This document shows positions 1 to 64,000 of a stretch of DNA of 64,000 nt, in pieces (the first letter of the stretch is position 1; every line of letters begins with the position of its first letter). The DNA is taken from contig NZ_CP060495.1 of the NCBI RefSeq assembly GCF_014334095.1, forward strand, positions 2,976,501 through 3,040,500, written 5' to 3'. Made by a program: the position numbers and the translations under genes. The DNA comes from Novosphingopyxis iocasae (GTDB taxonomy: Bacteria > Pseudomonadota > Alphaproteobacteria > Sphingomonadales > Sphingomonadaceae). The notes below the pieces were generated by a model that was not told where the DNA came from, did no database searches, and saw only the letters and a list, made by a program, of their open reading frames with translations.

Positions 1-545
1 GCGATCAGGTGCCGTTCGTCGATGCCCGCTTCGCGCAACCGGGCTGCGCCGCCCAGATCGGGCAAATCGATCACGAACAGCGCCGTCTCCACCACCGCGC
101 CTGCGCCGCGCAGCAGCTCTACCGCTGCAAGCGCCGTGCCGCCAGTCGCGATCAGGTCATCCACCAGCAGCACGCGCTGGCCGGGCCGCACGGCATCGGC
201 ATGCATTTCAATCCGATCGGTGCCATATTCCAGCATATAGTCGATGCCCACGCGCTGGCCCGGCAACTTGCCCGGTTTGCGCAGCATGATTTTGCCAAGG
301 CCCAGTACGTAGGACAGGGCCGAGGCAATGATGAAGCCGCGCGCCTCGAGCCCTGCGATCAGATCATAGTCTTCCCCTTCGACCAGCGCGGCGAGCCGAT
401 CGATCGTCTGCCGGAACCCATCGCCATCAAGAAGCAGTGTGGAGATATCGCGAAACAGGATGCCGGGCTTGGGATGATCGGGAATGGTCCGCACTAGCGC
501 GGCGAGATCGGCGTTATCGGTCGCGGAGGCATCGGTCATCGGCAT
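1..545 (-). CDS. apt: Adenine phosphoribosyltransferase (3' end cut by window edge)
   Basis: Salvages adenine to AMP using PRPP in the cytoplasm. The frame reads leftward and has no stop before base 1, so the last few codons lie outside the window. About 181 codons are visible, close to the full family length. The PRPP-binding loop VLLVDDLIATGGT and the APT-type start HPKPGILFRDIS identify the family. Two in-frame ATGs lie at 545 and 539; a weak GGAA precedes the first. The gene is divergent from the DUF2975 operon. Confidence 0.93.
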   Translation of the reverse strand, partial: MPMTDASATDNADLAALVRTIPDHPKPGILFRDISTLLLDGDGFRQTIDRLAALVEGEDYDLIAGLEARGFIIASALSYVLGLGKIMLRKPGKLPGQRVGIDYMLEYGTDRIEMHADAVRPGQRVLLVDDLIATGGTALAAVELLRGAGAVVETALFVIDLPDLGGAARLREAGIDERHLI

Positions 546-626
546 CTATTCCGGCGTCGGGAGAGGAGCTTTCGTGAAGCCGCACGCCCCGCGCCTGTCA
601 AGCGAAGCGATGGAGCCACGTCCTGC

Positions 627-702
627 ACGATATCGTAATTCGATAAATCCGCTTGCCAGCCTGTGAGATAAGATATATCGAAAATCAATAAGTGATTTAT
701 CG
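627..702. promoter_or_regulatory. Dyad-rich control region of the DUF2975/XRE operon
   Basis: The apt-DUF2975 gap is AT-rich compared with its surroundings. It holds a perfect palindrome ACGATATCGT (627-636) and a perfect 9-bp inverted pair, CGATAAATC (641-649) with GATTTATCG (694-702). Further ATATCG-like half-sites lie near 673-680. The last arm touches the GGAGGA ribosome site of the DUF2975 gene. Repeated TATCG half-sites suggest operators for the XRE protein encoded two genes downstream, which would make the operon self-regulated. That link is inference. Confidence 0.45.
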
Positions 703-711
703 GAGGACAAT

Positions 712-1242
712 ATGAACGAACCCATGAACGACGGTGTTCTAAAGGCTGCCGCCATCATCATCCTGATCTTTCGCACGCTGATGTGGATTGCGTTCGGTGC
801 GCTCCTGATCCTTCTTCCGGTCCTGTGGATCTATGGCGGCAATTTCGACAGCGAGATCCTGAAGGCCGGTGCAGACTCGTCCGATCCGATGATAAAGATG
901 ATGATAAGCGTCGTGATGGCAGGGGCGGCTGCGGTGATCTTCCTTTTCATTCGTTTCCTCACCGAACTGCAGGGCATCGTTGCATCGGTGGGGCAGGGCG
1001 ATCCGTTCGCACGGGAAAATGCGCGGCGGTTACGGCGCATGGCTTGGCTCGCACTGGCGATGGAAGTGGGTGCCGTCGTGCTGGGGCTGATGGGCCTGTG
1101 GGCGGCCGCTTATTCAGACAAGATCGATATCGATTTCGACATTTCGGTTACAGGCATCCTACTCATCTTACTTTTGTTCGTGCTGGCCCGGGTGTTCGAG
1201 CGCGGCGCGGACATGCGCGAGGAAATCGAGGCCACGGTCTAA
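712..1242 (+). CDS. DUF2975 family membrane protein
   Basis: A 176-residue inner-membrane protein with about four hydrophobic segments (roughly residues 10-40, 63-85, 108-130 and 144-162). The pattern VGQGDPFARENARRLRRMAW between the second and third segments is typical of DUF2975. The family has no established biochemical role but is usually encoded next to a small HTH_XRE regulator, as here. A GGAGGA site lies 6 bases before the ATG. Its TAA overlaps the ATG of the regulator, which indicates translational coupling. Confidence 0.85.
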   Translation: MNEPMNDGVLKAAAIIILIFRTLMWIAFGALLILLPVLWIYGGNFDSEILKAGADSSDPMIKMMISVVMAGAAAVIFLFIRFLTELQGIVASVGQGDPFARENARRLRRMAWLALAMEVGAVVLGLMGLWAAAYSDKIDIDFDISVTGILLILLLFVLARVFERGADMREEIEATV

Positions 1243-1445
1243 TGGCAATTCAAGTGCGCCTCGATGATCTTCTGCACGAGCGGCGGATGACGCTGACCGA
1301 ATTGGCTGACCGCGTTGGAATCACGCTTGCTAATCTGTCGATCCTGAAGACGGGCAAGGCCAAAGCTGTGCGTTTTTCAACGCTGGAGGCAATTTGCGAT
1401 GCGTTGGATTGTCAGCCGGGTGATCTTTTGATATATTCGCGCTAA
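1242..1445 (+). CDS. Small XRE/Cro-type HTH regulator paired with DUF2975
   Basis: A 67-residue protein consisting almost entirely of one helix-turn-helix. Key parts are MTLTELADRVGITLANLSIL (turn and recognition helix) and the closing LEAICDALDCQPGDLLIY typical of small XRE regulators. The start overlaps the DUF2975 stop (TAATG). It probably controls its own operon through the dyads at 627-702, by analogy with other DUF2975/XRE pairs. No ligand or sensor domain is present. Confidence 0.88.
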   Translation: MAIQVRLDDLLHERRMTLTELADRVGITLANLSILKTGKAKAVRFSTLEAICDALDCQPGDLLIYSR

Positions 1446-1456
1446 GGGAGAATAGC

Positions 1457-1579
1457 ATGCCGAAACTTGGTGTTTTGTTGCTCGCGGGGGCTCTGCTCGG
1501 CCTTGCTGGTTGTGCGGAACAGAGCGAGAGCGGACAGAAGGAGAAGCCGACCTACTCCATCCCCGTGCCACTGGCCTGA
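1457..1579 (+). CDS. Tiny lipoprotein (40 aa)
   Basis: A very short frame, MPKLGVLLLAGALLGLAGC followed by a hydrophilic tail of 21 residues. The N-terminus is a complete lipoprotein signal with lipobox LAGC at residue 19, so the mature peptide would be about 22 residues on a lipid anchor. An AGGGAG site sits 7 bases before the ATG, 11 bases after the XRE stop, and a terminator follows 25 bases after the stop. It is therefore the third gene of the DUF2975 operon. Function unknown. Confidence 0.7.
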   Translation: MPKLGVLLLAGALLGLAGCAEQSESGQKEKPTYSIPVPLA

Positions 1580-1603
1580 GCGACTTCGCTTTCGCAAGCT
1601 ATT

Positions 1604-1632
1604 AAGGCGGCCCCGCGGGAGCCGCCTTTTTT
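1604..1632 (+). terminator. Rho-independent terminator of the DUF2975 operon
   Basis: AAGGCGGC (1604-1611) pairs with GCCGCCTT (1621-1628), followed by a T run to 1632. Confidence 0.85.
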
Positions 1633-1674
1633 GTGCCCGAAGCCGGGCGCGCCTTGCGGGTCGCGGGCCCAATA

Positions 1675-1710
1675 AAAAAGGCGGTCTCCACCGGGGAGAC
1701 CGCCCTTTTT
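1675..1710 (-). terminator. Terminator after rplL, symmetric enough to work both ways
   Basis: A perfect 10-bp stem, GGCGGTCTCC (1680-1689) with GGAGACCGCC (1695-1704), is flanked by A5 on one side and T5 on the other. It ends rplJL transcription on the minus strand. rpoB does not follow rplL here. Confidence 0.88.
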
Positions 1711-1745
1711 CGTAATCATGTTCCGGCCCGGGAGGCCGGAGCTAA

Positions 1746-2126
1746 TTACTTCAGCTCGACGGTGCCGCCAGCTGCTTCGATCTTGCTCTTGATCTCTTCG
1801 GCTTCGGCCTTGTTCACGCCTTCCTTGATCGGCTTGGGCGCGCCTTCGACGAGAGCCTTGGCATCGGTGAGGCCCAGGCCGGTGATGGCGCGGACTTCCT
1901 TGATGACCTGGATCTTCTTGCCACCGTCGCCGGTGAGAACCACGTCGAACTCGTCCTTTTCTTCAGCAGCGGCTTCACCGCCACCGGCTGCCGGGGCCGC
2001 AACGGCCACGGCTGCGGACGCGGACACGCCCCACTTCTCTTCGAGGGCCTTGGAAAGCTCGGCGGCTTCCAGGACGGTGAGTTCGCTCAGCTGTTCTACG
2101 AGCTTTTCGATGTCTGCCATGTTCAA
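1746..2126 (-). CDS. rplL: 50S ribosomal protein L7/L12
   Basis: A 126-residue stalk protein that recruits translation GTPases to the ribosome. The N-terminal dimerisation part ([20 protein letters not shown]), an Ala/Gly/Glu hinge near residues 45-58 and the C-terminal domain with [19 protein letters not shown] are all present. The C-terminus GGTVELK is typical. The visible frame opens with MNMADIEK; the true start may be the second ATG, giving MADIEK. It lies about 70 bases after rplJ and is followed by a strong terminator. Confidence 0.98.
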
Positions 2127-2195
2127 TACGCTCCGTTTTTCTAATCTATCTACGCCGCTGCCAGAAGGGCAGCCGGCTTTGGTTCAATGGTAGTT

Positions 2196-2711
2196 TTATG
2201 CGGCTTCCTTGGCGCCATAGGCACCGAAGACGCGGGCCAGCTGGCCGGCCGGCTCGGCGACGACGCGGGCGATCTTGGTTGCCGGAGCCTGGATGAGGCC
2301 GACGATCGTTCCACGCAGTTCATCGAGCGAGGGCATGGACGCCAGGGCTTTGACACCGTCCGCATCGAGCAAGGTCTCACCCATCGCACCGCCGACAATT
2401 TCAAGCTTGTCGTTGGTTTTGGCGAACTCGATCGCAACCTTGGCGGCAGCGACAGGGTCCGACGATGTGGCGAGCGCCGTCGGACCGGTCAGCATGTCGC
2501 TGATCTGGCCGTAGGGCGTTCCGTCGAGAGCGATACGGGCAAGGCGGTTCTTGGCGACCTTGTAGCTGGCGCCGGCTTCACGCATCTGAGAGCGCAGTTC
2601 GGTGGACGCTGCCACCGTAAGCCCCAGATTGCGCGTGACGACGACCACGGCAGCATCGTTGAACGTGGCGTTCAGCGATTCAACCGACTCGGTCTTTTCA
2701 GCACGGTTCAT
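2196..2711 (-). CDS. rplJ: 50S ribosomal protein L10
   Basis: A 171-residue protein that anchors L7/L12 dimers to 23S rRNA. The start [17 protein letters not shown] is preceded by AAGGAG seven bases upstream, so I prefer it over in-frame upstream starts that would add up to 16 residues. The conserved [12 protein letters not shown] segment and the C-terminal helix that binds L7/L12 are present. It is the first gene of an rplJ-rplL unit separated from rplKA by about 5 kb. Confidence 0.97.
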
Positions 2712-2978
2712 GCTTTTCTCCTTGTCCATGAAGAGCCGATCGGAACCGGTTCTCCACACGCGAAAATCGAACAGGGCAGCGGGCCGCCCGGCTCGTTACG
2801 ATATGTCCGTGGGGAAAAGGTGAGCCACGCGCCGCCGCGAAGAACGGGATGCGATGGCAGGGGCGGCGGTGCCGCGCCCAAATTTCAACTGTCCCCGTCT
2901 AGGCTGGAAATTAAGCCCCCCAAATCAGGGGCACCGGCTGTCTCGGACGGTGAGCGACCGGCAGAGCCGATCAGTCGG
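2712..2978 (-). promoter_or_regulatory. Long rplJ leader, probable L10 autoregulatory region
   Basis: About 265 bases of transcribed leader are expected between the promoter at 2985-3012 and the rplJ start. L10 leaders bind the L10-L12 complex and repress translation in many bacteria. A short GCCCC/GGGGC stem lies at 2915-2932, and the rest is GC-rich and could fold further. I could not confirm the conserved L10 leader consensus by eye. No gene is visible in this stretch on either strand. Confidence 0.4.
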
Positions 2979-2984
2979 GGCGGG

Positions 2985-3012
2985 TAATTAGCGTTCGGCG
3001 CGGTAAAGTCAA
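2985..3012 (-). promoter_or_regulatory. Putative rplJ promoter
   Basis: Reading leftward, TTGACT (3012-3007) is followed after 16 bp by TAATTA (2990-2985). This is the best sigma-70-like pair in the region between the divergent rplJ and SDR genes. Confidence 0.6.
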
Positions 3013-3137
3013 GCGCAGCTCCGTAGGACTGCCCGCCCACCGAACCTATGTTGAATGGAAAAATGCGCGGGCGGCGCGAACTGCGCAAGGCGGCGGACGT
3101 TGCCCTTTCCGAACCCCTGAAGGAAAGGCACGCACTC

Positions 3138-4007
3138 ATGAGCGACAAGCATCAGTTCATCGAGCCCATCGACGAAGAGCCCCGGATGCCGGGCTCCGAA
3201 GCGGACATGGATGACAAGCCGGAATGGCGTCCACGTTATGCCGGTTCCGACCGGCTGAAGGGCAAGACCGCGATCGTTACCGGCGCGGACAGCGGCATCG
3301 GCCGCGCGGTTGCCGCACTCTTCGCGCGCGAAGGCGCCGATATCGCGATCGTCTATTATGCCGAAGAGGAAAGCGAGGACGCGCGCCGAAGCAAGAAAAT
3401 CGTCGAAGAAGAAGGACGCAAGGCGATCCTCCTGCGCGGTGATCTCGGCGACAGCGATTTCGCGCGCGACGTGATTCAGCAAGTGATGGATGAGTTCGGC
3501 CAGCTGGACCTGCTGATCAACATCGCGGGCGAACAGCATCCGGATTACAAGCTAGAGGATATTACGGAAGAGCAGCTGCGCCGGACCTTCCAGTCCAACA
3601 TCTTTTCCATGTTCTTCCTCACCCAGGCCGCACTGCCGCACATGAAAAAGGGCGCGGCGATCGTGAACTGCACCAGCGTCACCATGTATCAGGGGCAGCC
3701 GATCCTGCTCGATTACAGTTCGACCAAGGGGGCGATCACCGCTTTCACGCGCTCGCTGAGCCAGAATGTGATGGACCGCGGCATTCGCGTGAACGCCGTG
3801 GCGCCCGGCCCGATCTGGACGCCGCTCAACCCCTATGGCGGTCAGCCGCCGGAAGAAATGGACGATTTCGGTGAAGACACCCCCATGGGGCGTTTCGGCC
3901 AACCCAATGAGGTGGCGCCGAGCTTCCTGTTCCTGGCTTGCGAGGATGCCAGCTATATGAGCGGCCAGGTGCTCCACCCGAACGGCGGCATGATCGTTCA
4001 GAGCTGA
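3138..4007 (+). CDS. SDR family oxidoreductase (YghA/GSP39-like)
   Basis: A 289-residue classical short-chain dehydrogenase that should use NAD(P). It has an N-terminal tail of about 45 residues, then the cofactor motif TGADSGIGRA. NIAGEQH stands where the NNAG motif is expected. A catalytic Ser in NCTSVTMYQG and YSSTKGA (the YxxxK element) follow. The N-terminal extension with the EPRMPGSEADM segment is typical of the YghA / general-stress-protein-39 branch. The start MSDKHQF is preceded by AAGGAAAGG. Substrate is unknown, and the family is often linked to stress conditions. Confidence 0.88.
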   Translation: MSDKHQFIEPIDEEPRMPGSEADMDDKPEWRPRYAGSDRLKGKTAIVTGADSGIGRAVAALFAREGADIAIVYYAEEESEDARRSKKIVEEEGRKAILLRGDLGDSDFARDVIQQVMDEFGQLDLLINIAGEQHPDYKLEDITEEQLRRTFQSNIFSMFFLTQAALPHMKKGAAIVNCTSVTMYQGQPILLDYSSTKGAITAFTRSLSQNVMDRGIRVNAVAPGPIWTPLNPYGGQPPEEMDDFGEDTPMGRFGQPNEVAPSFLFLACEDASYMSGQVLHPNGGMIVQS

Positions 4008-4028
4008 CGCGGTTCCCGATAAGCCCGC

Positions 4029-4056
4029 GACCGCGTCGTCACCCGGCGACGCGGTC
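4029..4056. terminator. Hairpin between convergent SDR and bioA
   Basis: A perfect 10-bp stem, GACCGCGTCG (4029-4038) with CGACGCGGTC (4047-4056), has an 8-base loop that contains the bioA stop codon. There is no T tract, so it may slow RNA polymerase or protect RNA ends rather than act as a classic terminator. Confidence 0.4.
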
Positions 4057-5289
4057 GATCACTTCGTCGATCGCTGTGTAAACCGCATCGAGCTGCTCCT
4101 CGCTTATGCAATAAGGCGGCATCACATAGACCGTGTTGCCCAGCGGACGCAGCAGCACGCCGCGTTCGCGGAACATTGCCAGCATGGTGGGCGCAAGGTT
4201 GGATAGATAGCCTTCCGCCGCGCCGACTTCGAAGGCTGCGATGGTGCCGATCTGCCGGGGATTGCGTGCCGCCGGGTGCCGCGCGAGCGTGGCCAGCCGC
4301 GTGACCTGCCGCCGGGACAGCGTGGCGATGCGCTCTCGCACCGGCTCCTCGCGCCAGATCGCGAGGTTGGCATTGGCCGCGGCGCAGGCGATCGGATTGG
4401 CGGTGTAGCTCGATGAGTGAAAGAACATGCGCCCGCGATCCTGGCTGTAATGCGCCTCGTAGATCGGCTCGCTCGCCATCGTCACCGCAAGCGGGATCGC
4501 GCCGCCGGTGAGGCCCTTGGAGAGGCAGAGGATGTCGGGCACAACCCCGGCTTGTTCGCAAGCCAGCAGCGTGCCGGTGCGGCCCCAGCCGGTCATTACC
4601 TCATCGGCGATGAATAGCGTGCCGTGCCGTGCGCAGATGCGGGCCATTTCCGCCAGGGTATCCGCACCATATGTCAGCATGCCGCCCGCGCCGAGCAGCA
4701 GCGGCTCGACGATGAAAGCGGCGGCACCTTCGCGGCAGGCGGCATCAAGCGCGTCCAGCGCCGCCTGCTCCGCGCCCGTGGCGGGAAAAGGGATGGAGGT
4801 GACGTCGAACAGCAGCGGCTGATAGGCGCGGTTGAACGCGCCGCGCGCGCCGACCGACATCGTGCCGATCGTATCGCCATGATAGCCATGGTCCATCACG
4901 ACGATGCGGTGCCGGTCCTCGCCTCGATGCAGCCAGTAGCCGAGCGCCATCTTCAGCGCGACTTCGACGCTGGTAGAGCCCGAGTCGGAGAAGAACACGC
5001 GCGTCAGGCTGTCCGGCATGATGGCGCGCAAACCCGCCGCGAGGGTCTCGGCAGGCTCGTGCGTCCAGCCCGCAAAAATAATCTGATCCAGCCGCGCGGC
5101 CTGATCGGCGATGGCGGCGGCGATGCGCGGGTTGGCATGGCCGTGCGTCGTCACCCACCAGGATGAGATCGCGTCGATCATCTCTGCGCCGCCCTCCAGA
5201 TGCAACACCGCACCTTTGGCGGAGGCGACCTGCGGGATCGGCTCGCCGAGACCATGCTGCGTGAACGGGTGCCAGATGGAGGAGGTCAC
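4039..5289 (-). CDS. bioA: Adenosylmethionine-8-amino-7-oxononanoate aminotransferase
   Basis: A 416-residue PLP enzyme that converts KAPA to DAPA in biotin synthesis, with SAM as amino donor. The N-terminal WHPFTQ is the BioA hallmark. The PLP-binding Asp is in LFIADEVMTGWGRTG (about residue 229) and the Schiff-base lysine is K258 in LSKGLTGG. The start is GTG, sharing a GTGA overlap with the bioD stop, so the two are translationally coupled. It is the last gene of bioF-bioD-bioA. Confidence 0.97.
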   Translation of the reverse strand: MTSSIWHPFTQHGLGEPIPQVASAKGAVLHLEGGAEMIDAISSWWVTTHGHANPRIAAAIADQAARLDQIIFAGWTHEPAETLAAGLRAIMPDSLTRVFFSDSGSTSVEVALKMALGYWLHRGEDRHRIVVMDHGYHGDTIGTMSVGARGAFNRAYQPLLFDVTSIPFPATGAEQAALDALDAACREGAAAFIVEPLLLGAGGMLTYGADTLAEMARICARHGTLFIADEVMTGWGRTGTLLACEQAGVVPDILCLSKGLTGGAIPLAVTMASEPIYEAHYSQDRGRMFFHSSSYTANPIACAAANANLAIWREEPVRERIATLSRRQVTRLATLARHPAARNPRQIGTIAAFEVGAAEGYLSNLAPTMLAMFRERGVLLRPLGNTVYVMPPYCISEEQLDAVYTAIDEVIDRVAG

Positions 5290-5909
5290 GCGAACTGCGC
5301 CAGATCGAACGCATCCGCAAAGGCGGCGGCCAGAGTGTCAGGCGTCAGCGGATCGAGCATGGGCAGTCGACCCAGCCGCGCCACGCCGCTGATCGCGCAG
5401 ATGGTATCCTCGCTGTCCGGTTCCGGTTCGCCGATGAAGGCGATGCCGAGGATGGATACTTTGCGCGAAAGCAGGGCCTCAATGGTCAGCAGGCTGTGAT
5501 TGATCGTGCCGAGCGCGGTGCGCGCGACGATGATGGTGGGGGCTCCCCAACGCGCGAAGAGATCGGCGTAGAGCAGATCGCGCGTCACCGGTACCAGCGC
5601 GCCGCCCGCGCCCTCGACCACCAGCGGCCCCGCAATATCCGGCAAATCGAGCTGTGCCGGATCGATCGTCACGCCGTCGATCTCGGCCGCGCGATGCGGC
5701 GAGCAGGGCGTGGTGAGACGGTAAGCCTCGGGCAGAATCTTGTCTTTTGGCACACCCAAGGCGGCAACGCGGCCGCTGTCGCTGCCGTCGTCGAGGCCCG
5801 CCTGTACCGGCTTCCAGTAATGCGCCCCCAGCGCAGCGGCGAGGCCCGCGGCGAAGACGGTCTTGCCGATGTCGGTATCGGTACCGGTGACGATGAGAGG
5901 GCGGTTCAT
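5286..5909 (-). CDS. bioD: Dethiobiotin synthetase
   Basis: A 207-residue ATP-dependent enzyme that closes the ureido ring on DAPA to give dethiobiotin. The P-loop GTDTDIGKT lies at residues 9-17, KPVQAG carries the conserved substrate lysine, and VVEGAGGALVPV is the BioD signature. The ATG overlaps the bioF stop as ATGA and the stop overlaps the bioA GTG. The longer upstream frame lies inside bioF and is not used. Confidence 0.96.
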   Translation of the reverse strand: MNRPLIVTGTDTDIGKTVFAAGLAAALGAHYWKPVQAGLDDGSDSGRVAALGVPKDKILPEAYRLTTPCSPHRAAEIDGVTIDPAQLDLPDIAGPLVVEGAGGALVPVTRDLLYADLFARWGAPTIIVARTALGTINHSLLTIEALLSRKVSILGIAFIGEPEPDSEDTICAISGVARLGRLPMLDPLTPDTLAAAFADAFDLAQFA

Positions 5910-7027
5910 AGAAGCTCCTTCAAGGTATCGGCCAGCGCGTGGATCGCGGCCTCGTCGGTGTTGAGCGTGATCGACACCCGCAACCGCGCGGTACCCGGTG
6001 GGACCGAGGGCGGGCGGATGCCGCGCACGTCGAAGCCGCGGGCCTGCAATGCAGCGGCGACGGTCATGCAATGGGTGTCGTCGCCCAGGATGATGGGCTG
6101 GATATGCGTTCCGCCTGGCGTGATGCCGAGCGGTGCGAAGGCGGTCTTTGCGGTGGCGATCAATGTCCGCAGGCGTGTCCGGCGCTCATCCGCCATCGCC
6201 GTCGCTGCCAGTGCCGCGCGCACGACCGCCGCCATGAGCGGGGAGGGGGCGGTGGAGAAAATGAAGCTGCGGCCCCGGTTGATCAGGAAATCGCGCAACG
6301 GCGCGGGCGCCAGGATCAGCGCACCTTCGCACCCCAAAGCCTTGCCGCAGGTGGCCAGCAGCACCGCGTTTTCGTGACCCTGTATCTCGGCAGCCAGCCC
6401 GCGCCCCTGCGGGCCGCATGCGCCGACGGCATGCGCCTCGTCGACCAGCAGCATGGTGCTCTCGCGTTCTGCCAATGCGGCGAACTCGGCGACCGGCGCT
6501 GTATCTCCGTCCATGCTGTAGAGCGTCTCGAACGCGATCCAGACGGTGCCGCGCCCGCCCTCGCGCCGCCACTCCGCGATCGCAGCCTCGGCGGCGGCCA
6601 CGTCATTATGCTCGAACGAGCGGGCCGGGGCGCGGGACAGCCGCATCCCCTCATGTGCGCTGGCGTGGATCAGCGCGTCGTAGAGAATCAGGTCATCCGG
6701 TTGCGGCAGCGTGGCGAACAGCAGGCTGTTGGCGGCAAATCCTGACCCAACATAGAGCGCCGATGGCGCGCCGAAGAAGCGCGCAGCCTCTTCTTCCAGC
6801 GCCTGATGTTCCGATCCGTGACCGCGCAGCAGCCGCGACCCGCCTGAGCCCAGCGGCACCCCGCGTTCGAGCGCAGCGATCGCCGCGCCGCGCAGAACGT
6901 CCGACCCAGCAAGGCCGAGATAGTCGTTGGACGAAAAGTCCCGGCCCGCGGGCAGGGCCAGCGTGCGGCGGCGGCCTGCCTGCTCCAGGCGCTGGATATC
7001 CTGCTGGTAGAAATCGAGAAATGTCAC
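5906..7027 (-). CDS. bioF: 8-amino-7-oxononanoate synthase
   Basis: A 373-residue PLP enzyme that condenses pimeloyl thioester with L-alanine to form KAPA. Conserved elements are FSSNDYLGLA near the N-terminus, GSGGSRLLRGH, the PLP aspartate in LLVDEAHAVG and the lysine in TCGKALG. I chose the GTG at 7027 (MTFLDFYQQ), because the longer frame would add about 53 non-conserved residues. Alpha-oxoamine synthases also include serine palmitoyltransferase, but the bioD-bioA neighbours fix this one as BioF. bioB is not in the window. Confidence 0.94.
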   Translation of the reverse strand: MTFLDFYQQDIQRLEQAGRRRTLALPAGRDFSSNDYLGLAGSDVLRGAAIAALERGVPLGSGGSRLLRGHGSEHQALEEEAARFFGAPSALYVGSGFAANSLLFATLPQPDDLILYDALIHASAHEGMRLSRAPARSFEHNDVAAAEAAIAEWRREGGRGTVWIAFETLYSMDGDTAPVAEFAALAERESTMLLVDEAHAVGACGPQGRGLAAEIQGHENAVLLATCGKALGCEGALILAPAPLRDFLINRGRSFIFSTAPSPLMAAVVRAALAATAMADERRTRLRTLIATAKTAFAPLGITPGGTHIQPIILGDDTHCMTVAAALQARGFDVRGIRPPSVPPGTARLRVSITLNTDEAAIHALADTLKELL

Positions 7028-7160
7028 GGCGGCACCGTCCCTAGGCGAGGCGAGCCGGGCTGCAAAGGCTTGCCGCGCCGGACGACTGCTAAGCCAGCCG
7101 GTGGAACGGCGGGCCCACCCATGCGTCCTCCATTTGTCTCTCCCAGCACAGGAAAATCCC

Positions 7161-7763
7161 ATGAAAGTTCTCATCGCCGGTGCCACCGGCCTTACCGGCC
7201 AGCGCGTCGTCCGCCAGTTGCTCGATGCCGGTCACCAGCCCGTCGCGCTCGTCCGCGATAGCTCCGATACCTCGGTGCTCGCCGATGGCTGTGAAACGCG
7301 CGACGGCGATCTCACCGATCTGGCGGACGATGTCTGCAAGGGCATGGACGCGGTAATTTTCGCCGCCGGATCGGGCGGCAGCACCAGCGCCGAAATGACC
7401 GACAAGGTGGACCGCGACGGTGCGATCGCCTTGATCGACTCCGCGAAGGCGGCGGACGTGAAACGCTTCGTGATGCTGAGCTCGCGCGGTGCGGAGAAAC
7501 CCGATCCGGACTCCAAGCTGTACCATTATCTGCAGGCCAAGCACGCGGCGGACGAGCATCTGAAAGCATCGAGCCTGACATATTCCATCGTCCGCCCGGT
7601 GACGCTGACGAAGGAAGACGGCAGCCGGGACATCCGCATGGGCGAAGACGTCGATATCGAGGGCAAAGCGGCGCGGGGCGACGTGGCGGCGGTTCTGGTG
7701 CGCGCGCTCGACGACGAGGCACTGAAGAACAAGGCCTATCTGATGGATTCCGCAGACACCTGA
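7161..7763 (+). CDS. NAD(P)-binding protein, atypical SDR
   Basis: A 200-residue Rossmann-fold protein. MKVLIAGATGLTGQRVVRQL is the GxxGxxG cofactor site, and MLSSRGAEKP and the later IVRPVTL are typical of atypical SDR (SDR_a5-like, NAD(P)H-binding) proteins. There is no complete catalytic triad for classical dehydrogenases, so it may be a reductase or a redox sensor. AGGA precedes the ATG. It is divergent from bioF and ends at a terminator. The substrate cannot be told from sequence. Confidence 0.85.
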   Translation: MKVLIAGATGLTGQRVVRQLLDAGHQPVALVRDSSDTSVLADGCETRDGDLTDLADDVCKGMDAVIFAAGSGGSTSAEMTDKVDRDGAIALIDSAKAADVKRFVMLSSRGAEKPDPDSKLYHYLQAKHAADEHLKASSLTYSIVRPVTLTKEDGSRDIRMGEDVDIEGKAARGDVAAVLVRALDDEALKNKAYLMDSADT

Positions 7764-7770
7764 TATGAAG

Positions 7771-7800
7771 AAGGCCGGGCGTCGCCGCCCGGCCTCTTTT
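7771..7800 (+). terminator. Rho-independent terminator
   Basis: AGGCCGGGC (7772-7780) pairs with GCCCGGCCT (7787-7795), followed by CTTTT. It also lies just past the 3' end of the convergent rplA. Confidence 0.8.
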
Positions 7801-7822
7801 CGATCTCAGATCGGTTTGGCGC

Positions 7823-8521
7823 TTATGCGCCGGGGACGTCGGCCAGATCGACCTTCACGCCCGGGCCCATGCTGCTGCTGAGCGAGACCTTGCGGACATA
7901 TTTGCCCTTGGAGCCGCTCGGCTTGGCCTTGGCGATCGCGTCGGTGAACGCGTCGAAGTTCTTGCGCAGCTCGGCATCGGGGAAGCTGGTCTTGCCCAGC
8001 GAACCGTGGATGATGCCGGCCTTTTCCACGCGGAACTGCACCTGACCGGCCTTGGCGGCCTTCACGGCGCCCTCGACATCGGGGGTGACGGTGCCAAGCT
8101 TCGGGTTCGGCATCAGGCCCTTGGGACCCAGCACCTTACCGAGGCGGCCGACGACGCCCATCATGTCCGGCGTCGCGATGACGCGGTCATAGTCGAGATT
8201 ACCGGCCTGCATGTCTTCCATCAGGTCTTCGGCGCCAACCTTGTCGGCACCCGCTGCGGTGGCCGCTTCGGCCTTGTCGCCGCGCGCGAACACGGCAACC
8301 TTCATCTCCTTGCCGGTGCCGGCGGGGAGCGAGACCATGCCGCGAACCATCTGGTCTGCGTGACGCGGATCGACGCCCAGGTTCATGGCGACCTCGACCG
8401 ACTCGTCGAACTTGGCGGTGGCGAGTTCCTTCACCAGCGCGATCGCTTCATCGACGCCGTAGAGCTTCTCGGCATCGACCTTGCCCTCAAGGGCCTTCTG
8501 CTTCTTCGTCTGCTTTGCCAT
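7823..8521 (-). CDS. rplA: 50S ribosomal protein L1
   Basis: A 232-residue protein of the L1 stalk involved in E-site tRNA release. Conserved parts are [40 protein letters not shown] and the C-terminal GPGVKVD. It starts 4 bases after rplK, so they are co-transcribed. L1 commonly represses the rplKA mRNA; I did not identify a binding-site mimic with certainty. Confidence 0.98.
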
Positions 8522-8525
8522 TATC

Positions 8526-8957
8526 TCAGCCCTCCACCACTTCGAGGCCCATCGACGTAGCGGAGCCCTCGATGATCTTGGTTGCCGCTTCGATGTCGTT
8601 CGCGTTCAGATCCTTGAACTTCGTTTCGGCGATTTCCTGCAGCTGGCTGCGCTTGATCTTGCCGATGAAGCCCTTGCCGGTGGTGCCGGAGCCCTTCTTC
8701 AGATTGGCGGCCTTCTTGATCAGGAAGCTCGCCGGGGGCGTCTTCGTGATGAAGGTGAAGCTGCGATCCGCGTAGACCGTGATCTTGGTCGGGATCGGCA
8801 TGCCCTTTTCAAGTTCCTGCGTGGCGGCGTTGAACGCCTTGCAGAATTCCATGATGTTGACGCCGCGCTGACCGAGCGCAGGGCCGATCGGCGGGGAGGG
8901 ATTGGCGGCGCCCGCGGGCACCTGCAGGTTGATGAAACCCGTTACTTTCTTGGCCAT
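8526..8957 (-). CDS. rplK: 50S ribosomal protein L11
   Basis: A 143-residue protein of the GTPase-associated centre. The N-terminal [20 protein letters not shown] and the C-terminal rRNA-binding domain with a [11 protein letters not shown] segment are conserved. A GGAGG site precedes the ATG. A spacer of about 170 bases separates it from nusG; it contains a short TCCGGC/GCCGGA hairpin (9111-9126) just after the nusG stop but no clear terminator, so read-through from nusG is likely. Confidence 0.98.
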
Positions 8958-9130
8958 GATGGCCTCCTTTCATTCTACCGGGCGCGCAGTGACGAGCCCG
9001 ATCAACTAAGCGGTACTAGCGGCAGATCATCACCTGCCTCCCGCGCGGTACACCCGCCCCGTGAAGGAGAGGGAATTCTTGGAAGCGCGCGCCCTTAGCG
9101 CATGCGCCCGTCCGGCAATAGCCGGAAAGC

Positions 9131-9664
9131 TTATTTCGCGAGTTCGACCTGTTCGAAATCGAGTTCCACCGGCGTGGCACGGCCGAAGATCGAAACCGAC
9201 ACTTTCACGCGGTTCTTTTCGAAATCCAGCTCTTCCACCACGCCGTTGAAGCTGGCGAACGGACCGTCGAGAACCTTGACCTGATCGCCGATCTCGTAAT
9301 CGACCGAGACCTTCTTCTTCGGTGCGTTGGCGGCTTCCTCCTTGGTGTTGAGGATGCGCGCGGCTTCGCTTTCGCTGATTGGCTGCGGCTTGGTCGCGCC
9401 CAAAAAGCCGGTTACCTTCGGCGTGTTCTTGACGACGTGATAGACATCATCCGTCATCTCCAGCTTCGCCAACACATATCCGGGGAAGAACTTGCGTTCG
9501 GACTGAACCTTCTTGCCGCGGCGAACCTCGGTCACGGTTTCGGTCGGCACTTCGACCGACTCGACCAGCTGCGACAGGCCGAGGCGCTCGGCTTCCGCGA
9601 TGATCGCGTCGCGCACCTTGTTCTCGAAACCGGAATAGGCGTGGATGATGTACCAGCGTTGCAT
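9131..9664 (-). CDS. nusG: Transcription termination/antitermination protein NusG
   Basis: A 177-residue factor that binds RNA polymerase and couples transcription to translation or Rho. The NGN domain (RWYIIHAYSGFENKV at the start, FFPGYVLAKLEM, TPKVTGFLG) is followed by a linker rich in Glu/Ala/Lys and a C-terminal KOW domain with VLDGPFASFNGVVEEL. It follows secE by about 20 bases in the classic secE-nusG-rplK-rplA order. Confidence 0.98.
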   Translation of the reverse strand: MQRWYIIHAYSGFENKVRDAIIAEAERLGLSQLVESVEVPTETVTEVRRGKKVQSERKFFPGYVLAKLEMTDDVYHVVKNTPKVTGFLGATKPQPISESEAARILNTKEEAANAPKKKVSVDYEIGDQVKVLDGPFASFNGVVEELDFEKNRVKVSVSIFGRATPVELDFEQVELAK

Positions 9665-9685
9665 CGGGTCTAAAATCTTTCTCGT

Positions 9686-9883
9686 TCAGCCGGCGAGCGA
9701 CAGCAGGAAGTTCACGATCGCGTTGAAGATCGCATCGACGCTGGTGAAGAACACCGCGAGAATCGCCGTCATGATCAGCACCATGATCGCCGTCTGCGTC
9801 GTCTCCTGGCGCGTCGGCCAGACGACCTTCGACACCTCGGTGCGCACCTGGCGGAAGAACTCTCCGGGATTGGTCTTGGCCAT
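9686..9883 (-). CDS. secE: Preprotein translocase subunit SecE
   Basis: A small subunit of the SecYEG channel with one transmembrane helix. I chose MAKTNPGEFFRQVRTEVSKV (65 residues) because GAGG lies six bases upstream and this matches the usual alphaproteobacterial form. An ATG seven codons earlier (9904) is possible. VVWPTRQET before the membrane segment is the SecE signature. It sits between tRNA-Trp and nusG. Confidence 0.94.
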   Translation of the reverse strand: MAKTNPGEFFRQVRTEVSKVVWPTRQETTQTAIMVLIMTAILAVFFTSVDAIFNAIVNFLLSLAG

Positions 9884-10053
9884 AGCCTCGTTCGCCTCAG
9901 TCATTTCGTGTCTTGCCGGTAAGCGGGATCGCTCCGGGACGCTTTGTCCGGAGCGATATAGGCCCGCATGTCGGAAGAGCCAGCCCTTTAGCGCGCGCGG
10001 GGGCCGATGGCAAGGCTTCGCGGCGGCGTACAGGATCGGGAAAGTCCGGGCGG

Positions 10054-10129
10054 TGGCAGGAGTGGAGGGATTCGAACCCCCGGCATTCGGTTTTGGAGAC
10101 CGACGCTCTACCAGCTGAGCTACACTCCT
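10054..10129 (-). tRNA. tRNA-Trp (anticodon CCA)
   Basis: A 76-base cloverleaf reading leftward. The 7-bp acceptor stem is AGGAGTG with CACTCCT, the D arm contains AGCTCAGCTGGTAGAGC, the anticodon loop is CTCCAAA with CCA, and the T arm contains GGTTCGAATCC. The 3' GCCA is encoded. Its place just before secE matches the conserved alphaproteobacterial order. Confidence 0.97.
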
Positions 10130-10146
10130 ATCGCCGGAAGGCGCAC

Positions 10147-10175
10147 CGCTTAGCCGGGGGCGGGGGGAAGGGCAA
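10147..10175 (-). promoter_or_regulatory. Putative promoter of tRNA-Trp/secE operon
   Basis: TTGCCC (10175-10170) and TAAGCG (10152-10147) are separated by exactly 17 bp and end 17 bases before the tRNA 5' end. The spacer is very C-rich on this strand. Confidence 0.5.
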
Positions 10176-10251
10176 GGGTGAAGGTTGCCGATTGCCTATC
10201 CGCTGGCTGCTCCACTGGTGCTGCGCGCGGCGGGCGCTATAAGACGGCGCG

Positions 10252-11049
10252 ATGGCGCTCGACCTCGAACTTCTCGTCATGGCCTATGCGAACGGCGTCT
10301 TCCCGATGTCCGATGCGCGCGACGATCCGGAAACCTTCTGGATCGAGCCGGAACGGCGCGCCATCATTCCGCTCGATGGTCTGAAACTGTCGGGGTCGCT
10401 CAGGAAAGTGATCCGGCAGGACCGGTTCACGGTAACTACGGACAGGGCCTTCCCGCAGGTGATTGCGATGTGCGCTGAAAGCGCCGCCGACCGCCGCGAG
10501 ACATGGATCAATGCGGAGATCGAGAGCGCCTTCACCGCCATGCACGCTCAGGGGCTGGCCCATAGCGTCGAATGCTGGCGGAACGGCGAGCTAGTTGGTG
10601 GGCTTTACGGCCTCGCACTCGGCCGGGCCTTTTTCGGTGAGAGCATGTTCAGTAGGGCAACGGATGCGTCCAAGGTGGCGCTCGCCTGGCTGGTTGCGCG
10701 GCTTCGCGTCGGCGGCTTCCGGCTGCTCGACTGCCAGTTCATGACCGATCACCTGAAAAGCCTCGGCGCGGTGGAGATCAGCCAGCAGGCCTATCTATCG
10801 CTTCTGGCCAAAGCGGTGCCGCGCGATCCGCGGGCGGCCATCGGCGCGGCTGGCGGAGCCGCTCAGGCGGCGGTGTCGGCGCCGCCCGTGCCCGGCATCT
10901 CGGCATCATCCGGCGCTTCCTCGACCGTGGGCGACTGGTCTTCGCTTGACCGGCTATTGGCACCGGATGGGCTTTCGGTGGTGACGCCGTCCAGTTCGGC
11001 ATCCTCGCCCGGAAAACTCATTCTGCAATCCTTGACCCAAACGTCGTAG
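10252..11049 (+). CDS. aat: Leucyl/phenylalanyl-tRNA-protein transferase with unusual C-terminal extension
   Basis: Transfers Leu or Phe from tRNA to N-terminal Arg/Lys of proteins, marking them for ClpAP under the N-end rule. Conserved parts are ANGVFPMSDA, WINAEIESAF, GLYGLALGRAFFGESMFS and FRLLDCQFMTDHLKSLGA. The family fold should end near residue 205 (YLSLLAKAVP). The frame then runs about 60 more low-complexity Ser/Ala/Pro residues, because its first stop is at 11049. Those bases overlap the 3' end of the opposite-strand DUF2155 gene. Confidence 0.92.
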   Translation: MALDLELLVMAYANGVFPMSDARDDPETFWIEPERRAIIPLDGLKLSGSLRKVIRQDRFTVTTDRAFPQVIAMCAESAADRRETWINAEIESAFTAMHAQGLAHSVECWRNGELVGGLYGLALGRAFFGESMFSRATDASKVALAWLVARLRVGGFRLLDCQFMTDHLKSLGAVEISQQAYLSLLAKAVPRDPRAAIGAAGGAAQAAVSAPPVPGISASSGASSTVGDWSSLDRLLAPDGLSVVTPSSSASSPGKLILQSLTQTS

Positions 11050-11513
11050 AGGCCGCTTTCGACCAAATTGGCCGCCGGATGGTTCTTGAAAAGCCAGCCG
11101 GAAAAAACGCGCTTGAACTGATCCGGTCCGTTCTGGCCGCTGCGTTTGGCATTCACGAAAAGCTGCACGAAGCCCCCGGCATCCGCATAGGTTTCCCACG
11201 GCGCGGTCTTCTCGCAGGCGCGCAGGCGAATGATCACCTGATTGCCGATGCGCACCGATTCGCCCGGCTTCAGTTCGTAATCCTGGGATTTGCCGTTACG
11301 CTTGTTCAGGAAGCCGATCACCGCGACGCGCTCGGCCATCGGGGTGCCGATCCCCTCGGTCACCGGTTCCACGCCGAGATTGCCTTTGGCAGCCTCGACC
11401 GTGGCGGAAGCGCGCGGCTGCGGAAGCTGGTCCTCATTATTGCCGCAGCCGGAAAGCAGGGCGGCCGCGCCGAGGACCAAGGCCGGGGCGCCGAAGGCGG
11501 CTGCGCGCCTCAT
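10863..11513 (-). CDS. DUF2155 lipoprotein
   Basis: A 216-residue secreted protein with lipobox LLSGC near residue 23 (MRRAAAFGAPALVLGAAALL precedes). The conserved DUF2155 core includes a CEKTAPWE segment and ends with VESGLYDVWVKDCRM. The last 60 or so residues are an acidic low-complexity tail. The ATG forms an ATGA overlap with the NDUFA12 stop, which decides the start over a longer frame. The 3' 187 bases overlap aat on the other strand. Function unknown; the NDUFA12-DUF2155-aat neighbourhood is common in the class. Confidence 0.85.
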   Translation of the reverse strand: MRRAAAFGAPALVLGAAALLSGCGNNEDQLPQPRASATVEAAKGNLGVEPVTEGIGTPMAERVAVIGFLNKRNGKSQDYELKPGESVRIGNQVIIRLRACEKTAPWETYADAGGFVQLFVNAKRSGQNGPDQFKRVFSGWLFKNHPAANLVESGLYDVWVKDCRMSFPGEDAELDGVTTESPSGANSRSSEDQSPTVEEAPDDAEMPGTGGADTAA

Positions 11514-11908
11514 GCGTCGCCGGGCGTCCATGCCTCATAATCGCCGGTGGCACGCGCACGCTTGCCGCCACGTTCCAGCGCGCCGGCCGGACGATAGGCG
11601 CGGTCCGTGCCGGTCAGGTTGCCGGTCGGCTCCTTTTCCCAGATGCGCGCAGGCGGCAGAAAGCTTTCCGGCTCTTCATCATAGGTGCCGTGCAGCCAGC
11701 CATGCCATTCGGGCGGCACGCGGCTGGCGTCGTTCGCGCCATTGTAGATGACCCAGCGCCGTTCGGGCTGGCCCTCTTTTGCTTCCTTGCGAAAATAGAC
11801 ATTGCCCAGATGGTCCTCACCGACGCGAGAACCGTGGCGGGCATTGTAGATCGCCGTGCCGATGGTGGCACCGTTCCACCAGGTGAAGATTTTGCCGAGA
11901 AAGGACAT
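11510..11908 (-). CDS. NADH:ubiquinone oxidoreductase subunit NDUFA12
   Basis: A 132-residue accessory subunit homologous to the mitochondrial complex I 17.2-kDa subunit. Typical elements are GNVYFRKEAKEGQPERRWVI, the PPEWHGWLH motif and a C-terminal EAWTPGD. Among bacteria this subunit is essentially an alphaproteobacterial marker. It overlaps the DUF2155 start by ATGA. The other complex I genes are not in the window. Confidence 0.93.
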   Translation of the reverse strand: MSFLGKIFTWWNGATIGTAIYNARHGSRVGEDHLGNVYFRKEAKEGQPERRWVIYNGANDASRVPPEWHGWLHGTYDEEPESFLPPARIWEKEPTGNLTGTDRAYRPAGALERGGKRARATGDYEAWTPGDA

Positions 11909-11997
11909 GGGTTAGCCGATTAAGCGGAGCGGGCCGCTGGCGCAATGGGGAATGGTCCGTGCAGGGGTGTACAAGGTTTCGCGGGCGGCGGTGCCGA

Positions 11998-12525
11998 TCA
12001 GTCCTCGTTCGCGGCCCAGCGCACCGTATCGCCCGGCGCGATGCCGAGAGCGGCCGCCCGTCCGCCCGCCAGTTCGAGCACTGCGATCACCGGCTCGCCC
12101 GATGCGTGCGGGCTTTCATCATAAGGCACGGCATTGGCGGCAATGCTCTCGATCGTCCCGTCGCGCCGGATGAAAAGGAGGTCGAGCGGGATGACCGTGT
12201 TCTTCATCCAGAAGCTGGCCACACGTTCGCGCGGGAAGGGGAAGAGCATGCCCCGGTCGCTCGCCAGATCGGTGCGGAACATCAGCCCGCGGGCCTGTTG
12301 TTCGGGCGTTTCGGCCACTTCCACGGTGAAGGGAAGTGCCTTGCCGCCGCTCTGGATACACAGCTGGACCTGCCGGAGACCCGCCTCGGAAGCGTCTGCA
12401 GACGTACCAGGCGCGCAGGTTGCATCGCCACCGTTTTGTGCAGCGTCTTGCTGATCGCCCGGTGCGCCCTGCGTGCAGGCGGCCAGGAGCGCCAGCGCGC
12501 CGGCGAGAGCGATCGGCCCGCGCAT
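11998..12525 (-). CDS. DUF192 family lipoprotein
   Basis: A 175-residue protein with a lipoprotein signal (LALLAAC, Cys near residue 17) and then a DUF192 domain. The domain shows QQARGLMFRTDLASDRGMLF, SFWMKNTVIPLDLLFI and GDTVRW near the end. DUF192 proteins are small beta-rich periplasmic proteins of unknown function. It begins 8 bases after the cold-shock gene, so the two are co-transcribed. Confidence 0.88.
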   Translation of the reverse strand: MRGPIALAGALALLAACTQGAPGDQQDAAQNGGDATCAPGTSADASEAGLRQVQLCIQSGGKALPFTVEVAETPEQQARGLMFRTDLASDRGMLFPFPRERVASFWMKNTVIPLDLLFIRRDGTIESIAANAVPYDESPHASGEPVIAVLELAGGRAAALGIAPGDTVRWAANED

Positions 12526-12533
12526 CGGAGCGA

Positions 12534-13112
12534 TCAGACCCGGTGATCCTGCCGCACGGTCACGGCGAGTGGACCTTTCTTGCCCTCGCCAATCTGCACC
12601 ATCAGCCGGTCGTCCGGGCTGGCCGGGCCCATGCCCGCCTCGCGCAGGGTCTCCATGTGAAGGAAAATGTCATCCGCCACGTCGGGCGATTCGAGGAAGC
12701 CATAGCCGCGCACCCGGCTGAACCATTTTACCGTAGCCGAGATAAAGCTGTCGTCGCTGTCGATGGCGTGCAGGCGGTGTTCGTGATGACGGTGGGCGCG
12801 GTCGCTCTCTTCGGCGCATTCCGGATCGAAGGAAATGAGTTCGACAACATGGCGGCCCTTGGGGCCGTCGCGAAATGTGCATTCAACGTCGCAGCCTTCG
12901 GGAAGATCGCGGCGCCCATGCGGCTCGATCGTCGAGCAATGGATCAGGATGTCGTCGCTGCCGTCGTCGGGAATGATAAAGCCGAAGCCGCGCCGGCGGT
13001 CGAACCATTTGATCTGCCCGCTTGCGCGAAGCATCTGGGTGGTTCCACCCGGCTGGTTGTCATTGGCATCCGCAGGATGATCCATATCGGCCGGTCTGCT
13101 TTCCAGCGGCAT
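12534..13112 (-). CDS. Double cold-shock-domain protein
   Basis: A 192-residue nucleic-acid-binding protein with two cold-shock domains. The first spans about residues 28-95 (GQIKWFDRRRGFGFI, with DILIHCS) and the second about 122-190 (ATVKWFSRVRGYGFL, with DDIFLHM). A His/Asp/Glu-rich linker joins them. Both RNP motifs are intact. I chose MPLESRPADM as the start because AGAGGAG lies nine bases upstream. Such double-CSD proteins are common in alphaproteobacteria and likely act as RNA chaperones. The 185-base gap to recX has a weak GTCAG/CTGAC stem (13180-13196) and no gene. Confidence 0.92.
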   Translation of the reverse strand: MPLESRPADMDHPADANDNQPGGTTQMLRASGQIKWFDRRRGFGFIIPDDGSDDILIHCSTIEPHGRRDLPEGCDVECTFRDGPKGRHVVELISFDPECAEESDRAHRHHEHRLHAIDSDDSFISATVKWFSRVRGYGFLESPDVADDIFLHMETLREAGMGPASPDDRLMVQIGEGKKGPLAVTVRQDHRV

Positions 13113-13297
13113 CACGCACGCTCCTCTGGTCATTCCCCATTACCCGGTGCCTGACCGCCTGCGCGGTAAGGACCACAAAGTCAGCCGGCGACTGACATTT
13201 GTTTAGTTTTATGCGCCTACCATGAAATCCTCAGATCAGCGAGAAATTTAAGGATTAGCGTCCGAAAGCAACGGTTTCCGTAACGCAATCCCGGTGC

Positions 13298-13846
13298 TTA
13301 TTCATACGGATCCGGTTCGGATCCCGGTGGCGACTCGACGAACAATCGTGCCAGTCGCAGCTCATGTCCGGCGCGCAGAAAGGCGGCGATCTGCTTCTGT
13401 CGCCGGTCCGGATCGGCCGCTTCGGCGGCGAACGGACCTATGCGGCGCTTGCGCGCGAAGCGGCGGGCGCTGTCGAAGGCGGCGGCGCGCGCTTCTTCCT
13501 CCGCCGCGGCCCGGTCCTGCTCTTCTATTCCCGCGGCATATAGCGCTTCGCCCACCCGCCGTACGCCATAGCCGCGCGCGGTGAGGGAGCGCGCCTTCAT
13601 GCCGGCATAGATCTCGTCGTCGACGAAGCCGAGTTCGTCCATTTTTGAAACGAGCGCATCGATATCGGGTGTGCCTTCATCCTCCCACCCGCGTTCGCGC
13701 AATTTGCGCGCAAGATAGGAGCCGAGCTTGTGACGGGAGGTTGCGTAGCGCCCGACATAGCGTATCGCGAGCTCCCGCAGGCGCTCTTCGTCCAGCGGCC
13801 GGAGTGGCTTGCGGCGGCGCTCGGACGATTGCAGATTGTTACGCAC
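13298..13846 (-). CDS. recX: RecX family regulatory protein
   Basis: A 182-residue helical protein that modulates RecA filaments. The helical repeats are visible: RELAIRYVGRYATSRHKLGS, LVSKMDELGFVDDEIYA and GYGVRRVGEALYAAGI. The GTG at 13846 with AGGAAGG upstream is preferred over an ATG at 13909, which would overlap the divergent fatty acyl-AMP ligase promoter. recA is not adjacent. RecX-type proteins are weakly conserved, so the family call is good but the activity is not proven. Confidence 0.82.
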   Translation of the reverse strand: MRNNLQSSERRRKPLRPLDEERLRELAIRYVGRYATSRHKLGSYLARKLRERGWEDEGTPDIDALVSKMDELGFVDDEIYAGMKARSLTARGYGVRRVGEALYAAGIEEQDRAAAEEEARAAAFDSARRFARKRRIGPFAAEAADPDRRQKQIAAFLRAGHELRLARLFVESPPGSEPDPYE

Positions 13847-14003
13847 GCCACCTTCCTGCCATAAGCGGGCCGGATTTTGAACTTGTAACCCCGCCATGTA
13901 GCGGTGCATGGAACGCTTTTATGCTCGCGACGTCCCGCCGTACGCGCGTGGAGGGGAGGCTGAACCCGTGTTCGGGGGAGGTCGATCGAAGGTTGAGATA
14001 CAT

Positions 14004-15731
14004 ATGAATGAACTGGTTTCCACCCCCACGCGGGACGATCTGGAGCGACGCTTCTCCGATTTCGATACGCTGGGAGGGGCTCTGGATTACGCGGCGAGCG
14101 GTGTGCGCGGGCTGAATTTTCACGACATGCGCGGAAAGCTCGCGCGGCCTTATCCCTATCGCGATCTGCGGGAGGATGCGTTGGCGGCTGCGCGGCGCCT
14201 GATCGCTGCCGGAGTGAAGCCTAAGGACCGGGTGGCCCTGATCGCCGAGACCGGGGCCGATTTTGCCGCACTGTTTTTTGGCGCCATCTATGCCGGTGCC
14301 TGGCCGGTGCCGCTGCCCTTGCCCACCAGCTTCGGCGGGCGCGATCATTATGTGGACCAGCTTTCGGTTCAGCTGAAGAGCTGCGATCCGGCGATCCTGC
14401 TTTACCCTGCAGAGCTTGGCGAGATGGCGGGCGCTGCGGCCGATCTGTGCGGCTTCAAGAGCATGAGCTGGGAAGATTTCGCCGGTGCCGCGGAAAGCAG
14501 CGATCCGCTGCCCGAGGCCGGTCCGGACGACATTGCCTATCTGCAATATTCCAGCGGCTCGACGCGCTTTCCGCACGGCGTTGCCGTTTCGCACAAGGCC
14601 GTGCTTAGCAATCTGGCGGCGCACGGCCATGGCATGAAGCTGGAGCCTGCGGACCGCTGCGTTTCCTGGCTTCCCTGGTATCATGACATGGGTCTGGTCG
14701 GCTGCTTCCTCTCGCCGGTCGCCAATCAGGTTTCCACCGATTATCTGAAGACGGAAGATTTCGCCCGTCGCCCGCTCGCCTGGCTGGACATGATTTCCGC
14801 GGCGGACGGCACGGTGCTGAGTTATTCGCCCACCTTCGGCTATGACATCTGCGCGCGTCGCATCGGCAGCCAGTCCAAGGTATCCGAACGCTTCAATCTC
14901 GCGCGCTGGCGCGTGGCGGGCAACGGCGCGGACATGATCCGCCCGGATGTGATGCAGGCTTTCACGGATGCGTTCGCGCCCGCCGGCTTCAACTCCAAAT
15001 CTTTCCTGCCGAGCTACGGCCTTGCCGAAGCGACCTTGGCGGTATCCATCATGCCGCCGGGCGAGGGCATTGTGGTGGAGCTGGTCGAGGAGACCGAGCT
15101 CAGCGGCGAAAGCGGTGAGGACGGTCGGCCCAAGCGGTTCCGTTCCATCGTCAATTGCGGCAAACCCGTGCTGGGCATGGAAGTCGAAATCCGCTCCGAC
15201 AGCGGCGAAGTGCTGCCTGAGCGCTCGGTCGGTAAGGTCTGGTGCCGTGGGTCTTCCGTCATGGAAGGCTATTTCCGCGATGAGGAGGCGACCGACGCCT
15301 GCATGGTCGGCGGCTGGCTCGATACGGGCGACATGGGCTATGTGTCCGCAGGTTACGTTTATATCGTCGGCCGCGCCAAGGACATGATCATCATCAACGG
15401 CAAGAACCACTGGCCGCAGGACATCGAATGGGCGGTGGAACAGCTTGCCGGGTTCAAGGCCGGAGACATCGCGGCCTTCGCGATCACCACGCCCGGTGGC
15501 GAGGAAACGCCTGCGGTTCTGGTGCAGTGCCGCACCTCCGACGATGCCGAGCGTGCGCGCCTGCGCGATGCGATCCGCGAAAAGGTCCGTTCGGTCATCG
15601 GTATGAACTGCGTGGTGGAGCTTGTGCCTCCGCGCACGTTGCCGCGCACAAGTTCGGGCAAGCTGAGCCGGGCCAAGGCACGCAACCTTTATCTTTCGGG
15701 CGAAATACAGCCTTATTCGATTGCGGCCTGA
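14004..15731 (+). CDS. Fatty acyl-AMP ligase (acyl-ACP activating)
   Basis: A 575-residue adenylate-forming enzyme. Present are the P-loop-like YSSGSTRFPHG, the YGLAEATLAVS motif, GWLDTGDMGY with the ATP ribose-binding Asp, and the C-terminal GKNHWPQDIE and SSGKLSRAKA with the catalytic lysine. The N-terminal PVPLPLPTSFGGRDHY segment fits fatty acyl-AMP ligases, which pass acyl adenylates to an acyl carrier protein rather than CoA. No ACP or PKS gene is adjacent. A role in activating acyl groups for sphingolipid or other lipid assembly is possible but only inferred. A weak GAAGG precedes the chosen ATG. Confidence 0.9.
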   Translation: MNELVSTPTRDDLERRFSDFDTLGGALDYAASGVRGLNFHDMRGKLARPYPYRDLREDALAAARRLIAAGVKPKDRVALIAETGADFAALFFGAIYAGAWPVPLPLPTSFGGRDHYVDQLSVQLKSCDPAILLYPAELGEMAGAAADLCGFKSMSWEDFAGAAESSDPLPEAGPDDIAYLQYSSGSTRFPHGVAVSHKAVLSNLAAHGHGMKLEPADRCVSWLPWYHDMGLVGCFLSPVANQVSTDYLKTEDFARRPLAWLDMISAADGTVLSYSPTFGYDICARRIGSQSKVSERFNLARWRVAGNGADMIRPDVMQAFTDAFAPAGFNSKSFLPSYGLAEATLAVSIMPPGEGIVVELVEETELSGESGEDGRPKRFRSIVNCGKPVLGMEVEIRSDSGEVLPERSVGKVWCRGSSVMEGYFRDEEATDACMVGGWLDTGDMGYVSAGYVYIVGRAKDMIIINGKNHWPQDIEWAVEQLAGFKAGDIAAFAITTPGGEETPAVLVQCRTSDDAERARLRDAIREKVRSVIGMNCVVELVPPRTLPRTSSGKLSRAKARNLYLSGEIQPYSIAA

Positions 15732-15815
15732 AGCGCGCGGGTCATTTTTCGCATTTCACGGCTGATCGGGTGTTGGCTTACCTTTGAGTAACCATCGCGG
15801 GGTACACAGCTCCCC

Positions 15816-18161
15816 GTGACTGAACTGATCTCTCCATCGCCGCACCCCGATCGCGTGCCGTTCATGGCGCTGCTGGGCCTGAACCGGTCCGGTACGATGG
15901 ACTGGGGCCATGTGCGCGCGATCCAGCTGGAAAATCTGCGCGATAAGTCGCTGATGCGTCTGATCGCCAGCCTCGGTACGATGCTCGTCATCGACCTGCT
16001 GTTCTTTGCCGACCATGATCTCCTGATCCTGGGGGGGTGGTCGCTGGCAGTGATCTTTTTGCAGTTGCACGTCTACCGCGCCAATATGCGCGGAGACTTT
16101 ATCGGTCGGAAGACGGTGAGCCTGCGCGAATTGCAGTCTGTCCAGCTTCGCGCCATCGGGCCTGCCGTGCTCTGGGGGGCACTACTGATCTATTGCGGCC
16201 TAGAAGGGTCATCGCGGGACCTGATTCTCGCTTATGCAGTCTTGCTCACGCTGATGGTGGGCTCTGCCACGATGATGGCGACGGTACCGCTGTCCACCAT
16301 CATCTTCGTCTCGGTCACCGGAATGAGCGCCTGCGCGGCCTTTTTTCTGGCCGAGCAGGTCGTAATCGCAGCTTCCAGTCTGGGCGTCACGGTGCTGCTG
16401 ATTTTCGCAGCCCTTAATTCGGCGCGCAATCATGTCGGCGAGCATCTCGCGCGGCTGATACTTTTGGAAAAGAGCGAGACGGTAAGCCTGCTGCTGCGCG
16501 AATTCGAAGACAGCGGGGCCGACTGGCTGTGGCAGACCGATACCGCGCGCCGCGTATCGCGTGTGAGCCCGCGCTTTGCCTATGCGCTGGGGCGGGACGC
16601 CTCGGATATTGACGGCCTCCCCTTCCTTCAGCTTGTGGCCGGCGAAGCGTGGGAGAGCGGCGATTTTCCGCCCGCGCTGCATCTACTTGCCGAAAAATTG
16701 AACAAGCGCGAGGCGTTCAGCGACCTGCTGGTGCCGGTCATGATCGACGATCGGCAATTGTGGTGGGAGCTTTCGGCATCGCCGCGGCTGGGAGAGGATG
16801 GCAGTTTCCTTGGGTTTCGCGGCGTGGGTTCGGACGTTACCGCGCAGCAGGAAAGCCAGAAGAAAATCTCGCATCTAGCCCGGTTCGACACTCTGACGGG
16901 CCTGCCCAACCGCCTGCAGCTGACCGAGGCGCTGGGCGAAGCAATGCGCGATGCGGACAAATGGCGTTCGCGCTGCTGCTTCCTGATGATCGATCTGGAC
17001 CGGTTCAAGGCGGTCAACGATACGCTCGGCCATCCGGTGGGTGACAGGCTGCTCGGCCGTGTTTCCAAACGCCTGCAGTCGATCATGAGCGATAACGAGC
17101 TTTGCGGCCGCCTGGGCGGGGACGAGTTCGCGGTTGTCGTCAAGGATGGCAGCGATAGCGCCTACATCACGCGCCTGGCGGATCGCATTATCGCGACCTT
17201 GTCCAAACCTTATGAGGTGGACCAGCACACGTTGTTCATCGGCGCCAGCATTGGCACCGCGATCGGCCCGCGCGACGGCAAGACGGTCGAGATGCTGATG
17301 CGCAGCGCTGATCTGGCGCTCTATCGCTCCAAGGACGCGGGCGGCGGAAGTCATACGCTGTACCAGCCGAGCCTCCACGCCGACGCCGAAGAGCGCCGCG
17401 TGATGGAGATCGAACTGCGCCAGGCGCTCGAACGGGGCGAATTGCATCTGCAATATCAGCCGGTGGTGGATGCCGAGGATTATACCGTCACCGGCTTCGA
17501 AGCGCTCTTGCGCTGGAACAGTCAGAAATTCGGACCCGTTTCCCCCGCCAAATTCGTGCCGCTGGCCGAAGAGGCGCGGTTGATCGCACCGATAGGCGCA
17601 TGGGTTCTGGAACAGGCCTGCCGCGATGCGGCGCAGTGGCCGGACATGGTGAAGGTGGCGGTCAATGTATCGGCGGATCAGCTGACGACCCCGGGTTTCA
17701 TCGAAACGATCAGCTCCGCTCTGGAACAAAGCGGGCTGCCCAAGCGGCGCTTGGAGATCGAGGTGACGGAGAGCATCTTCGTGCGCGGCGGCATGGCCGA
17801 AAAGATGCTGAGCGAGGTCAACGATCTCGGCATCAAGCTATCGCTCGACGATTTCGGGACGGGCTATTCGTCGCTCGGCTATCTGCGCAAGACGCGCTTC
17901 GACACCATCAAGGTGGATCGCAGCTTCGTGCAGGGCGCGGCCAAGAACGTGCCTGAAAGCATCGCCATCATCCGCGCCGTGGTAGCGCTGGCGGACAGCC
18001 TCGGCATGGCGACCACCGCGGAAGGCGTGGAAAATGAGGAAGAGCTGCGCATGATCCAGCAGCTCGGCTGCTCGAAAATCCAGGGCTATTATTTCGGCCG
18101 CCCGATGGGCTTCGAGGATGCACTCGCGCTGTTCCACCAGCGCGATTCGGACGTCGCCTGA
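15816..18161 (+). CDS. Membrane PAS-GGDEF-EAL c-di-GMP protein
   Basis: A 781-residue protein with an N-terminal membrane region (about residues 45-205, five or six helices), a PAS-like domain (about 225-345), a diguanylate cyclase domain with intact GGDEF at 434-438 and an EAL phosphodiesterase domain with EAL at 562-564. DDFGTGYSSL and later EAL motifs look complete. No RxxD inhibitory site precedes GGDEF (DNEL stands there). Both activities are possible. The start is GTG; an ATG 16 codons later is an alternative. It is in the same direction as the ligase, 84 bases downstream. Confidence 0.93.
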   Translation: MTELISPSPHPDRVPFMALLGLNRSGTMDWGHVRAIQLENLRDKSLMRLIASLGTMLVIDLLFFADHDLLILGGWSLAVIFLQLHVYRANMRGDFIGRKTVSLRELQSVQLRAIGPAVLWGALLIYCGLEGSSRDLILAYAVLLTLMVGSATMMATVPLSTIIFVSVTGMSACAAFFLAEQVVIAASSLGVTVLLIFAALNSARNHVGEHLARLILLEKSETVSLLLREFEDSGADWLWQTDTARRVSRVSPRFAYALGRDASDIDGLPFLQLVAGEAWESGDFPPALHLLAEKLNKREAFSDLLVPVMIDDRQLWWELSASPRLGEDGSFLGFRGVGSDVTAQQESQKKISHLARFDTLTGLPNRLQLTEALGEAMRDADKWRSRCCFLMIDLDRFKAVNDTLGHPVGDRLLGRVSKRLQSIMSDNELCGRLGGDEFAVVVKDGSDSAYITRLADRIIATLSKPYEVDQHTLFIGASIGTAIGPRDGKTVEMLMRSADLALYRSKDAGGGSHTLYQPSLHADAEERRVMEIELRQALERGELHLQYQPVVDAEDYTVTGFEALLRWNSQKFGPVSPAKFVPLAEEARLIAPIGAWVLEQACRDAAQWPDMVKVAVNVSADQLTTPGFIETISSALEQSGLPKRRLEIEVTESIFVRGGMAEKMLSEVNDLGIKLSLDDFGTGYSSLGYLRKTRFDTIKVDRSFVQGAAKNVPESIAIIRAVVALADSLGMATTAEGVENEEELRMIQQLGCSKIQGYYFGRPMGFEDALALFHQRDSDVA

Positions 18162-18182
18162 TCGCGTCTTACGCCTCTGCCG

Positions 18183-18533
18183 TCAGAGCAGATCGCGGAC
18201 CTTTTCCTGCGGCCGGCAGAGCGCAGCGCCCTTGTCCGTTTCCACGAAGGGGCGCTCGACCAGGATCGGATGCTCGGTCATCGCTTTCAGAATGGCGTCA
18301 TCGCTCGCGCTTTCGTCGGTCAGACCAAGTTCCTCGGCGGGCGAGCCGCGCACGCGCAGTGCCTCTCGCGGCGTCAGCCCGGCTTTCTCGAACAGACGCT
18401 CCAGCGTAGCCCGCTCCCAGCCCTCGTCGAGATAGCGCACGACGGTCAGCTCCACGTCCGGCGTTTCCTCAAGGATCGCAAGCGTCTTGCGCGATGTGCC
18501 GCATTTGGGGTTGTGCCAGATGGTGGCCTTCAT
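18183..18533 (-). CDS. arsC: ArsC/Spx-family arsenate reductase-like protein
   Basis: A 116-residue thioredoxin-fold protein. The N-terminal IWHNPKCGTSRKTL carries the catalytic cysteine of glutaredoxin-dependent arsenate reductases, and the C-terminal ILVERPFVETDKG holds the conserved arginine. Start MKATIW is preceded by AGGAGC. No arsR, arsB or acr3 is nearby, so a housekeeping reductase role (YffB/ArsC-like) is as likely as arsenic resistance. Confidence 0.86.
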   Translation of the reverse strand: MKATIWHNPKCGTSRKTLAILEETPDVELTVVRYLDEGWERATLERLFEKAGLTPREALRVRGSPAEELGLTDESASDDAILKAMTEHPILVERPFVETDKGAALCRPQEKVRDLL

Positions 18534-18633
18534 GGGATGCTCCTGAAAAGTGCGCGACGCTATTCGATAATCGCTTGCGCCGGGCTTCGACAAGATCAGC
18601 CCGAATGGAAGCGACGGAAAATATATGCGCGGT

Positions 18634-19185
18634 TCAGCCGCCCAGCGCGTTTTTGTGCATTTTCCCGTTCTCGACATAATGCGCCACGCCTGCGCGCATG
18701 CCCGCTTTTGCTTCGTCGGTCAGGTCACGCACCTTCTTCGCGGGCCGACCGACCCAGAGTTCGCCTTCACCGATATGCTTGCCTTCGGGCAGCAGCGCGC
18801 CCGCGCCCAGCATCGCGTCGCTCTCGATCACGCAGCCGTCCATCACGATGGCGCCCAGCCCAACGAACGCGCGCGCTTTCAGCACGCAGCCATGCACCAT
18901 CGCCATATGGCCGATCAGCACGTCTTCGCCGATCAGCGTGGGGAAGCCGTCCGGATGGCCCGGCATCGGCCCGTCGCAATGCACCACGCTGCCGTCCTGC
19001 ACATTGGAGCGCGCGCCGATGACGATGCGGCTGACGTCGGCGCGCAGCACGCAATTGTACCATATGCTCACCTGCGGGCCGATCTCGACATCGCCGATGA
19101 TGCGGGTGCCCGGGGCGATGAAGGCGCTGTCGTGAATGCGCGGGGCCTTGCCGTTTACTTCGGCGATGGTGACGTCGTCTCTCAT
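18634..19185 (-). CDS. Gamma-class carbonic anhydrase-like hexapeptide protein
   Basis: A 183-residue left-handed beta-helix protein. Hexapeptide repeats run from residue 20 to 135, with VQDGSVVHCDG and IGHMAMVHGC holding the three His positions of gamma carbonic anhydrases, and a C-terminal helix follows. It may hydrate CO2 using a metal, or be an acyltransferase-like relative (YrdA/PaaY type). GGAG lies six bases before the ATG at 19185; the ATG at 19191 overlaps the upstream stop but has no spaced ribosome site. Confidence 0.88.
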   Translation of the reverse strand: MRDDVTIAEVNGKAPRIHDSAFIAPGTRIIGDVEIGPQVSIWYNCVLRADVSRIVIGARSNVQDGSVVHCDGPMPGHPDGFPTLIGEDVLIGHMAMVHGCVLKARAFVGLGAIVMDGCVIESDAMLGAGALLPEGKHIGEGELWVGRPAKKVRDLTDEAKAGMRAGVAHYVENGKMHKNALGG

Positions 19186-19187
19186 GC

Positions 19188-21455
19188 TCATCTCCACAAA
19201 TGCATCAGCGGCAGGACCGAGGCGAAGTCGTCGGTCCAGCGGGTGAAATCTTCGCGCCCTTCGACGGGCGACCAGGCGGGCGTCGCGAAGCTGCGCGGAT
19301 CGCCGGTTTTTAGCGGGCCGGTCAACTCGGCAAGCTTGGCCTTGCTCGGGCTGATGGCCACCCATTGCGAGGTGCGCAGGCCGTCCCCTTCCAGCTCGGG
19401 GCCGATATAATCCCAGCGCTTGGCGATGGCCCAGCCGCGCGCCGCGGCTTCCTTCTCCAGCACCGGCTCCAGATCGATATAGCGGTTGGAAATATGGATC
19501 AGCAGCATGCCGTCTTTCGACAGCGCGCGGGCATAGGCATCGAACGCCTCGCGCGTCAGCAGATGAACGGGGATCGCGTCCGAGGAAAAGGCGTCGATGG
19601 CCAGGATGTCGATGCTGCCCGGCGGCGCTTTGGCGATGGTGAGCCGCGCATCGCCCAAACGGATCGGCACGTCGGGCGCGCAGCGATCGATATAGCTGAA
19701 ATATCCGCCGTTGCGGGATAGGCTGATCACCGTCGGATCGATTTCGAAGAACTGCCAATTCTGGCCGGGGCGCTTGTAGCAACTGAGCGTGCCGGTGCCG
19801 AGGCCGACCACCCCGATCGAGGCGTTCCGCCCGTAAAGCGATGGTGCCTGCGTCATGGCCTGCCCCACCCCGGAGGTCATGCCATAATAGCTGATCGGCC
19901 GGGTGGGCTGATCCGTCAGCTGCATGCCGTGCATGGTGGTGCCGTGCGATAGCCAGCGCAGGCGCCCGCCTTGCGCGGCGTTGACGCTGTAGACGCCGAA
20001 ATAGCTGCGGGTGCGCAAGTCGCTCCAGCTCAGCGCCGCGTTGTAATAGCCGCCATTGGCGAACAGCAGCGCGGCCACCACCATCACATAGCCGATGCGC
20101 TGGCCGATCACGAGCGCGCCCAGCGCCAGGATGATACCGAGCAGGATGATCCGCAGCGGCCCCATTTCGAGGTCCACCTTCAGCGCGATGTAGAGCGCCA
20201 CGGCCAAAGCGAGCAGGCCGATCGCGATGGCGACACGGCGCATGCCGGCCTCTCCAAAAACCTCTTCCTCGCCGATCGAGAACAGGCGTTGCTGCGGGAT
20301 CAGGGCCGCAGCAGCCAGGATCAGGATCGGATGCTCCCAGGTCCAGTCGAAGACGAGCGGCGCGATCAGCGCGCAGAACAGCCCGCCAAGTGCGCCGCCG
20401 ACCGACATCATCAGATAGAAGCCGGTCAGATGCTCGGGCGCGGGCCGGGTGCGGTACATCTCGCCATGCAAGGCGACGGCAACGGCGAACAGCATCACGA
20501 GGCTGGAGCCGAGCTGCACGAGCACTGCATTGCCCGGCGTCATGAAGGCGAGGGCACCGCAGATCAGCAGGATCGAGGGCGTCAGAAGCGTGATGATCCG
20601 CGTCGGCGCGCGGCGGGTGGCGAAGGCGACGGTAAAGCTGAGGAGATAGAGGCCGAGCGGGATCGCCCAGATCAGGGGCATGGCGACGAGATCGGTGGTG
20701 AGATGCGTCGTCGTCGACAGCATGAGGCCGGAGGGGATGGCGGCCAGCAGCACCCAGCGCAGCTTGTCGCGCAATGAGGGCGCCGGCGTCTCTTCCGCTT
20801 CGCTCCGCTCCCGCTCCGGGCGGTCCAGCGGCGTCGCCTGCACCAGCGCCCAGCCGCAGGCCGCCACCAGCAGCAGCAGCGCGCCATAGAGCAGCGACCA
20901 GAGGAAGCTTTGCGAATTGAGCGTGAGGAACGGCTCCACCAGCAAGGGATAGGCGAGGAGCCCGGCAAAACTGCCGAAATTGGAGGCGGCGTAGAGGGCA
21001 TAAGGCTCGCCCTCCTGTCCCGACAGTGCATACCAGCGCTGCATCAGCGGGGCCTGCGCGGACACCATGAAGAACAGCGGACCGATCGAAGCGAGCAGCA
21101 GCCAGGGCACCCACAAAGCGGTCGATCCATCGCTCGGCGGTTGAAATCCGGCAAGGCCCACCGGTAGCCACAGCATCGCGAGCGCGAACAGCCCGACATG
21201 GATGGCCGCCTGCGTGCGTCGCCGCAGCGCCGCGATCCGGTGCGCATAGGCATAACCCGCCAGGAGCAGCGCCTGATAGACCAGCATCGCGCTGTTCCAC
21301 ACGGCGGGCGCACCGCCAAGGCGCGGCAGCGCCATGCGCGCCAGCATCGGCTGGACCAGGAACAGCAGGAAGCTGCCCGTCAGGATCGTGACGACGAACA
21401 GCCAGCGCTTGCCCGCCAGCGCCGTGGGTGCAGATGAGGAGGCGAGGGTAGCCAT
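19188..21455 (-). CDS. Membrane-fused spermidine synthase-like protein
   Basis: A 755-residue protein with about 12 or more hydrophobic helices in residues 15-480, followed by a soluble spermidine synthase-like methyltransferase fold. IGVVGLGTGTLSCYKRPGQN is the nucleotide-binding glycine loop, and FFEIDPTVI and ILAIDAFSSDAIPVHLL match polyamine synthase motifs. Whether it makes polyamines or another aminopropyl or methyl product is unknown. It overlaps the start region of the carbonic anhydrase gene by ATGA, suggesting co-expression. Confidence 0.88.
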   Translation of the reverse strand: MATLASSSAPTALAGKRWLFVVTILTGSFLLFLVQPMLARMALPRLGGAPAVWNSAMLVYQALLLAGYAYAHRIAALRRRTQAAIHVGLFALAMLWLPVGLAGFQPPSDGSTALWVPWLLLASIGPLFFMVSAQAPLMQRWYALSGQEGEPYALYAASNFGSFAGLLAYPLLVEPFLTLNSQSFLWSLLYGALLLLVAACGWALVQATPLDRPERERSEAEETPAPSLRDKLRWVLLAAIPSGLMLSTTTHLTTDLVAMPLIWAIPLGLYLLSFTVAFATRRAPTRIITLLTPSILLICGALAFMTPGNAVLVQLGSSLVMLFAVAVALHGEMYRTRPAPEHLTGFYLMMSVGGALGGLFCALIAPLVFDWTWEHPILILAAAALIPQQRLFSIGEEEVFGEAGMRRVAIAIGLLALAVALYIALKVDLEMGPLRIILLGIILALGALVIGQRIGYVMVVAALLFANGGYYNAALSWSDLRTRSYFGVYSVNAAQGGRLRWLSHGTTMHGMQLTDQPTRPISYYGMTSGVGQAMTQAPSLYGRNASIGVVGLGTGTLSCYKRPGQNWQFFEIDPTVISLSRNGGYFSYIDRCAPDVPIRLGDARLTIAKAPPGSIDILAIDAFSSDAIPVHLLTREAFDAYARALSKDGMLLIHISNRYIDLEPVLEKEAAARGWAIAKRWDYIGPELEGDGLRTSQWVAISPSKAKLAELTGPLKTGDPRSFATPAWSPVEGREDFTRWTDDFASVLPLMHLWR

Positions 21456-21529
21456 GTTGGTTTGCTACGTTCCGTTCGGCCTGAGATTCGACAAGCGCAG
21501 TCCGTACGGATCAATAGTGTAGGCCGCGA

Positions 21530-22525
21530 TCACTTCGCCAGCAGCCGCGCAGCCACGGGGGCGTGATAGCTTAGCACGCCGCTGGCACCCGCCCGCACGA
21601 AGCCGGTGAGGATCTCCATCAGGATCACGTCCCGCTCGCCCGCTCCGGCAGCGGCCATGGCCTCGATCATCGCATATTCGCCCGACACCATATAGGCGTA
21701 GACCGGCAGATCGAACCGATCCGCGGCCATGCGCACGATATCGAGATAGGGCAGGCCCGGCTTCACCATCACGCTGTCCGCACCTTCGGCGATGTCGAGT
21801 GCGATCTCGCGCATGGCCTCGCCGGCATTGGCCGGGTCCATTTGATAGCTTTTCTTGTCGCCCTTCAGCAGCCCGCCTGAGCCGACGGCATCGCGGAACG
21901 GCCCGTAAAAGGCGGAGGCATATTTCGCGGCATAGGCCATGATCTGGACATTGGCGTGGCCCTCCTGCTCCAGCGCGTCGCGGATCGCGCCGATGCGCCC
22001 GTCCATCATGTCGGACGGCGCAACGATGTCGCTGCCTGCCGCGGCCTGGTTCAGCGCCTGCGATACCAGCGCATCGACGGTGGCGTCGTTCACGACGTAG
22101 CCCGCCTCGTCGAGCAGCCCGTCCTGCCCGTGGCTCGTATAGGGATCGAGCGCGACGTCGGTCAGCACGCCGATATCGTCGCCGACCGCATCCTTGATCG
22201 CACGGATGCCCGCACACATCAGATTGTCAGGGTTCGAGGCTTCCTCGCCATCGTCGCTGCGCTTTTCGGGCGGCGTGTGCGGGAAGAGAGCGAGGCAGGG
22301 AATGCCGAGGTCGATCGCCTCGCGCGCCTTGTCGGCAAGACCGGAAACCGGAATGCGCGAGACGCCGGGCAAGCTGCCCACCGGTTCTTCGTCCTCGCCG
22401 TTCGCGATGAACAGCGGCCAGATTAGATTGCTCGAGTGCAGCCGGTTCTCCCGCGCCATTTCCCGGCTCCACTTGTGGGCGCGCGATCGGCGCAGGCGCG
22501 TAGCGGGATAGGCGTAGTTCGGCAT
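21530..22525 (-). CDS. hemB: Delta-aminolevulinic acid dehydratase (porphobilinogen synthase)
   Basis: A 331-residue heme-pathway enzyme joining two ALA to porphobilinogen. The two active-site lysines lie in IMAYAAKYASAFYGPFRDA and VMVKPGLPYLD. DVALDPYTSHGQDG lacks the Cys-rich zinc triad (no CxCxC), so the enzyme is likely of the Mg-dependent type. The C-terminus EILTGFVRAGASGVLSYHA is typical. It is a single gene; the 74-base gap to the next gene shows nothing notable. Confidence 0.97.
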   Translation of the reverse strand: MPNYAYPATRLRRSRAHKWSREMARENRLHSSNLIWPLFIANGEDEEPVGSLPGVSRIPVSGLADKAREAIDLGIPCLALFPHTPPEKRSDDGEEASNPDNLMCAGIRAIKDAVGDDIGVLTDVALDPYTSHGQDGLLDEAGYVVNDATVDALVSQALNQAAAGSDIVAPSDMMDGRIGAIRDALEQEGHANVQIMAYAAKYASAFYGPFRDAVGSGGLLKGDKKSYQMDPANAGEAMREIALDIAEGADSVMVKPGLPYLDIVRMAADRFDLPVYAYMVSGEYAMIEAMAAAGAGERDVILMEILTGFVRAGASGVLSYHAPVAARLLAK

Positions 22526-22615
22526 GGGAGGCTCTCCGGGCAGCCGGCGTGCGCGCGGCGTGCCTCAACATTCGGCAGGGTGAAGCGCGATGCTTAACCC
22601 GCGGGCCGCCTGGCC

Positions 22616-24202
22616 TCAAGCGGCGCCTTTATGCTCCAGCCGATCAATCTCGCGCACCGGCTCGGCCTGGCTGCGCGCGGTGGTGAACTGGCCCAGCGCC
22701 GCGCCGGGCTTCACCGACTTCAGTTGGCGCAGCAGCGCCTTGAAGCTTGCGAGTTCCCGGCCCGAAAGCTGCGCACGCTCGATATATTTCACAGAGAGCG
22801 GGTTCACCGTGCGGCCGCCTTTATAAAGCTCGTAATGGAGATGCGGACCGGTGGAGAGGCCGGTGGAGCCGACATAACCGATAATCTGTCCGCGCCGCAC
22901 GCGCTGGCCGCTGCGCGCGGCGATGCGGCTCATATGCGCATAGCCCGTGGCGATGCCGCCGGCATGCTGCAGCTTCACATAATTGCCGTGCCCGCCATGA
23001 CGGCCGGAGAAGGTCACGCGGCCATCGGCAGCGGCGTAGATCGGCTCGCCGTAGCGCGCGCGGAAATCGGTGCCCGCGTGCATGCGGGCATAGCCCAGCA
23101 CGGGATGGAAGCGGCGGCCATAGCCGGAGGTGACCTTGCCGCCGACCGGGCGCAGCATTTCGCCGCTGGAACGGCCGACGCCGGAGGCTTCGTACCATTG
23201 CGTCGATCCGCCGCTGGTCCAGCGCAGCATCTGCACCTTGTCCTTGCCGTCGCGGATAATGCCGGCGTAGCGCAGATCGCCCACCTCCACCTCGCCGGTT
23301 TCGGCGCGGCGATAGTCGAGCACGAGATCGAATTCGTCAGAGGAGCGGATCGCGCCGATGCTCATCTGCTGGCCGATCACCTGCAGGAACTTCTGCACTG
23401 CATCGGCGGGCGCACCGGCGGCGCGGGCCGAGCGATAGAGCGATCCGCCCACGCTGCCGCGCACGCGCAGAGGCGTATCGTCCACCTTGATCGGCTCGCG
23501 CTTCAGTTGGAGCATGCCGTCGACGCGCTGGATTTCCAGGTTGAGATCGAAGCGCGCACGGAAAGCGAGGTTTTCGAGCGGGCGGGGCTGTGTTTTAGAG
23601 GCGCGGCGACCCAGCACCAGATCGATCCGCGTGCCCGGATCGATGTCCGACAGCGTCATTGCCTGGCTCACCATCGCCTCAACCTTGGCGGCATCGTCGC
23701 CGCCCACGCCCGCGCGCTTAAGCACGCGCTCGAAGCTGTCGCCGCGACCGAGCGTTGCGGACATGTCGATCTGCGGCCGTTCGGGGCTGGAAGCGAGCGG
23801 CACCACCGCATCGGTTGCCGCCATGCGCCGGCCGGTGTCGCCGCCATAGGCCAGCGGCGCGATCATATAGGCGCGCGATTCCTGAAAGGCGTCGCCGCTC
23901 AGCGTTTCGGGCTGGATGCCGTAGATCGGCTCGAAGGCGGGGCGCAGGGCGATGGCACCGGCGATCAGCAGCAGCAGCGTCGCGACCCCGCGCCACCAGC
24001 GCAGCGAACCGATATCCTCGCCCAGGTCGACCGAAAGCTCGAACAGCGGCAGCGCGGCCACGCGCTCGCGAAACTTATGGCCTGCGGGTGCCGTCGGGGC
24101 GAGCGCGCCGCTGAGCGACAGCGTCGCCGCGCCCGCTCCGCCGACCGGAAAGTCATCGCGTCCCTTGAACAACCCCGAAACCCTTTCGCGGACGGCACCC
24201 AT
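22616..24202 (-). CDS. M23 family peptidoglycan endopeptidase
   Basis: A 528-residue cell-wall hydrolase with an N-terminal cytoplasmic part, one membrane helix (about residues 75-90, VATLLLLIAGAIAL) and a periplasmic region with an OapA/LysM-like fold. The C-terminal LytM/M23 peptidase domain has zinc ligands visible in MHAGTDFRARYG and GPHLHYELYKGG. It likely cuts peptide cross-links for cell growth or division. GGAGG nine bases upstream supports the ATG at 24202. All metal ligands appear present, so it should be active. Confidence 0.92.
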   Translation of the reverse strand: MGAVRERVSGLFKGRDDFPVGGAGAATLSLSGALAPTAPAGHKFRERVAALPLFELSVDLGEDIGSLRWWRGVATLLLLIAGAIALRPAFEPIYGIQPETLSGDAFQESRAYMIAPLAYGGDTGRRMAATDAVVPLASSPERPQIDMSATLGRGDSFERVLKRAGVGGDDAAKVEAMVSQAMTLSDIDPGTRIDLVLGRRASKTQPRPLENLAFRARFDLNLEIQRVDGMLQLKREPIKVDDTPLRVRGSVGGSLYRSARAAGAPADAVQKFLQVIGQQMSIGAIRSSDEFDLVLDYRRAETGEVEVGDLRYAGIIRDGKDKVQMLRWTSGGSTQWYEASGVGRSSGEMLRPVGGKVTSGYGRRFHPVLGYARMHAGTDFRARYGEPIYAAADGRVTFSGRHGGHGNYVKLQHAGGIATGYAHMSRIAARSGQRVRRGQIIGYVGSTGLSTGPHLHYELYKGGRTVNPLSVKYIERAQLSGRELASFKALLRQLKSVKPGAALGQFTTARSQAEPVREIDRLEHKGAA

Positions 24203-24347
24203 GCCGCCCGGCCTCCAATGAGGCACCGGTTGTGGCGGAACAGGGTTAAAGTCAATTTAAACGGCGGCGGATCGGGACTTTTCAGCGACAAGTCGTGCGC
24301 GCCGGAAGATGAATCGCTGGAACCCGTGCTTTCTCCCGTGCCGAATT

Positions 24348-24420
24348 CCTGAGCCTGTCGAAGGATGGCTTTCCGATATGCGCGACGCGTCATCGATAAA
24401 CGCCCTTCGACAGGCTCAGG
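24348..24420. repeat. REPIN-like inverted repeat (locus A)
   Basis: Perfect 17-base inverted arms, CCTGAGCCTGTCGAAGG (24348-24364) and its complement (24404-24420), flank a 39-base centre. The same arm core recurs near 36.4 kb and 53.8-54.0 kb. It fills the 295-base gap between the divergent M23 and helicase genes, and an open frame running through it from upstream is not coding. Confidence 0.85.
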
Positions 24421-24497
24421 GCTACGGGTCCGGGGAAGGGATCGCTTACCGCTCCGCTTGCTTTTCGCGGCGCTTCCTCCGATCTTGGGGCAGCGCC

Positions 24498-27452
24498 ATG
24501 GCCAGCCTTTCCCCGATCACCGCCGTTCTCGGTCCCACCAATACTGGCAAGACCCATCTCGCGGTCGAGCGGCTGACGGCGCATTCTTCCGGCATGATCG
24601 GTTTTCCGCTGCGCCTCCTGGCACGCGAGGTGTACGACCGGGTGTGTGCGATGAAGGGCGCGAACCGCGTCGCGCTGATCACCGGCGAGGAGAAGATCGA
24701 GCCGCCGGACGCGCGCTGGTATCTGTGCACCGCGGAGTCGATGCCGCTGGACCGCGAACTCGGCTTCGTCGCGCTGGACGAGGCGCAGCTCGGCGCCGAT
24801 CCGGAGCGCGGCCATGTCTTCACCGACCGGCTGCTGCGCGCGCGGGGGCGGGAGGAGACGATGATTCTGGGCTCCGAAACGCTACGGCCTTTGGTACGGC
24901 ATTTGCTGCCGGAAGCCGAGATCGTCACGCGCCCGCGCTTTTCGACACTGAGCTATGCCGGGGCGAAAAAACTCTCGCGCCTTCCGCGGCGCAGCGCGAT
25001 CGTCGCTTTTTCAGTGGAGGAAGTCTACGCCGTGGCCGAAATGCTACGGCGCTTCGCGGGCGGCGCGGCGGTGGTGATGGGCGCGCTCAGTCCCTCCACC
25101 CGCAACGCGCAGGTGCGCATGTTTCAGGAGGGCGAGGTCGATTATCTGGTGGCGACGGACGCCATCGGGATGGGGTTGAACCTCGACGTGCGCCACGTCG
25201 CCTTCGCTTCGCTCCACAAGTTCGACGGCCATCGGCGGCGGCGGCTCACCGTACCGGAAATGGCGCAGATTGCCGGGCGCGCCGGACGGCACCAGACCGA
25301 TGGCAGCTTCGGCGTTCTGACCGGCAAGGGCGGTGAATTCACGCCTGAAGAGATCGAGGCGATCGAGGAACATCGCTTCAAGTCGCTGGAGAAGCTTTAC
25401 TGGCGCGAGAGCGATCCGCGTTTCACCAATATCGATACGCTGATCGGCGATCTGGAAGCAAAGCCCGCCGATCCGGTGCTGTCCGCCGCGCCCGAGGCGG
25501 TGGACCTCGCGGTGCTGAAGCGCCTCGCCGATATCCCCGAAGTCATGGACGCCGCGCGCGGAAACAAGGGACTGAGGCGATTGTGGGCTGCGGCCTCGCT
25601 TCCCGATTTCCGGCAAGTGGGGCCGGAACATCATGCCCGTTTCGTGGCCCGCCTGTGGCGGCATCTGGCAACCGGACGGCTGCCGCGCACAAAAGTGGCG
25701 CAGGAGATCGCGCGGCTCGACGATATGCGCGGCGATGTCGAGGCGCTGGCGCAGAAGATCGCGGCGACGCGCACCTGGAGCTACATCGCGCACCGCCCGG
25801 ACTGGGTGGAGGCGCGCGAGGAAATGGCCGATCGCACGCGCGAACTGGAACAGAAGCTGTCGGACGCTTTGCATGATCGGCTGCGGCAACGTTTCGTCGA
25901 TCGCCGCACCTCGGTTTTGCTCAGGAAGATGGGCAAGGATGCCTCATTGCTGCCCGTTTCGCTTGACGAACGCGGCGCGGTGCTGGTTGATGGAGAAGAG
26001 ATCGGCACGCTCGACGGTTTCCGGTTTCGTCCGGCGGCCGATGCGCGGGCCAGCGAAAGCCGCCTGCTGTTGGCGGCCGCGGAACGGCATCTCGGAGGAT
26101 TGATGACGCAGAAAGCCGGCGAATTGGCCGCATCGGACGATAGTGAATTCACGCTCGAACCCAATGGGGACGGGCGCCCCGCGGTCATGTGGCGCGGCGG
26201 TGAACTGGGCGTGCTGGAGCCGGGCAAGACTTTGTTGCAGCCTGTGTTCAAGCCCGCCAAGGCGCTGAACGGGCTGGAGGGATCGGATCTTGCCGCGGTG
26301 ACCGCGCGGGCCGAAACCTGGCTCACCGCACGGATCGACAAGCATCTGGGCGGCGTCACCGCGCTGCTCACGCTCTCGCAGAGCCCGCATGCGCCGGGTC
26401 CCGTCCGTGCGCTCGCGATCCAGCTGGCCGAGCAGGGCGGAGTGGCGGCGCGCGCCGATGTGGCCGATGCCGTCCATGCGCTCGACAAGGATCAGCGGGC
26501 CGCCGCGCGCAAGGCGGGCATCGTCTTCGGCGCGCTGGATATCTATCATCACCTGGCGTTGAAGCCGGGCGCGGCGCGTTGGCGCAGCGCGCTGGACGCC
26601 GTGATGACGGGCAAGCCGATGCCGGAGCTGCCGCCCGAAAGCGCGGTGCATCTGTCCGACTGGCGTTTTGCCAATGCGCGCGATTGCCGCAATGCGGGCT
26701 ACCGCCGCTTCGGCACCGAGCATCTGCGGATCGATCTGGTCGAGCGGCTGGCGAAGAAAGCGCATGAGGCGCGAGGCCAGGCGCGCGATTTCGATATCGA
26801 TCTGGCGCTGCCCACCTCGCTCGGCCTTAGCGAAAAAGGCTTCGACATGCTGATGCGCGACGCCGGTTTCCGGCGCCTGCCGCCTGCCGAGCCCAAGGAA
26901 GAGGCGGCGGAGGGCACCGCCCAGGGTGACGAGGCCACTGCCGAGGCTCCCGCCAATCCGCAGCCGGTCGCCGCGCCGGACACGGTCGAAGCACCCGATG
27001 TTGAAACTCAGCCCGCCGAACGCGATCCTGCGGAACCACCGCTGGCAGAGCCGGATGCCGCGGGCGCCGTTCCGACTGCCGAAGCGCCCGAAAGCGCTGC
27101 GGTGCAGAACGCCGACAGCGTGCCCGAACCCTCCGAAGCTGCGGCGTCTGAAGCTGCGCCGTCCGACGCCGCGCCTACCGATGCGGCAGGCGAGACGGCC
27201 AAGCCTGCGCCCGCGCCGAGCTATCCTGTGCTGCGCTATCGCTGGGTCGGCCTTGCCAAGGCGGGGCGCGATCAGGACCGCAAGGGGCCGCGCCGGCACG
27301 GCAAGCCCGGCGACAAGTCCAAAGGCAAAGGGCCGAAGGGTGACGGGCCCCGCGGCGGGCCGAGGGGCAAGCGTCATGACGGCCCTCCGCGCGACAAGCA
27401 GCCGCAGGGCGCGCTCGCCGAACAGCTGGCGGCGCTCACGGGCCGCCGCTGA
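24498..27452 (+). CDS. SUV3-like DEAD-family RNA helicase
   Basis: A 984-residue ATP-dependent helicase related to the mitochondrial degradosome helicase SUV3. Walker A is GPTNTGKTHLAVER, the Walker B-like box is VALDEAQ, and the C-terminal helicase lobe has YLVATDAIGMGLN and QIAGRAGRH. The middle carries the SUV3 C domain. The last 200 residues are an Ala/Pro/Glu-rich linker and then a basic Gly/Lys/Arg/Pro tail suited to RNA binding. The start MASLSPITAV is chosen because upstream codons run through the repeat. It probably acts in RNA turnover. Confidence 0.92.
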   Translation: MASLSPITAVLGPTNTGKTHLAVERLTAHSSGMIGFPLRLLAREVYDRVCAMKGANRVALITGEEKIEPPDARWYLCTAESMPLDRELGFVALDEAQLGADPERGHVFTDRLLRARGREETMILGSETLRPLVRHLLPEAEIVTRPRFSTLSYAGAKKLSRLPRRSAIVAFSVEEVYAVAEMLRRFAGGAAVVMGALSPSTRNAQVRMFQEGEVDYLVATDAIGMGLNLDVRHVAFASLHKFDGHRRRRLTVPEMAQIAGRAGRHQTDGSFGVLTGKGGEFTPEEIEAIEEHRFKSLEKLYWRESDPRFTNIDTLIGDLEAKPADPVLSAAPEAVDLAVLKRLADIPEVMDAARGNKGLRRLWAAASLPDFRQVGPEHHARFVARLWRHLATGRLPRTKVAQEIARLDDMRGDVEALAQKIAATRTWSYIAHRPDWVEAREEMADRTRELEQKLSDALHDRLRQRFVDRRTSVLLRKMGKDASLLPVSLDERGAVLVDGEEIGTLDGFRFRPAADARASESRLLLAAAERHLGGLMTQKAGELAASDDSEFTLEPNGDGRPAVMWRGGELGVLEPGKTLLQPVFKPAKALNGLEGSDLAAVTARAETWLTARIDKHLGGVTALLTLSQSPHAPGPVRALAIQLAEQGGVAARADVADAVHALDKDQRAAARKAGIVFGALDIYHHLALKPGAARWRSALDAVMTGKPMPELPPESAVHLSDWRFANARDCRNAGYRRFGTEHLRIDLVERLAKKAHEARGQARDFDIDLALPTSLGLSEKGFDMLMRDAGFRRLPPAEPKEEAAEGTAQGDEATAEAPANPQPVAAPDTVEAPDVETQPAERDPAEPPLAEPDAAGAVPTAEAPESAAVQNADSVPEPSEAAASEAAPSDAAPTDAAGETAKPAPAPSYPVLRYRWVGLAKAGRDQDRKGPRRHGKPGDKSKGKGPKGDGPRGGPRGKRHDGPPRDKQPQGALAEQLAALTGRR

Positions 27453-27710
27453 GTGGAGGCGGAGCTGCGGATCGACCGCTTGCTCTGGTTCCTCCGCCTG
27501 TCCAAAAGCCGCGCCAAGGCTCAGGCGATCGTCGCTGCGGGCCATGTCCGCCTGAATGGCCGTCATGTCGAACGCGCCAGCGCTTGCGTGAAAGCGGGCG
27601 ATGTCATCGCGCTGCCGCTGAACGATGCGGTGCGGATTGTGCGCGTGCTCGCTCTGCCTGCGCGGCGCGGCCCGCCCGCAGAGGCGCGTGCCTGCTATGA
27701 GGAACTTTAG
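27453..27710 (+). CDS. S4-domain RNA-binding protein (Hsp15-like)
   Basis: An 85-residue protein that is almost only an S4 domain: RIDRLLWFLRLSKSRAKAQA followed by AGHVRLNGRHVERAS. This resembles Hsp15 (HslR), which binds stalled 50S-tRNA complexes after heat shock. The start is GTG placed directly after the helicase TGA, so translation is coupled. The pairing of an RNA helicase with an S4 protein fits a shared RNA or ribosome role. Confidence 0.88.
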   Translation: MEAELRIDRLLWFLRLSKSRAKAQAIVAAGHVRLNGRHVERASACVKAGDVIALPLNDAVRIVRVLALPARRGPPAEARACYEEL

Positions 27711-27759
27711 CTTTGGGGGCGGCGCAGGAAAATCAGTCGCTTTGCCGCAGCGGCAAGGA

Positions 27760-27787
27760 TTGACTTGCAGGGCCGCCGCGCCATAGC
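27760..27787 (+). promoter_or_regulatory. Putative fdxA promoter
   Basis: TTGACT (27760-27765) is followed after 16 bp by CATAGC (27782-27787), 44 bases before the fdxA start. Confidence 0.5.
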
Positions 27788-27830
27788 AGGACGAAACGAA
27801 GCCTAAAGCCTATCCGGAGCCTGTTGCGCC

Positions 27831-28169
27831 ATGACTTACGTCGTCACCGAAGACTGCATCAAATGCAAATATATGGACTGCGTGGAGGTCTGCCCGGTCG
27901 ATTGCTTCTATGAGGGCGAGAACATGCTGGTGATCAATCCCAGCGAGTGCATCGATTGTGGCGTGTGCGAGCCGGAATGCCCGGCTGAGGCCATTTTGCC
28001 CGACACCGAGGACGGCCTCGAAAAGATGCTGGAGATCAACACCAAGTTCTCCGCCGAATGGCCGAACATCACGGTCAGCCGCGAAGCCCCCGCCGATGCG
28101 GACGAGCATAAGGGCGAAGAGGGCAAGTTCGAGAAATATTTCTCGCCGGAGCCGGGCGAGGGCGATTGA
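27831..28169 (+). CDS. fdxA: Seven-iron ferredoxin FdxA
   Basis: A 112-residue electron carrier with one [3Fe-4S] and one [4Fe-4S] cluster. The first cysteine set is in [17 protein letters not shown] (Cys 9, 17, 21 and 25 are the likely ligands) and the second is [12 protein letters not shown] (Cys 40-50). The acidic C-terminal third ([15 protein letters not shown]) matches alphaproteobacterial FdxA. It has its own likely promoter at 27760. Redox partners are unknown. Confidence 0.96.
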
Positions 28170-28210
28170 GCTTCCGGCGTAATCGCCTGCCACCAATGAA
28201 ATTCTTCCCG

Positions 28211-28330
28211 GCACCTGTACCAATCGAACAGGTGCTGGAAATAATCTAACGAATCTGTTACAGTGATATGTGTAACGGATGGCGTAATCGTGCGTCCAAC
28301 CGTGATGGGTCCCCGTAAGGGTTATAAAAT
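28211..28330 (+). promoter_or_regulatory. Two dyads and a possible -10 box upstream of carD
   Basis: The 236-base fdxA-carD gap has a perfect 8-bp inverted pair, GCACCTGT (28211-28218) with ACAGGTGC (28228-28235), and a perfect 6-bp pair, GTTACA (28257-28262) with TGTAAC (28271-28276). A TATAAAAT box lies at 28323-28330. The first could be a T-less terminator for fdxA; the second looks like an operator. A convincing -35 was not found. Confidence 0.4.
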
Positions 28331-28405
28331 CATTCCAGACCAGCGTTCGGCGACGCCGCCCGGCCCGGGGCGCGCCTCTCCCGTTCCCTCCCGAAAGGCT
28401 AGTTT

Positions 28406-28939
28406 ATGGCTTCCAATGCGGTTCTCTTCGATGTTGGCGACTATGTCGTCTACCCAAAGCACGGTGTGGGCCGTGTGATCGAATTGCAGAATGACGAAAT
28501 CGCAGGGATGCAGCTCGAGCTCTATGTGCTGCGCTTCGAGAAGGAAAAGATGACGCTGCGCGTTCCGACCAACAAGGCGGAGAGCGTGGGCATGCGCAAG
28601 CTCTCCAGCGACAAGACGTTGAAGCAGGCGATGGAAACGCTGAAGGGCAAGCCCAAGGTCAAGCGAACCATGTGGAGCCGCCGCGCGCAGGAATATGAAG
28701 CGAAGATCAATTCGGGCGACCTCGTGTCGATCGCCGAAGTGACGCGCGACTTGTTCCGTCCGGACGATCAGCCCGAACAGAGCTATTCCGAGCGCCAGAT
28801 TTTCGAAGCCGCCTCCAGCCGCCTCGCGCGCGAACTGGCCGCGATGGAAAAAACGGATGAGCCCGCCGCGTTGCAGAAGATTCTCGACATCCTGAACGAG
28901 GCTGCGCCGCAATATTACGATCAGCCCGAAGAGGCCTGA
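28406..28939 (+). CDS. carD: CarD family transcriptional regulator
   Basis: A 177-residue RNA-polymerase-binding factor. The N-terminal Tudor-like domain reads FDVGDYVVYPKHGVGRVIEL and the helical C-terminal DNA-contacting domain contains TMWSRRAQEYEAKINSGDL. CarD stabilises open complexes at rRNA and other promoters and is often essential. The helicase/S4/fdxA/carD order is common in the class. It ends at a good terminator. Confidence 0.96.
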   Translation: MASNAVLFDVGDYVVYPKHGVGRVIELQNDEIAGMQLELYVLRFEKEKMTLRVPTNKAESVGMRKLSSDKTLKQAMETLKGKPKVKRTMWSRRAQEYEAKINSGDLVSIAEVTRDLFRPDDQPEQSYSERQIFEAASSRLARELAAMEKTDEPAALQKILDILNEAAPQYYDQPEEA

Positions 28940-28967
28940 TCCGGCGGCTTGCCGAACTGAAACGAAG

Positions 28968-28994
28968 AAGGGGCGTCTGCGGGCGCCCTTTTTT
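28968..28994 (+). terminator. Terminator after carD
   Basis: A stem of AAGGGGCG with CGCCCTT (28984-28990), closed by an 8-base loop, is followed by T5 to 28994. Confidence 0.75.
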
Positions 28995-29088
28995 CTGTCT
29001 GCGAGCGACATTCAGCGATCGACGAACCATCCTTGCAGGGAGCTGCCCTGCATTGTATTGCTGCACTAACACAGCAAAGGATGGTTCG

Positions 29089-29841
29089 ATGAACAAACTG
29101 CTCCTCGCCCCGATCATGGCTTCCTGCCTGGCGGTTTCCGCCTGCGGCTATTCGGTATTCGACGCGGTGGACGATGTCCGAAGCGCGACCAAGAGCGAGC
29201 TGGACGATGCCAATCCCATCACGGCGCAGGCCGCGATGGTTGCGGCGTTCGATGAGCTGGGCGCGCTGGGGCCGGACCGCGTGGTGTTCACCACCGGCGA
29301 CAGCTTCTCGATCCGGGCAGACGCCCCCGCCGATCTGCTCTCCCATTTGCGCTATCAGCTGAAAGACGGTCATCTTCTGGTCGGTCGCGACAGTTATCGT
29401 TGGGATGGCAAGGACAAGGCCACGATTTACGTCACGGGCGCGTCGTTGAAGGCGCTGAACGGCATGGGATCCGGCATGATCGAGGTCGACGCGATGCGCG
29501 TGCCAGGCGTGGAGATCAACAATGCCGGATCGGGCACCATCCGCGTTGCGGACGTGCAGACGAGCCAGCTCGAGGTCAGCATGGCCGGCTCCGGCAACAT
29601 CACGCTGGCGGGCAAGGCCGCCAGCTCGGACATTTCGATCGCCGGATCGGGCAATGTCGATGCGAGCAAGCTGATGAGCGACACTAACGACGTCTCGATC
29701 GCGGGCTCGGGCGATGTGACCCTGCGTTCGGACGGCCGGGTAGAAGCCAGCATCATGGGTTCGGGCGATGTCACCGTGCTGGGCACCGCCGAATGTGATC
29801 TGTCCTCGATGGGATCGGGCAAGCTGAACTGCGGCGGCTAA
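29089..29841 (+). CDS. DUF2807 (GIN-domain) lipoprotein
   Basis: A 250-residue envelope protein. The lipoprotein signal ends in LAVSAC (Cys about residue 19). The rest is a repetitive beta structure with at least seven G-S-G turns (GSGMIEV, GSGTIRV, GSGNITL, GSGNVDA, GSGDVTL, GSGDVTV, GSGKLNC), typical of the head-GIN/DUF2807 fold. AAAGGA precedes the ATG. Function unknown; surface or adhesin-like roles have been proposed for the family. The next gene encodes a second member. Confidence 0.87.
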   Translation: MNKLLLAPIMASCLAVSACGYSVFDAVDDVRSATKSELDDANPITAQAAMVAAFDELGALGPDRVVFTTGDSFSIRADAPADLLSHLRYQLKDGHLLVGRDSYRWDGKDKATIYVTGASLKALNGMGSGMIEVDAMRVPGVEINNAGSGTIRVADVQTSQLEVSMAGSGNITLAGKAASSDISIAGSGNVDASKLMSDTNDVSIAGSGDVTLRSDGRVEASIMGSGDVTVLGTAECDLSSMGSGKLNCGG

Positions 29842-29905
29842 TCCTTTGCTCTCCTGATCGAACTGGGCCATGATCCCGGCAACGCCGCGTTCCGGGACCA
29901 AGACC

Positions 29906-30637
29906 ATGCCGATCCGCCTTCTGCTGACGCTCTGTGCCGTCGCCCTTGCCGCTGCGCCTGCTGCTGCCAAGGAGCGCAGCTTCGTCATGGGTGGGTTCGA
30001 GCGGCTGGTGGTGGAAGGCGATATCGCAGTCGATGTGAAGACCGAAGCCTCGCCCGGCGCCAGCGCGGAGGGCGCGCAGGAGCAGCTTGATCGGGTCCAG
30101 TTCAGCCGCGCGGGCACCACGCTCACCGTCCGCCTTCTTTCACCCGTGCGGACGGGCCGCGGAGAGGTGAAGGACGGGGGGCCGCTTCAGGTGAGCTTGT
30201 CGACCCGCAAGCTTTCGCAGCTGATCCTGCGCGGCAATGGCCGTGTGAACGCCGATGCGTTGGATGATCGCAGCGTACGCGTGATGCTGACGGGCAATGG
30301 CACCATCGACATAGGACAAGTCACCGCCGATCAGCTTTACGTAAGCGCGGTGGGTACCGGAACGGTGGCGATGGACACGGGCATGGTGCGCGAAGGCAAT
30401 GTGCAACTGAACGGCGCGGCCAGCTGGCTGGCGCCCGGCCTGGTGCTGGAGCGGCTGGACCTGACCCATAGCGGACCGGCCAACAGCGCAGCCGAGGTGG
30501 AGGAGTTTGCCAAAATCATGAACAATGGCTTGGGCAGCATCGCGATCACCGGCCCCGCCTCCTGCGATATCCGCACCACCGGTTCCGCCCGCATCGCCTG
30601 CGGCAATGGAAAGGATCTGCGCCAGACGATCCGCTGA
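29906..30637 (+). CDS. DUF2807 (GIN-domain) secreted protein
   Basis: A 243-residue protein with a cleavable signal (LCAVALAAAPAAA) and no lipobox. The core has the same turn-rich beta pattern as the upstream gene (GNGRVNA, GNGTIDI, GTGTVAM and later ITGPASCDI). It lies 64 bases after the first DUF2807 gene, so they probably form an operon of diverged tandem copies, one lipid-anchored and one soluble. It is convergent with the (p)ppGpp enzyme gene. Confidence 0.84.
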   Translation: MPIRLLLTLCAVALAAAPAAAKERSFVMGGFERLVVEGDIAVDVKTEASPGASAEGAQEQLDRVQFSRAGTTLTVRLLSPVRTGRGEVKDGGPLQVSLSTRKLSQLILRGNGRVNADALDDRSVRVMLTGNGTIDIGQVTADQLYVSAVGTGTVAMDTGMVREGNVQLNGAASWLAPGLVLERLDLTHSGPANSAAEVEEFAKIMNNGLGSIAITGPASCDIRTTGSARIACGNGKDLRQTIR

Positions 30638-30656
30638 CGCGCATCCGCCAAACCGC

Positions 30657-32753
30657 TTAGTCGCCGTAGACGCGGTCTGCCTGAGCAACGACGTCGGAGG
30701 CGCGCACCGCCGATATGATGCGCATGAGATGGTGCAGGTCATGCACCTCCAGATCGATCTCGAACGTCTGGAACGGACCGTCGCGACCGGTGAGGCGCAG
30801 GTTCAGGATATTGGCCTTGTGCAGCCCGAAGATCCCCGCGACCTCGGCGAGCGCGCCGGGCCGATGCTGCAGCGTGATGCGCAGGCGCGCCGCGGCCCCT
30901 TCGCTGCCCTCGCCCCAGCGCAGATCGATCCAGTCCGCATCCACACCGTCGGCAAGCCGGGCACAGTTGATCGCGTGGACCTCCACCGGCGTGCCTTCGC
31001 GGCGCAGGCCCACGATGCGGTCTCCGGGCACCGGCAGACAGCAATCGGCCAGTTCATAGGCGACGCCCGGCGTCAGTCCGCGGATGGAGATAGCGCGGTC
31101 CTGCCCCGGAAAATCGCGCTCTGCCCAGTCCTCGCTATGGCCCGGGATCAGCGCCTCGATCAGATCGCGGTCGGACAGTTTGCGCATGCCGATGGCGTGC
31201 ATCAGATCGTCCTCGCTATCGTAATCCAGGCGCTCCAGGGCGGCGGAAAGCGCTTTCTTGCCGATCTTGGCGGGCAGACGGTCGACGATTTCCTCATACA
31301 TCATCCGGCCCAGCTGAATCAGCTCGGCCCGTTCCTGATGGCGGACATAGCGGCGGATGGCGGCACGTGCTTTGCCGGTGGTGACATAGCTGAGCCAGCT
31401 GGGCTGCGGCTCCTGCTTGTCGGACTTCAGGATTTCCACCATGTCGCCATTGTCTATCGGCGTGCGCAGCGGCACGTGGCGGCCGTTGATCTTCGCGCCC
31501 ACGGTCCGGTCGCCCAGATCGGTGTGAACGGCATAGGCGAAGTCGATCGGCGTCGCGCCCTTGGGCAACTGGTGGAGCGCACCCTTGGGAGTGAAGGCGA
31601 AGATCCTGTCCTGATACATCGCCATGCGGGTATGCTCGAGCAGCTCCTCGGCATCCTGGCTGGTCTCCAGAATTTCCACGAGATCGCGGATCCATCCGGC
31701 TTGGCCGTCGGGCTGTTCCTGCTGTTTATAGCCCCAATGCGCGGCCAGGCCGAACTCGCTATCGCGGTGCATGTCCTCGCTGCGGATCTGCACTTCGACG
31801 CGGCGGTTGCGGTCGAACATCAGCGTGGTGTGGATCGACTGATAGCCGTTGCGCTTGGGCGTGGAGATATAGTCCTTGAAGCGCCCAGGCACCATCTTCC
31901 AGCGGCTGTGAAGCAAGCCCAGCGCCTGATAGCAGTCGGCGACGTTCTTGGTGATGATGCGGAAGGCATAGATGTCGGTCAGCTGTTCGAAGCTGACATG
32001 GCGCTCCTGCATCTTCTTCCAGATGGAGTAGGGGTGTTTCTCGCGGCCCTCCACATCGGCCTCGATGCCCTTTTCTTCGAGCGCGAAGGCGATGGAATTG
32101 GCGACGGCGGTCAGCTGGTCGCCGCCTTCCTTGCGGATCTGTTCGAGCCGGCCGGTGATGGTGCGATAGGCATCGGGCTCCAGCTGCTCAAAGGCGAGGA
32201 GCTGCATCTCGCGCATATATTCGTACATGCCCACGCGCTCGGCAAGCGGCGCGTAGATATCCATGGTTTCGCGCGCGATGCGGCGGCGCTTGTCTTCCTT
32301 ACCGATGTAATGAAGCGTGCGCATATTGTGCAGCCGGTCGGCCAGCTTCACCAGCAGCACGCGCAAATCGTCCGAAATGGCGAGCAGGAACTTGCGCAGG
32401 TTCTCCGCGGCACGCTCGTCTTCGGTCTGCGCTTCGATCTTGGACAGCTTGGTGACGCCGTCGACTAACCTTGCAACGTCTCCGCCGAACTTCGCGCCGA
32501 TCTCGTCGACCGTGGTCAGTGTGTCCTCCACCGTGTCGTGGAGCAGAGCGGTGATGATGGTGTCTTCGTCCAGCTTCAGGTCGGTCATCAGACCGGCCAC
32601 TTCGATCGGGTGGCTGAAATAGGGATCGCCGCTTGCACGCTTCTGGCTGCCATGCTTGGCGACCGAAAAGACGTAGGCGCGGTTGAGCCGGTCCTCGTCG
32701 ACGGAAGGATGATAAGCGCGCACGCGCTCGACCAGTTCATATTGGCGCAGCAT
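30657..32753 (-). CDS. Bifunctional (p)ppGpp synthetase/hydrolase
   Basis: A 698-residue RelA/SpoT homologue (Rsh/SpoT) that makes and degrades the alarmone (p)ppGpp. The HD hydrolase domain is intact (FSHPIEVAGLM, TALLHDTVEDT). The synthetase domain has HPYSIWKKMQ and DIYAFRIITK, followed by a TGS domain (IFAFTPKGALHQLPKG) and a C-terminal ACT domain. Both active centres look intact, as in the single Rsh of most alphaproteobacteria. The start is just downstream of another gene's terminator, so it has its own promoter in 32754-32790. Confidence 0.96.
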   Translation of the reverse strand: MLRQYELVERVRAYHPSVDEDRLNRAYVFSVAKHGSQKRASGDPYFSHPIEVAGLMTDLKLDEDTIITALLHDTVEDTLTTVDEIGAKFGGDVARLVDGVTKLSKIEAQTEDERAAENLRKFLLAISDDLRVLLVKLADRLHNMRTLHYIGKEDKRRRIARETMDIYAPLAERVGMYEYMREMQLLAFEQLEPDAYRTITGRLEQIRKEGGDQLTAVANSIAFALEEKGIEADVEGREKHPYSIWKKMQERHVSFEQLTDIYAFRIITKNVADCYQALGLLHSRWKMVPGRFKDYISTPKRNGYQSIHTTLMFDRNRRVEVQIRSEDMHRDSEFGLAAHWGYKQQEQPDGQAGWIRDLVEILETSQDAEELLEHTRMAMYQDRIFAFTPKGALHQLPKGATPIDFAYAVHTDLGDRTVGAKINGRHVPLRTPIDNGDMVEILKSDKQEPQPSWLSYVTTGKARAAIRRYVRHQERAELIQLGRMMYEEIVDRLPAKIGKKALSAALERLDYDSEDDLMHAIGMRKLSDRDLIEALIPGHSEDWAERDFPGQDRAISIRGLTPGVAYELADCCLPVPGDRIVGLRREGTPVEVHAINCARLADGVDADWIDLRWGEGSEGAAARLRITLQHRPGALAEVAGIFGLHKANILNLRLTGRDGPFQTFEIDLEVHDLHHLMRIISAVRASDVVAQADRVYGD

Positions 32754-32790
32754 TGCTTCTCAAGATGAGGCGCCCACGCCGCGATGCAAC

Positions 32791-32822
32791 AAAAAAGCGC
32801 GCCGGAGCGATGTCCGGCGCGC
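32791..32822 (-). terminator. Rho-independent terminator
   Basis: A perfect 10-bp stem, GCGCGCCGGA (32797-32806) with TCCGGCGCGC (32813-32822), is followed on the minus strand by T6. It ends the small secreted-protein gene upstream of the Rsh gene. Confidence 0.9.
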
Positions 32823-32864
32823 TGATTTCATCGTCGGTGGCGGGCACCGATCGTCGGGGGCGAA

Positions 32865-33212
32865 TTACTTCGCGCGGCTGTTGCACTTTTCCAGCGCCTT
32901 GGCGTCCAGCGCCTCGCCCTCGGCCGAGAAGCTGGCGACGGCACCGAATTCGCGCACAAACGAGGCGCAAACGATGTTGGCGCGGCTGTTGGCCTTGGTG
33001 CCGGTGCATTCGGTGCCGCTGCACATGAACATGGCATCGCGCACGACCGAGCGGCGGGCCTCGACCGGCTGCACCAGCTCTGCGCGGTAGAAGGCGCCGT
33101 CCGATTGCGCGGCGTAAGCCTGCGGCGCGGCAGTGAAAAGGGTGGCGGAAACGGCGAGCGCACCGGCAAGCATGCCGAGGCGAGGAGCGATCTGGGAGAG
33201 GGTGTTTCGCAT
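32865..33212 (-). CDS. Small secreted cysteine-containing protein (CC_3452-like)
   Basis: A 115-residue protein with a signal peptide (LAGALAVSATLFTAAPQAYA) and a mature part of about 75 residues with four cysteines (MCSGTEC, VCASF and KCNS), probably two disulfides. YRAELVQPVEARRSVVRDA and the Cys pattern resemble a small conserved alphaproteobacterial family I know as CC_3452-like, of unknown function. It is divergent from an HxlR regulator, with a strong dyad between them. Confidence 0.75.
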   Translation of the reverse strand: MRNTLSQIAPRLGMLAGALAVSATLFTAAPQAYAAQSDGAFYRAELVQPVEARRSVVRDAMFMCSGTECTGTKANSRANIVCASFVREFGAVASFSAEGEALDAKALEKCNSRAK

Positions 33213-33254
33213 GGGGATGATCCTTCGCTTGCGAGCTTTGGGAGGCACCTTGTT

Positions 33255-33300
33255 AGGTTGCGAATCACTACCTATATAAATGGGTATTACTTTGCAACCT
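33255..33300. promoter_or_regulatory. Large dyad operator between divergent genes
   Basis: A 46-base region is symmetric about 33277.5, with 17 of 23 positions complementary. AGGTTGC (33255-33261) mirrors GCAACCT (33294-33300), and inside it TACC (33269-33272) mirrors GGTA (33283-33286). TATATAAA-like bases in the centre could be a -10 element. It sits 43 bases from the secreted-protein start and 70 from the HxlR start, so it is a likely site for that regulator. Confidence 0.6.
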
Positions 33301-33369
33301 ATTTTCGGAAATTCGTTTGCATAATGCGCCGCAGAGCCGTTTACTGTGGCCCCGAGTATTGGAGAGATC

Positions 33370-33879
33370 ATGGCCAAATTGCGCGAACCGCTACGCGAAA
33401 TCGCCGAGTGCGGGCTCCCCGCCGCGCTGGAAGCGGTGGGCGAGCGTTGGTCGTTCATGATCCTGCGTGCGTCCTTTAACGGCGTCCATCATTTCGAGGA
33501 ATTTCTGAGCGAACTCAGCATCGCGCGAAACATTCTGTCGGGCCGTCTGTCCAAACTGGTCGAGGTGGGCATCCTGAAGCGCACGCCGTCACCGGACGAT
33601 CGGCGCAAGATCATTTACCAGCTTACCGACAAGGGGCTGGACCTGCTGCCCGCCATGATTGCGCTGCGCCAGTGGGGCGAGCGGTGGGAGACCGGCGTGC
33701 CGTCCAACCCCGTGCTGTGCGACGAGCGGGACCGGCGCCCGATCAAGCCCGTCAGCATCCGCGCGCATGATGACCGGGAGATCGACCATCAGGGCCTCTG
33801 TTGGATCGACGAGAGCGAATTGCGGGAGCGCGGCCGGGATGGCGAGAACCAGGCGGTGAAAAAGCTCGCTGCCATCTGA
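33370..33879 (+). CDS. HxlR family transcriptional regulator
   Basis: A 169-residue winged helix protein. The HxlR pattern is clear: ALEAVGERWSFMILRASF, then HHFEEFLSELSIARNILSGR and LVEVGILKRTPSPDDRRKIIYQLT as the wing. HxlR proteins often answer to electrophiles or redox stress through an N-terminal Cys. Here a Cys lies near residue 14 (ECGLPAAL), at the usual place. GGAGAG precedes the chosen ATG. It is divergent from the small secreted protein. Confidence 0.9.
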   Translation: MAKLREPLREIAECGLPAALEAVGERWSFMILRASFNGVHHFEEFLSELSIARNILSGRLSKLVEVGILKRTPSPDDRRKIIYQLTDKGLDLLPAMIALRQWGERWETGVPSNPVLCDERDRRPIKPVSIRAHDDREIDHQGLCWIDESELRERGRDGENQAVKKLAAI

Positions 33880-33898
33880 AGGCGGTGTCGGGAAACTT

Positions 33899-34249
33899 TT
33901 AAAAAGGCATTTTCAGCCGCAGCATCATCCGTTTGCTGACGATGCCGGGCGCGATCGTTTCGGCCTCCACTTCCGCAGCGGCGCGCGTCCCGTTGCCGAG
34001 ATCGATTTCGGCCTTGTCGTTCGTTTCGAACCGCAGATCGAGACCGCCCACCCGATATCGATCCGGATCGGCCCGCACCACGATGACATTGTCCGTCACT
34101 TCGGACGGTAGCTCGGGAAGCTGCGAGAGATCGAAGGCGTTGAGTTCGTCCGCGGCGTGATCGCTGGCGGGGCGATCGGGTGGGGCAGGTGCGTCCGGCG
34201 GCGCGCCCGCCTGCAAAAGCAACAGCCACAAGAGCCCGTTCGCGCTCAC
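33899..34249 (-). CDS. Hypothetical exported protein
   Basis: Not recognised. From the GTG at 34249 it would be 116 residues with a short hydrophobic start (GLLWLLLLQAGA), then Pro/Ala/Asp-rich sequence and a beta-rich half ending in a RLKMPF segment. Longer in-frame starts exist (34315, 34360), but the latter abuts the divergent kinase gene and none has a good ribosome site. Similar short exported proteins with LLLLQAG leaders occur in sphingomonads. The start is uncertain. Confidence 0.5.
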   Translation of the reverse strand: MSANGLLWLLLLQAGAPPDAPAPPDRPASDHAADELNAFDLSQLPELPSEVTDNVIVVRADPDRYRVGGLDLRFETNDKAEIDLGNGTRAAAEVEAETIAPGIVSKRMMLRLKMPF

Positions 34250-34381
34250 TGTTGCGTACCGTTCAATGCAGATACCATCGCGCTCCCCCGCGTCCGTCCG
34301 TGCCGTTTCTAGCATGAGCGGTCGATGCGGGAACGCTAAATCGGTTGGGGCTCTCGGCACTTGCCGTTATGGGAAGGGGGG

Positions 34382-35530
34382 ATGGCGATCGTCGATCTTC
34401 CTTTCGAACCGTTCTTTTCCAACAAGAACCGGGCCTTCTGGAACCTGCATTCGGCTGGCTGGGCGGGCATTCTCGTGTTTCGCGCAGCGACGGGCCTCGC
34501 GAACGGGCAGCCGCTGAGCTTTCTGGTACCCGTCATCGTATCGACCATTACCGGCTATTCGATTTCGCTCATTCTCTCCAGCATCTACCGCGTCGTGTTC
34601 GATCGGCAATCGGCGGTGCTGTGGGGCACCTCGGTCGTCAGTCTTTCCGCGGCGATCGGGGCCTATGCTTTTATAGATGCCTGGGTGTTTCAGACCGTCA
34701 ATCCGGTCTCTGACACCAATTTTGCCCGCCTGCTGGTGGGGCAGCTGTTCATCGATGGGATCCTGCTGTCGGCCTGGTCCGCGCTCTACTTCGCGATCAA
34801 CTATTATGTGCGCGCCGAGGAGCAGGCCGATCAGCTCTTCCGGCTGGAGGCGCAGGCCACCAGCGCGCAGCTCACCATGCTGCGATACCAGCTCAACCCG
34901 CATTTCCTGTTCAACACGCTGAACAGCATTTCCACGCTGGTGCTTCTGAAGCAGACGGAGCCGGCCAATGCCATGCTGTCCCGCCTGTCCTCCTTCCTGC
35001 GATTTACGCTCGTCAACGAAGCGTCGGCGCGCGTGACGCTGGAGAAGGAAGTGGAAACGCTGAAGCTCTATCTCGATATCGAAAAGATGCGGTTCGAGGA
35101 TCGCCTGCGCCCCTCCTTTGAGATCGACGAGGAAGCCTGTGACGCGCTGATTCCGTCGCTATTGCTGCAACCGCTGGTCGAAAACGCCATCAAATATGCC
35201 GTGACGCCGAAGGAAGAAGGCGCCGATATCCGCGTGCGCGCGCAGTTGCTGGGATCGCGCGTTCGCATATCGGTGGCCGATACCGGCCCCGGCATGGCAG
35301 GGGCCAAGCCGAGCAAGGCGACATCGTCCACCGGCGTGGGCATGGCCAATACACGCGAACGACTCACCCAGGCCTATGGCCCGGACCACCGTTTCGACAT
35401 ATCGTCCCCTCCCGGCGGGGGGTTTGAGGTGATCGTCGAGATACCATATGAACACAAGGTCGAGCCGGGGAGCGAGACCAGCGATGCATCAGGGGGCACG
35501 CCTGAGCGCAGAGGAATGATAAACGCATGA
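34382..35530 (+). CDS. LytS-type sensor histidine kinase
   Basis: A 382-residue membrane kinase with about four N-terminal helices (residues 20-145), then a His_kinase domain. The phosphoacceptor histidine lies in QLNPHFLFNTLNSIS. The ATPase domain follows with LLLQPLVENAIKYAV (N box) and VADTGPGM plus GVGMANTRERL (G boxes). AAGGGGGG precedes the ATG at 34382. The stop overlaps the ATG of the response regulator, forming a two-gene system. The signal sensed is unknown. Confidence 0.93.
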   Translation: MAIVDLPFEPFFSNKNRAFWNLHSAGWAGILVFRAATGLANGQPLSFLVPVIVSTITGYSISLILSSIYRVVFDRQSAVLWGTSVVSLSAAIGAYAFIDAWVFQTVNPVSDTNFARLLVGQLFIDGILLSAWSALYFAINYYVRAEEQADQLFRLEAQATSAQLTMLRYQLNPHFLFNTLNSISTLVLLKQTEPANAMLSRLSSFLRFTLVNEASARVTLEKEVETLKLYLDIEKMRFEDRLRPSFEIDEEACDALIPSLLLQPLVENAIKYAVTPKEEGADIRVRAQLLGSRVRISVADTGPGMAGAKPSKATSSTGVGMANTRERLTQAYGPDHRFDISSPPGGGFEVIVEIPYEHKVEPGSETSDASGGTPERRGMINA

Positions 35531-36321
35531 CCATCCGCACCATCGTCGTCGATGACGAGAAATTGGCCATTCAGGGCCTGGAGCTGCGCCTTGCCAAGAT
35601 CGACGATGTCGAGGTCGTCGCTACCTGCAACAACGGGCGTGAGGCGATCCGCAAGATCAAGACGCTGAAGCCCGATCTGGTGTTTCTCGACATCCAGATG
35701 CCCGGCTTCGACGGATTCTCCGTGGTCCAGGGCGTCATGGACATCGATCCGCCGATGTTCGTCTTCGTTACCGCCTATTCGGACCATGCCGTGCGCGCGT
35801 TCGAGGCGCAGGCGATCGACTATCTGATGAAGCCGGTGGAGGAAGAGCGGCTGGCCGATACGATGGTGCGCATTCGCGAACGGATGGGCCATCGCAAGCA
35901 GACCGAAGAGGTCGAGCGGCTGCGCGAGGTGATCAACGAAGTCGCGCCCGAGGCGGTGGAAAACATCGCCAATGACGATGAAATGCACGGCCGGTACGAG
36001 CAACTGATCAACGTGAAGGACCGCGGCCAGATCTTCCGCGTGGATGTGGACACGATCGAACGGATCGACGCCGCCGGCGACTATATGTGCATCTACACCG
36101 CGGACAATTCGCTGATCTTGCGCGAGACCATGAAGGACCTGGAAAAGCGCCTCGATCCGCGCGTTTTCCAGCGCGTCCACCGTTCCACGATCGTCAATCT
36201 CAATCAGGTGCGCCAGGTGAAGCCGCATACCAATGGCGAGTGCTTCCTGGTGCTGGGCTCTGGCGCGCAGGTGAAGGTCAGCCGTAGCTACCGCGAGGTG
36301 GTCGCCCGCTTCGTACATTGA
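35527..36321 (+). CDS. LytTR response regulator
   Basis: A 264-residue partner of the upstream kinase. The receiver domain has the acidic pair VVDDE, the phosphoacceptor Asp in VFLDIQMPG, and VTAYSDHAVRAFE with KP at the usual spot. After a coiled linker the C-terminal LytTR DNA-binding domain has RVDVDTIERIDAAGDY and VHRSTIVNL. It starts by ATGA overlap with the kinase. The target promoters are not evident in the window. Confidence 0.95.
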   Translation: MTIRTIVVDDEKLAIQGLELRLAKIDDVEVVATCNNGREAIRKIKTLKPDLVFLDIQMPGFDGFSVVQGVMDIDPPMFVFVTAYSDHAVRAFEAQAIDYLMKPVEEERLADTMVRIRERMGHRKQTEEVERLREVINEVAPEAVENIANDDEMHGRYEQLINVKDRGQIFRVDVDTIERIDAAGDYMCIYTADNSLILRETMKDLEKRLDPRVFQRVHRSTIVNLNQVRQVKPHTNGECFLVLGSGAQVKVSRSYREVVARFVH

Positions 36322-36372
36322 GGGGGCGGTAGAGCGCGAAGCGCGAAAGGACCGCATCACGACGAACCGTAA

Positions 36373-36451
36373 GCCCTGAGCTTGTCGAAGGGCGTATCTC
36401 GCACGAGAACCCCGTTCGTATCGGATAAGCGCCCTTCGACGAGCTCAGGGC
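36373..36451. repeat. REPIN-like inverted repeat (locus B)
   Basis: Arms GCCCTGAGCTTGTCGAAGGG (from 36373) and its near-complement (36430-36451) differ at one base, allowing a G-U pair in RNA, around a 35-base centre. It lies between the convergent LytTR regulator and tadA, where it could end or stabilise both transcripts. Same family as loci A and C. Confidence 0.85.
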
Positions 36452-36489
36452 TGCGAACTTGTTTGACGAATGCGGGGCGGGGTGCGCGC

Positions 36490-36945
36490 CTAACGCCGTG
36501 CCTCGAAAAACTTCCTTAGCAGCGCTGCGGCTTCCTCCTCGCCGATCCCGCCATAGACCTCGGGACGGTGATGGATCGTCGGTTGCTCGAACAATCGCGG
36601 CCCATGCGTCGCCGCGCCACCTTTGGGATCGGGCGCGCCGTAATAGAGCCGCCGGATGCGCGCATGGGCAATCGCGCCCGCGCACATCGCACAGGGCTCC
36701 AGCGTTACGTAAAGATCGCAGCCGTTCAGCCGATCCGTGCCGAGCGTTCGCGCGGCATGGCGGATTGCGGCGATTTCGGCATGGGCGGTAGGATCGTGAT
36801 CGCTGATCGGACGGTTGCCGCCGCGCCCGATAATTTCGCCTCCATGCACGACAACGGCACCGACGGGAACTTCGCCCGCATCGGCCGCTGAGCGTGCAAG
36901 ATCGAGCGCCGCGCCCATGAAGAGCGCGGCGCGCTGAAGCGGCAC
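36490..36945 (-). CDS. tadA: tRNA-specific adenosine deaminase TadA
   Basis: A 151-residue zinc deaminase that converts A34 to inosine in tRNA-Arg(ACG). The zinc and catalytic residues are visible as HAE at residues 55-57 and PCAMC at 84-88. The C-terminal LFEQPTIHHRPEVYGGI is typical of TadA. The start is GTG, four bases after the Pmp3 stop; an ATG nine codons further in is possible but lacks a ribosome site. Likely co-transcribed with the two upstream small genes. Confidence 0.94.
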   Translation of the reverse strand: MPLQRAALFMGAALDLARSAADAGEVPVGAVVVHGGEIIGRGGNRPISDHDPTAHAEIAAIRHAARTLGTDRLNGCDLYVTLEPCAMCAGAIAHARIRRLYYGAPDPKGGAATHGPRLFEQPTIHHRPEVYGGIGEEEAAALLRKFFEARR

Positions 36946-36949
36946 GGAG

Positions 36950-37111
36950 TTATTCCGTCAGTACGACATAAACCGCGTAAACCTGCCCTGGCAGGTACAG
37001 CAAAATGGTCAGAACCAGGTCGATCCAGAAGGGTCTGGAAACACCCTTATGGATCAGCACCGCGACTGGCGGCAGTAGGATCGCCAGGATGATGAGGAGG
37101 ATTTTTTCCAT
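36950..37111 (-). CDS. YqaE/Pmp3 family membrane peptide
   Basis: A 53-residue peptide with two hydrophobic helices. ILLPPVAVLIHKG in the first and LYLPGQVYAVYVVL in the second are the Pmp3 signature. Members affect membrane potential or salt tolerance in yeast and plants; the bacterial role is unclear. It lies five bases after an acidic lipoprotein gene and four before tadA, so the three form one unit. Confidence 0.9.
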   Translation of the reverse strand: MEKILLIILAILLPPVAVLIHKGVSRPFWIDLVLTILLYLPGQVYAVYVVLTE

Positions 37112-37116
37112 GACGA

Positions 37117-37383
37117 TTACTGCTGGTCTGCTGGCTCGACATTGATGTCGGGCACGGTGACCTTTTCCTTATCGGTGGTCACATCCACCTCGGGCACGGT
37201 CACTTCAGTGGTTTCGGTGCCCACGTTCACGTCGGCGGTATCGACGTCATATTCGGGCAGCTGACCGGCATCGGCTTCGACATCCAGTTCGGGCGCTTCG
37301 CCTTCTTCGGTTTTGTCGACACTGCAGGCTGCGAGACTGAGGCCCAATGCGGCAACGGAAATCAGCGGTAGGGATTTGGTCAT
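37117..37383 (-). CDS. Small acidic lipoprotein
   Basis: An 88-residue protein with lipobox LSLAAC (Cys 20) after MTKSLPLISVAALG. The mature part is strongly acidic and made of short Val/Asp/Glu/Thr strands (VTVPEVDVTTD, VTVPDINVEPA). No known domain is recognised. GGAA eight bases upstream supports the ATG at 37383 over a TTG four codons earlier. It leads the Pmp3-tadA unit and resembles in style the lipoprotein at 38315-38653. Confidence 0.72.
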   Translation of the reverse strand: MTKSLPLISVAALGLSLAACSVDKTEEGEAPELDVEADAGQLPEYDVDTADVNVGTETTEVTVPEVDVTTDKEKVTVPDINVEPADQQ

Positions 37384-37623
37384 CAATAATTCCAATTGTT
37401 TCGGTTTCGATTCATTCGGTCAACGGCCCCCTGCGATGGGAGTTCCGTTCATTCCCGCAGCCGGTTTCCGCTGGCCCCCCTGTGCCCCGCTCATTTCGGA
37501 AGGAACGACGACGCGTACTGCCCCTCCAAAAAAGGCGAGCGAAAGATTGCAGTTTTTTGAAACCTACGTGGAGCAAATATGATCGTCTGTTGCTCTTGCC
37601 GCGCGGGGGCGGGATAAGGGCAC

Positions 37624-38307
37624 ATGGCGCAAGGCGAAAAAAAGAATGATCGACCGATCGAGCGAATCCAGCAGAATGTGCTGGCTCGCAGCGAACGGCG
37701 ACTGCTGAATTGGCTCTGCGCGCGGCTCCCCGCTTGGGTGACCCCCGATCGGCTGACCACATTCGGGATGGTCGGATCGCTCGCCATCTTTCTCGGTTAT
37801 GCGCTGAGCGGAGAAGGGCGCGACTGGCTGTGGCTCGCGGTTGCCGGTTATTTCGTTCAATGGTTCGGCGATTCGCTGGACGGCAGCATCGCGCGCTGGC
37901 GGAAAATCGAGCGTCCGCGTTTCGGCTATTTCATCGATCACAGCTGTGACGGCATCACGACGCTGCTGATCCTCGCGGGGCTGGGCCTGAGCCCCTATCT
38001 TCGCCTCGACATCGCGCTGCTGACGCTATCGGGCTATCTGCTTCTGTCGATCCACGCCTATCTTTCGGTCCATGTGATGGGCGAGATGAAGCTGTCATAC
38101 CTCTCCGCCGGCCCCACGGAATTGCGATTCGTGCTGCTGGGACTGACGGCGATGATGTATGCGATGGGTCCGACAGCCAATTGGGTGGCGGGACTGTCGC
38201 TGTTCGATTGCCTTATCGGCGCGGTCGGTGTGCTGTTCATCGTACTGTTCGTGATTCAGACGATGACCGTGGCGCAGCGACTCGCTGCGGGCGGTGAGCA
38301 ACGCTAA
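37624..38307 (+). CDS. CDP-alcohol phosphatidyltransferase family protein
   Basis: A 227-residue integral membrane enzyme with about five or six helices that would join a CDP-linked lipid or alcohol to an acceptor. The catalytic motif DGSIARWRKIERPRFGYFID continues into HSCD, giving the full DGxxARx8GxxxDxxxD signature. The acceptor is unknown. It is flanked on both sides by opposite-strand genes for small acidic lipoproteins. Confidence 0.9.
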   Translation: MAQGEKKNDRPIERIQQNVLARSERRLLNWLCARLPAWVTPDRLTTFGMVGSLAIFLGYALSGEGRDWLWLAVAGYFVQWFGDSLDGSIARWRKIERPRFGYFIDHSCDGITTLLILAGLGLSPYLRLDIALLTLSGYLLLSIHAYLSVHVMGEMKLSYLSAGPTELRFVLLGLTAMMYAMGPTANWVAGLSLFDCLIGAVGVLFIVLFVIQTMTVAQRLAAGGEQR

Positions 38308-38314
38308 CGGGGTT

Positions 38315-38653
38315 TTACCGGCCGTTTGTGCGCACTTCGGCATCGGGCGTGTTGACGCGCACCGAGCCGGGGTCGGCGCGCACGCCGGAAGCATCAATGG
38401 TGGCCGACGGGCTGTCGATCGCGATTTCCGGGGCGCGTGCGTCCACGCTGGCGTTCACATCCGCCGATTCGTCCGGCAGCACCACCTCATCTGCGTTCGT
38501 GGCGGCGGCGGGATCAACCTCGGTGCCGCCCGTCATGTCGCCCTGCGCGGTTTCCGCGGTCGCTTCGGCCGCAGGCGTGTCGCTGGTCGACCCGCACGCG
38601 GCGAGCGACGCGGTGAGGGCAAGGCTGGACAGGGCGAGAAGAACGGGGCGCAT
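38315..38653 (-). CDS. Small acidic lipoprotein
   Basis: A 112-residue protein with lipobox ASLAAC (Cys 19) and a mature part rich in Ala, Asp, Thr and Val with repeated strand-like pieces (PEIAIDSPSATIDASGV, PGSVRVNTPDAEV). AGGAGCC precedes the ATG. No known domain. It ends 7 bases from the convergent phosphatidyltransferase stop. Similar in composition to the product of 37117-37383, though clear homology cannot be claimed by eye. Confidence 0.72.
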   Translation of the reverse strand: MRPVLLALSSLALTASLAACGSTSDTPAAEATAETAQGDMTGGTEVDPAAATNADEVVLPDESADVNASVDARAPEIAIDSPSATIDASGVRADPGSVRVNTPDAEVRTNGR

Positions 38654-38757
38654 GGGATTGGCTCCTTGCTGTATTGATCGTCGGTTCATGGTCATAACGG
38701 ATGCGCAGCGAACGTGGTTCCGGGGCGGGAAACCGTGCTGCAAGATGCCAGGGGGCG

Positions 38758-38786
38758 TTGACGCGTCCTGTGATCCCGGCTAAAGG
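38758..38786 (+). promoter_or_regulatory. Putative rpmB promoter
   Basis: TTGACG (38758-38763) and TAAAGG (38781-38786) are separated by exactly 17 bp, 40 bases before the rpmB start. Confidence 0.65.
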
Positions 38787-38825
38787 CCCCGCTTTCCATT
38801 CCTCAGAGACGACCGGGAACGAACG

Positions 38826-39113
38826 ATGTCGCGCATCTGCGAACTGACGGGCAAGGGCCGCATGATCGGCAACAATGTGAGCCACGCCAACAACAAGACC
38901 AAGCGGGTTTTCCTGCCGAACCTGCAGGACGTGACGCTGCTGTCCGACGCGCTGGACCGGGGCTTCAAGTTCCGCGTCTCGACCGCCGGCTTGCGCTCTG
39001 TCGAGCATAATGGCGGCCTCGACAACTGGCTGATGAAGACCTCCGACACCAAGCTGAGCGATCGCGCCCGCAAGGTGAAGAAGGAAGTCAGCAAGAAGCT
39101 TGCCGCCGCCTGA
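38826..39113 (+). CDS. rpmB: 50S ribosomal protein L28
   Basis: A 95-residue ribosomal protein. [20 protein letters not shown] and [11 protein letters not shown] are the L28 signature. It is a single-gene unit with its own promoter and a strong terminator. No paired Cys zinc motif is present apart from Cys5. Confidence 0.98.
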
Positions 39114-39148
39114 GGGCGGATACGCTTCACCGACTTTTCGGAAATTCA

Positions 39149-39187
39149 CAAAAACCCCGCTGTCCGACGTGGGACGGCGGGGTTTTT
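39149..39187 (+). terminator. Terminator after rpmB
   Basis: AAAAACCCCGC at the left pairs with GCGGGGTTTTT at the right, with an inner GTCC/GGAC stem. It is symmetric and can also end transcription from the opposite strand. Confidence 0.9.
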
Positions 39188-39238
39188 GCGTGTGCTGCGA
39201 ACCCGGTTGCAGCGTTGCAACGCGCTATTTGGATTACG

Positions 39239-39658
39239 TCAGGAGCGCGTGATCAGAGCGGTCTCGCTAAGCTCGATGACCGGCACCTCCCAAGGGTGTG
39301 CGGCCAGGATCGCTTCGATGGCACGGTCCACGGCCTCCTGCGGCGCATCCGACGGGATGTAGACCGTCAGGATCGCCGTCGGAGACAGGGCCGCCGTATC
39401 GGCGTCTCCCAGCGTGGGCCGGGCGTCCGGGCCGGGCGTGAAGCTTTCCAGGCCGGTCGTGAGCTCGATCACGGACCGGTAGATACCGAAATCACCGAGC
39501 GGATTGTCGGCGCGGATCAGGTCGATTATGGCTGTGAACGCGCCCGCCTGCGCCGCCGTCGGCAGCTCCCCGCGCATCAGCGGCGCAAGCGCTTCCCGAT
39601 CGATCGGGCAATAGACCTTCAGGGCCCTTACGGCCCGGACGCCATGCCCGGACGTCAC
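39239..39658 (-). CDS. NIF3/YqfO-insert-like small protein
   Basis: A 139-residue protein of unknown function. Two halves recall the ferredoxin-like/CutA-type domain seen in YqfO and stand-alone NIF3-related proteins: VYCPIDREALAPLMRGEL early, ESFTPGPDARPTLGD in the middle, and VYIPSDAPQEAVDRAIEA followed by AHPWEVPVIEL (compare the HPYEEP motif). This is a by-eye match. The start is GTG, overlapping the stop of the upstream membrane-protein gene as GTGA. Confidence 0.6.
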   Translation of the reverse strand: MTSGHGVRAVRALKVYCPIDREALAPLMRGELPTAAQAGAFTAIIDLIRADNPLGDFGIYRSVIELTTGLESFTPGPDARPTLGDADTAALSPTAILTVYIPSDAPQEAVDRAIEAILAAHPWEVPVIELSETALITRS

Positions 39659-40668
39659 GGCGCAATTCTTCCCAGCCGCCAGCGCAGCAACCGGACGAAC
39701 GCTTCCGGATCGTCCAAGCGGAAGGCGATTTTGCTATAGGCGCGAGAGCCCTTGACGAGCGAGGGCCGCTGAACCGGCGGGTCGAGCACCAGCAGGATAT
39801 TGGGCCATGCCAGCAGCGCGGCGTTGAAGCCTCCCGGTTCGCGGACCTGCGCTCCGCTAAACCCGGTTTCGATGCGTGCGATCGATTCGAACGGGATCAG
39901 CTGATCGATCAAGAAGCCGGTGCGAACGCGCACCCCCTCCGGCGTCAGCAGAACCGGCCGGAAGCGGAAGGATTTGATGAAGCCGACCAGATAGACGAAC
40001 CCGGCATCGCTGATGACGAACAGGATCATGGCTGCCGTGCGGCTCCAATGGCCCAGCAGCAGATGATAGACGGTCATTTCGATCGCGCTCAGCACCAGCA
40101 TGACGGCGCACATCGGCGCCAGATGGCGGTGATAGGAAAAGGCGCGGCAGTCTGCTGGAACATCGGCCGGCCCGCCCCAGCGGAACAATGCCATGTGAAG
40201 GATCGCCAGTTCCGCCGCGGCCAGACGAACCAGTGCGGGCGGCAGGACTTCGGAGGCTGCGGCGATCCATCCGGCTTTGCGGTCCTGATGGGCGCGCAGC
40301 GATTTGCCCGCCCGGATCAACCCCCATGCGATATGACCGACCAGAAACGTCCCCATGACGGCGAGAATGGCCGGAGTCGCCAAGGCCATGTCCCGCAAGG
40401 CAAGCGGTGCGCCGGCCAGAACGGTAAAGCTAGCCATGGCCAGCACGCCGAGCACCGCTTTTGCGCCGGGCTTGCCGGATGAGCGGGCGAGGAGCGACAG
40501 CATCATCGTGTCGGACGCGATCCACCAGAAGAGCAGCAAGGCGATGAGCGGATAGGCCGCCGCGAGCGAGGTGCGTGCGGCGAGGCCCGCGAGGACGAGG
40601 ATGATGAAAGGGGCCGCCTTCATGGCCAGCGTCCGCTGCCACGGCCTGCCGAATTGATCCGCCGTCAT
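39655..40668 (-). CDS. Membrane protein with C-terminal PH-like domain, function unknown
   Basis: A 337-residue protein with about six or seven hydrophobic helices in residues 15-235, then a soluble beta-rich end. VLLTPEGVRVRTGFLIDQLI, SIARIETGF and NILLVLDPPVQ recall bacterial PH (bPH) domains, where the first strand reads a membrane protein's setting. No enzyme motif is seen. The stop overlaps the GTG of the small NIF3-like protein, so the two are made together, a pairing I do not recognise. Confidence 0.65.
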   Translation of the reverse strand: MTADQFGRPWQRTLAMKAAPFIILVLAGLAARTSLAAAYPLIALLLFWWIASDTMMLSLLARSSGKPGAKAVLGVLAMASFTVLAGAPLALRDMALATPAILAVMGTFLVGHIAWGLIRAGKSLRAHQDRKAGWIAAASEVLPPALVRLAAAELAILHMALFRWGGPADVPADCRAFSYHRHLAPMCAVMLVLSAIEMTVYHLLLGHWSRTAAMILFVISDAGFVYLVGFIKSFRFRPVLLTPEGVRVRTGFLIDQLIPFESIARIETGFSGAQVREPGGFNAALLAWPNILLVLDPPVQRPSLVKGSRAYSKIAFRLDDPEAFVRLLRWRLGRIAP

Positions 40669-40771
40669 GCCAACCCCCCGTCTTGCTGCCAGGTACAGGA
40701 TGCCTTTGCGGCCTTTCTTCTACGCTTTTTGCAGACGACCGGCGAGGCGAATCGCGCTTGCGGACGAAGAT

Positions 40772-41866
40772 TCAGTTCAGACTGTCGAAGCCCGGGCCGG
40801 TCGTGGCGGAAGGCTCCTTGGGCAGAGCGAACTTCATCAGCAGGGTTCGCTGGAAGGCGTTGAAATTGTCGTCGCTGGCGATCCAGACGATGTTTTGTCC
40901 GCCCTCCTGCGTGACGGCCAACGCTTCCATGTTATCGACCGCGAGGGGCGATTCGAGCTGGGCCAGCAGCGTGCCGCGCACCCGGGCGCCGGGACGGATC
41001 GCGGTGGCGTCGATCACCGTCAGCGCCGCCGAGAGGCCGGTGGGAAAGGCGAGGCGGCGGTTCAGCACCAGCAGCCGCCCGTCCGGCAGCACCTTGGCAT
41101 CGGTGGCGCGGAAACCCTCGGGCGGAAGATAGGCGAAGCGTTGCGGCTCCTGCTTCACACTGGGCTGACCTGGCCAGATGAGCCCTTCATAGCCGCCGCC
41201 TTGCGCCTTCCCTTTTTCGCTGATGACGATGAAGCGGCCATCGGCAAGGCGGGCCAGCGCCTCGCCTCCGCCATTGCTGGGCCAGCGCTTCATCGCCTTG
41301 GGGCGGATCGTCTCCAGTTCCCGGCTGAGGTCCGGCGAATAGCGGCGTAGCGAAGAGCGGTTTTCAAAGCTGATCCAATATTCCCCGGTCTCCGGCACCC
41401 GCACGATCGATTCCGAATCGCGCTCCTCATATTCCGGTTCTTCCTTCTGATTGCCGCGCCAGGGCAGCGGACGGATGAACGGATCGACGATCGCGCCGCC
41501 CGGGGCGATGCGGAAGTCAATCAGCGTCGCGCCGTCGCCCAGCGCCACGAAACGGCCATCCGGCAGCGCTTCGAGCGAGGAGATACCGCCGAACCGGTCG
41601 TTCTCGCTTTCCAGCACCCAGGCGCCCAGAAAGCGCAGTTTTCCCAGCTCGGTGCGCGAAGGATTGCGCGGATCAAGCGGAATGGAATTGCTGGAAATCA
41701 CCTGATCATTATTAGGTCGGTGCTGCCGATCGCCGCTCAGCGCCATCCAGGATAGCGCGATGAGCAGGGCGATAACCAGCAGGGTGCGCCGCCGCTTAAA
41801 TGTCAATCTGTTAATCTTAATGACGCTTTTCCTGAACGGAGGATAAAAGAGACATTCAGCGGCCAC
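40772..41866 (-). CDS. Esterase-like/phytase-like beta-propeller protein
   Basis: Up to 364 residues. A membrane anchor or signal (LLVIALLIALSWMAL) is followed by a propeller-type region with GGISSLEALPDGRFVALGD, RDSESIVRVPETGEYWIS, GGGEALARLADGRFIVISEK and VDNMEALAV. These fit the family annotated as esterase-like activity of phytase. The outermost start is GTG at 41866; a TTG at 41806 just before the basic RRR and the hydrophobic run is equally plausible, and neither has a clear ribosome site. Confidence 0.75.
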   Translation of the reverse strand: MAAECLFYPPFRKSVIKINRLTFKRRRTLLVIALLIALSWMALSGDRQHRPNNDQVISSNSIPLDPRNPSRTELGKLRFLGAWVLESENDRFGGISSLEALPDGRFVALGDGATLIDFRIAPGGAIVDPFIRPLPWRGNQKEEPEYEERDSESIVRVPETGEYWISFENRSSLRRYSPDLSRELETIRPKAMKRWPSNGGGEALARLADGRFIVISEKGKAQGGGYEGLIWPGQPSVKQEPQRFAYLPPEGFRATDAKVLPDGRLLVLNRRLAFPTGLSAALTVIDATAIRPGARVRGTLLAQLESPLAVDNMEALAVTQEGGQNIVWIASDDNFNAFQRTLLMKFALPKEPSATTGPGFDSLN

Positions 41867-41889
41867 TCAACGCCAACTGTCCATAACAA

Positions 41890-42058
41890 CATGGTCGATG
41901 GGGCAAAGCCTTCGCGTTTCGGAAGGCGGGTTTTGCTTCATCGCTACCCTTTTTCGCCCGGTGGTTCCCGCGTTTCGGGGCCGGGTGACAGGGGAACCCT
42001 CGCGTTGCGTAACCGGGGGTGGGGGTCGGCACGTCGAGACGCCGGCCCCCAATTTTTT
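41890..42058 (+). ncRNA. Putative structured RNA or regulatory leader before putA
   Basis: No gene is visible in 41867-42239. The + strand can form a hairpin GCAAA-GCCTTC/GAAGGC-TTTGC (41903-41936). It then has interleaved pairs CCCGG (41957-41961)/CCGGG (41981-41985) and GGTTCCC (41963-41969)/GGGAACC (41992-41998), which together would make an H-type pseudoknot. A strong terminator follows at 42021-42058. CGCGTTTCGG occurs twice as an apical element. It could be a stand-alone small RNA or an attenuator for putA. No known family consensus was matched. Confidence 0.35.
42021..42058 (+). terminator. Strong terminator inside the putA leader region
   Basis: GGGGGTCGGC (42021-42030) pairs over 10 bp (one G-U) with GCCGGCCCCC (42041-42050) and is followed by AATTTTTTT. 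It lies 180 bases before the putA start and no + strand gene ends before it. Confidence 0.75.
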
Positions 42059-42239
42059 TGGGTCGCGCGCGGCGCCCGGTCGTCTCGCATCTCTTCGCGC
42101 CCGAAGTCTTGAAAAGCTGTGGAATGCACCCCCGGGCTTTTCCGCTTTCCTTGCCATACCCCCGGTGAACATGCGATTGGGAGCCTTTCCGGAGAACTTC
42201 TGTTCCCCTTACTCCCCCAATCTATTCCACTGGACTTAC

Positions 42240-45227
42240 ATGATCAGAAGCGACGACCTACGCGGCGAATTGCGCGACCTGCACCGCAAGGCAGAGCCCG
42301 ACGTGCTCGCCCCCCTCGTACTCCAGGCGAAGGTGGGCGCGGAGGAACGCGCGCTGATTCTCGGTAAGGCCCGCAATCTGCTGGTCGACCTGCGCGAGGG
42401 GCAGTCCAAGGGGTGGATCAACCAGTTTTTGCAGGAATATCGCTTGGGCACCGAAGAGGGCACTGCGCTCCTTTCGCTGGCCGAGGCGTTCCTGCGCGTG
42501 CCCGATGCCTATACGTCGGACCGGCTGATTTCGGACAAGATGGGCGGCGCGGACTGGGGCGCGCATGCCGGTGCGTCCGCCAACCGAATGGTCAACAGCG
42601 CCACCTGGGGCCTCGTCCTGGGCAAAGCGGTGGTCGGCGGATCGCCGCGAGCCAATATCCTGCGCCGCCTGATCGCCCGCAGCGGAGAGCCGTTTGTGCG
42701 CAAGGCCGTGCATCAGGCGATGAAGGTGATGGGCGAAGTGTTCGTCATGGGTCGCAATATCGAAGAAGCGATCGCCCGCATGAACAAGAAGGAGAACCGC
42801 GATTTCGTGGCCTCTTTCGACATGCTGGGCGAAGCGGCGCGCACGATGGACGACGCTTATCGCTATTTCGAATCCTATCGCCATGCCGCCGATGTCGCGG
42901 GCGCGGCGGGCAATGGGCATAGCATCTCGGTGAAGCTGTCCGCTCTCCACCCGCGCTATGAGCCGGCACGGGCGGGTATCTGCATTCCGATCATTTCCGA
43001 AATGGTGCTCGATCTGGCGCTGCGCTGCCGCGAATCGGGTGTCGCGCTGACCGTCGATGCCGAGGAATCCGAGCGGCTGATGATCAGCCTGGATATCATC
43101 CGCGATGTCGCCCGCCATCCCTCGCTGGAGGGCTGGGACGGGTTCGGCATGGCGATCCAGGCCTATTCCAAGCGCGGCTCCGCCGTCGTCAAATGGGCCG
43201 ATGCGCTGGGCGAGGAAACCGGCAACAAGATCAACACGCGCCTCGTCAAGGGCGCCTATTGGGATACCGAGATTAAACATACGCAGGAAATGGGCCTGTC
43301 CGATTTCCCGCTGTTCACGCGCAAGATCGCGACTGATGTCAGCTATCTGGCCTGCGCGAAGGAAATGATCCGGTCCAAGAACCTGGTCCCCGCCTTTGCC
43401 ACGCACAACGCGCTCACCATCGCGACGCTGCTGCACTGGACGTCGGAAGCGGGTCTTTCGAAGGACGCGTTCGAATTCCAGCGCCTGCACGGCATGGGCG
43501 AGGGATTGTACGAGCGGATGGCCCGCGAACAGGGTTACCGCGTGCGCACATACGCCCCCGTCGGCGGCCATGCGGACTTGCTCGCCTATCTCGTCCGGCG
43601 GCTACTGGAAAACGGCGCCAACACCAGCTTCGTGCACCAGTTCACCTCCAGCGATGTGGATGAGGATGAGCTTCTCGCCGATCCGGTGGAGAAGGTGGAG
43701 GCCGTGGGCGGCACGCGCCATCCCGGCATCGCGCTGCCCGAAGACCTGTTCATGCCGGAGCGCAAGAACAGCAAGGGTCTGGACCTGGAGGACCGCGAGC
43801 TTCTCGAAGGGTTGGCAGAACGGCTGCGCAAGCCCGTTCCTGTGCAACTGCGCGGGGAGAAGGACGTCGATGAATGTATCGACAATTGCCACAAGGCGTT
43901 TCCGGCCTGGTCCAAGACCACCATCGAACATCGCGCCGCATGCCTCGAAAAGTTCGCCGACCTCATGGAGGAGCGGCATGAGGACCTGATGGCCGTGATG
44001 GTCGATGAGGGCAGCAAGAACATCCCCGATGCGCTGGGCGATGTGCGCGAGGCGGTGGATTTCTGCCGCTATTACGCAGCGCAGGCGCGCAAGAACCTGA
44101 AGCCGATCGACCTGCCCGGGCCGACGGGCGAACAGAACGTCCTGCGCATGGAAGGTCGCGGCGTCTGGGCTTGTATCGCGCCGTGGAACTTCCCGCTGGC
44201 GATCTTCGTCGGCCAGGTCGTCGCCGCCCTCGTCACCGGCAATACTGTGGTGGCGAAGCCCGCCCCGCAGACGCCGAAGATCGCCGCGCTCGCCGTGCGT
44301 CTGATGCGCGAGGCGGGCGTGCCGCGTAACGCGGTGCAACTCGCCGTCGGCGGGGCCGAGACCGGCGCCGCGTTGACCTATGACCGGCGCATCGCGGGCA
44401 TCGCCTTCACCGGCTCCAACGCCACGTCGAAGGTGATCGCGCGCAGCCTGGTGGCTGAAGACGACCGCCCGCTGATCCCGCTGATCGCGGAAACCGGCGG
44501 CATCAACGCGATGATCGTCGATTCAACCGCGCTGACCGAACAGGTGGTGCGCGATGTGCTGATCTCCGGCTTCCAGTCGGCCGGGCAGCGCTGTTCGGCC
44601 ATGCGCCTGCTCCTGATACAGGAAGAGGTGTACGATCGTACGATCACGATGCTGAAGGGGGCGATGGACGCTCTCGTCATCGGCGATCCGCATGAGCCCG
44701 ATACCGATATCGGCCCGGTGATCGATGAGCCGAGCTATTACAAGCTGAATGCCTATCGCGAGGCATGGCACAAGAATGTGATCCACGCCTGCGAGGTGCC
44801 GGGCAAGGACAAGGGCCTGTTCGTCCCGCCCACGCTGATCAAGCTCGACAGCATGGATGAGCTGGACAAGGAATGGTTCGGCCCGATCGTCCATGTCGCC
44901 ACCTGGAAGGGCGGCGAGCTGGAGAAGACGGTCGAGCGCGTGAATGCCAAGGGCTACGGCCTCACCATGGGCATCCACAGCCGCATCCTGCGTGCCGCCG
45001 ATCAGGTGGAAAAGACCGCGGAGGTGGGCAATCTCTACATCAACCGCTCGATGATCGGTGCGATCGTAGGCTCTCAGCCCTTCGGCGGCGAAGGGCTTTC
45101 GGGCACCGGCCCGAAGGCGGGCGGCCCGCATTATCTCTACCGCTTCTGCGCCGAGCGCACGACCAGCACCGATCTCACCAGCGCCGGCGGCAACGCCACG
45201 CTGCTCAGCATGGGTGACGGAATTTAA
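42240..45227 (+). CDS. putA: Bifunctional proline dehydrogenase/P5C dehydrogenase
   Basis: A 995-residue enzyme that oxidises proline to glutamate in two steps at the membrane face. The FAD-dependent proline dehydrogenase barrel (about residues 130-450) shows RLVKGAYWDTEIK and FQRLHGMGEGLYERM. The P5C dehydrogenase half (from about 500) has PWNFPLAIF, AETGGINAMIVDS and catalytic Cys785 in SAGQRCSAMRL. There is no N-terminal ribbon-helix-helix DNA-binding domain, so it cannot repress itself as E. coli PutA does. The ATG at 42240 begins the conserved region; upstream codons run through the leader terminator. Confidence 0.95.
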   Translation: MIRSDDLRGELRDLHRKAEPDVLAPLVLQAKVGAEERALILGKARNLLVDLREGQSKGWINQFLQEYRLGTEEGTALLSLAEAFLRVPDAYTSDRLISDKMGGADWGAHAGASANRMVNSATWGLVLGKAVVGGSPRANILRRLIARSGEPFVRKAVHQAMKVMGEVFVMGRNIEEAIARMNKKENRDFVASFDMLGEAARTMDDAYRYFESYRHAADVAGAAGNGHSISVKLSALHPRYEPARAGICIPIISEMVLDLALRCRESGVALTVDAEESERLMISLDIIRDVARHPSLEGWDGFGMAIQAYSKRGSAVVKWADALGEETGNKINTRLVKGAYWDTEIKHTQEMGLSDFPLFTRKIATDVSYLACAKEMIRSKNLVPAFATHNALTIATLLHWTSEAGLSKDAFEFQRLHGMGEGLYERMAREQGYRVRTYAPVGGHADLLAYLVRRLLENGANTSFVHQFTSSDVDEDELLADPVEKVEAVGGTRHPGIALPEDLFMPERKNSKGLDLEDRELLEGLAERLRKPVPVQLRGEKDVDECIDNCHKAFPAWSKTTIEHRAACLEKFADLMEERHEDLMAVMVDEGSKNIPDALGDVREAVDFCRYYAAQARKNLKPIDLPGPTGEQNVLRMEGRGVWACIAPWNFPLAIFVGQVVAALVTGNTVVAKPAPQTPKIAALAVRLMREAGVPRNAVQLAVGGAETGAALTYDRRIAGIAFTGSNATSKVIARSLVAEDDRPLIPLIAETGGINAMIVDSTALTEQVVRDVLISGFQSAGQRCSAMRLLLIQEEVYDRTITMLKGAMDALVIGDPHEPDTDIGPVIDEPSYYKLNAYREAWHKNVIHACEVPGKDKGLFVPPTLIKLDSMDELDKEWFGPIVHVATWKGGELEKTVERVNAKGYGLTMGIHSRILRAADQVEKTAEVGNLYINRSMIGAIVGSQPFGGEGLSGTGPKAGGPHYLYRFCAERTTSTDLTSAGGNATLLSMGDGI

Positions 45228-45237
45228 TCCCAATCGG

Positions 45238-45328
45238 CGTCATTGCGAGGAGCGAAGCGACGCGGCAATCCAGGGTGGGGTAGCGCTCCTTACGCCCTGG
45301 ATTGCGTCGCCTGCAGCTCGCAATGACG
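45238..45328. repeat. Imperfect 91-bp palindromic repeat
   Basis: CGTCATTGCGAG (45238-45249) mirrors CTCGCAATGACG (45317-45328), and inside it GCAATCCAGGG (45265-45275) mirrors CCCTGGATTGC (45295-45305). This resembles the CATTGCGAGGAGCGAAGCGA type of intergenic palindrome seen in many unrelated bacteria. It lies between convergent putA and the hydroxyacid dehydrogenase gene and would form a long hairpin in RNA from either strand. Confidence 0.85.
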
Positions 45329-45349
45329 AAATTTCTTAGAAGCCTGCGT

Positions 45350-46294
45350 TCAATAACCCAGCTTAAGATCCACGACATTCTTCATGTCGCCTCCCGACCG
45401 ATAGCGCTCCAGATTTTCCAGAAACAGCTCGGCGGCGCGCTGGAACATTACCATCGTCGATTTGCCGGACAGGTGCATGCTGAACAGCGCATTCGGCGCG
45501 TCCCATAGTGCATGGTCCGACGGCAGGGGCTCGGGATCGGTCACGTCGAGATAGGCGCCTGCGATCCGCTCCTCGTTCAGCGCGGCGATCAGCGCGTCCT
45601 GATCGATCACGTCGCCGCGGGCGATGTTCGCGATCAACGCGGTCTTCTTCAGCTTCGCGATCTCGCCCGCGCCAATGATATGTTCGGTATCGCCGGTGGA
45701 GGGCAAAGCGATGATCAGCCAGTCGATATCGCCCAGCCGATCGTGCCAGTCATCCTGCCCGATCACGCCTTCGTCGGGCCGCGCGGTGCGGGCGACGGCG
45801 GTCACGTCGACGCCGAAGGGTTTCAGCCGGTCGCCGATGGCCTTGCCAATGGCGCCATATCCCAAAATCATCGCCTTGGAGGCGAATAGCTCGCGCCGCC
45901 CGGGTGGGTTTTCGAGCCATTCGTGCCGGTCCGCCGCGCGCACCACCTCGTCATAGCGCTTGGCGAGCGCGAGCATGCCGAGCAGGCAATATTCGGCAAC
46001 GGGGATGGTGTTGATGCCGGTGCCGTTGGTGACGGTGACATCGAGCGCGGCAAGCCGCTCCATCGGCAGATGGTCGAGCCCGGCATAGATGGTGAACAGC
46101 CATTGCAGTTGGTCCGCGCCGTCCACGGCTTCGCGGATCGCTGCCTTGTTGTACATGTCGATCCACGCGATCTCGGCATCGCCCGCCGCCGCGATCGCCT
46201 CTTTGCCGCTGGTGAACCAGTGCGGCTCGATATCGGCGGGCAACCGGGCTTCGATCAAAGGTTTCGCCATGGCGGGGAGAACGGCTTTGATCAT
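45350..46294 (-). CDS. D-2-hydroxyacid dehydrogenase
   Basis: A 314-residue NAD-dependent dehydrogenase of the D-isomer-specific family. The nucleotide loop is ILGYGAIGKAIGDRL, and further conserved parts are IANIARGDVIDQDAL and GAYLDVTDPEPLP. The usual catalytic His segment reads ALFSMHLSGKS. Substrate could be glyoxylate, hydroxypyruvate or another 2-keto acid. It is a single gene next to the palindromic repeat. Confidence 0.87.
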   Translation of the reverse strand: MIKAVLPAMAKPLIEARLPADIEPHWFTSGKEAIAAAGDAEIAWIDMYNKAAIREAVDGADQLQWLFTIYAGLDHLPMERLAALDVTVTNGTGINTIPVAEYCLLGMLALAKRYDEVVRAADRHEWLENPPGRRELFASKAMILGYGAIGKAIGDRLKPFGVDVTAVARTARPDEGVIGQDDWHDRLGDIDWLIIALPSTGDTEHIIGAGEIAKLKKTALIANIARGDVIDQDALIAALNEERIAGAYLDVTDPEPLPSDHALWDAPNALFSMHLSGKSTMVMFQRAAELFLENLERYRSGGDMKNVVDLKLGY

Positions 46295-46379
46295 GAGCAG
46301 GTGTCCTTTAGAATTAGCGTGTAATGCGGAGAAACGCTTCGCTGCGCGATCCGATGCAGTGGGCGGGCAGGCAGGCCGC

Positions 46380-47852
46380 TTAGAGCGACAGGCGCCACTC
46401 CCAACCTAGCGGATCGCCGTCCATCAGTTCGATGCCCTTGGCGTTCAACTCGTCGCGCAGCGCGTCGGAGCGTTCGAAATCCTTTTCCTCCCGCGCGGCT
46501 TTGCGCTGGTCCAGCAGTTCCGAGACTTCCGCGCGCGTGAGCTGAGCGTCGTCCGGCCGGATGCGCAGGCTCTCGCGCCGCAGATGCAGAAGGTCCAGCC
46601 CCAGCACCTCGTCCATATGCACGATCAGGCGGTACCGATCGCCCTCGGACACCTTCTTCATGGCGATCACTTGTTCCACCACGGTCAGCGCCTTGGGGGT
46701 GTTGAGATCATCCGCGATCGCCTCATCGAACGCGGTCTTGGCGGCCAGGATCAGCGGATGCGAAAGCTCCCGCTCGTCCTCATGCTCCTTCAGCTTTTGC
46801 GCGCCCATCACGAGGCGTTTCAGACGGGTGAGGGCGGCTTCCAGATTGTCCCAGCTGAACTCCAGCTCGCTGCGATAATGCGCCTGCAGGCACATCAGGC
46901 GATAGGCGAGCGGGTGCACGCCCTTGAACACCAGCAGCGGCAGGCGCAGGAACTCGCCCGACGACTTGGACATCTTGCCGGTGCGGTCGATCAGGAAATT
47001 GTTGTGCATCCAGATGCGCGCGCCGCTGCCGCAGGCATGGCCCTCTGCCTCGCAAAAGGCCTGGTTCTGCGCGATCTCATTGGGATGGTGGATTTCCCGA
47101 TGATCGATCCCGCCGGTATGGATATCGAACGGCAGGCCGAGCAGCTTTTCGCCTATCACCGAGCATTCCAGATGCCAACCGGGCGCGCCGCGGCCCCAGG
47201 GGCTGTCCCATTCCATCTGGCGCTTTTCGCCCTTGGGCGTCTTGCGCCAGATCGCGAAATCGGCCGGGTGGCGCTTGCCCTCCACCGCATCGATCCGGCC
47301 TTCGCCATCGTCATCCGGCTTTTGCCGGGCGAGCGTGCCATAATCGGCGATGGTGGAGACGTCGAAATACAGGCCGCTGTCGAGCTCGTAGCAATGCTTG
47401 TCGGCAATCTTTTCGGCGAATTCGATCATCGCGGGGACGAAGTCCGTCGCGATCGACCAATGCGCAGGCTCGCGGATGTTGAGCGCCTTTACATCGGCCC
47501 AATAGGCTTTGGTGTAATGCTGCGCGATGTCCCAGATGGTGCGCGCCTCTTCGCCCGACCCGGCTTCCGCCGCAGCGGCCTTTTCCAGCTTGTCCTCGCC
47601 CGCATCGGCATCGTCGGTCAGATGGCCGACATCGGTGATGTTGATGACGTGGATCAGCCGCAACCCGCGATAGCTCAGCGCGCGGCCCAGCGTGTCGGCG
47701 AAAACATAGGCGCGCATATTGCCGATATGCGGATAGTTATAGACCGTCGGCCCGCAACTATAGACCCGCGCCTGGCCCTTGTGGACGGGGTGGAACACCT
47801 CGGTCTTGCGGGTGAGGCTGTTGTAAAGCTTGAGGGGGATGTTGTGGGGCAT
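46380..47852 (-). CDS. cysS: Cysteinyl-tRNA synthetase
   Basis: A 490-residue class I synthetase that charges tRNA-Cys. YSCGPTVYNYPHIGNMRAYV carries the zinc Cys and the HIGH-type motif (HIGN). KMSKSSGEFL is the KMSKS loop, and WHLECSVIGEKLLG holds another zinc ligand. Its length is slightly above the usual 460 or so because of insertions in the catalytic domain. Ends 85 bases before the hydroxyacid dehydrogenase start. Confidence 0.97.
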   Translation of the reverse strand: MPHNIPLKLYNSLTRKTEVFHPVHKGQARVYSCGPTVYNYPHIGNMRAYVFADTLGRALSYRGLRLIHVINITDVGHLTDDADAGEDKLEKAAAAEAGSGEEARTIWDIAQHYTKAYWADVKALNIREPAHWSIATDFVPAMIEFAEKIADKHCYELDSGLYFDVSTIADYGTLARQKPDDDGEGRIDAVEGKRHPADFAIWRKTPKGEKRQMEWDSPWGRGAPGWHLECSVIGEKLLGLPFDIHTGGIDHREIHHPNEIAQNQAFCEAEGHACGSGARIWMHNNFLIDRTGKMSKSSGEFLRLPLLVFKGVHPLAYRLMCLQAHYRSELEFSWDNLEAALTRLKRLVMGAQKLKEHEDERELSHPLILAAKTAFDEAIADDLNTPKALTVVEQVIAMKKVSEGDRYRLIVHMDEVLGLDLLHLRRESLRIRPDDAQLTRAEVSELLDQRKAAREEKDFERSDALRDELNAKGIELMDGDPLGWEWRLSL

Positions 47853-47922
47853 ATCGGGTCATCTACTCTTGGATGCGAACCCTATGCCCCATCAAAAGGC
47901 GTCGTGCCAGCGCGGCCTTCGG

Positions 47923-49740
47923 TTACTCCTCGTCGAACAGCTGGGCGAGCTGTTCGATCATCGTGCCGCCGAGCTGTTCGGCGTCCATGATGGTGACGGC
48001 GCGGCGATAATAGCGGGTGACGTCGTGGCCGATACCGATGGCGACCAGCTGGACGGGCGAGCGGGTTTCGATCCACTCGATCACCTTGCGCAAATGCTGC
48101 TCCAGATAGGCACCGTGATTGACCGACAGCGTGCTGTCGTCCACCGGCGCGCCGTCCGATATCACCATCATGATGCGCCGCTCCTCGGGCCGCGCGATGA
48201 TGCGGTTGTGCGCCCATAGCAGCGCCTCGCCGTCGATATTTTCCTTCAAGAGTCCTTCGCGCATCATCAGGCCCAGATTGCGCTTGGCGCGGCGCCAGGG
48301 TTCATCGGCGCGCTTGTAGATGATGTGGCGCAAATCGTTGAGACGGCCGGGCTGGGCTGGGCGATCGGCGGCAAGCCAATCCTCGCGCGATTGGCCGCCC
48401 TTCCAGGCGCGGGTGGTGAAGCCCAGAATTTCGGTCTTCACGCCGCAGCGTTCCAGCGTACGCGCCAAAATCTCCGCGCTCACCGCCGCGATGCCGATCG
48501 GCCGTCCACGCATCGAGCCCGAATTGTCAATCAGCAGCGTCACCACGGTATCGCGAAACTCGGTATCGCGTTCGCTCTTGTAGCTCAGCGAATGGCCGGG
48601 GCTGACGACGACGCGAGCCAGCCGCGCGGCATCCAGCAAGCCTTCCTCCTGGTCGAAATCCCAGCTGCGGTTCTGCTGCGCCATCAGGCGGCGCTGCAGA
48701 CGGTGGGCGAGCTTCGTCACCGTGCCCTGCAGATTGGCGAGCTGCTGATCCAGGAACTGGCGCAAGCGAGTCAGTTCCTCTTCATCGGCCAGTTCGGACG
48801 CCTCGACAATTTCGTCGAACTTCTCGGTCCAGATGTCATAGCCAAGATCGGGCGAGGTATCCCAGTTCGGGCGGTTGGGGCCCACGGGCTGCATCCCCTC
48901 ATCGCCCATATCGCCTTCCATCAACTCGCTGTCGTCGGACATCTCGCCGTCGGCCTGCTCGTCGCTTTCGTCCTGGCCGCTGTCGTCGCTCTCGGCGCGC
49001 ATTTCGGTCTGGCTGCTGTCGGACTGCTGGTCGTCCTGCGTCTCGTCCTGTTCCTCCTCGGACAGGTCGTCCTCGTCGTCCCCGGCATCGTCGCCCTCGT
49101 CGGGTTCGACTTCGCCCTCGGTCAGGTCGAGATGTTCGAGAAGGCTCTGCGTCAGCGCGGCAAAGGCGTTCTGATCGTCCAGCGCCATGCCCAGCGCATC
49201 GAGATCGGACCCGGCGCGCTCCTCGATCCAGTCGCGCACCAGGTTCACGCCCGCCTGCGTTGCCGCGGGCGGTTTCTCGCCGGTCAAGCGCTCGCGCACC
49301 ATCAACTGCAGTGCGGTGGACAGCGGCACCTCGTCGCGGGCCTTGGCGCGCGTGATCGGGTCGGAGCGCATGCGCTGTTCCAGCGCGGCGGTGAGATTAC
49401 GGCCCACCCCGTCCATGCCGCGCGATCCCAGCGCATCGATCCGCGCATGCTCGATCGCGTCGAAGGCAGCAGAGGCGATCGCTTCGGGCGGGCGCGCGGC
49501 GGCGTGGCGCGCGGCATCGTGATGGCGCATGCGCAGCGCGAACTGATCGGCATAGCCGCGCGCCTCGGCAATCTGTTCGGGCGGCAGATCGCGCTGCGGC
49601 ATCGGCAGCTTCATGTGCCCGCGCGAGGAGGAGGGCGCATCGGCGGTCCAGGCCAGATCGAGCTCCGGCTCGCGCGCCATTGCCCGCGCGCATCCGGCCA
49701 GCGCGGATTTCAGGTCGTCGAGGCGGGTACGATCCGTAAT
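47923..49740 (-). CDS. cobT: CobT-type cobaltochelatase subunit with unusual start
   Basis: A protein of about 605 residues. It has an N-terminal helical part, a very acidic Asp/Glu/Ser-rich middle (about residues 220-290) and a C-terminal von Willebrand A domain with the metal site [13 protein letters not shown]. CobT partners CobS as an AAA-type chelatase motor inserting cobalt into the corrin ring. The family-like N-terminus [15 protein letters not shown] is in frame but has no ATG, GTG or TTG. ATT at 49740 (GGGGG nine bases upstream) or CTG at 49749 (CTGA overlap with cobS) could start it. The first ATG is at 49680. Confidence 0.88.
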
Positions 49741-49745
49741 GAGCT

Positions 49746-50735
49746 TCAGCCCCCGACCACGCTTTCGGGCAAATCCTCGCCAAAAACGCGCTGATAATAT
49801 TCGGCCACCAGCTGGCGTTCCGCCTCATCGCATTTGTTGAGGAAGCTGAGGCGGAAGGCGAAGCCGACATTGTCGAAAATCGCCGTGTTCTGCGCCCAGC
49901 TGATCACAGTACGCGGGCTCATCACCGTGCTGATATCGCCGTTGATGAAGCCCTGACGCGACAGATCGGCCACCTTGATCATCTTCTGCACGGTGTCTTC
50001 GGCGGTGTCGGACACCTTGCTCAGCACCACCTTGGACTCGGTGGCGGCGGGCAGATAATTGAGCGTGATCACGATGTTCCAGCGGTCCATCTGGCCCTGG
50101 TTGATCTGCTGCGTGCCGTGATAGAGGCCGCTCGTATCGCCCAGGCCCACGGTGTTGGCGGTGGCGAACAAGCGGAAATATTTGTTCGGGCGGATCACCC
50201 GGTTCTGATCGAGCAGGGTCAGCTTGCCCTCGGTCTCCAGCACGCGCTGGATCACGAACATCACGTCCGGGCGCCCGGCGTCATATTCGTCGAACACCAG
50301 AGCGGTCGGCGTCTGCAATGCCCAGGGCAGCAGGCCTTCGCGAAATTCGGTAACCTGCTGGCCGTCTTTGAGCACAATGGCATCGCGGCCAACCAGATCG
50401 ATGCGGCTGATATGCGCGTCCAGATTGATGCGGATGCACGGCCAGTTGAGGCGCGCGGCCACCTGCTCGATATGCGTGGATTTGCCCGTGCCGTGATAGC
50501 CCTGCACCATCACGCGCCGGTTGTGCGCAAAGCCCGCGACGATCGCGGCGGTGGTGTCCGGATCGAACACATAGCTGGGGTCCAGATCGGGCACACGCTC
50601 GTCCGCCTCGCTGAACGCAGGCACCTGCATGTCGATGGGGATGCCGAACAGCTCTTTCGCGCTCACCATTTTGTCGGGCGCGTCCATCACCGTGTCGGCG
50701 CGGCTATCGGGCTGGGCGTTGGAAATATCGGTCAT
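49746..50735 (-). CDS. cobS: CobS-type cobaltochelatase AAA+ subunit
   Basis: A 329-residue AAA+ ATPase. Walker A is [18 protein letters not shown], Walker B is [14 protein letters not shown], and sensor 1 is [20 protein letters not shown]. The N-terminal [15 protein letters not shown] segment is typical of CobS. It is followed by cobT with a 3-4 base overlap. The large corrin-binding subunit CobN is not in the window, so cobalt chelation is inferred from the family. Confidence 0.93.
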
Positions 50736-50825
50736 CGCTGGTCCTGCAGGCGGGAGAGTCGGCCACCGAGTTAGGGGCTGGGGCCAAGGCTTGCAACGCG
50801 TGAGGACCGATGATTGGTTGCAGCT

Positions 50826-51548
50826 TTACGCGAACGGCGTTTCGTCCGCATCCGGAAGCGGGGCCTTTTCGGGCACATCGAAGCAATCGGCAAAGCCCAT
50901 CGCGAAGGCCAGATCGCCTTCCACGGCCAGCTTGTCGGCGGCGGCCAGTGTCTCATCATCGCCGCTGCCGAACAGCCATCCGGCCAGGATCGCGGGTTCG
51001 CCGGTGATCGTGACGCGCACCTTTTCGGGCCGCCCCCGGCCCACTTCGATATCGCCCTGCTCCAGCGTGGCGTAATAATCCTCGCCGCTCAATTTCATCC
51101 GGATAATGCCGGTGAGCGGCGCGGCGGCCTCCCGGTCCAGCATCACCTTCATCGATAGCAGCAGAGAGGCGGCGCTGAGCGGGCGCGCGGGATCGTGCAG
51201 CGGCGATTGCATGGCCCAGCCGCTCAGCATCCACAGGATCGGTTCGGCGGCATAGCCCCAGTCGGTCAGCTCGTAGATCTCGTCGGACAAGGGTGGGGGC
51301 AGCGCCTGGCGTGTCAGGACGCCCGCGGCCTCCAGCGAGGCAAGGCGCTGCGCCAGAGCGGCTTCGCTGATGCCGAACACATTGTTCTCGATTTCCGAGA
51401 AGCGCCGCGGGCCCAGCATCAGCTCGCGCAGCACCGGGATGGCCCAGCGCTGGCCGACAATATCCATCGCATGCGCCGCCCGGCAGGCATCGCGATAGAG
51501 CGGCCTGTCCTCGGGCGGGCGCCCGGCGGGGAGCATGGAGGGGTCCAT
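50826..51548 (-). CDS. HxlR-type regulator with C-terminal SCP2-like domain
   Basis: A 240-residue protein. The first half is an HxlR winged helix: AMDIVGQRWAIPVLRELMLG, RRFSEIENNVFGISEAALAQ and a wing with ISDEIYELTDWG-like residues. The second half (about 150-235; SMKVMLDREAAAPLTGIIRM, then DIEVGRGRPEKVRV and AADKLAVEGD) resembles the SCP2 sterol-carrier-like fold, suggesting it senses a hydrophobic ligand. The ATG at 51548 is chosen; another lies four codons in. It is divergent from a GST gene that it may control. Confidence 0.82.
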   Translation of the reverse strand: MDPSMLPAGRPPEDRPLYRDACRAAHAMDIVGQRWAIPVLRELMLGPRRFSEIENNVFGISEAALAQRLASLEAAGVLTRQALPPPLSDEIYELTDWGYAAEPILWMLSGWAMQSPLHDPARPLSAASLLLSMKVMLDREAAAPLTGIIRMKLSGEDYYATLEQGDIEVGRGRPEKVRVTITGEPAILAGWLFGSGDDETLAAADKLAVEGDLAFAMGFADCFDVPEKAPLPDADETPFA

Positions 51549-51701
51549 GCCGCCATGCGTTACGCGCCGGGTGCGGGCGAAACAAGCGTGGGGCTGGATG
51601 GGGGCCGCCTTATCTTTACGAAAAAAAGCATGGGCAAACAGGCGCGAATGGGGAAGGTTGCGGCAAACCCCGATCACGGGGAAGGCAAGGAGAGACCCGC
51701 C

Positions 51702-52358
51702 ATGATGCAGCTGTACGGCCACCCCTTTTCCTCTTTCACCTGGAAGGTGCTGATCGCGCTGTACGAGCGCGCGCTGCCGTTCGATTTCCGCATGGTCGAT
51801 CCCGGCCATCCCGATAACAGCGCGTTCGTCCGGGATGCGGGGCCGGGCGGGCAGTTTCCGGTGCTGGTCGACGGCGATCGCACGGTGATCGAAAGTTCGG
51901 CGATCATCGAATATCTGGAGGTGGTGCACGGCAGCGCCGGGCACCTCGTCCCCGCCGATCCGGTCCGCGCGATCGAGGCGCGGCAGATGGATGCGCTGCT
52001 GGACGATTATATCGCCGCGCCGGTGCAGGCGATCGTGGACGATGCGCTGCGAGCGGATGGCGAGCGCGATGCCTCAGGCGCGGCGCGGGCGAGGGAGAGG
52101 CTCGAAAAGGCCTACGCCTGGTTCGATCGCTGGATGGAGGACCGGGACTGGGCCGCCTGCGGGCGCTTCACCATCGCCGATTGCGCCGCCGCGCCCGCGC
52201 TGTTCTACGCCGACTGGGTGCACGAAATTCCCGAAGGCCACGCGAACCTGCGCGCCTATCGCGAACGCCTGCTCGCCCGCCCCACCATCGCCCGGGTGAT
52301 CGATGAGGCGCGCCCCTACCGCCACCTCTTCCCGCTAGGCGCCCCGGGCAGAGATTGA
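51702..52358 (+). CDS. Glutathione S-transferase family protein
   Basis: A 218-residue protein. The thioredoxin-like N-terminal domain has LYGHPFSSFTWKVLIALYER and QFPVLVDG, followed by ESSAIIEYLE for glutathione contact. The helical C-terminal domain has RFTIADCAAAPALFYADW. AGGAGA precedes ATGATG. Its substrate is unknown. It is divergent from the HxlR-SCP2 regulator at a distance of about 150 bases. Confidence 0.88.
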   Translation: MMQLYGHPFSSFTWKVLIALYERALPFDFRMVDPGHPDNSAFVRDAGPGGQFPVLVDGDRTVIESSAIIEYLEVVHGSAGHLVPADPVRAIEARQMDALLDDYIAAPVQAIVDDALRADGERDASGAARARERLEKAYAWFDRWMEDRDWAACGRFTIADCAAAPALFYADWVHEIPEGHANLRAYRERLLARPTIARVIDEARPYRHLFPLGAPGRD

Positions 52359-52399
52359 GGCCAGCAATCGACCGACCGTAAATTCAACTATTGTTTAAT

Positions 52400-52425
52400 A
52401 CGAAACTTTAGTTTAAATGTTTCGT
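52400..52425 (+). promoter_or_regulatory. Dyad operator before the XRE gene
   Basis: A perfect 7-bp pair, ACGAAAC (52400-52406) with GTTTCGT (52419-52425), has a second nested palindrome AAACT-TT-AGTTT (52403-52414) inside. The surrounding 60 bases are far more AT-rich than neighbouring DNA. It is a likely operator/promoter for the XRE regulator starting at 52453. Confidence 0.5.
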
Positions 52426-52452
52426 TGTTGGCATCGGTAGGAAGGAACGGTC

Positions 52453-52806
52453 ATGGATCCGCAGGCAATCGGCAGGAAAATCAAGCATTTTCGGGAGCTC
52501 GCTGGGCTGAGCAAATCCGAGTTGGCGCGTCGTGTGGAGGTATCGCCCACGGCGGTGAATAACTGGGAAGAGAATGGAGTCGTGCCGCGCATCGAAGTCG
52601 CTCACAAGCTTTCCGAGGTGCTGGAAGTGAGCTTCGTACAGTTGATGAGTTCTAACCGGAAATGGGAGCCTGACCAGACGTCGGCTCGCCCCAAGTCCGA
52701 AGGTCCGGAATTAAGTAGAGGCGAGCGACTGGACCAGCACCGGCGGCAGATCGCCGCGCTGTTCGATGTCCCTGCCGAACGGGTGGATATCGTTATCCGA
52801 ACCTGA
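52453..52806 (+). CDS. XRE family transcriptional regulator
   Basis: A 117-residue DNA-binding protein. The N-terminal HTH_XRE spans residues 5-65: IGRKIKHFRELAGLSKSELA, then RRVEVSPTAVNNWEENGVVP. The last 50 residues are polar and lack a sensor domain I can name. AAGGAA precedes the ATG. The upstream dyad suggests self-regulation. It resembles small phage-type or stress-type repressors, but no prophage genes are nearby. Confidence 0.87.
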   Translation: MDPQAIGRKIKHFRELAGLSKSELARRVEVSPTAVNNWEENGVVPRIEVAHKLSEVLEVSFVQLMSSNRKWEPDQTSARPKSEGPELSRGERLDQHRRQIAALFDVPAERVDIVIRT

Positions 52807-52825
52807 CGGCTGAAGGAGAGGGGCT

Positions 52826-53419
52826 TCACCCGAACGCCGGACTTTTCTTCAGGCGCTCGTAAGCCTTGATCGCGCGTTGCAGCTTGTCTTCATGGCTGCG
52901 GTCGCCGCCATTGCGGTCGGGGTGGTAGCGTCGGACCAGTTCGGAGTAGCGGCGGCGGATCGTGCGGCGGTCGGCATCGCGTTCCAGGCCCAGAGTCTTC
53001 AGCGCCTTGGCATCGGCATCGCTTAAGGGTGTGCCGTCGGGCCGGGCGCGCGGCATCGTCCTGCGGAAGCGCGCGCCGATGGCGTCCAGCGGATCGTCGA
53101 AATCCTGCCAGCGCGGCGGCGGGCTGGCGCCTGCGCCCCAGCGGTTCGTGCTCTGGTAGAAGCCGCCCAGCGGGGACTGCGCCTCGTAAATCTCGTCCGC
53201 GCCCATGCCGTCGAAGAAATCATAGCCCGCGTTGAATTCGCGCACATGATCCAGGCACAGCCAGCGCCACTGGCCGGGTCCGTCGCCGCTATGCCCGCCG
53301 GGCGGCGGCGCGCGGAATTCGCCCGCTTCGGCGCAGGCGGGATGGTCGCAGGTCCGCTGACCGTCGCCCACGCGTCCGTGGAATCGGTCATGGCGGCGGC
53401 GGTCGGATTGGGAAGACAT
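52826..53419 (-). CDS. J-domain protein with N-terminal Cys/His cluster
   Basis: A 197-residue DnaK co-chaperone-like protein. The J domain is at the C-terminus (about residues 140-195) with the HPD motif in RRYHPDRNGGDRSHEDK. The N-terminal half has CDHPAC and WLCLDHVREFN, a Cys/His set that could bind zinc. J domains at the C-terminus recruit Hsp70 to a specific client. It is divergent from bolA, an arrangement common in alphaproteobacteria. Confidence 0.88.
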   Translation of the reverse strand: MSSQSDRRRHDRFHGRVGDGQRTCDHPACAEAGEFRAPPPGGHSGDGPGQWRWLCLDHVREFNAGYDFFDGMGADEIYEAQSPLGGFYQSTNRWGAGASPPPRWQDFDDPLDAIGARFRRTMPRARPDGTPLSDADAKALKTLGLERDADRRTIRRRYSELVRRYHPDRNGGDRSHEDKLQRAIKAYERLKKSPAFG

Positions 53420-53476
53420 GAAGGGAAAGCGGCTCGGCCTTTGGGGTTTCGTGGGAGCCAAGCTATATAGGCGCGC

Positions 53477-53761
53477 ATGACAACGGATTCAAAAGGGCCG
53501 GTACAGGCCGAGATCGAAACGCGGCTGACCGAGGCGCTCGCGCCCACCAGCCTTGTGGTGAGCAACGACAGCGCGCAGCATCGCGGCCATGCCGGCGACG
53601 ACGGATCGGGCGAAAGCCACTTTTCGGTGACAGTGGAAAGCGCCGCGTTCGCAGGCAAATCGCGCGTCGATCGGCAGCGCATGGTCAACCGCGCGCTGGG
53701 CGATCTGATGCAAGAGCGCGTCCACGCGATGCAGATCAAGGCCAGCGCACCGGGGGAATAG
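53477..53761 (+). CDS. BolA family protein
   Basis: A 94-residue stress/iron-related protein. Key parts are VSNDSAQHRGHAG, ESHFSVTVESAAFAGKSRV and MVNRALGDLM, with conserved His residues that bind [2Fe-2S] clusters with monothiol glutaredoxins. It is divergent from the J-domain gene, which hints at shared regulation. Similar to BolA/IbaG-type proteins; I do not assign a specific symbol. Confidence 0.9.
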   Translation: MTTDSKGPVQAEIETRLTEALAPTSLVVSNDSAQHRGHAGDDGSGESHFSVTVESAAFAGKSRVDRQRMVNRALGDLMQERVHAMQIKASAPGE

Positions 53762-53798
53762 GGCGGGGCGCGGATGTGATCCGCGCGACAAAAATAAT

Positions 53799-53910
53799 CC
53801 GTAAGTCCTGAGCCGGTGGCGCCATGCGCCGTCTGCGACTCCGAAGGACGTCTATCGATCAAGCGCGGTGCACGGAGGAGAAGCGCCCTTCGACAAGCTC
53901 AGGGCTACGG
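53799..53910. repeat. REPIN-like inverted repeat (locus C, first unit)
   Basis: The left side CCGTAAGTCCTGAG (53799-53812) and the right arm CGCCCTTCGACAAGCTCAGG plus GCTACGG (53884-53910) share the family core. The left arm is interrupted by about 25 bases (CGGTGGCGCCATGCGCCGTC region), so this unit is longer (112 bases) and imperfect. It lies in the 335-base gap between bolA and the next GST gene. Confidence 0.75.
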
Positions 53911-53935
53911 TAAGTGGGCGAGTCACATTCAAGAT

Positions 53936-54022
53936 CCGAAGTCCTGAGCTTGTCGAGGGACGTCTCTCGGTCGAGCGCCGCGCGTGCAGGGGAGGCGCCC
54001 TTCGACAGGCTCAGGGCTACGG
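53936..54022. repeat. REPIN-like inverted repeat (locus C, second unit)
   Basis: CCGAAGTCCTGAGCTTGTCG (from 53936) mirrors the right arm ending CTCAGGGCTACGG at 54022, with a 34-base centre. The centre (TCTCTCGGTCGAGCGCCG) is a diverged copy of the first unit's centre, so the pair likely arose by local duplication or double insertion. Between and around them no gene is seen. Confidence 0.82.
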
Positions 54023-54096
54023 TTTGAGCGGCGATCGGGAACGTGCAGTCCCTCCCGCCCATTCTCCTTGCCGAACCCCGCAAAGGAGAAGCCCGC

Positions 54097-54807
54097 ATGC
54101 CCTATGATCTCTGGTACTGGCCCAGCATTCAGGGGCGGGGCGAATTTGTGCGGCTTCCCCTTGAAGCCGCAGGCATCGAATATCGGGATCGCGCGCGGGA
54201 CGAAGGTGCCGAGGCGCTGATGGACGATATGGAGGCGCGCAACGGCTGGCGCGCGCCCTATGCGCCGCCCTATCTGGTCGATGGCGATTTCTGCATCGCG
54301 CAGACCGCGCATATCGTCAGCTGGCTGGGCGAAAAGCACGGCTTCGGCGGCGAGAGCGAGGCGGAAACACTGGGCCTCATCCAGCTGCAACTGGTGGTCA
54401 CCGATATCGTGGCCGAGGCGCATGACACGCACCATCCGGTCGGCACCGGCGATTATTATGAAGACCAGAAGGATGAGGCGAAGCGCACCGCGAAAGGATT
54501 TCGCGAAGACCGCATCCCCAAATATTTCGATCATTTCGAAGCCGCGCTCGGCAACGCGGACGGCCCGTTCGTGCGCGGGCAGGGGTGGAGCCATGTCGAT
54601 ACTTCGCTGTTCCAGCTGGTCCGCGGCTTGGAATATGCGTTCCCCAAACGCATGGCGGCGCTATCGTCCGACTATCCGAAGCTCCACGCCTGCGCCGATG
54701 CGGTGGAAGCCTTAGCGGGCATCGCGGACTATCTGAAGAGCGAGCGGCGCATTTCTTTTAATGAAGACGGTATTTTCCGTCATTATCCGGAACTGGACGC
54801 GGATTAG
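54097..54807 (+). CDS. Glutathione S-transferase (sigma/alpha-like)
   Basis: A 236-residue GST. The start MPYDLWYWPSIQGRGEFVRL resembles eukaryotic-style GSTs where a Tyr activates glutathione. PYLVDGDFCIAQTAHIVSWL is the cis-Pro and gamma-Glu region. The C-terminal domain has GQGWSHVDTSLFQLVRGLE. AAAGGAG precedes the ATG. Its TAG is immediately followed by the pirin ATG, so the two are a tight operon. Substrate unknown. Confidence 0.86.
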   Translation: MPYDLWYWPSIQGRGEFVRLPLEAAGIEYRDRARDEGAEALMDDMEARNGWRAPYAPPYLVDGDFCIAQTAHIVSWLGEKHGFGGESEAETLGLIQLQLVVTDIVAEAHDTHHPVGTGDYYEDQKDEAKRTAKGFREDRIPKYFDHFEAALGNADGPFVRGQGWSHVDTSLFQLVRGLEYAFPKRMAALSSDYPKLHACADAVEALAGIADYLKSERRISFNEDGIFRHYPELDAD

Positions 54808-55713
54808 ATGACCCTGCAAACCATCACCCCCACCACGCATGATCTGGGCGATTTCAAGGTGCGGCGGACCTTGCCCTCGCGCGGCCGCACGATGGTGGGG
54901 CCGTTCGTGTTCGTCGATCAGTTCGGCCCCGCTCAGTTCGATCTGGGCGGCGGCATGGATGTGCGGCCGCACCCGCATATCAACCTGTCCACCGTCACCT
55001 ATCTGTTCGACGGGGCGATCGACCATCGCGATTCGCTGGGTACCTTTGCCACCATCCGTCCGGGCGCGGTGAACCTGATGACGGCGGGTAGCGGCATCGT
55101 GCATTCCGAGCGCTCGCCGGAGGCCGAGCGGCAGCGCAGCGCCGGCGGCCATCAGGGGCGCATTTCCGGCATGCAGACCTGGCTGGCGCTGCCCGACGGC
55201 AAGGAGGAGATCGATCCCGCCTTCCAGCATATCGGCGCAGACGATCTGCCGATCCTGGAAGACAGTGGCCTGAAGGCGCGCATCATCATGGGCGAATTAT
55301 GGGGCAAGACCGCGCCGACTACGCAGCATGCCCAGACGATCTATGCCGATATTTTGCTGGATGCCGGAACGAGCGTACCGATCGAGGCGGGGGCGGACGA
55401 ACGCGCCGTGCTGGTGGCGCTGGGGGATGCCGAGCTGGATGGCGACGCGCTGGAGCGGCACACGCTCTACGTGCTGGCACCCGGCGAGGCGATGACGCTG
55501 CGCGCCACATCGGACGCGCGCGTGATGCTGCTGGGCGGTGAGGCGTTCGCCACGCAGCGCCATGTCTGGTGGAATTTCGTCAGCAGCTCGAGAGAGCGCA
55601 TCGCCGAAGCGCGCGAGGCCTGGAAGGCGAAGGCTTTTCCGGACGTGCCGGGCGACAGCGAGGAACGGATACCGATCCCCGAGGGTCAGCCGAAGACAGT
55701 GAGCTACCCATAA
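54808..55713 (+). CDS. Pirin family protein
   Basis: A 301-residue bicupin metalloprotein. The N-terminal cupin has the metal ligands in DVRPHPHINLSTVTYLFDG, with HRDSLG and GSGIVHSERSP completing the site. Some pirins are quercetinases and others regulators; this one cannot be sorted by eye. It starts with no gap after the GST gene. The 185 bases that follow show no gene or terminator. Confidence 0.93.
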   Translation: MTLQTITPTTHDLGDFKVRRTLPSRGRTMVGPFVFVDQFGPAQFDLGGGMDVRPHPHINLSTVTYLFDGAIDHRDSLGTFATIRPGAVNLMTAGSGIVHSERSPEAERQRSAGGHQGRISGMQTWLALPDGKEEIDPAFQHIGADDLPILEDSGLKARIIMGELWGKTAPTTQHAQTIYADILLDAGTSVPIEAGADERAVLVALGDAELDGDALERHTLYVLAPGEAMTLRATSDARVMLLGGEAFATQRHVWWNFVSSSRERIAEAREAWKAKAFPDVPGDSEERIPIPEGQPKTVSYP

Positions 55714-55898
55714 CGGGAGGCAAGAAAAAGCTGTCCTACAGGAAACCAGATCGGTTATCGAAATGGGGTTATGCGAACCGCATCGAACTCCGCTCCTAAT
55801 CATCTTTTTTCCTTGGCGGATCGGGCCCTGAACTTTCCCGCTCTGGACAGTGTGAAGTGTGTGAAGCAAGCTGGCCCAAATCGCTTCAGGAGAGCCCC

Positions 55899-56816
55899 AT
55901 GCCCGATCCGACTCCCAACCTCGTTCCCGACTACGACCTCGTCCGCCACACGCTCGCCACCGGCGTGGAGATCGACGCCGTCGACGTGGGGCCGCGGGAC
56001 GCGCCGGTCCTCCTCTTCCTCCACGGCTTCCCCGAAAGCCACCGCACCTGGCGCCACCAGATCGAGCATTTCAAGGACCGCTTCCGCTGCATCGCGCCCG
56101 ATCAGCGCGGCTATCGCGGATCGTCCAAGCCGCAGGAGGTGGAGGCCTATACGCCCGACAAGCTGGTGGCCGATGTGTTCGCGCTCGCCGATGCCTGCGG
56201 TGTGGACCGGTTCACCGTCGTCGGCCATGACTGGGGCGGGGCGATCGCCTGGGCCGTGGCGTTGGCAGGGCAGCAAAACGGGCGCGTAGAGCGGCTGGTG
56301 ATCGCCAACGCGCCGCATCCCTGGCTCTATCAGCGCGCGCTGATCCAGCGGCCCCAGCAGCGCGAGAGTGCGCAGTACATCCGCGCCTTCCGGGACCGGG
56401 ACAATGACGCGCTGGTGCGCGAGCATGGGCTGGTCGGCATCCTCGCCAAGGCGGTGAAGTGGGAGCGCAGCAGCGCCATGCCGGACGAGGAGCGGGACCG
56501 TCTGCTTGCCGACTGGAAGGACCGCGATGCGGCCTTCGGCATGCTGAACTGGTACCGCGCCAGCTCCGTCCACGTCCCCGCGATGGACGAGGACGCCGAA
56601 CTGCCCGAGTTCGCCAAGCGCGACTTCCCGAAGGTGACGATCCCCACGCTGGTGGTCTGGGCGCTCGACGACCTCGCGCTGCCGCCGGTCAACACCGAGG
56701 GGACGGACCAGCAGGTGGAGGACCTGACGCTGGTCGAGGTGCCGGGCAGCGGCCATTTCGTGCCCTGGGAAGCGCCCGACAAGGTGATCGACGCGATGGA
56801 GGCGTTCCTGCGTTAG
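55899..56816 (+). CDS. Alpha/beta hydrolase, epoxide-hydrolase type
   Basis: A 305-residue soluble hydrolase. HGFPESHRTWRHQ is the oxyanion-hole region. The nucleophile is the Asp in VVGHDWGGAIAWAVAL, so a covalent ester mechanism as in epoxide hydrolases or haloalkane dehalogenases is expected. The catalytic His is in PGSGHFVPWEAP. A cap domain lies between. AGGAGA supports the ATG at 55899. The substrate is unknown. Confidence 0.9.
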   Translation: MPDPTPNLVPDYDLVRHTLATGVEIDAVDVGPRDAPVLLFLHGFPESHRTWRHQIEHFKDRFRCIAPDQRGYRGSSKPQEVEAYTPDKLVADVFALADACGVDRFTVVGHDWGGAIAWAVALAGQQNGRVERLVIANAPHPWLYQRALIQRPQQRESAQYIRAFRDRDNDALVREHGLVGILAKAVKWERSSAMPDEERDRLLADWKDRDAAFGMLNWYRASSVHVPAMDEDAELPEFAKRDFPKVTIPTLVVWALDDLALPPVNTEGTDQQVEDLTLVEVPGSGHFVPWEAPDKVIDAMEAFLR

Positions 56817-56849
56817 CCGCGCCGCGCGCGATTAGGCGCGCGAGCTTCA

Positions 56850-56878
56850 TTGCCCTTTAACGGAGCCGCAGCTACATC
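56850..56878 (+). promoter_or_regulatory. Putative hisG promoter giving a near-leaderless mRNA
   Basis: TTGCCC (56850-56855) and TACATC (56873-56878) are 17 bp apart. The expected start of transcription is only 2-4 bases before the hisG ATG at 56888, and no Shine-Dalgarno sequence precedes that ATG. Confidence 0.4.
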
Positions 56879-56887
56879 GCCGCCATC

Positions 56888-57556
56888 ATGAACCGCCCCA
56901 TCACCTTCGCCATCCCCAAGGGACGCATCCTCGACGAGGCCCTGCCCGTCATGCGCGAGGCGGGGATCGAGCCGGAGCCCGGCTTCTTCGACAAGGCGAA
57001 CCGCGCGCTCGAATTCGGCACCAATCGCGACGATGTACGCATCATCCGCGTGCGCGCGTTCGATGTCGCCACCTTCGTGGCGCATGGCGCGGCGCAGATC
57101 GGCATCGTCGGTTCGGATGTGGTGGAGGAGTTCGGCTATTCGGAGCTCTACGCGCCGGTCGATCTCGGCATCGGCAAATGCCGCCTGTCCGTGGCCGAGC
57201 CGAAGGATGCGGAGCCGGGGCAGGCGCTGTCCACGCTCAGCCATGTGCGCGTCGCCACCAAATATCCCGAGCTTACCCGCCGCTGGTTCGCCGCCAAGGG
57301 CCTGCAGGCGGAGATCGTGAAGCTGAACGGCGCGATGGAGCTGGCGCCCGCGCTGGGCCTCACCCGCCGCATCGTCGATCTGGTGTCGACCGGGCAGACA
57401 CTGAAGGAAAACGGCCTCGTCGAGACCGAGACCATCATGGACATCTCGGCCCGGCTGATCGTCAACCGCGCGGCCTTCAAGATGATGTCTGGCACGCTTC
57501 CCGCGCTCGTCGAGCGGTTTCGCGCCATCGCCGGAGGCGTGCGTGAAGCGGCTTGA
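56888..57556 (+). CDS. hisG: ATP phosphoribosyltransferase, short form
   Basis: A 222-residue enzyme for the first step of histidine synthesis (ATP + PRPP). The start [18 protein letters not shown], the [20 protein letters not shown] segment and [16 protein letters not shown] are HisG signatures. At 222 residues it lacks the regulatory C-terminal domain, so it should need the HisZ partner, which is not in the window. It overlaps hisD by 14 bases. Confidence 0.97.
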
Positions 57557-58832
57557 TGCGGCCTATCCCGGCTTTGCCGAAGCGTTCAAGCGCATCGTTA
57601 CCGCGCGCCGCGAAAGCGATCCGGATGTCGCGCTTGACGTGTCCGCCATCCTCGCCCGCGTCCGCACCGATGGCGACGAAGCGCTGGCAGAGCTGACCAA
57701 GCGGTTCGACGGCCATGATCTGGACGAAAGCGGCTGGCGCATCGAACGCGAGGTTTGCGAGGCGGCGCTCGACGCGCTCGAGCCGGACCTGCGCGAGGCG
57801 CTGGAACTGGCCGCGACCCGAATCCGCACCTATCATGAAGCACAGCGGCCCGAAGACAGCGAGCGGACCGACGATGCCGGAGTGCGCCTGGGCGCGCGCT
57901 GGCTGCCCGTGGATGCCGCGGGCGTCTACGTACCCGGCGGACGTGCGGCCTATCCCAGCTCGGTGCTGATGAACGCGCTGCCTGCCAAGGTGGCCGGCGT
58001 GGAGCGGCTCGTCATGGTGACGCCGACGCCGGGCGGCGAGGCGAACCCGCTGGTGCTGGCCGCTGCCGCTTTGGCCGGGGTGGACGAAGTCTGGCGCATC
58101 GGCGGCGCGCAGGCGATCGCCGCGCTCGCTTACGGCACGGACAGGATCGCGCCGGTGGATGTCGTGACCGGCCCCGGCAATGCCTGGGTGGCCGAGGCAA
58201 AGCGCCAGCTCTACGGCGTGGTCGGCATCGACATGGTCGCCGGCCCCAGCGAAATCCTAGTGATTGCGGACGGCGAGAACGATCCCGCGATCGTGGCCGC
58301 GGACCTGCTCAGCCAGGCCGAGCATGACCCGACCAGCCAGTCCATCCTCATCACCGACAGCGCCGATCTGGCCCGCAATGTCGAGGATGCGGTGAAGGTA
58401 CAAGCTGCTGCGCTCACCACGCGCAAGGCGGCGGAGGCAAGCTGGAACGATCACGGTGTGATCATCACCGTGGCGGACCTCGCCGATGCGGTGCCGCTGG
58501 CGAACCGGCTGGCGGCGGAACATCTTCAGCTCTCGATCGCCGAGCCCGAGGCGCTGTTTGCGCGCATCCGCCATGCCGGATCGGTCTTCCTGGGGCGGCA
58601 TACGCCCGAGGCGGTGGGCGACTATGTCGCGGGGCCGAACCATGTGCTGCCGACCGGGCGGCGTGCGCGCTTCTCCTCCGGCCTTTCGGTGCTGGACTTC
58701 ATGAAGCGCACCAGCTTCATTCAACTGGACCAAGCGTCGCTCGCCAAGGTCGGCCCGGCAGCGGTGCGGCTGGCCGAGGAAGAGGGGCTTCCCGCCCATG
58801 CCGAAAGCGTTCGGCGGCGGCTGGACGCCTGA
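57543..58832 (+). CDS. hisD: Histidinol dehydrogenase
   Basis: A 429-residue zinc enzyme doing the last two oxidations of histidine synthesis. Conserved parts are [20 protein letters not shown], the [14 protein letters not shown] loop, [14 protein letters not shown] and [14 protein letters not shown]. The GTG start lies inside the hisG end, so translation is coupled. In the hisG-hisD-nusB-thiL order. Confidence 0.97.
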
Positions 58833-58857
58833 GAGTTCACAGAGGAACAGGTAAAAG

Positions 58858-59313
58858 ATGATGAGCCATTCCCGATCCCAACCCCGCTCCGCTGCCCGGC
58901 TCGCCGCCGTGCAGGCGCTGTACCAGATGGACATGGAAGACATCGGGCTGGCCCGCCTGCTGCGCGAGTTCCACGAACACCGTCTGGGTTCGGCGATCGA
59001 GGAAGAGCCGATCGCGGAAGGCGAGCCGGACTTTTTCGACGATGTGGTAACCGGGGTCGACTCGCGCCGCGCCGAGATCGACGCGCTGATCGAAGGCCGC
59101 TTGGCCGAAGGTTGGAAGATCGACCGGCTCGACAAGGCGATGTTGCAGCTGCTGCGCTGCGGCACCTACGAACTGCTCGCGCGGCCCGACGTGCCGACCG
59201 GCGCGGTGGTGAACGAATATGTCGATATCGCCCATGCCTTCTTCGACGACAAGGACGCCAAGTTCGTGAACGGACTGCTCGACGGCATTTCGAAAGAAGT
59301 GCGCGGCGAGTGA
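58858..59313 (+). CDS. nusB: Transcription antitermination factor NusB
   Basis: A 151-residue all-helical protein that joins NusE/S10 on boxA of rRNA transcripts. SAARLAAVQALYQMDME is the start helix and KLDKAMLQLLRCGTYEL-type sequence (RLDKAMLQLLRCGTYEL) plus NEYVDIAHAFFDDKDAKFVN are typical. It follows hisD by 25 bases. Two adjacent ATGs at 58858 and 58861 are possible starts. Confidence 0.96.
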   Translation: MMSHSRSQPRSAARLAAVQALYQMDMEDIGLARLLREFHEHRLGSAIEEEPIAEGEPDFFDDVVTGVDSRRAEIDALIEGRLAEGWKIDRLDKAMLQLLRCGTYELLARPDVPTGAVVNEYVDIAHAFFDDKDAKFVNGLLDGISKEVRGE

Positions 59314-59346
59314 GTCCCGCCCTCGGATGACGGCTCTGGAGGGGCG

Positions 59347-60255
59347 GTGAGCGCCGAATTCGCCTTCATCGATCGCCTCCGCGCCCTCGCAACGCATCCG
59401 GCGGCCCGCGCCCTCGACGATGATGCCGCGGTGCTGAAGCTGGGCGGCGAGACGCTCATCCTGACGCATGACAGCATCGCCGAGGGGGTGCATGTCCGCA
59501 TCGACACGGATGCTGTCGATGTCGCCTGGAAGCTGATCGCCACGAACCTCTCCGATCTGGCCGCCAAGGGCGCGGAGCCCTTGGGGGTGCTCACCAGTCA
59601 CGCGTTGGGCGATGATGCCTGGGATGCCGCCTTTGCCGAAGGGCTGCGGGCCGTGCTCGATCGATACGATGTGCCGCTACTGGGCGGGGACACGATCCGC
59701 TTGCCCGAGGGCGCGACCCGTGTGTTTGGTTGTACGGCTATCGGCCGCGCTACCAGCGATCCGGTGCCGGCGCGGTCCGGCGCGCGAGACGGCGATGCGC
59801 TATGGGTGGCCGGCAGCATCGGGGATGCGCTTGCCGGCTTCACGCTGCTGGAAGCGGGCGGTGCGGATGACGGGCCGCTCACCGCCGCTTATTTGCGACC
59901 TCGCCCGCTGCTGGCGGAGGGACAGGCGCTCGCCCCGCTCGCCAGTGCGATGATGGACGTGAGCGACGGGTTGCTGATCGACGCCGCCCGGCTCGCGAAA
60001 GCCAGCGGCCTCGCTGCCGCCATCGACACGGCAACGATCCCCGTTTCGGACGCGGCGCGTGCCGTCCTGCGGGGCAGAGAAGACGAACTGCTGCGCTGGG
60101 GCGATGATTATGCGCTGCTATTCGCGGCCCCGGTCGAGTGCGAACCGCCGGTGCCCGCCGCGCGCATCGGCACGATGGTGGATGGGCAGCCCGGCACCGT
60201 CAGGCTCGACGACGCTGTGCTCAATCCCGATGCGATCGGCGGCTATCGCCACTAA
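59347..60255 (+). CDS. thiL: Thiamine-monophosphate kinase
   Basis: A 302-residue enzyme that phosphorylates thiamine phosphate to the active diphosphate. The N-terminal FAFIDRLRALA, DDDAAVLKLGGETLILTHDS metal site, NLSDLAAKGAEPLGVL and later MMDVSDGLLIDAARLAKAS are ThiL motifs. The start is GTG. It follows nusB as in many alphaproteobacteria. Confidence 0.95.
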   Translation: MSAEFAFIDRLRALATHPAARALDDDAAVLKLGGETLILTHDSIAEGVHVRIDTDAVDVAWKLIATNLSDLAAKGAEPLGVLTSHALGDDAWDAAFAEGLRAVLDRYDVPLLGGDTIRLPEGATRVFGCTAIGRATSDPVPARSGARDGDALWVAGSIGDALAGFTLLEAGGADDGPLTAAYLRPRPLLAEGQALAPLASAMMDVSDGLLIDAARLAKASGLAAAIDTATIPVSDAARAVLRGREDELLRWGDDYALLFAAPVECEPPVPAARIGTMVDGQPGTVRLDDAVLNPDAIGGYRH

Positions 60256-60276
60256 ACCCCCTCATCCGTTTGCCGC

Positions 60277-60304
60277 TTGTCAATTGACGGCATCCGGTTA
60301 GTCT
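60277..60304 (+). promoter_or_regulatory. Putative hppA promoter
   Basis: TTGTCA (60277-60282) and TAGTCT (60299-60304) are separated by 16 bp, about 65 bases upstream of the hppA start. Confidence 0.4.
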
Positions 60305-60368
60305 CCCTTCCCAAGTCGCCCGAAAACGAGGCGGCACCTATTGGAGCAGGAGGGGAAGTCTGAACGCC

Positions 60369-62507
60369 ATGTCTGTCATTGTCATTGCTATCATCTGCGG
60401 CCTCATCGCCGTACTTTACGGGTTCATTACCAGTCGTCAGGTTCTTGGGGCCGATGCCGGTAATTCAACTATGCAGGAGATTGCTGGCGCGATCCAAACG
60501 GGTGCCAAGGCCTATCTTGGCCGGCAGTATCGTACGATCGCCATTGTCGGTGTCGTCGTCGCGATACTGGTGTTCGTCTTCCTCGGCATTACGTCCGCGG
60601 TAGGCTTCGTCATCGGAGCCATTCTATCGGGCGTTGCGGGCTATATCGGGATGAACATCTCGGTCCGTTCCAATGTGCGGACCGCGCAGGCCGCCTCGAC
60701 CAGCCTGCAGAGCGGCCTTACCGTTGCTTTCCGCGCGGGGGCCGTTACCGGGATGCTGGTGGCCGGCTTGGCGCTGCTCGCGATCTCGGTGTTCTTCTGG
60801 TATCTGACGGGCCCAGCCGGTTATCGCCCGGACAATCGAACGGTGGTCGACGCTCTGGTTGCACTGGCCTTCGGTGCCTCGCTCATCTCCATCTTTGCGC
60901 GTCTGGGCGGTGGCATCTTCACCAAGGCGGCGGACGTCGGTGCCGATCTGGTCGGCAAGGTGGAAGCAGGCATTCCGGAAGACGATCCGCGTAATCCGGC
61001 GACCATCGCCGACAATGTGGGCGATAATGTCGGCGACTGTGCGGGCATGGCTGCCGATCTTTTCGAGACCTATGTCGTCACCGTGGGCGCCACGATGGTG
61101 CTGTCCGCGCTGCTGGTCGATGTCGGCAATGCGGCGCTCCTCAATCTCATGAGCCTGCCGCTGCTGGTCGGCGGCGCATGTATCATCACCTCGATCATCG
61201 GCACCTATTTCGTGCGCCTGGGCGGCGGCACCAACATCATGGGCGCGCTGTACAAGGGCTTTCTGGTCACTGCGATCTTGTCAATTCCGGCCATCTATCT
61301 CGCGACGCAGTACATCTTCGGGGATATGAGCGCACCGATCGGCGGCGATCTCGCAACGGACGGGTTCACCGCCGAGACCGGGGCCAGCACCGTTGCCAGC
61401 TTCACCGGCTGGGACCTTTTCTTCTCCATGATGGTCGGGCTCGCCGTGACCGGGCTGATCATCTGGATTACCGAATATTACACCGGCACCAATTACCGCC
61501 CGGTCCGCTCGATCGCCCGATCCTCGGAAACCGGCCATGGCACCAACGTCATCCAGGGGCTAGCAATCAGCCTGGAGGCGACCGCCTTGCCAACGCTGGT
61601 GATCTGCGTCGGCATCGTCATCGCCTATCAGCTGGCGGGTCTTATCGGCATCGCCTTTGCGGCCACGGCTATGCTGGCGCTTGCCGGCATGGTGGTCGCG
61701 CTCGATGCCTATGGCCCGGTGACCGATAACGCAGGCGGTATCGCCGAAATGGCGGGGCTGGATGACAGTGTGCGAGAGAAAACCGACGCACTCGACGCGG
61801 TGGGTAACACCACCAAGGCGGTGACAAAGGGCTATGCCATAGGTTCGGCGGGCCTCGCCGCGCTGGTGCTGTTCGGCGCTTATACGACCGACCTCGATGA
61901 GTTCTTTCCGGACCTCAACGTCGATTTCTCGCTCAGCAATCCATACGTCATCGTGGGGCTGCTCCTCGGCGCGCTGCTGCCCTATCTGTTCGGCGCGATG
62001 GGCATGACCGCCGTTGGCCGCGCCGCGGGTGCTGTGGTCGAGGAAGTGCGCGGGCAGTTCCGTGATAATCCCGGCATCATGCAGGGCACCGCCAAGCCGG
62101 ATTACGGGCGTACCGTGGATCTTGTCACCAAGGCGGCGATCAAGGAGATGATCGTCCCCTCGCTCTTGCCGGTGCTGGCCCCGATTGTGGTCTATTTCGT
62201 CATCACTTTGGTGGCGGGGCAGGCTAATGGCTTCGCGGCTCTGGGCGCACTGCTTCTGGGCGTGATCGTGTCCGGCCTGTTCGTAGCGCTGTCGATGACG
62301 GCGGGCGGCGGCGCGTGGGACAACGCAAAAAAATATATCGAAGACGGCCATCATGGTGGCAAGGGATCCGAGGCGCACAAGGCCGCGGTGACCGGCGACA
62401 CGGTGGGCGATCCTTACAAGGACACCGCCGGCCCCGCGGTCAATCCGATGATCAAGATCACCAATATCGTGGCACTATTGCTGCTCGCCGCGCTGGCAGC
62501 AGTTTAG
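60369..62507 (+). CDS. hppA: Membrane-bound proton-pumping pyrophosphatase, K+-independent type
   Basis: A 712-residue pump with about 16 helices that couples PPi hydrolysis to H+ export. The active-site loop [20 protein letters not shown] continues into [18 protein letters not shown]. Residue 483 is Lys in [14 protein letters not shown]+-dependent enzymes have Ala there, so this one should not need potassium. The second acidic half with [11 protein letters not shown] and [14 protein letters not shown] is complete. An AGGAGGGG lies about 13 bases before the ATG. Confidence 0.97.
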
Positions 62508-62532
62508 TTCATTATTACGATCGGGATAGCGG

Positions 62533-62562
62533 GCTGCCGGCAGTTCCGGCGGCCCTTTCTCT
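62533..62562 (+). terminator. Terminator after hppA
   Basis: GGGCTGCCGG (62533-62542) pairs with CCGGCGGCCC (62548-62557) with one G-U pair, followed by a T-rich TTTCTCTT. Confidence 0.75.
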
Positions 62563-62628
62563 TGGCCGCGACTTTAGCCGAATCTTTGCGAATAGCTTCT
62601 AGAACAAGCCGCTTAGGGAGCGTGCGGC

Positions 62629-63819
62629 TTGAACCAGACTATATTTCCGGAGGCCTTCGAAGGCGCAGTGCCAGCGCCGGTGCCGATTGCGGCACCAGGT
62701 TCGGTGCAGGCCGAGCTGGTGGCGGCAAGCGCGATTGATGCTGCGCTCTTATGGGCATGGCAGGAGCTGGACCGGCAAACCACCGGCACCAATGTGTTTT
62801 CCGAAAGCAAGATTCTGCCTGCGGCTTTGGCCCATTGTGACCCGGACGGCCGCGCGCAGCTGTTCCTGCTCTGGCAAGGTATTCCGCGGCTAAGCCAGTT
62901 GATCGGGCTGATGCCGCTTTCGCTCGAGCCGCTTTATGGAAACCGGCCCGTTCCTAACTGGCAGAACTGGCTGCATCCCAATGCCTTTCTGGGCAACCCG
63001 CTGATCGCGCACGGGCATGAGCAGGCCTTTTGGGAGGCACTGCTTGCTTATTGCGATGCGCATGCGGGGCGCGGCCTCTTCTTCCATCTCGATTGCTTTG
63101 CACTGGACAATCCAGCGTCTCGGACGCTCTTCAACCTATGCGAGGACCAGCGCCGCCGCTGCGATATCGTGCGGCGGCACGAGCGGGCCTTCCTCCAGTC
63201 TCCGCTCGGTTCGGATGCCTATTACGAACAGGCCGTCCGGTCCAAGAAGCGCAAGGAACTAAGGCGTCAGAAGCGGCGGCTCGAAGATATGGGCGCGCTG
63301 ACATTCGACCGGAGCGAGGGCGGCGAAGGACTGGAGCGCTGGGTCGATGAATTCCTCGCGCTGGAGGCGGCCGGCTGGAAAGGGCAGGAAGAAAGCGCGC
63401 TGGGCAGCCAGGCGGACACCCGCGCGCTGTTCTGTGAAATGTTGGGGGCGCTGGCCGAGGCGGGCCGGCTGGAGTTGCTGGCGCTGCGTTTCGAAGGCGC
63501 GCCGATCGCGATGCTGGTCAATTTACGATCGGGCGAGGGCGTGTTCTCGTTCAAGACGACGTTCGACGAAGCCTTTGCGCGCTTTTCCCCGGGCGTGCTC
63601 TTGCAGATCGAGAATTACGCGCTGCTGGATCGGCCCGATGTCGCCTGGGCGGACAGCTGCGCGGCCCCCGATCACCCGATGATCGACAGTCTCTGGACCG
63701 AGCGGCGCGCGATCGGGCGCGTATCGATTGCCATTGGCGGCAAGGCCCGTCGGCTCGCCTTCGATGCGCTGCGAAAGGCGGAAGACTGGATGGCGGCGCG
63801 GCATGGAGACACGGCATGA
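62629..63819 (+). CDS. GNAT/FemAB-like acyltransferase
   Basis: A 396-residue protein. The centre has a Lys/Arg-rich segment (RSKKRKELRRQKRRLEDMG) just before a GNAT fold with LALRFEGAPIAMLVNL and FSFKTTFDEAFARFSPGVLL, typical of the Acetyltransf_6 (BioF2/FemAB-like) group that transfers acyl or aminoacyl groups in envelope or polysaccharide pathways. The start is TTG with AGGGAG about nine bases upstream. It overlaps the next gene by ATGA. Substrate unknown. Confidence 0.82.
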   Translation: MNQTIFPEAFEGAVPAPVPIAAPGSVQAELVAASAIDAALLWAWQELDRQTTGTNVFSESKILPAALAHCDPDGRAQLFLLWQGIPRLSQLIGLMPLSLEPLYGNRPVPNWQNWLHPNAFLGNPLIAHGHEQAFWEALLAYCDAHAGRGLFFHLDCFALDNPASRTLFNLCEDQRRRCDIVRRHERAFLQSPLGSDAYYEQAVRSKKRKELRRQKRRLEDMGALTFDRSEGGEGLERWVDEFLALEAAGWKGQEESALGSQADTRALFCEMLGALAEAGRLELLALRFEGAPIAMLVNLRSGEGVFSFKTTFDEAFARFSPGVLLQIENYALLDRPDVAWADSCAAPDHPMIDSLWTERRAIGRVSIAIGGKARRLAFDALRKAEDWMAARHGDTA

Positions 63820-64000
63820 CCAGAATATTCGACGATGAAACCACCACGCGCTTTGCGAAGCATTATCCCGAAACGCCGCACAGGTTGAACCATCATCTTC
63901 GCGTGCACGACCTGCTCACGCTGGAGGCCATCGCCGACCTGAGCGAGGCGCTTCCGGCAGGCAGCGTCGAATATCATCCCGGCGATTTGCCGGTCGGCAT
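63816..64000 (+). CDS. Unidentified protein (cut by window edge)
   Basis: The first 61 complete codons of a gene coupled by ATGA overlap to the FemAB-like acyltransferase. It begins MTRIFDDETTTRFAKHYPET and contains two His-rich spots (HRLNHHLRVHDLL). I do not recognise it with confidence; a cupin-like or hydroxylase-like protein is possible from the LPAGSVEYHPGDLP segment. It continues beyond the right edge. Confidence 0.7.
   Translation, partial: MTRIFDDETTTRFAKHYPETPHRLNHHLRVHDLLTLEAIADLSEALPAGSVEYHPGDLPVG

Follow-up and report, generated by a model that had tools for sequence, protein, structure and literature searches.

SgrS/SgrT is a dual-function RNA in which a small open reading frame (ORF) and an RNA part share one transcript, and in some species the ORF has been lost. 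Compared with SgrS/SgrT, the RNA family described here carries its ORF, where there is one, in front of the RNA part, and it has no known target. Small RNAs derived from 3′ UTRs, as reviewed in PMC9438474, are likewise structured RNAs at mRNA 3′ ends, and MicX is described there as having its own promoter and sharing its genomic location with the processed MalH; relative to the 3′ UTR-derived RNAs, the promoter-like element of the mRNA has here been kept and several lineages lack the intervening ORF. In Caulobacter, ChvR (PMC6237742) is another short alphaproteobacterial small RNA that has several hairpins and is transcribed from a promoter of its own; it differs in being 84 nt long, lying beside recF, and being under ChvI, and it was compared by description with the RNA considered here. 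BjrC68 (Rfam RF02353) is also a terminator-bearing alphaproteobacterial small RNA.

The window, a 64,000-nucleotide stretch of the Novosphingopyxis iocasae genome (contig NZ_CP060495.1), contains a structured region before putA that the original prediction read as a transcriptional attenuator, a riboswitch, or a terminated small RNA. Most likely, this region makes its own small structured RNA and is not a putA switch. The proposed search with Rfam covariance models yielded no family: at the gathering cut-off, Rfam 15 matched only a tRNA elsewhere in the window and nothing in ten loci, and the weak matches were far below threshold. These included a whole-model match to BjrC68 in the g98 locus L175 (17.5 bits, against a gathering score of 39); at E ≤ 0.5, BjrC68 matched neither the window locus nor that of its sister species. 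Within the titles and abstract beginnings covered, subscription papers being outside the scope, the literature on sphingomonad small RNAs and on glycine-zipper-linked or UTR-derived RNAs contained work on Zymomonas and no description of this RNA.

Structure of the predicted RNA

The features of the locus are as follows:

40772–41866, − strand: divergent phytase-like esterase gene (PF13449, by Pfam), the most constant neighbor, with a similar gene upstream at 67 of 80 loci
41853–41870, + strand: promoter-like direct repeat CATTCAG-N6-CTCAA; a similar element precedes the glycine-zipper ORF or the RNA in relatives
41882–41887, + strand: −10-like box CATAAC, corresponding to CATAA in relatives
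41893–42059, + strand: predicted stand-alone small RNA of ~165 nt, from the promoter-like element to the T7 tract, with its layout kept in the sister species
41896–41943, + strand: HP1, apex CGCGTTTCGG, fold of −25.7 kcal/mol; a hairpin with changed letters in the sister genome G001
41955–41987, + strand: HP2, apex CCCG-CGTTT-CGGG, from the fold; all 4 apical pairs intact in G001, one of them compensatory
41997–42019, + strand: HP3, CCCTCG-CGTTGCGTAAC-CGGGGG, the conserved core hairpin, covarying across the family, loop NGTNGCGTAW
42021–42059, + strand: terminator hairpin of 10 pairs and T7 tract, covarying in relatives, whose tails are T-rich against background
42240–45227, + strand: putA (by Pfam), not a constant neighbor; beside the RNA at 2 of 80 loci

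On the + strand of the window, the fold of positions 41890–42062 was better than those of all 200 dinucleotide shuffles (z −3.79). The terminator originally placed at 42021–42058 was confirmed, with a stem of 10 pairs including one G-T (42021–42030 with 42041–42050), a 10-nt loop, then AA and a T7 tract at 42053–42059; a 10-bp stem with T7, and tails that are on average T-rich in relatives, are what an intrinsic terminator of a small RNA gene would show. A simple terminator scanner did not list 42021–42059 because its loop limit is 8, and its sole listing was 41908–41927, with 1.7 terminators expected by chance. The hairpin first described at 41903–41936 holds and is longer, spanning 41896–41943, and the apex said to be shared was indeed found in both hairpins, CGCGTTTCGG occurring at 41913 and 41969 and, far off, a third time in the window at 37916. 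The shorter apex of HP1 and HP2 in the window, CGCGTTTCG, could derive from the HP3 apex minus GCGTA.

Two further pairings in the original prediction fared less well. Of the interleaved pairs suggested to form a pseudoknot (41957–41998), the GGTTCCC/GGGAACC pair exists in the window, but the arm is broken in the sister species, where 4 of 7 pairs are left with no compensation; likewise, the GAAAAGC/GCTTTTC pair behind the terminator (42111–42117 with 42136–42142) is present in the window but not kept in the sister species. An open frame, 41898–45227, runs unbroken from within the RNA stretch into putA and looks like chance.

Promoter-like element

The RNA is predicted from the promoter-like element to start near 41893. 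The pattern CATTCAG-N5/6-CTCAA followed by CATAA was matched in 25 of 80 loci and not in the remaining 55. Of these matches, 18 come from ORF-bearing loci and stand ahead of the ORF (−463 to −635), and seven come from ORF-less loci, where the element immediately precedes the RNA (−74 to −135). The element precedes the ORF where there is one and the RNA where there is none, so the window carries the ORF-less form of the transcription unit. The g98 loci preserve TTCAG and the CATAA box well, whereas the second half-site was seen by eye in only 6 of 20, and this partial matching, together with the full pattern in only 25 of 80 loci, counts against the reading as a small RNA gene. So does a sigma-70 scan, which found no promoter; the recurring element marks a candidate promoter of the RNA. 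The combined pattern of repeat and −10-like box had one match in its own genome and none in the control.

Two wider interpretations of the element were rejected. A CATTCAG regulon was suggested by 14 matches (the window's own included) against two in the control, yet of the 13 others, the 12 listed all fall within open frames of >150 codons on one strand or the other. Control by ChvI was considered because the element resembles a response-regulator direct repeat; the Caulobacter ChvI motif given in PMC9731502, TTGC-N3-GCAA, differs from it.

Conservation in the sister species and across the family

A 441-base query against 59 genomes matched only its own genome and G001, the only other member of the genus found, whose stretch is identical to that of Novosphingopyxis baekryungensis DSM 16222 (L005). 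Both species share the order esterase-like gene, RNA stretch, and putA. HP3 and the terminator show 94% identity over 64 bases; the 195-base piece containing them shows 77%, and another piece beyond it 72%. All pairs of HP3 (6/6) and of the terminator stem (10/10) are kept in G001, as are those of the HP2 apex, and HP1 and HP2 refold there despite changed letters. The T7 tract is not kept (ATTTCCCC there), which counts against the reading as a small RNA gene.

Searching 298 family genomes with a 76-base core gave a third clear relative, G118 (81%, E 1e-6); at E ≤ 1, some match was obtained in 225 of the 298, nearly all at chance level. At E ≤ 0.05, a covariance model of HP3 and the terminator hairpin (R1), built from these three sequences (window, G001, and G118), matched 68 of 298 family genomes, which represent 30 of 96 genera, and gave a single match in 63 of the 68. 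The 230 family genomes with no match count against a small RNA gene, and absences from the model searches are soft because strict filters were used. A second model (R2), built from 30 loci, had matches in 61 of the 296 genomes searched in the order, the matches listed all being from the same family and the share of the 296 outside the family being unstated, and 2 of 240 genomes in a class-wide sample, both again from this family. When R2 was run on 87 fetched loci (L187, a duplicate of L133, was omitted), 80 matched at E ≤ 0.001, and the other seven were excluded from later counts; the 20 g98 loci among those fetched come from 22 g98 genomes with an R2 match.

The original prediction proposed stem conservation in relatives as a check, and HP3 and the terminator do covary across the family: in an alignment of 81 rows (80 loci), 14 of 16 pairs have compensatory (double) changes, 98.3% of cells are paired, and none of 500 shuffles scored as high. 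That alignment was fitted to the covariance model, so a plain MAFFT alignment of the 20 g98 loci was also leaned on, from which RNAalifold recovered both HP3 and the terminator. Behind the terminator hairpin, T residues average 6.2 per 10 nt for g98 and 4.6 for the other loci, the background being 1.8. Conserved, covarying structure occurs here with no ORF, as the window, the sister species, and the 20 g98 loci gave no glycine-zipper match. One weak match, L212 1980–2065 (− strand, 34.3 bits), has a far longer HP3 loop and may be a diverged form or a false match.

Genomic neighborhood

Among the 80 loci, with flanks mostly of 1.5–2.5 kb, 67 have an esterase-like gene lying divergently upstream on the opposite strand; a glycine-zipper ORF immediately precedes the RNA in 43 (by one tblastn query), and 37 have a convergent cobT. 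A glycine-zipper C-terminus is visible by eye in some query-negative loci, such as L125 and L129, and the g98 esterase matches are only 24–47% identical to the esterase of the window, so their orthology is unsure. The true start of the window's esterase gene may lie inside the frame at 40772–41866. PutA falls within the flanks of two loci, both from the genus of the window. From the other side, among 80 putA loci in named genomes (E ≤ 5; few of the same family), the RNA was found at one, that of N. baekryungensis; 79 have no RNA, so that its structure is not conserved upstream of putA across these genomes as a putA riboswitch or attenuator would require. By these neighbor counts and the putA-locus search, the RNA belongs to the esterase, glycine-zipper, and cobT locus rather than to putA. 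For the check suggested earlier, a comparison of the region upstream of putA in related genomes, the putA-locus search thus gave only the same-genus locus.

Pfam places proline dehydrogenase and aldehyde dehydrogenase domains in PutA; the sole DNA-binding family at E ≤ 0.001 is PF14850 (residues 60–168), which bears the name 'DNA-binding domain of Proline dehydrogenase' and is presumably distinct from the ribbon-helix-helix repressor domain. Positions 42145–42190, between the terminator and putA, contain blocks common to the window and the sister species and form a candidate putA promoter region. Because parts of it are kept in the sister, a predicted putA promoter within 42060–42240 is likely.

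Absence of the glycine-zipper ORF

In ORF-bearing relatives, the module of HP3 and terminator follows the stop codon of the glycine-zipper ORF. No glycine-zipper match was obtained in the window, the sister species, the 20 g98 loci, five g112 loci (L133, L181, L194, L198, and L203), or L115, the last judged ORF-less by eye and with no neighbor identified there. In the genus of the window and in the g98 and g112 loci, the promoter region and module remain and the ORF is missing. With no ORF before it, the window RNA does not share the 3′ end of an mRNA as a 3′ UTR-derived small RNA would. In an esterase tree of 61 rows (six of 67 were excluded for an extracted protein of <150 aa, two of them g98), the ORF state changes four times, at least three of these forced by well-supported branches; 'has ORF' was assigned there from the esterase-RNA distance and not from a protein match, 7 of the 41 rows so labeled having no match to the single glycine-zipper query, and ORF gains are possible because the root is not fixed. 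Relocation of the glycine-zipper gene within the genome was also considered and rejected: three protein matches were found (E 9.7e-6, 1.2e-4, and 0.5), the first two at loci with no loop pattern.

The HP3 loop and additional hairpins

HP3 has the stem CCCTCG/CGAGGG, with variants, around a loop near NGTNGCGTAW; a strict rule (≤2 mismatches, four pairs) holds in 67 of 80 loci and fails in 13. In 10 of the 80, against 1.4 expected, an extra hairpin of HP3 type with nearly the same loop stands ≤60 nt upstream of the module (L109, L116, L125, L167, L185, L193, L194, L195, L202, and L205), as if HP3 duplicates repeatedly. The g98 loci have a 5′ hairpin with a C/U-rich loop near UUUCCCCCUUUU, picked by a best-stem search, with at least six pairs and changed pair types in 18 of 20 (L186 has four pairs and L199 five); it was absent from the RNAalifold structure of the 20 loci. 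L175, at ~1570–1640 on the − strand, exemplifies the stand-alone g98 version with this hairpin.

In G000 and G001, the sole perfect 11-base complement of the HP3 loop was the gene itself, against 4 and 2 matches for the reversed control, so any pairing would have to use a short stretch, unless a protein is the partner. The 11-base complement of the g98 C-rich loop gave seven matches in six g98 genomes, five at the RNA gene and two elsewhere (G220 and G465), and its control is uninformative because the pattern reads the same backwards. In the window's own genome, the HP3 loop pattern has 56 matches at ≤1 mismatch against 141 for the reversed control; by eye, the module accompanies neither of the two exact matches, one of which is within a long frame.

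Alternative explanations

A stand-alone, trans-acting small RNA gene at 41893–42059, with its own promoter and terminator, representing the ORF-less form of the unit and brought beside putA by rearrangement, is in our judgment the probable explanation. A leader halting transcription before putA on proline or another signal was one competitor, as the RNA, with its strong terminator, is separated by 180 nt from putA, which follows on the same strand, and the sister species has this layout too. However, 78 of the 80 loci have no putA in the fetched flanks, the putA loci are almost devoid of the RNA, and neither the pseudoknot nor the T7 tract is kept in the sister; the leader is very unlikely, and we reject it on gene order and the broken pseudoknot. 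The small RNA option of the original prediction fits better, given the promoter-like element, the covarying hairpins, the terminator, and family relatives at loci usually devoid of putA.

The absence of the ORF from the window, and the module being the 3′ end of a glycine-zipper gene in many relatives, would also suit a relic, that is, a terminator and 3′ UTR left by a lost gene, perhaps terminating but functionless as RNA. Such a relic is unlikely in view of a module 94% identical between two species inside a piece only 77% identical, and of an ORF-less form that persists in 20 g98 loci, where HP3 is nearly invariant and the additional 5′ hairpin shows changed pair types. HP3 directly follows the stop codon where the ORF exists, and its only role, with none in trans, might be to protect the glycine-zipper mRNA at its 3′ end. 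Yet several lineages keep HP3 without the ORF, and a stabilizer would presumably not need a conserved loop sequence; we regard this as quite unlikely. Tandem hairpins in 10 of 80 loci recall a REP-type repeat or a DNA-level site, but the loop pattern is not enriched in its own genome, there is usually one match per genome in a recurring gene order, and the pairs show compensatory changes, all of which make a repeat element extremely improbable.

Proposed mechanism and implications

Under the small RNA gene interpretation, the transcription unit of relatives would comprise a promoter, an ORF for a glycine-zipper (small envelope-type) protein, HP3, and the terminator. With the ORF present, HP3 and the terminator would form the 3′ end of the glycine-zipper mRNA; with the ORF absent, the promoter and RNA part would yield a stand-alone small RNA, whose production in N. 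iocasae is predicted. The active part is likely to be the loop that HP3 exposes (NGTNGCGTAW; two copies in some species), through which the RNA is predicted to act in trans, either by short base pairing or by presenting the HP3 hairpin to an RNA-binding protein. PutA would adjoin the RNA through rearrangement and is probably read from a promoter downstream of 42059.

More tentatively, and with less than even confidence, the RNA may be a regulatory RNA found throughout the Sphingomonadaceae that is dual-function in genomes retaining the ORF. At least three losses (or gains) would have affected its protein half, the promoter and RNA half persisting, and the HP3 loop, single or multiplied, would serve either as a docking site for an RNA-binding protein or as a short seed common to the family. 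The analysis removes a false lead on putA control and defines an RNA family with covarying structure, a recurring locus, and a covariance model. Its ORF-less loci are natural experiments in how an mRNA becomes a stand-alone small RNA in sphingomonads, a question that they make testable.
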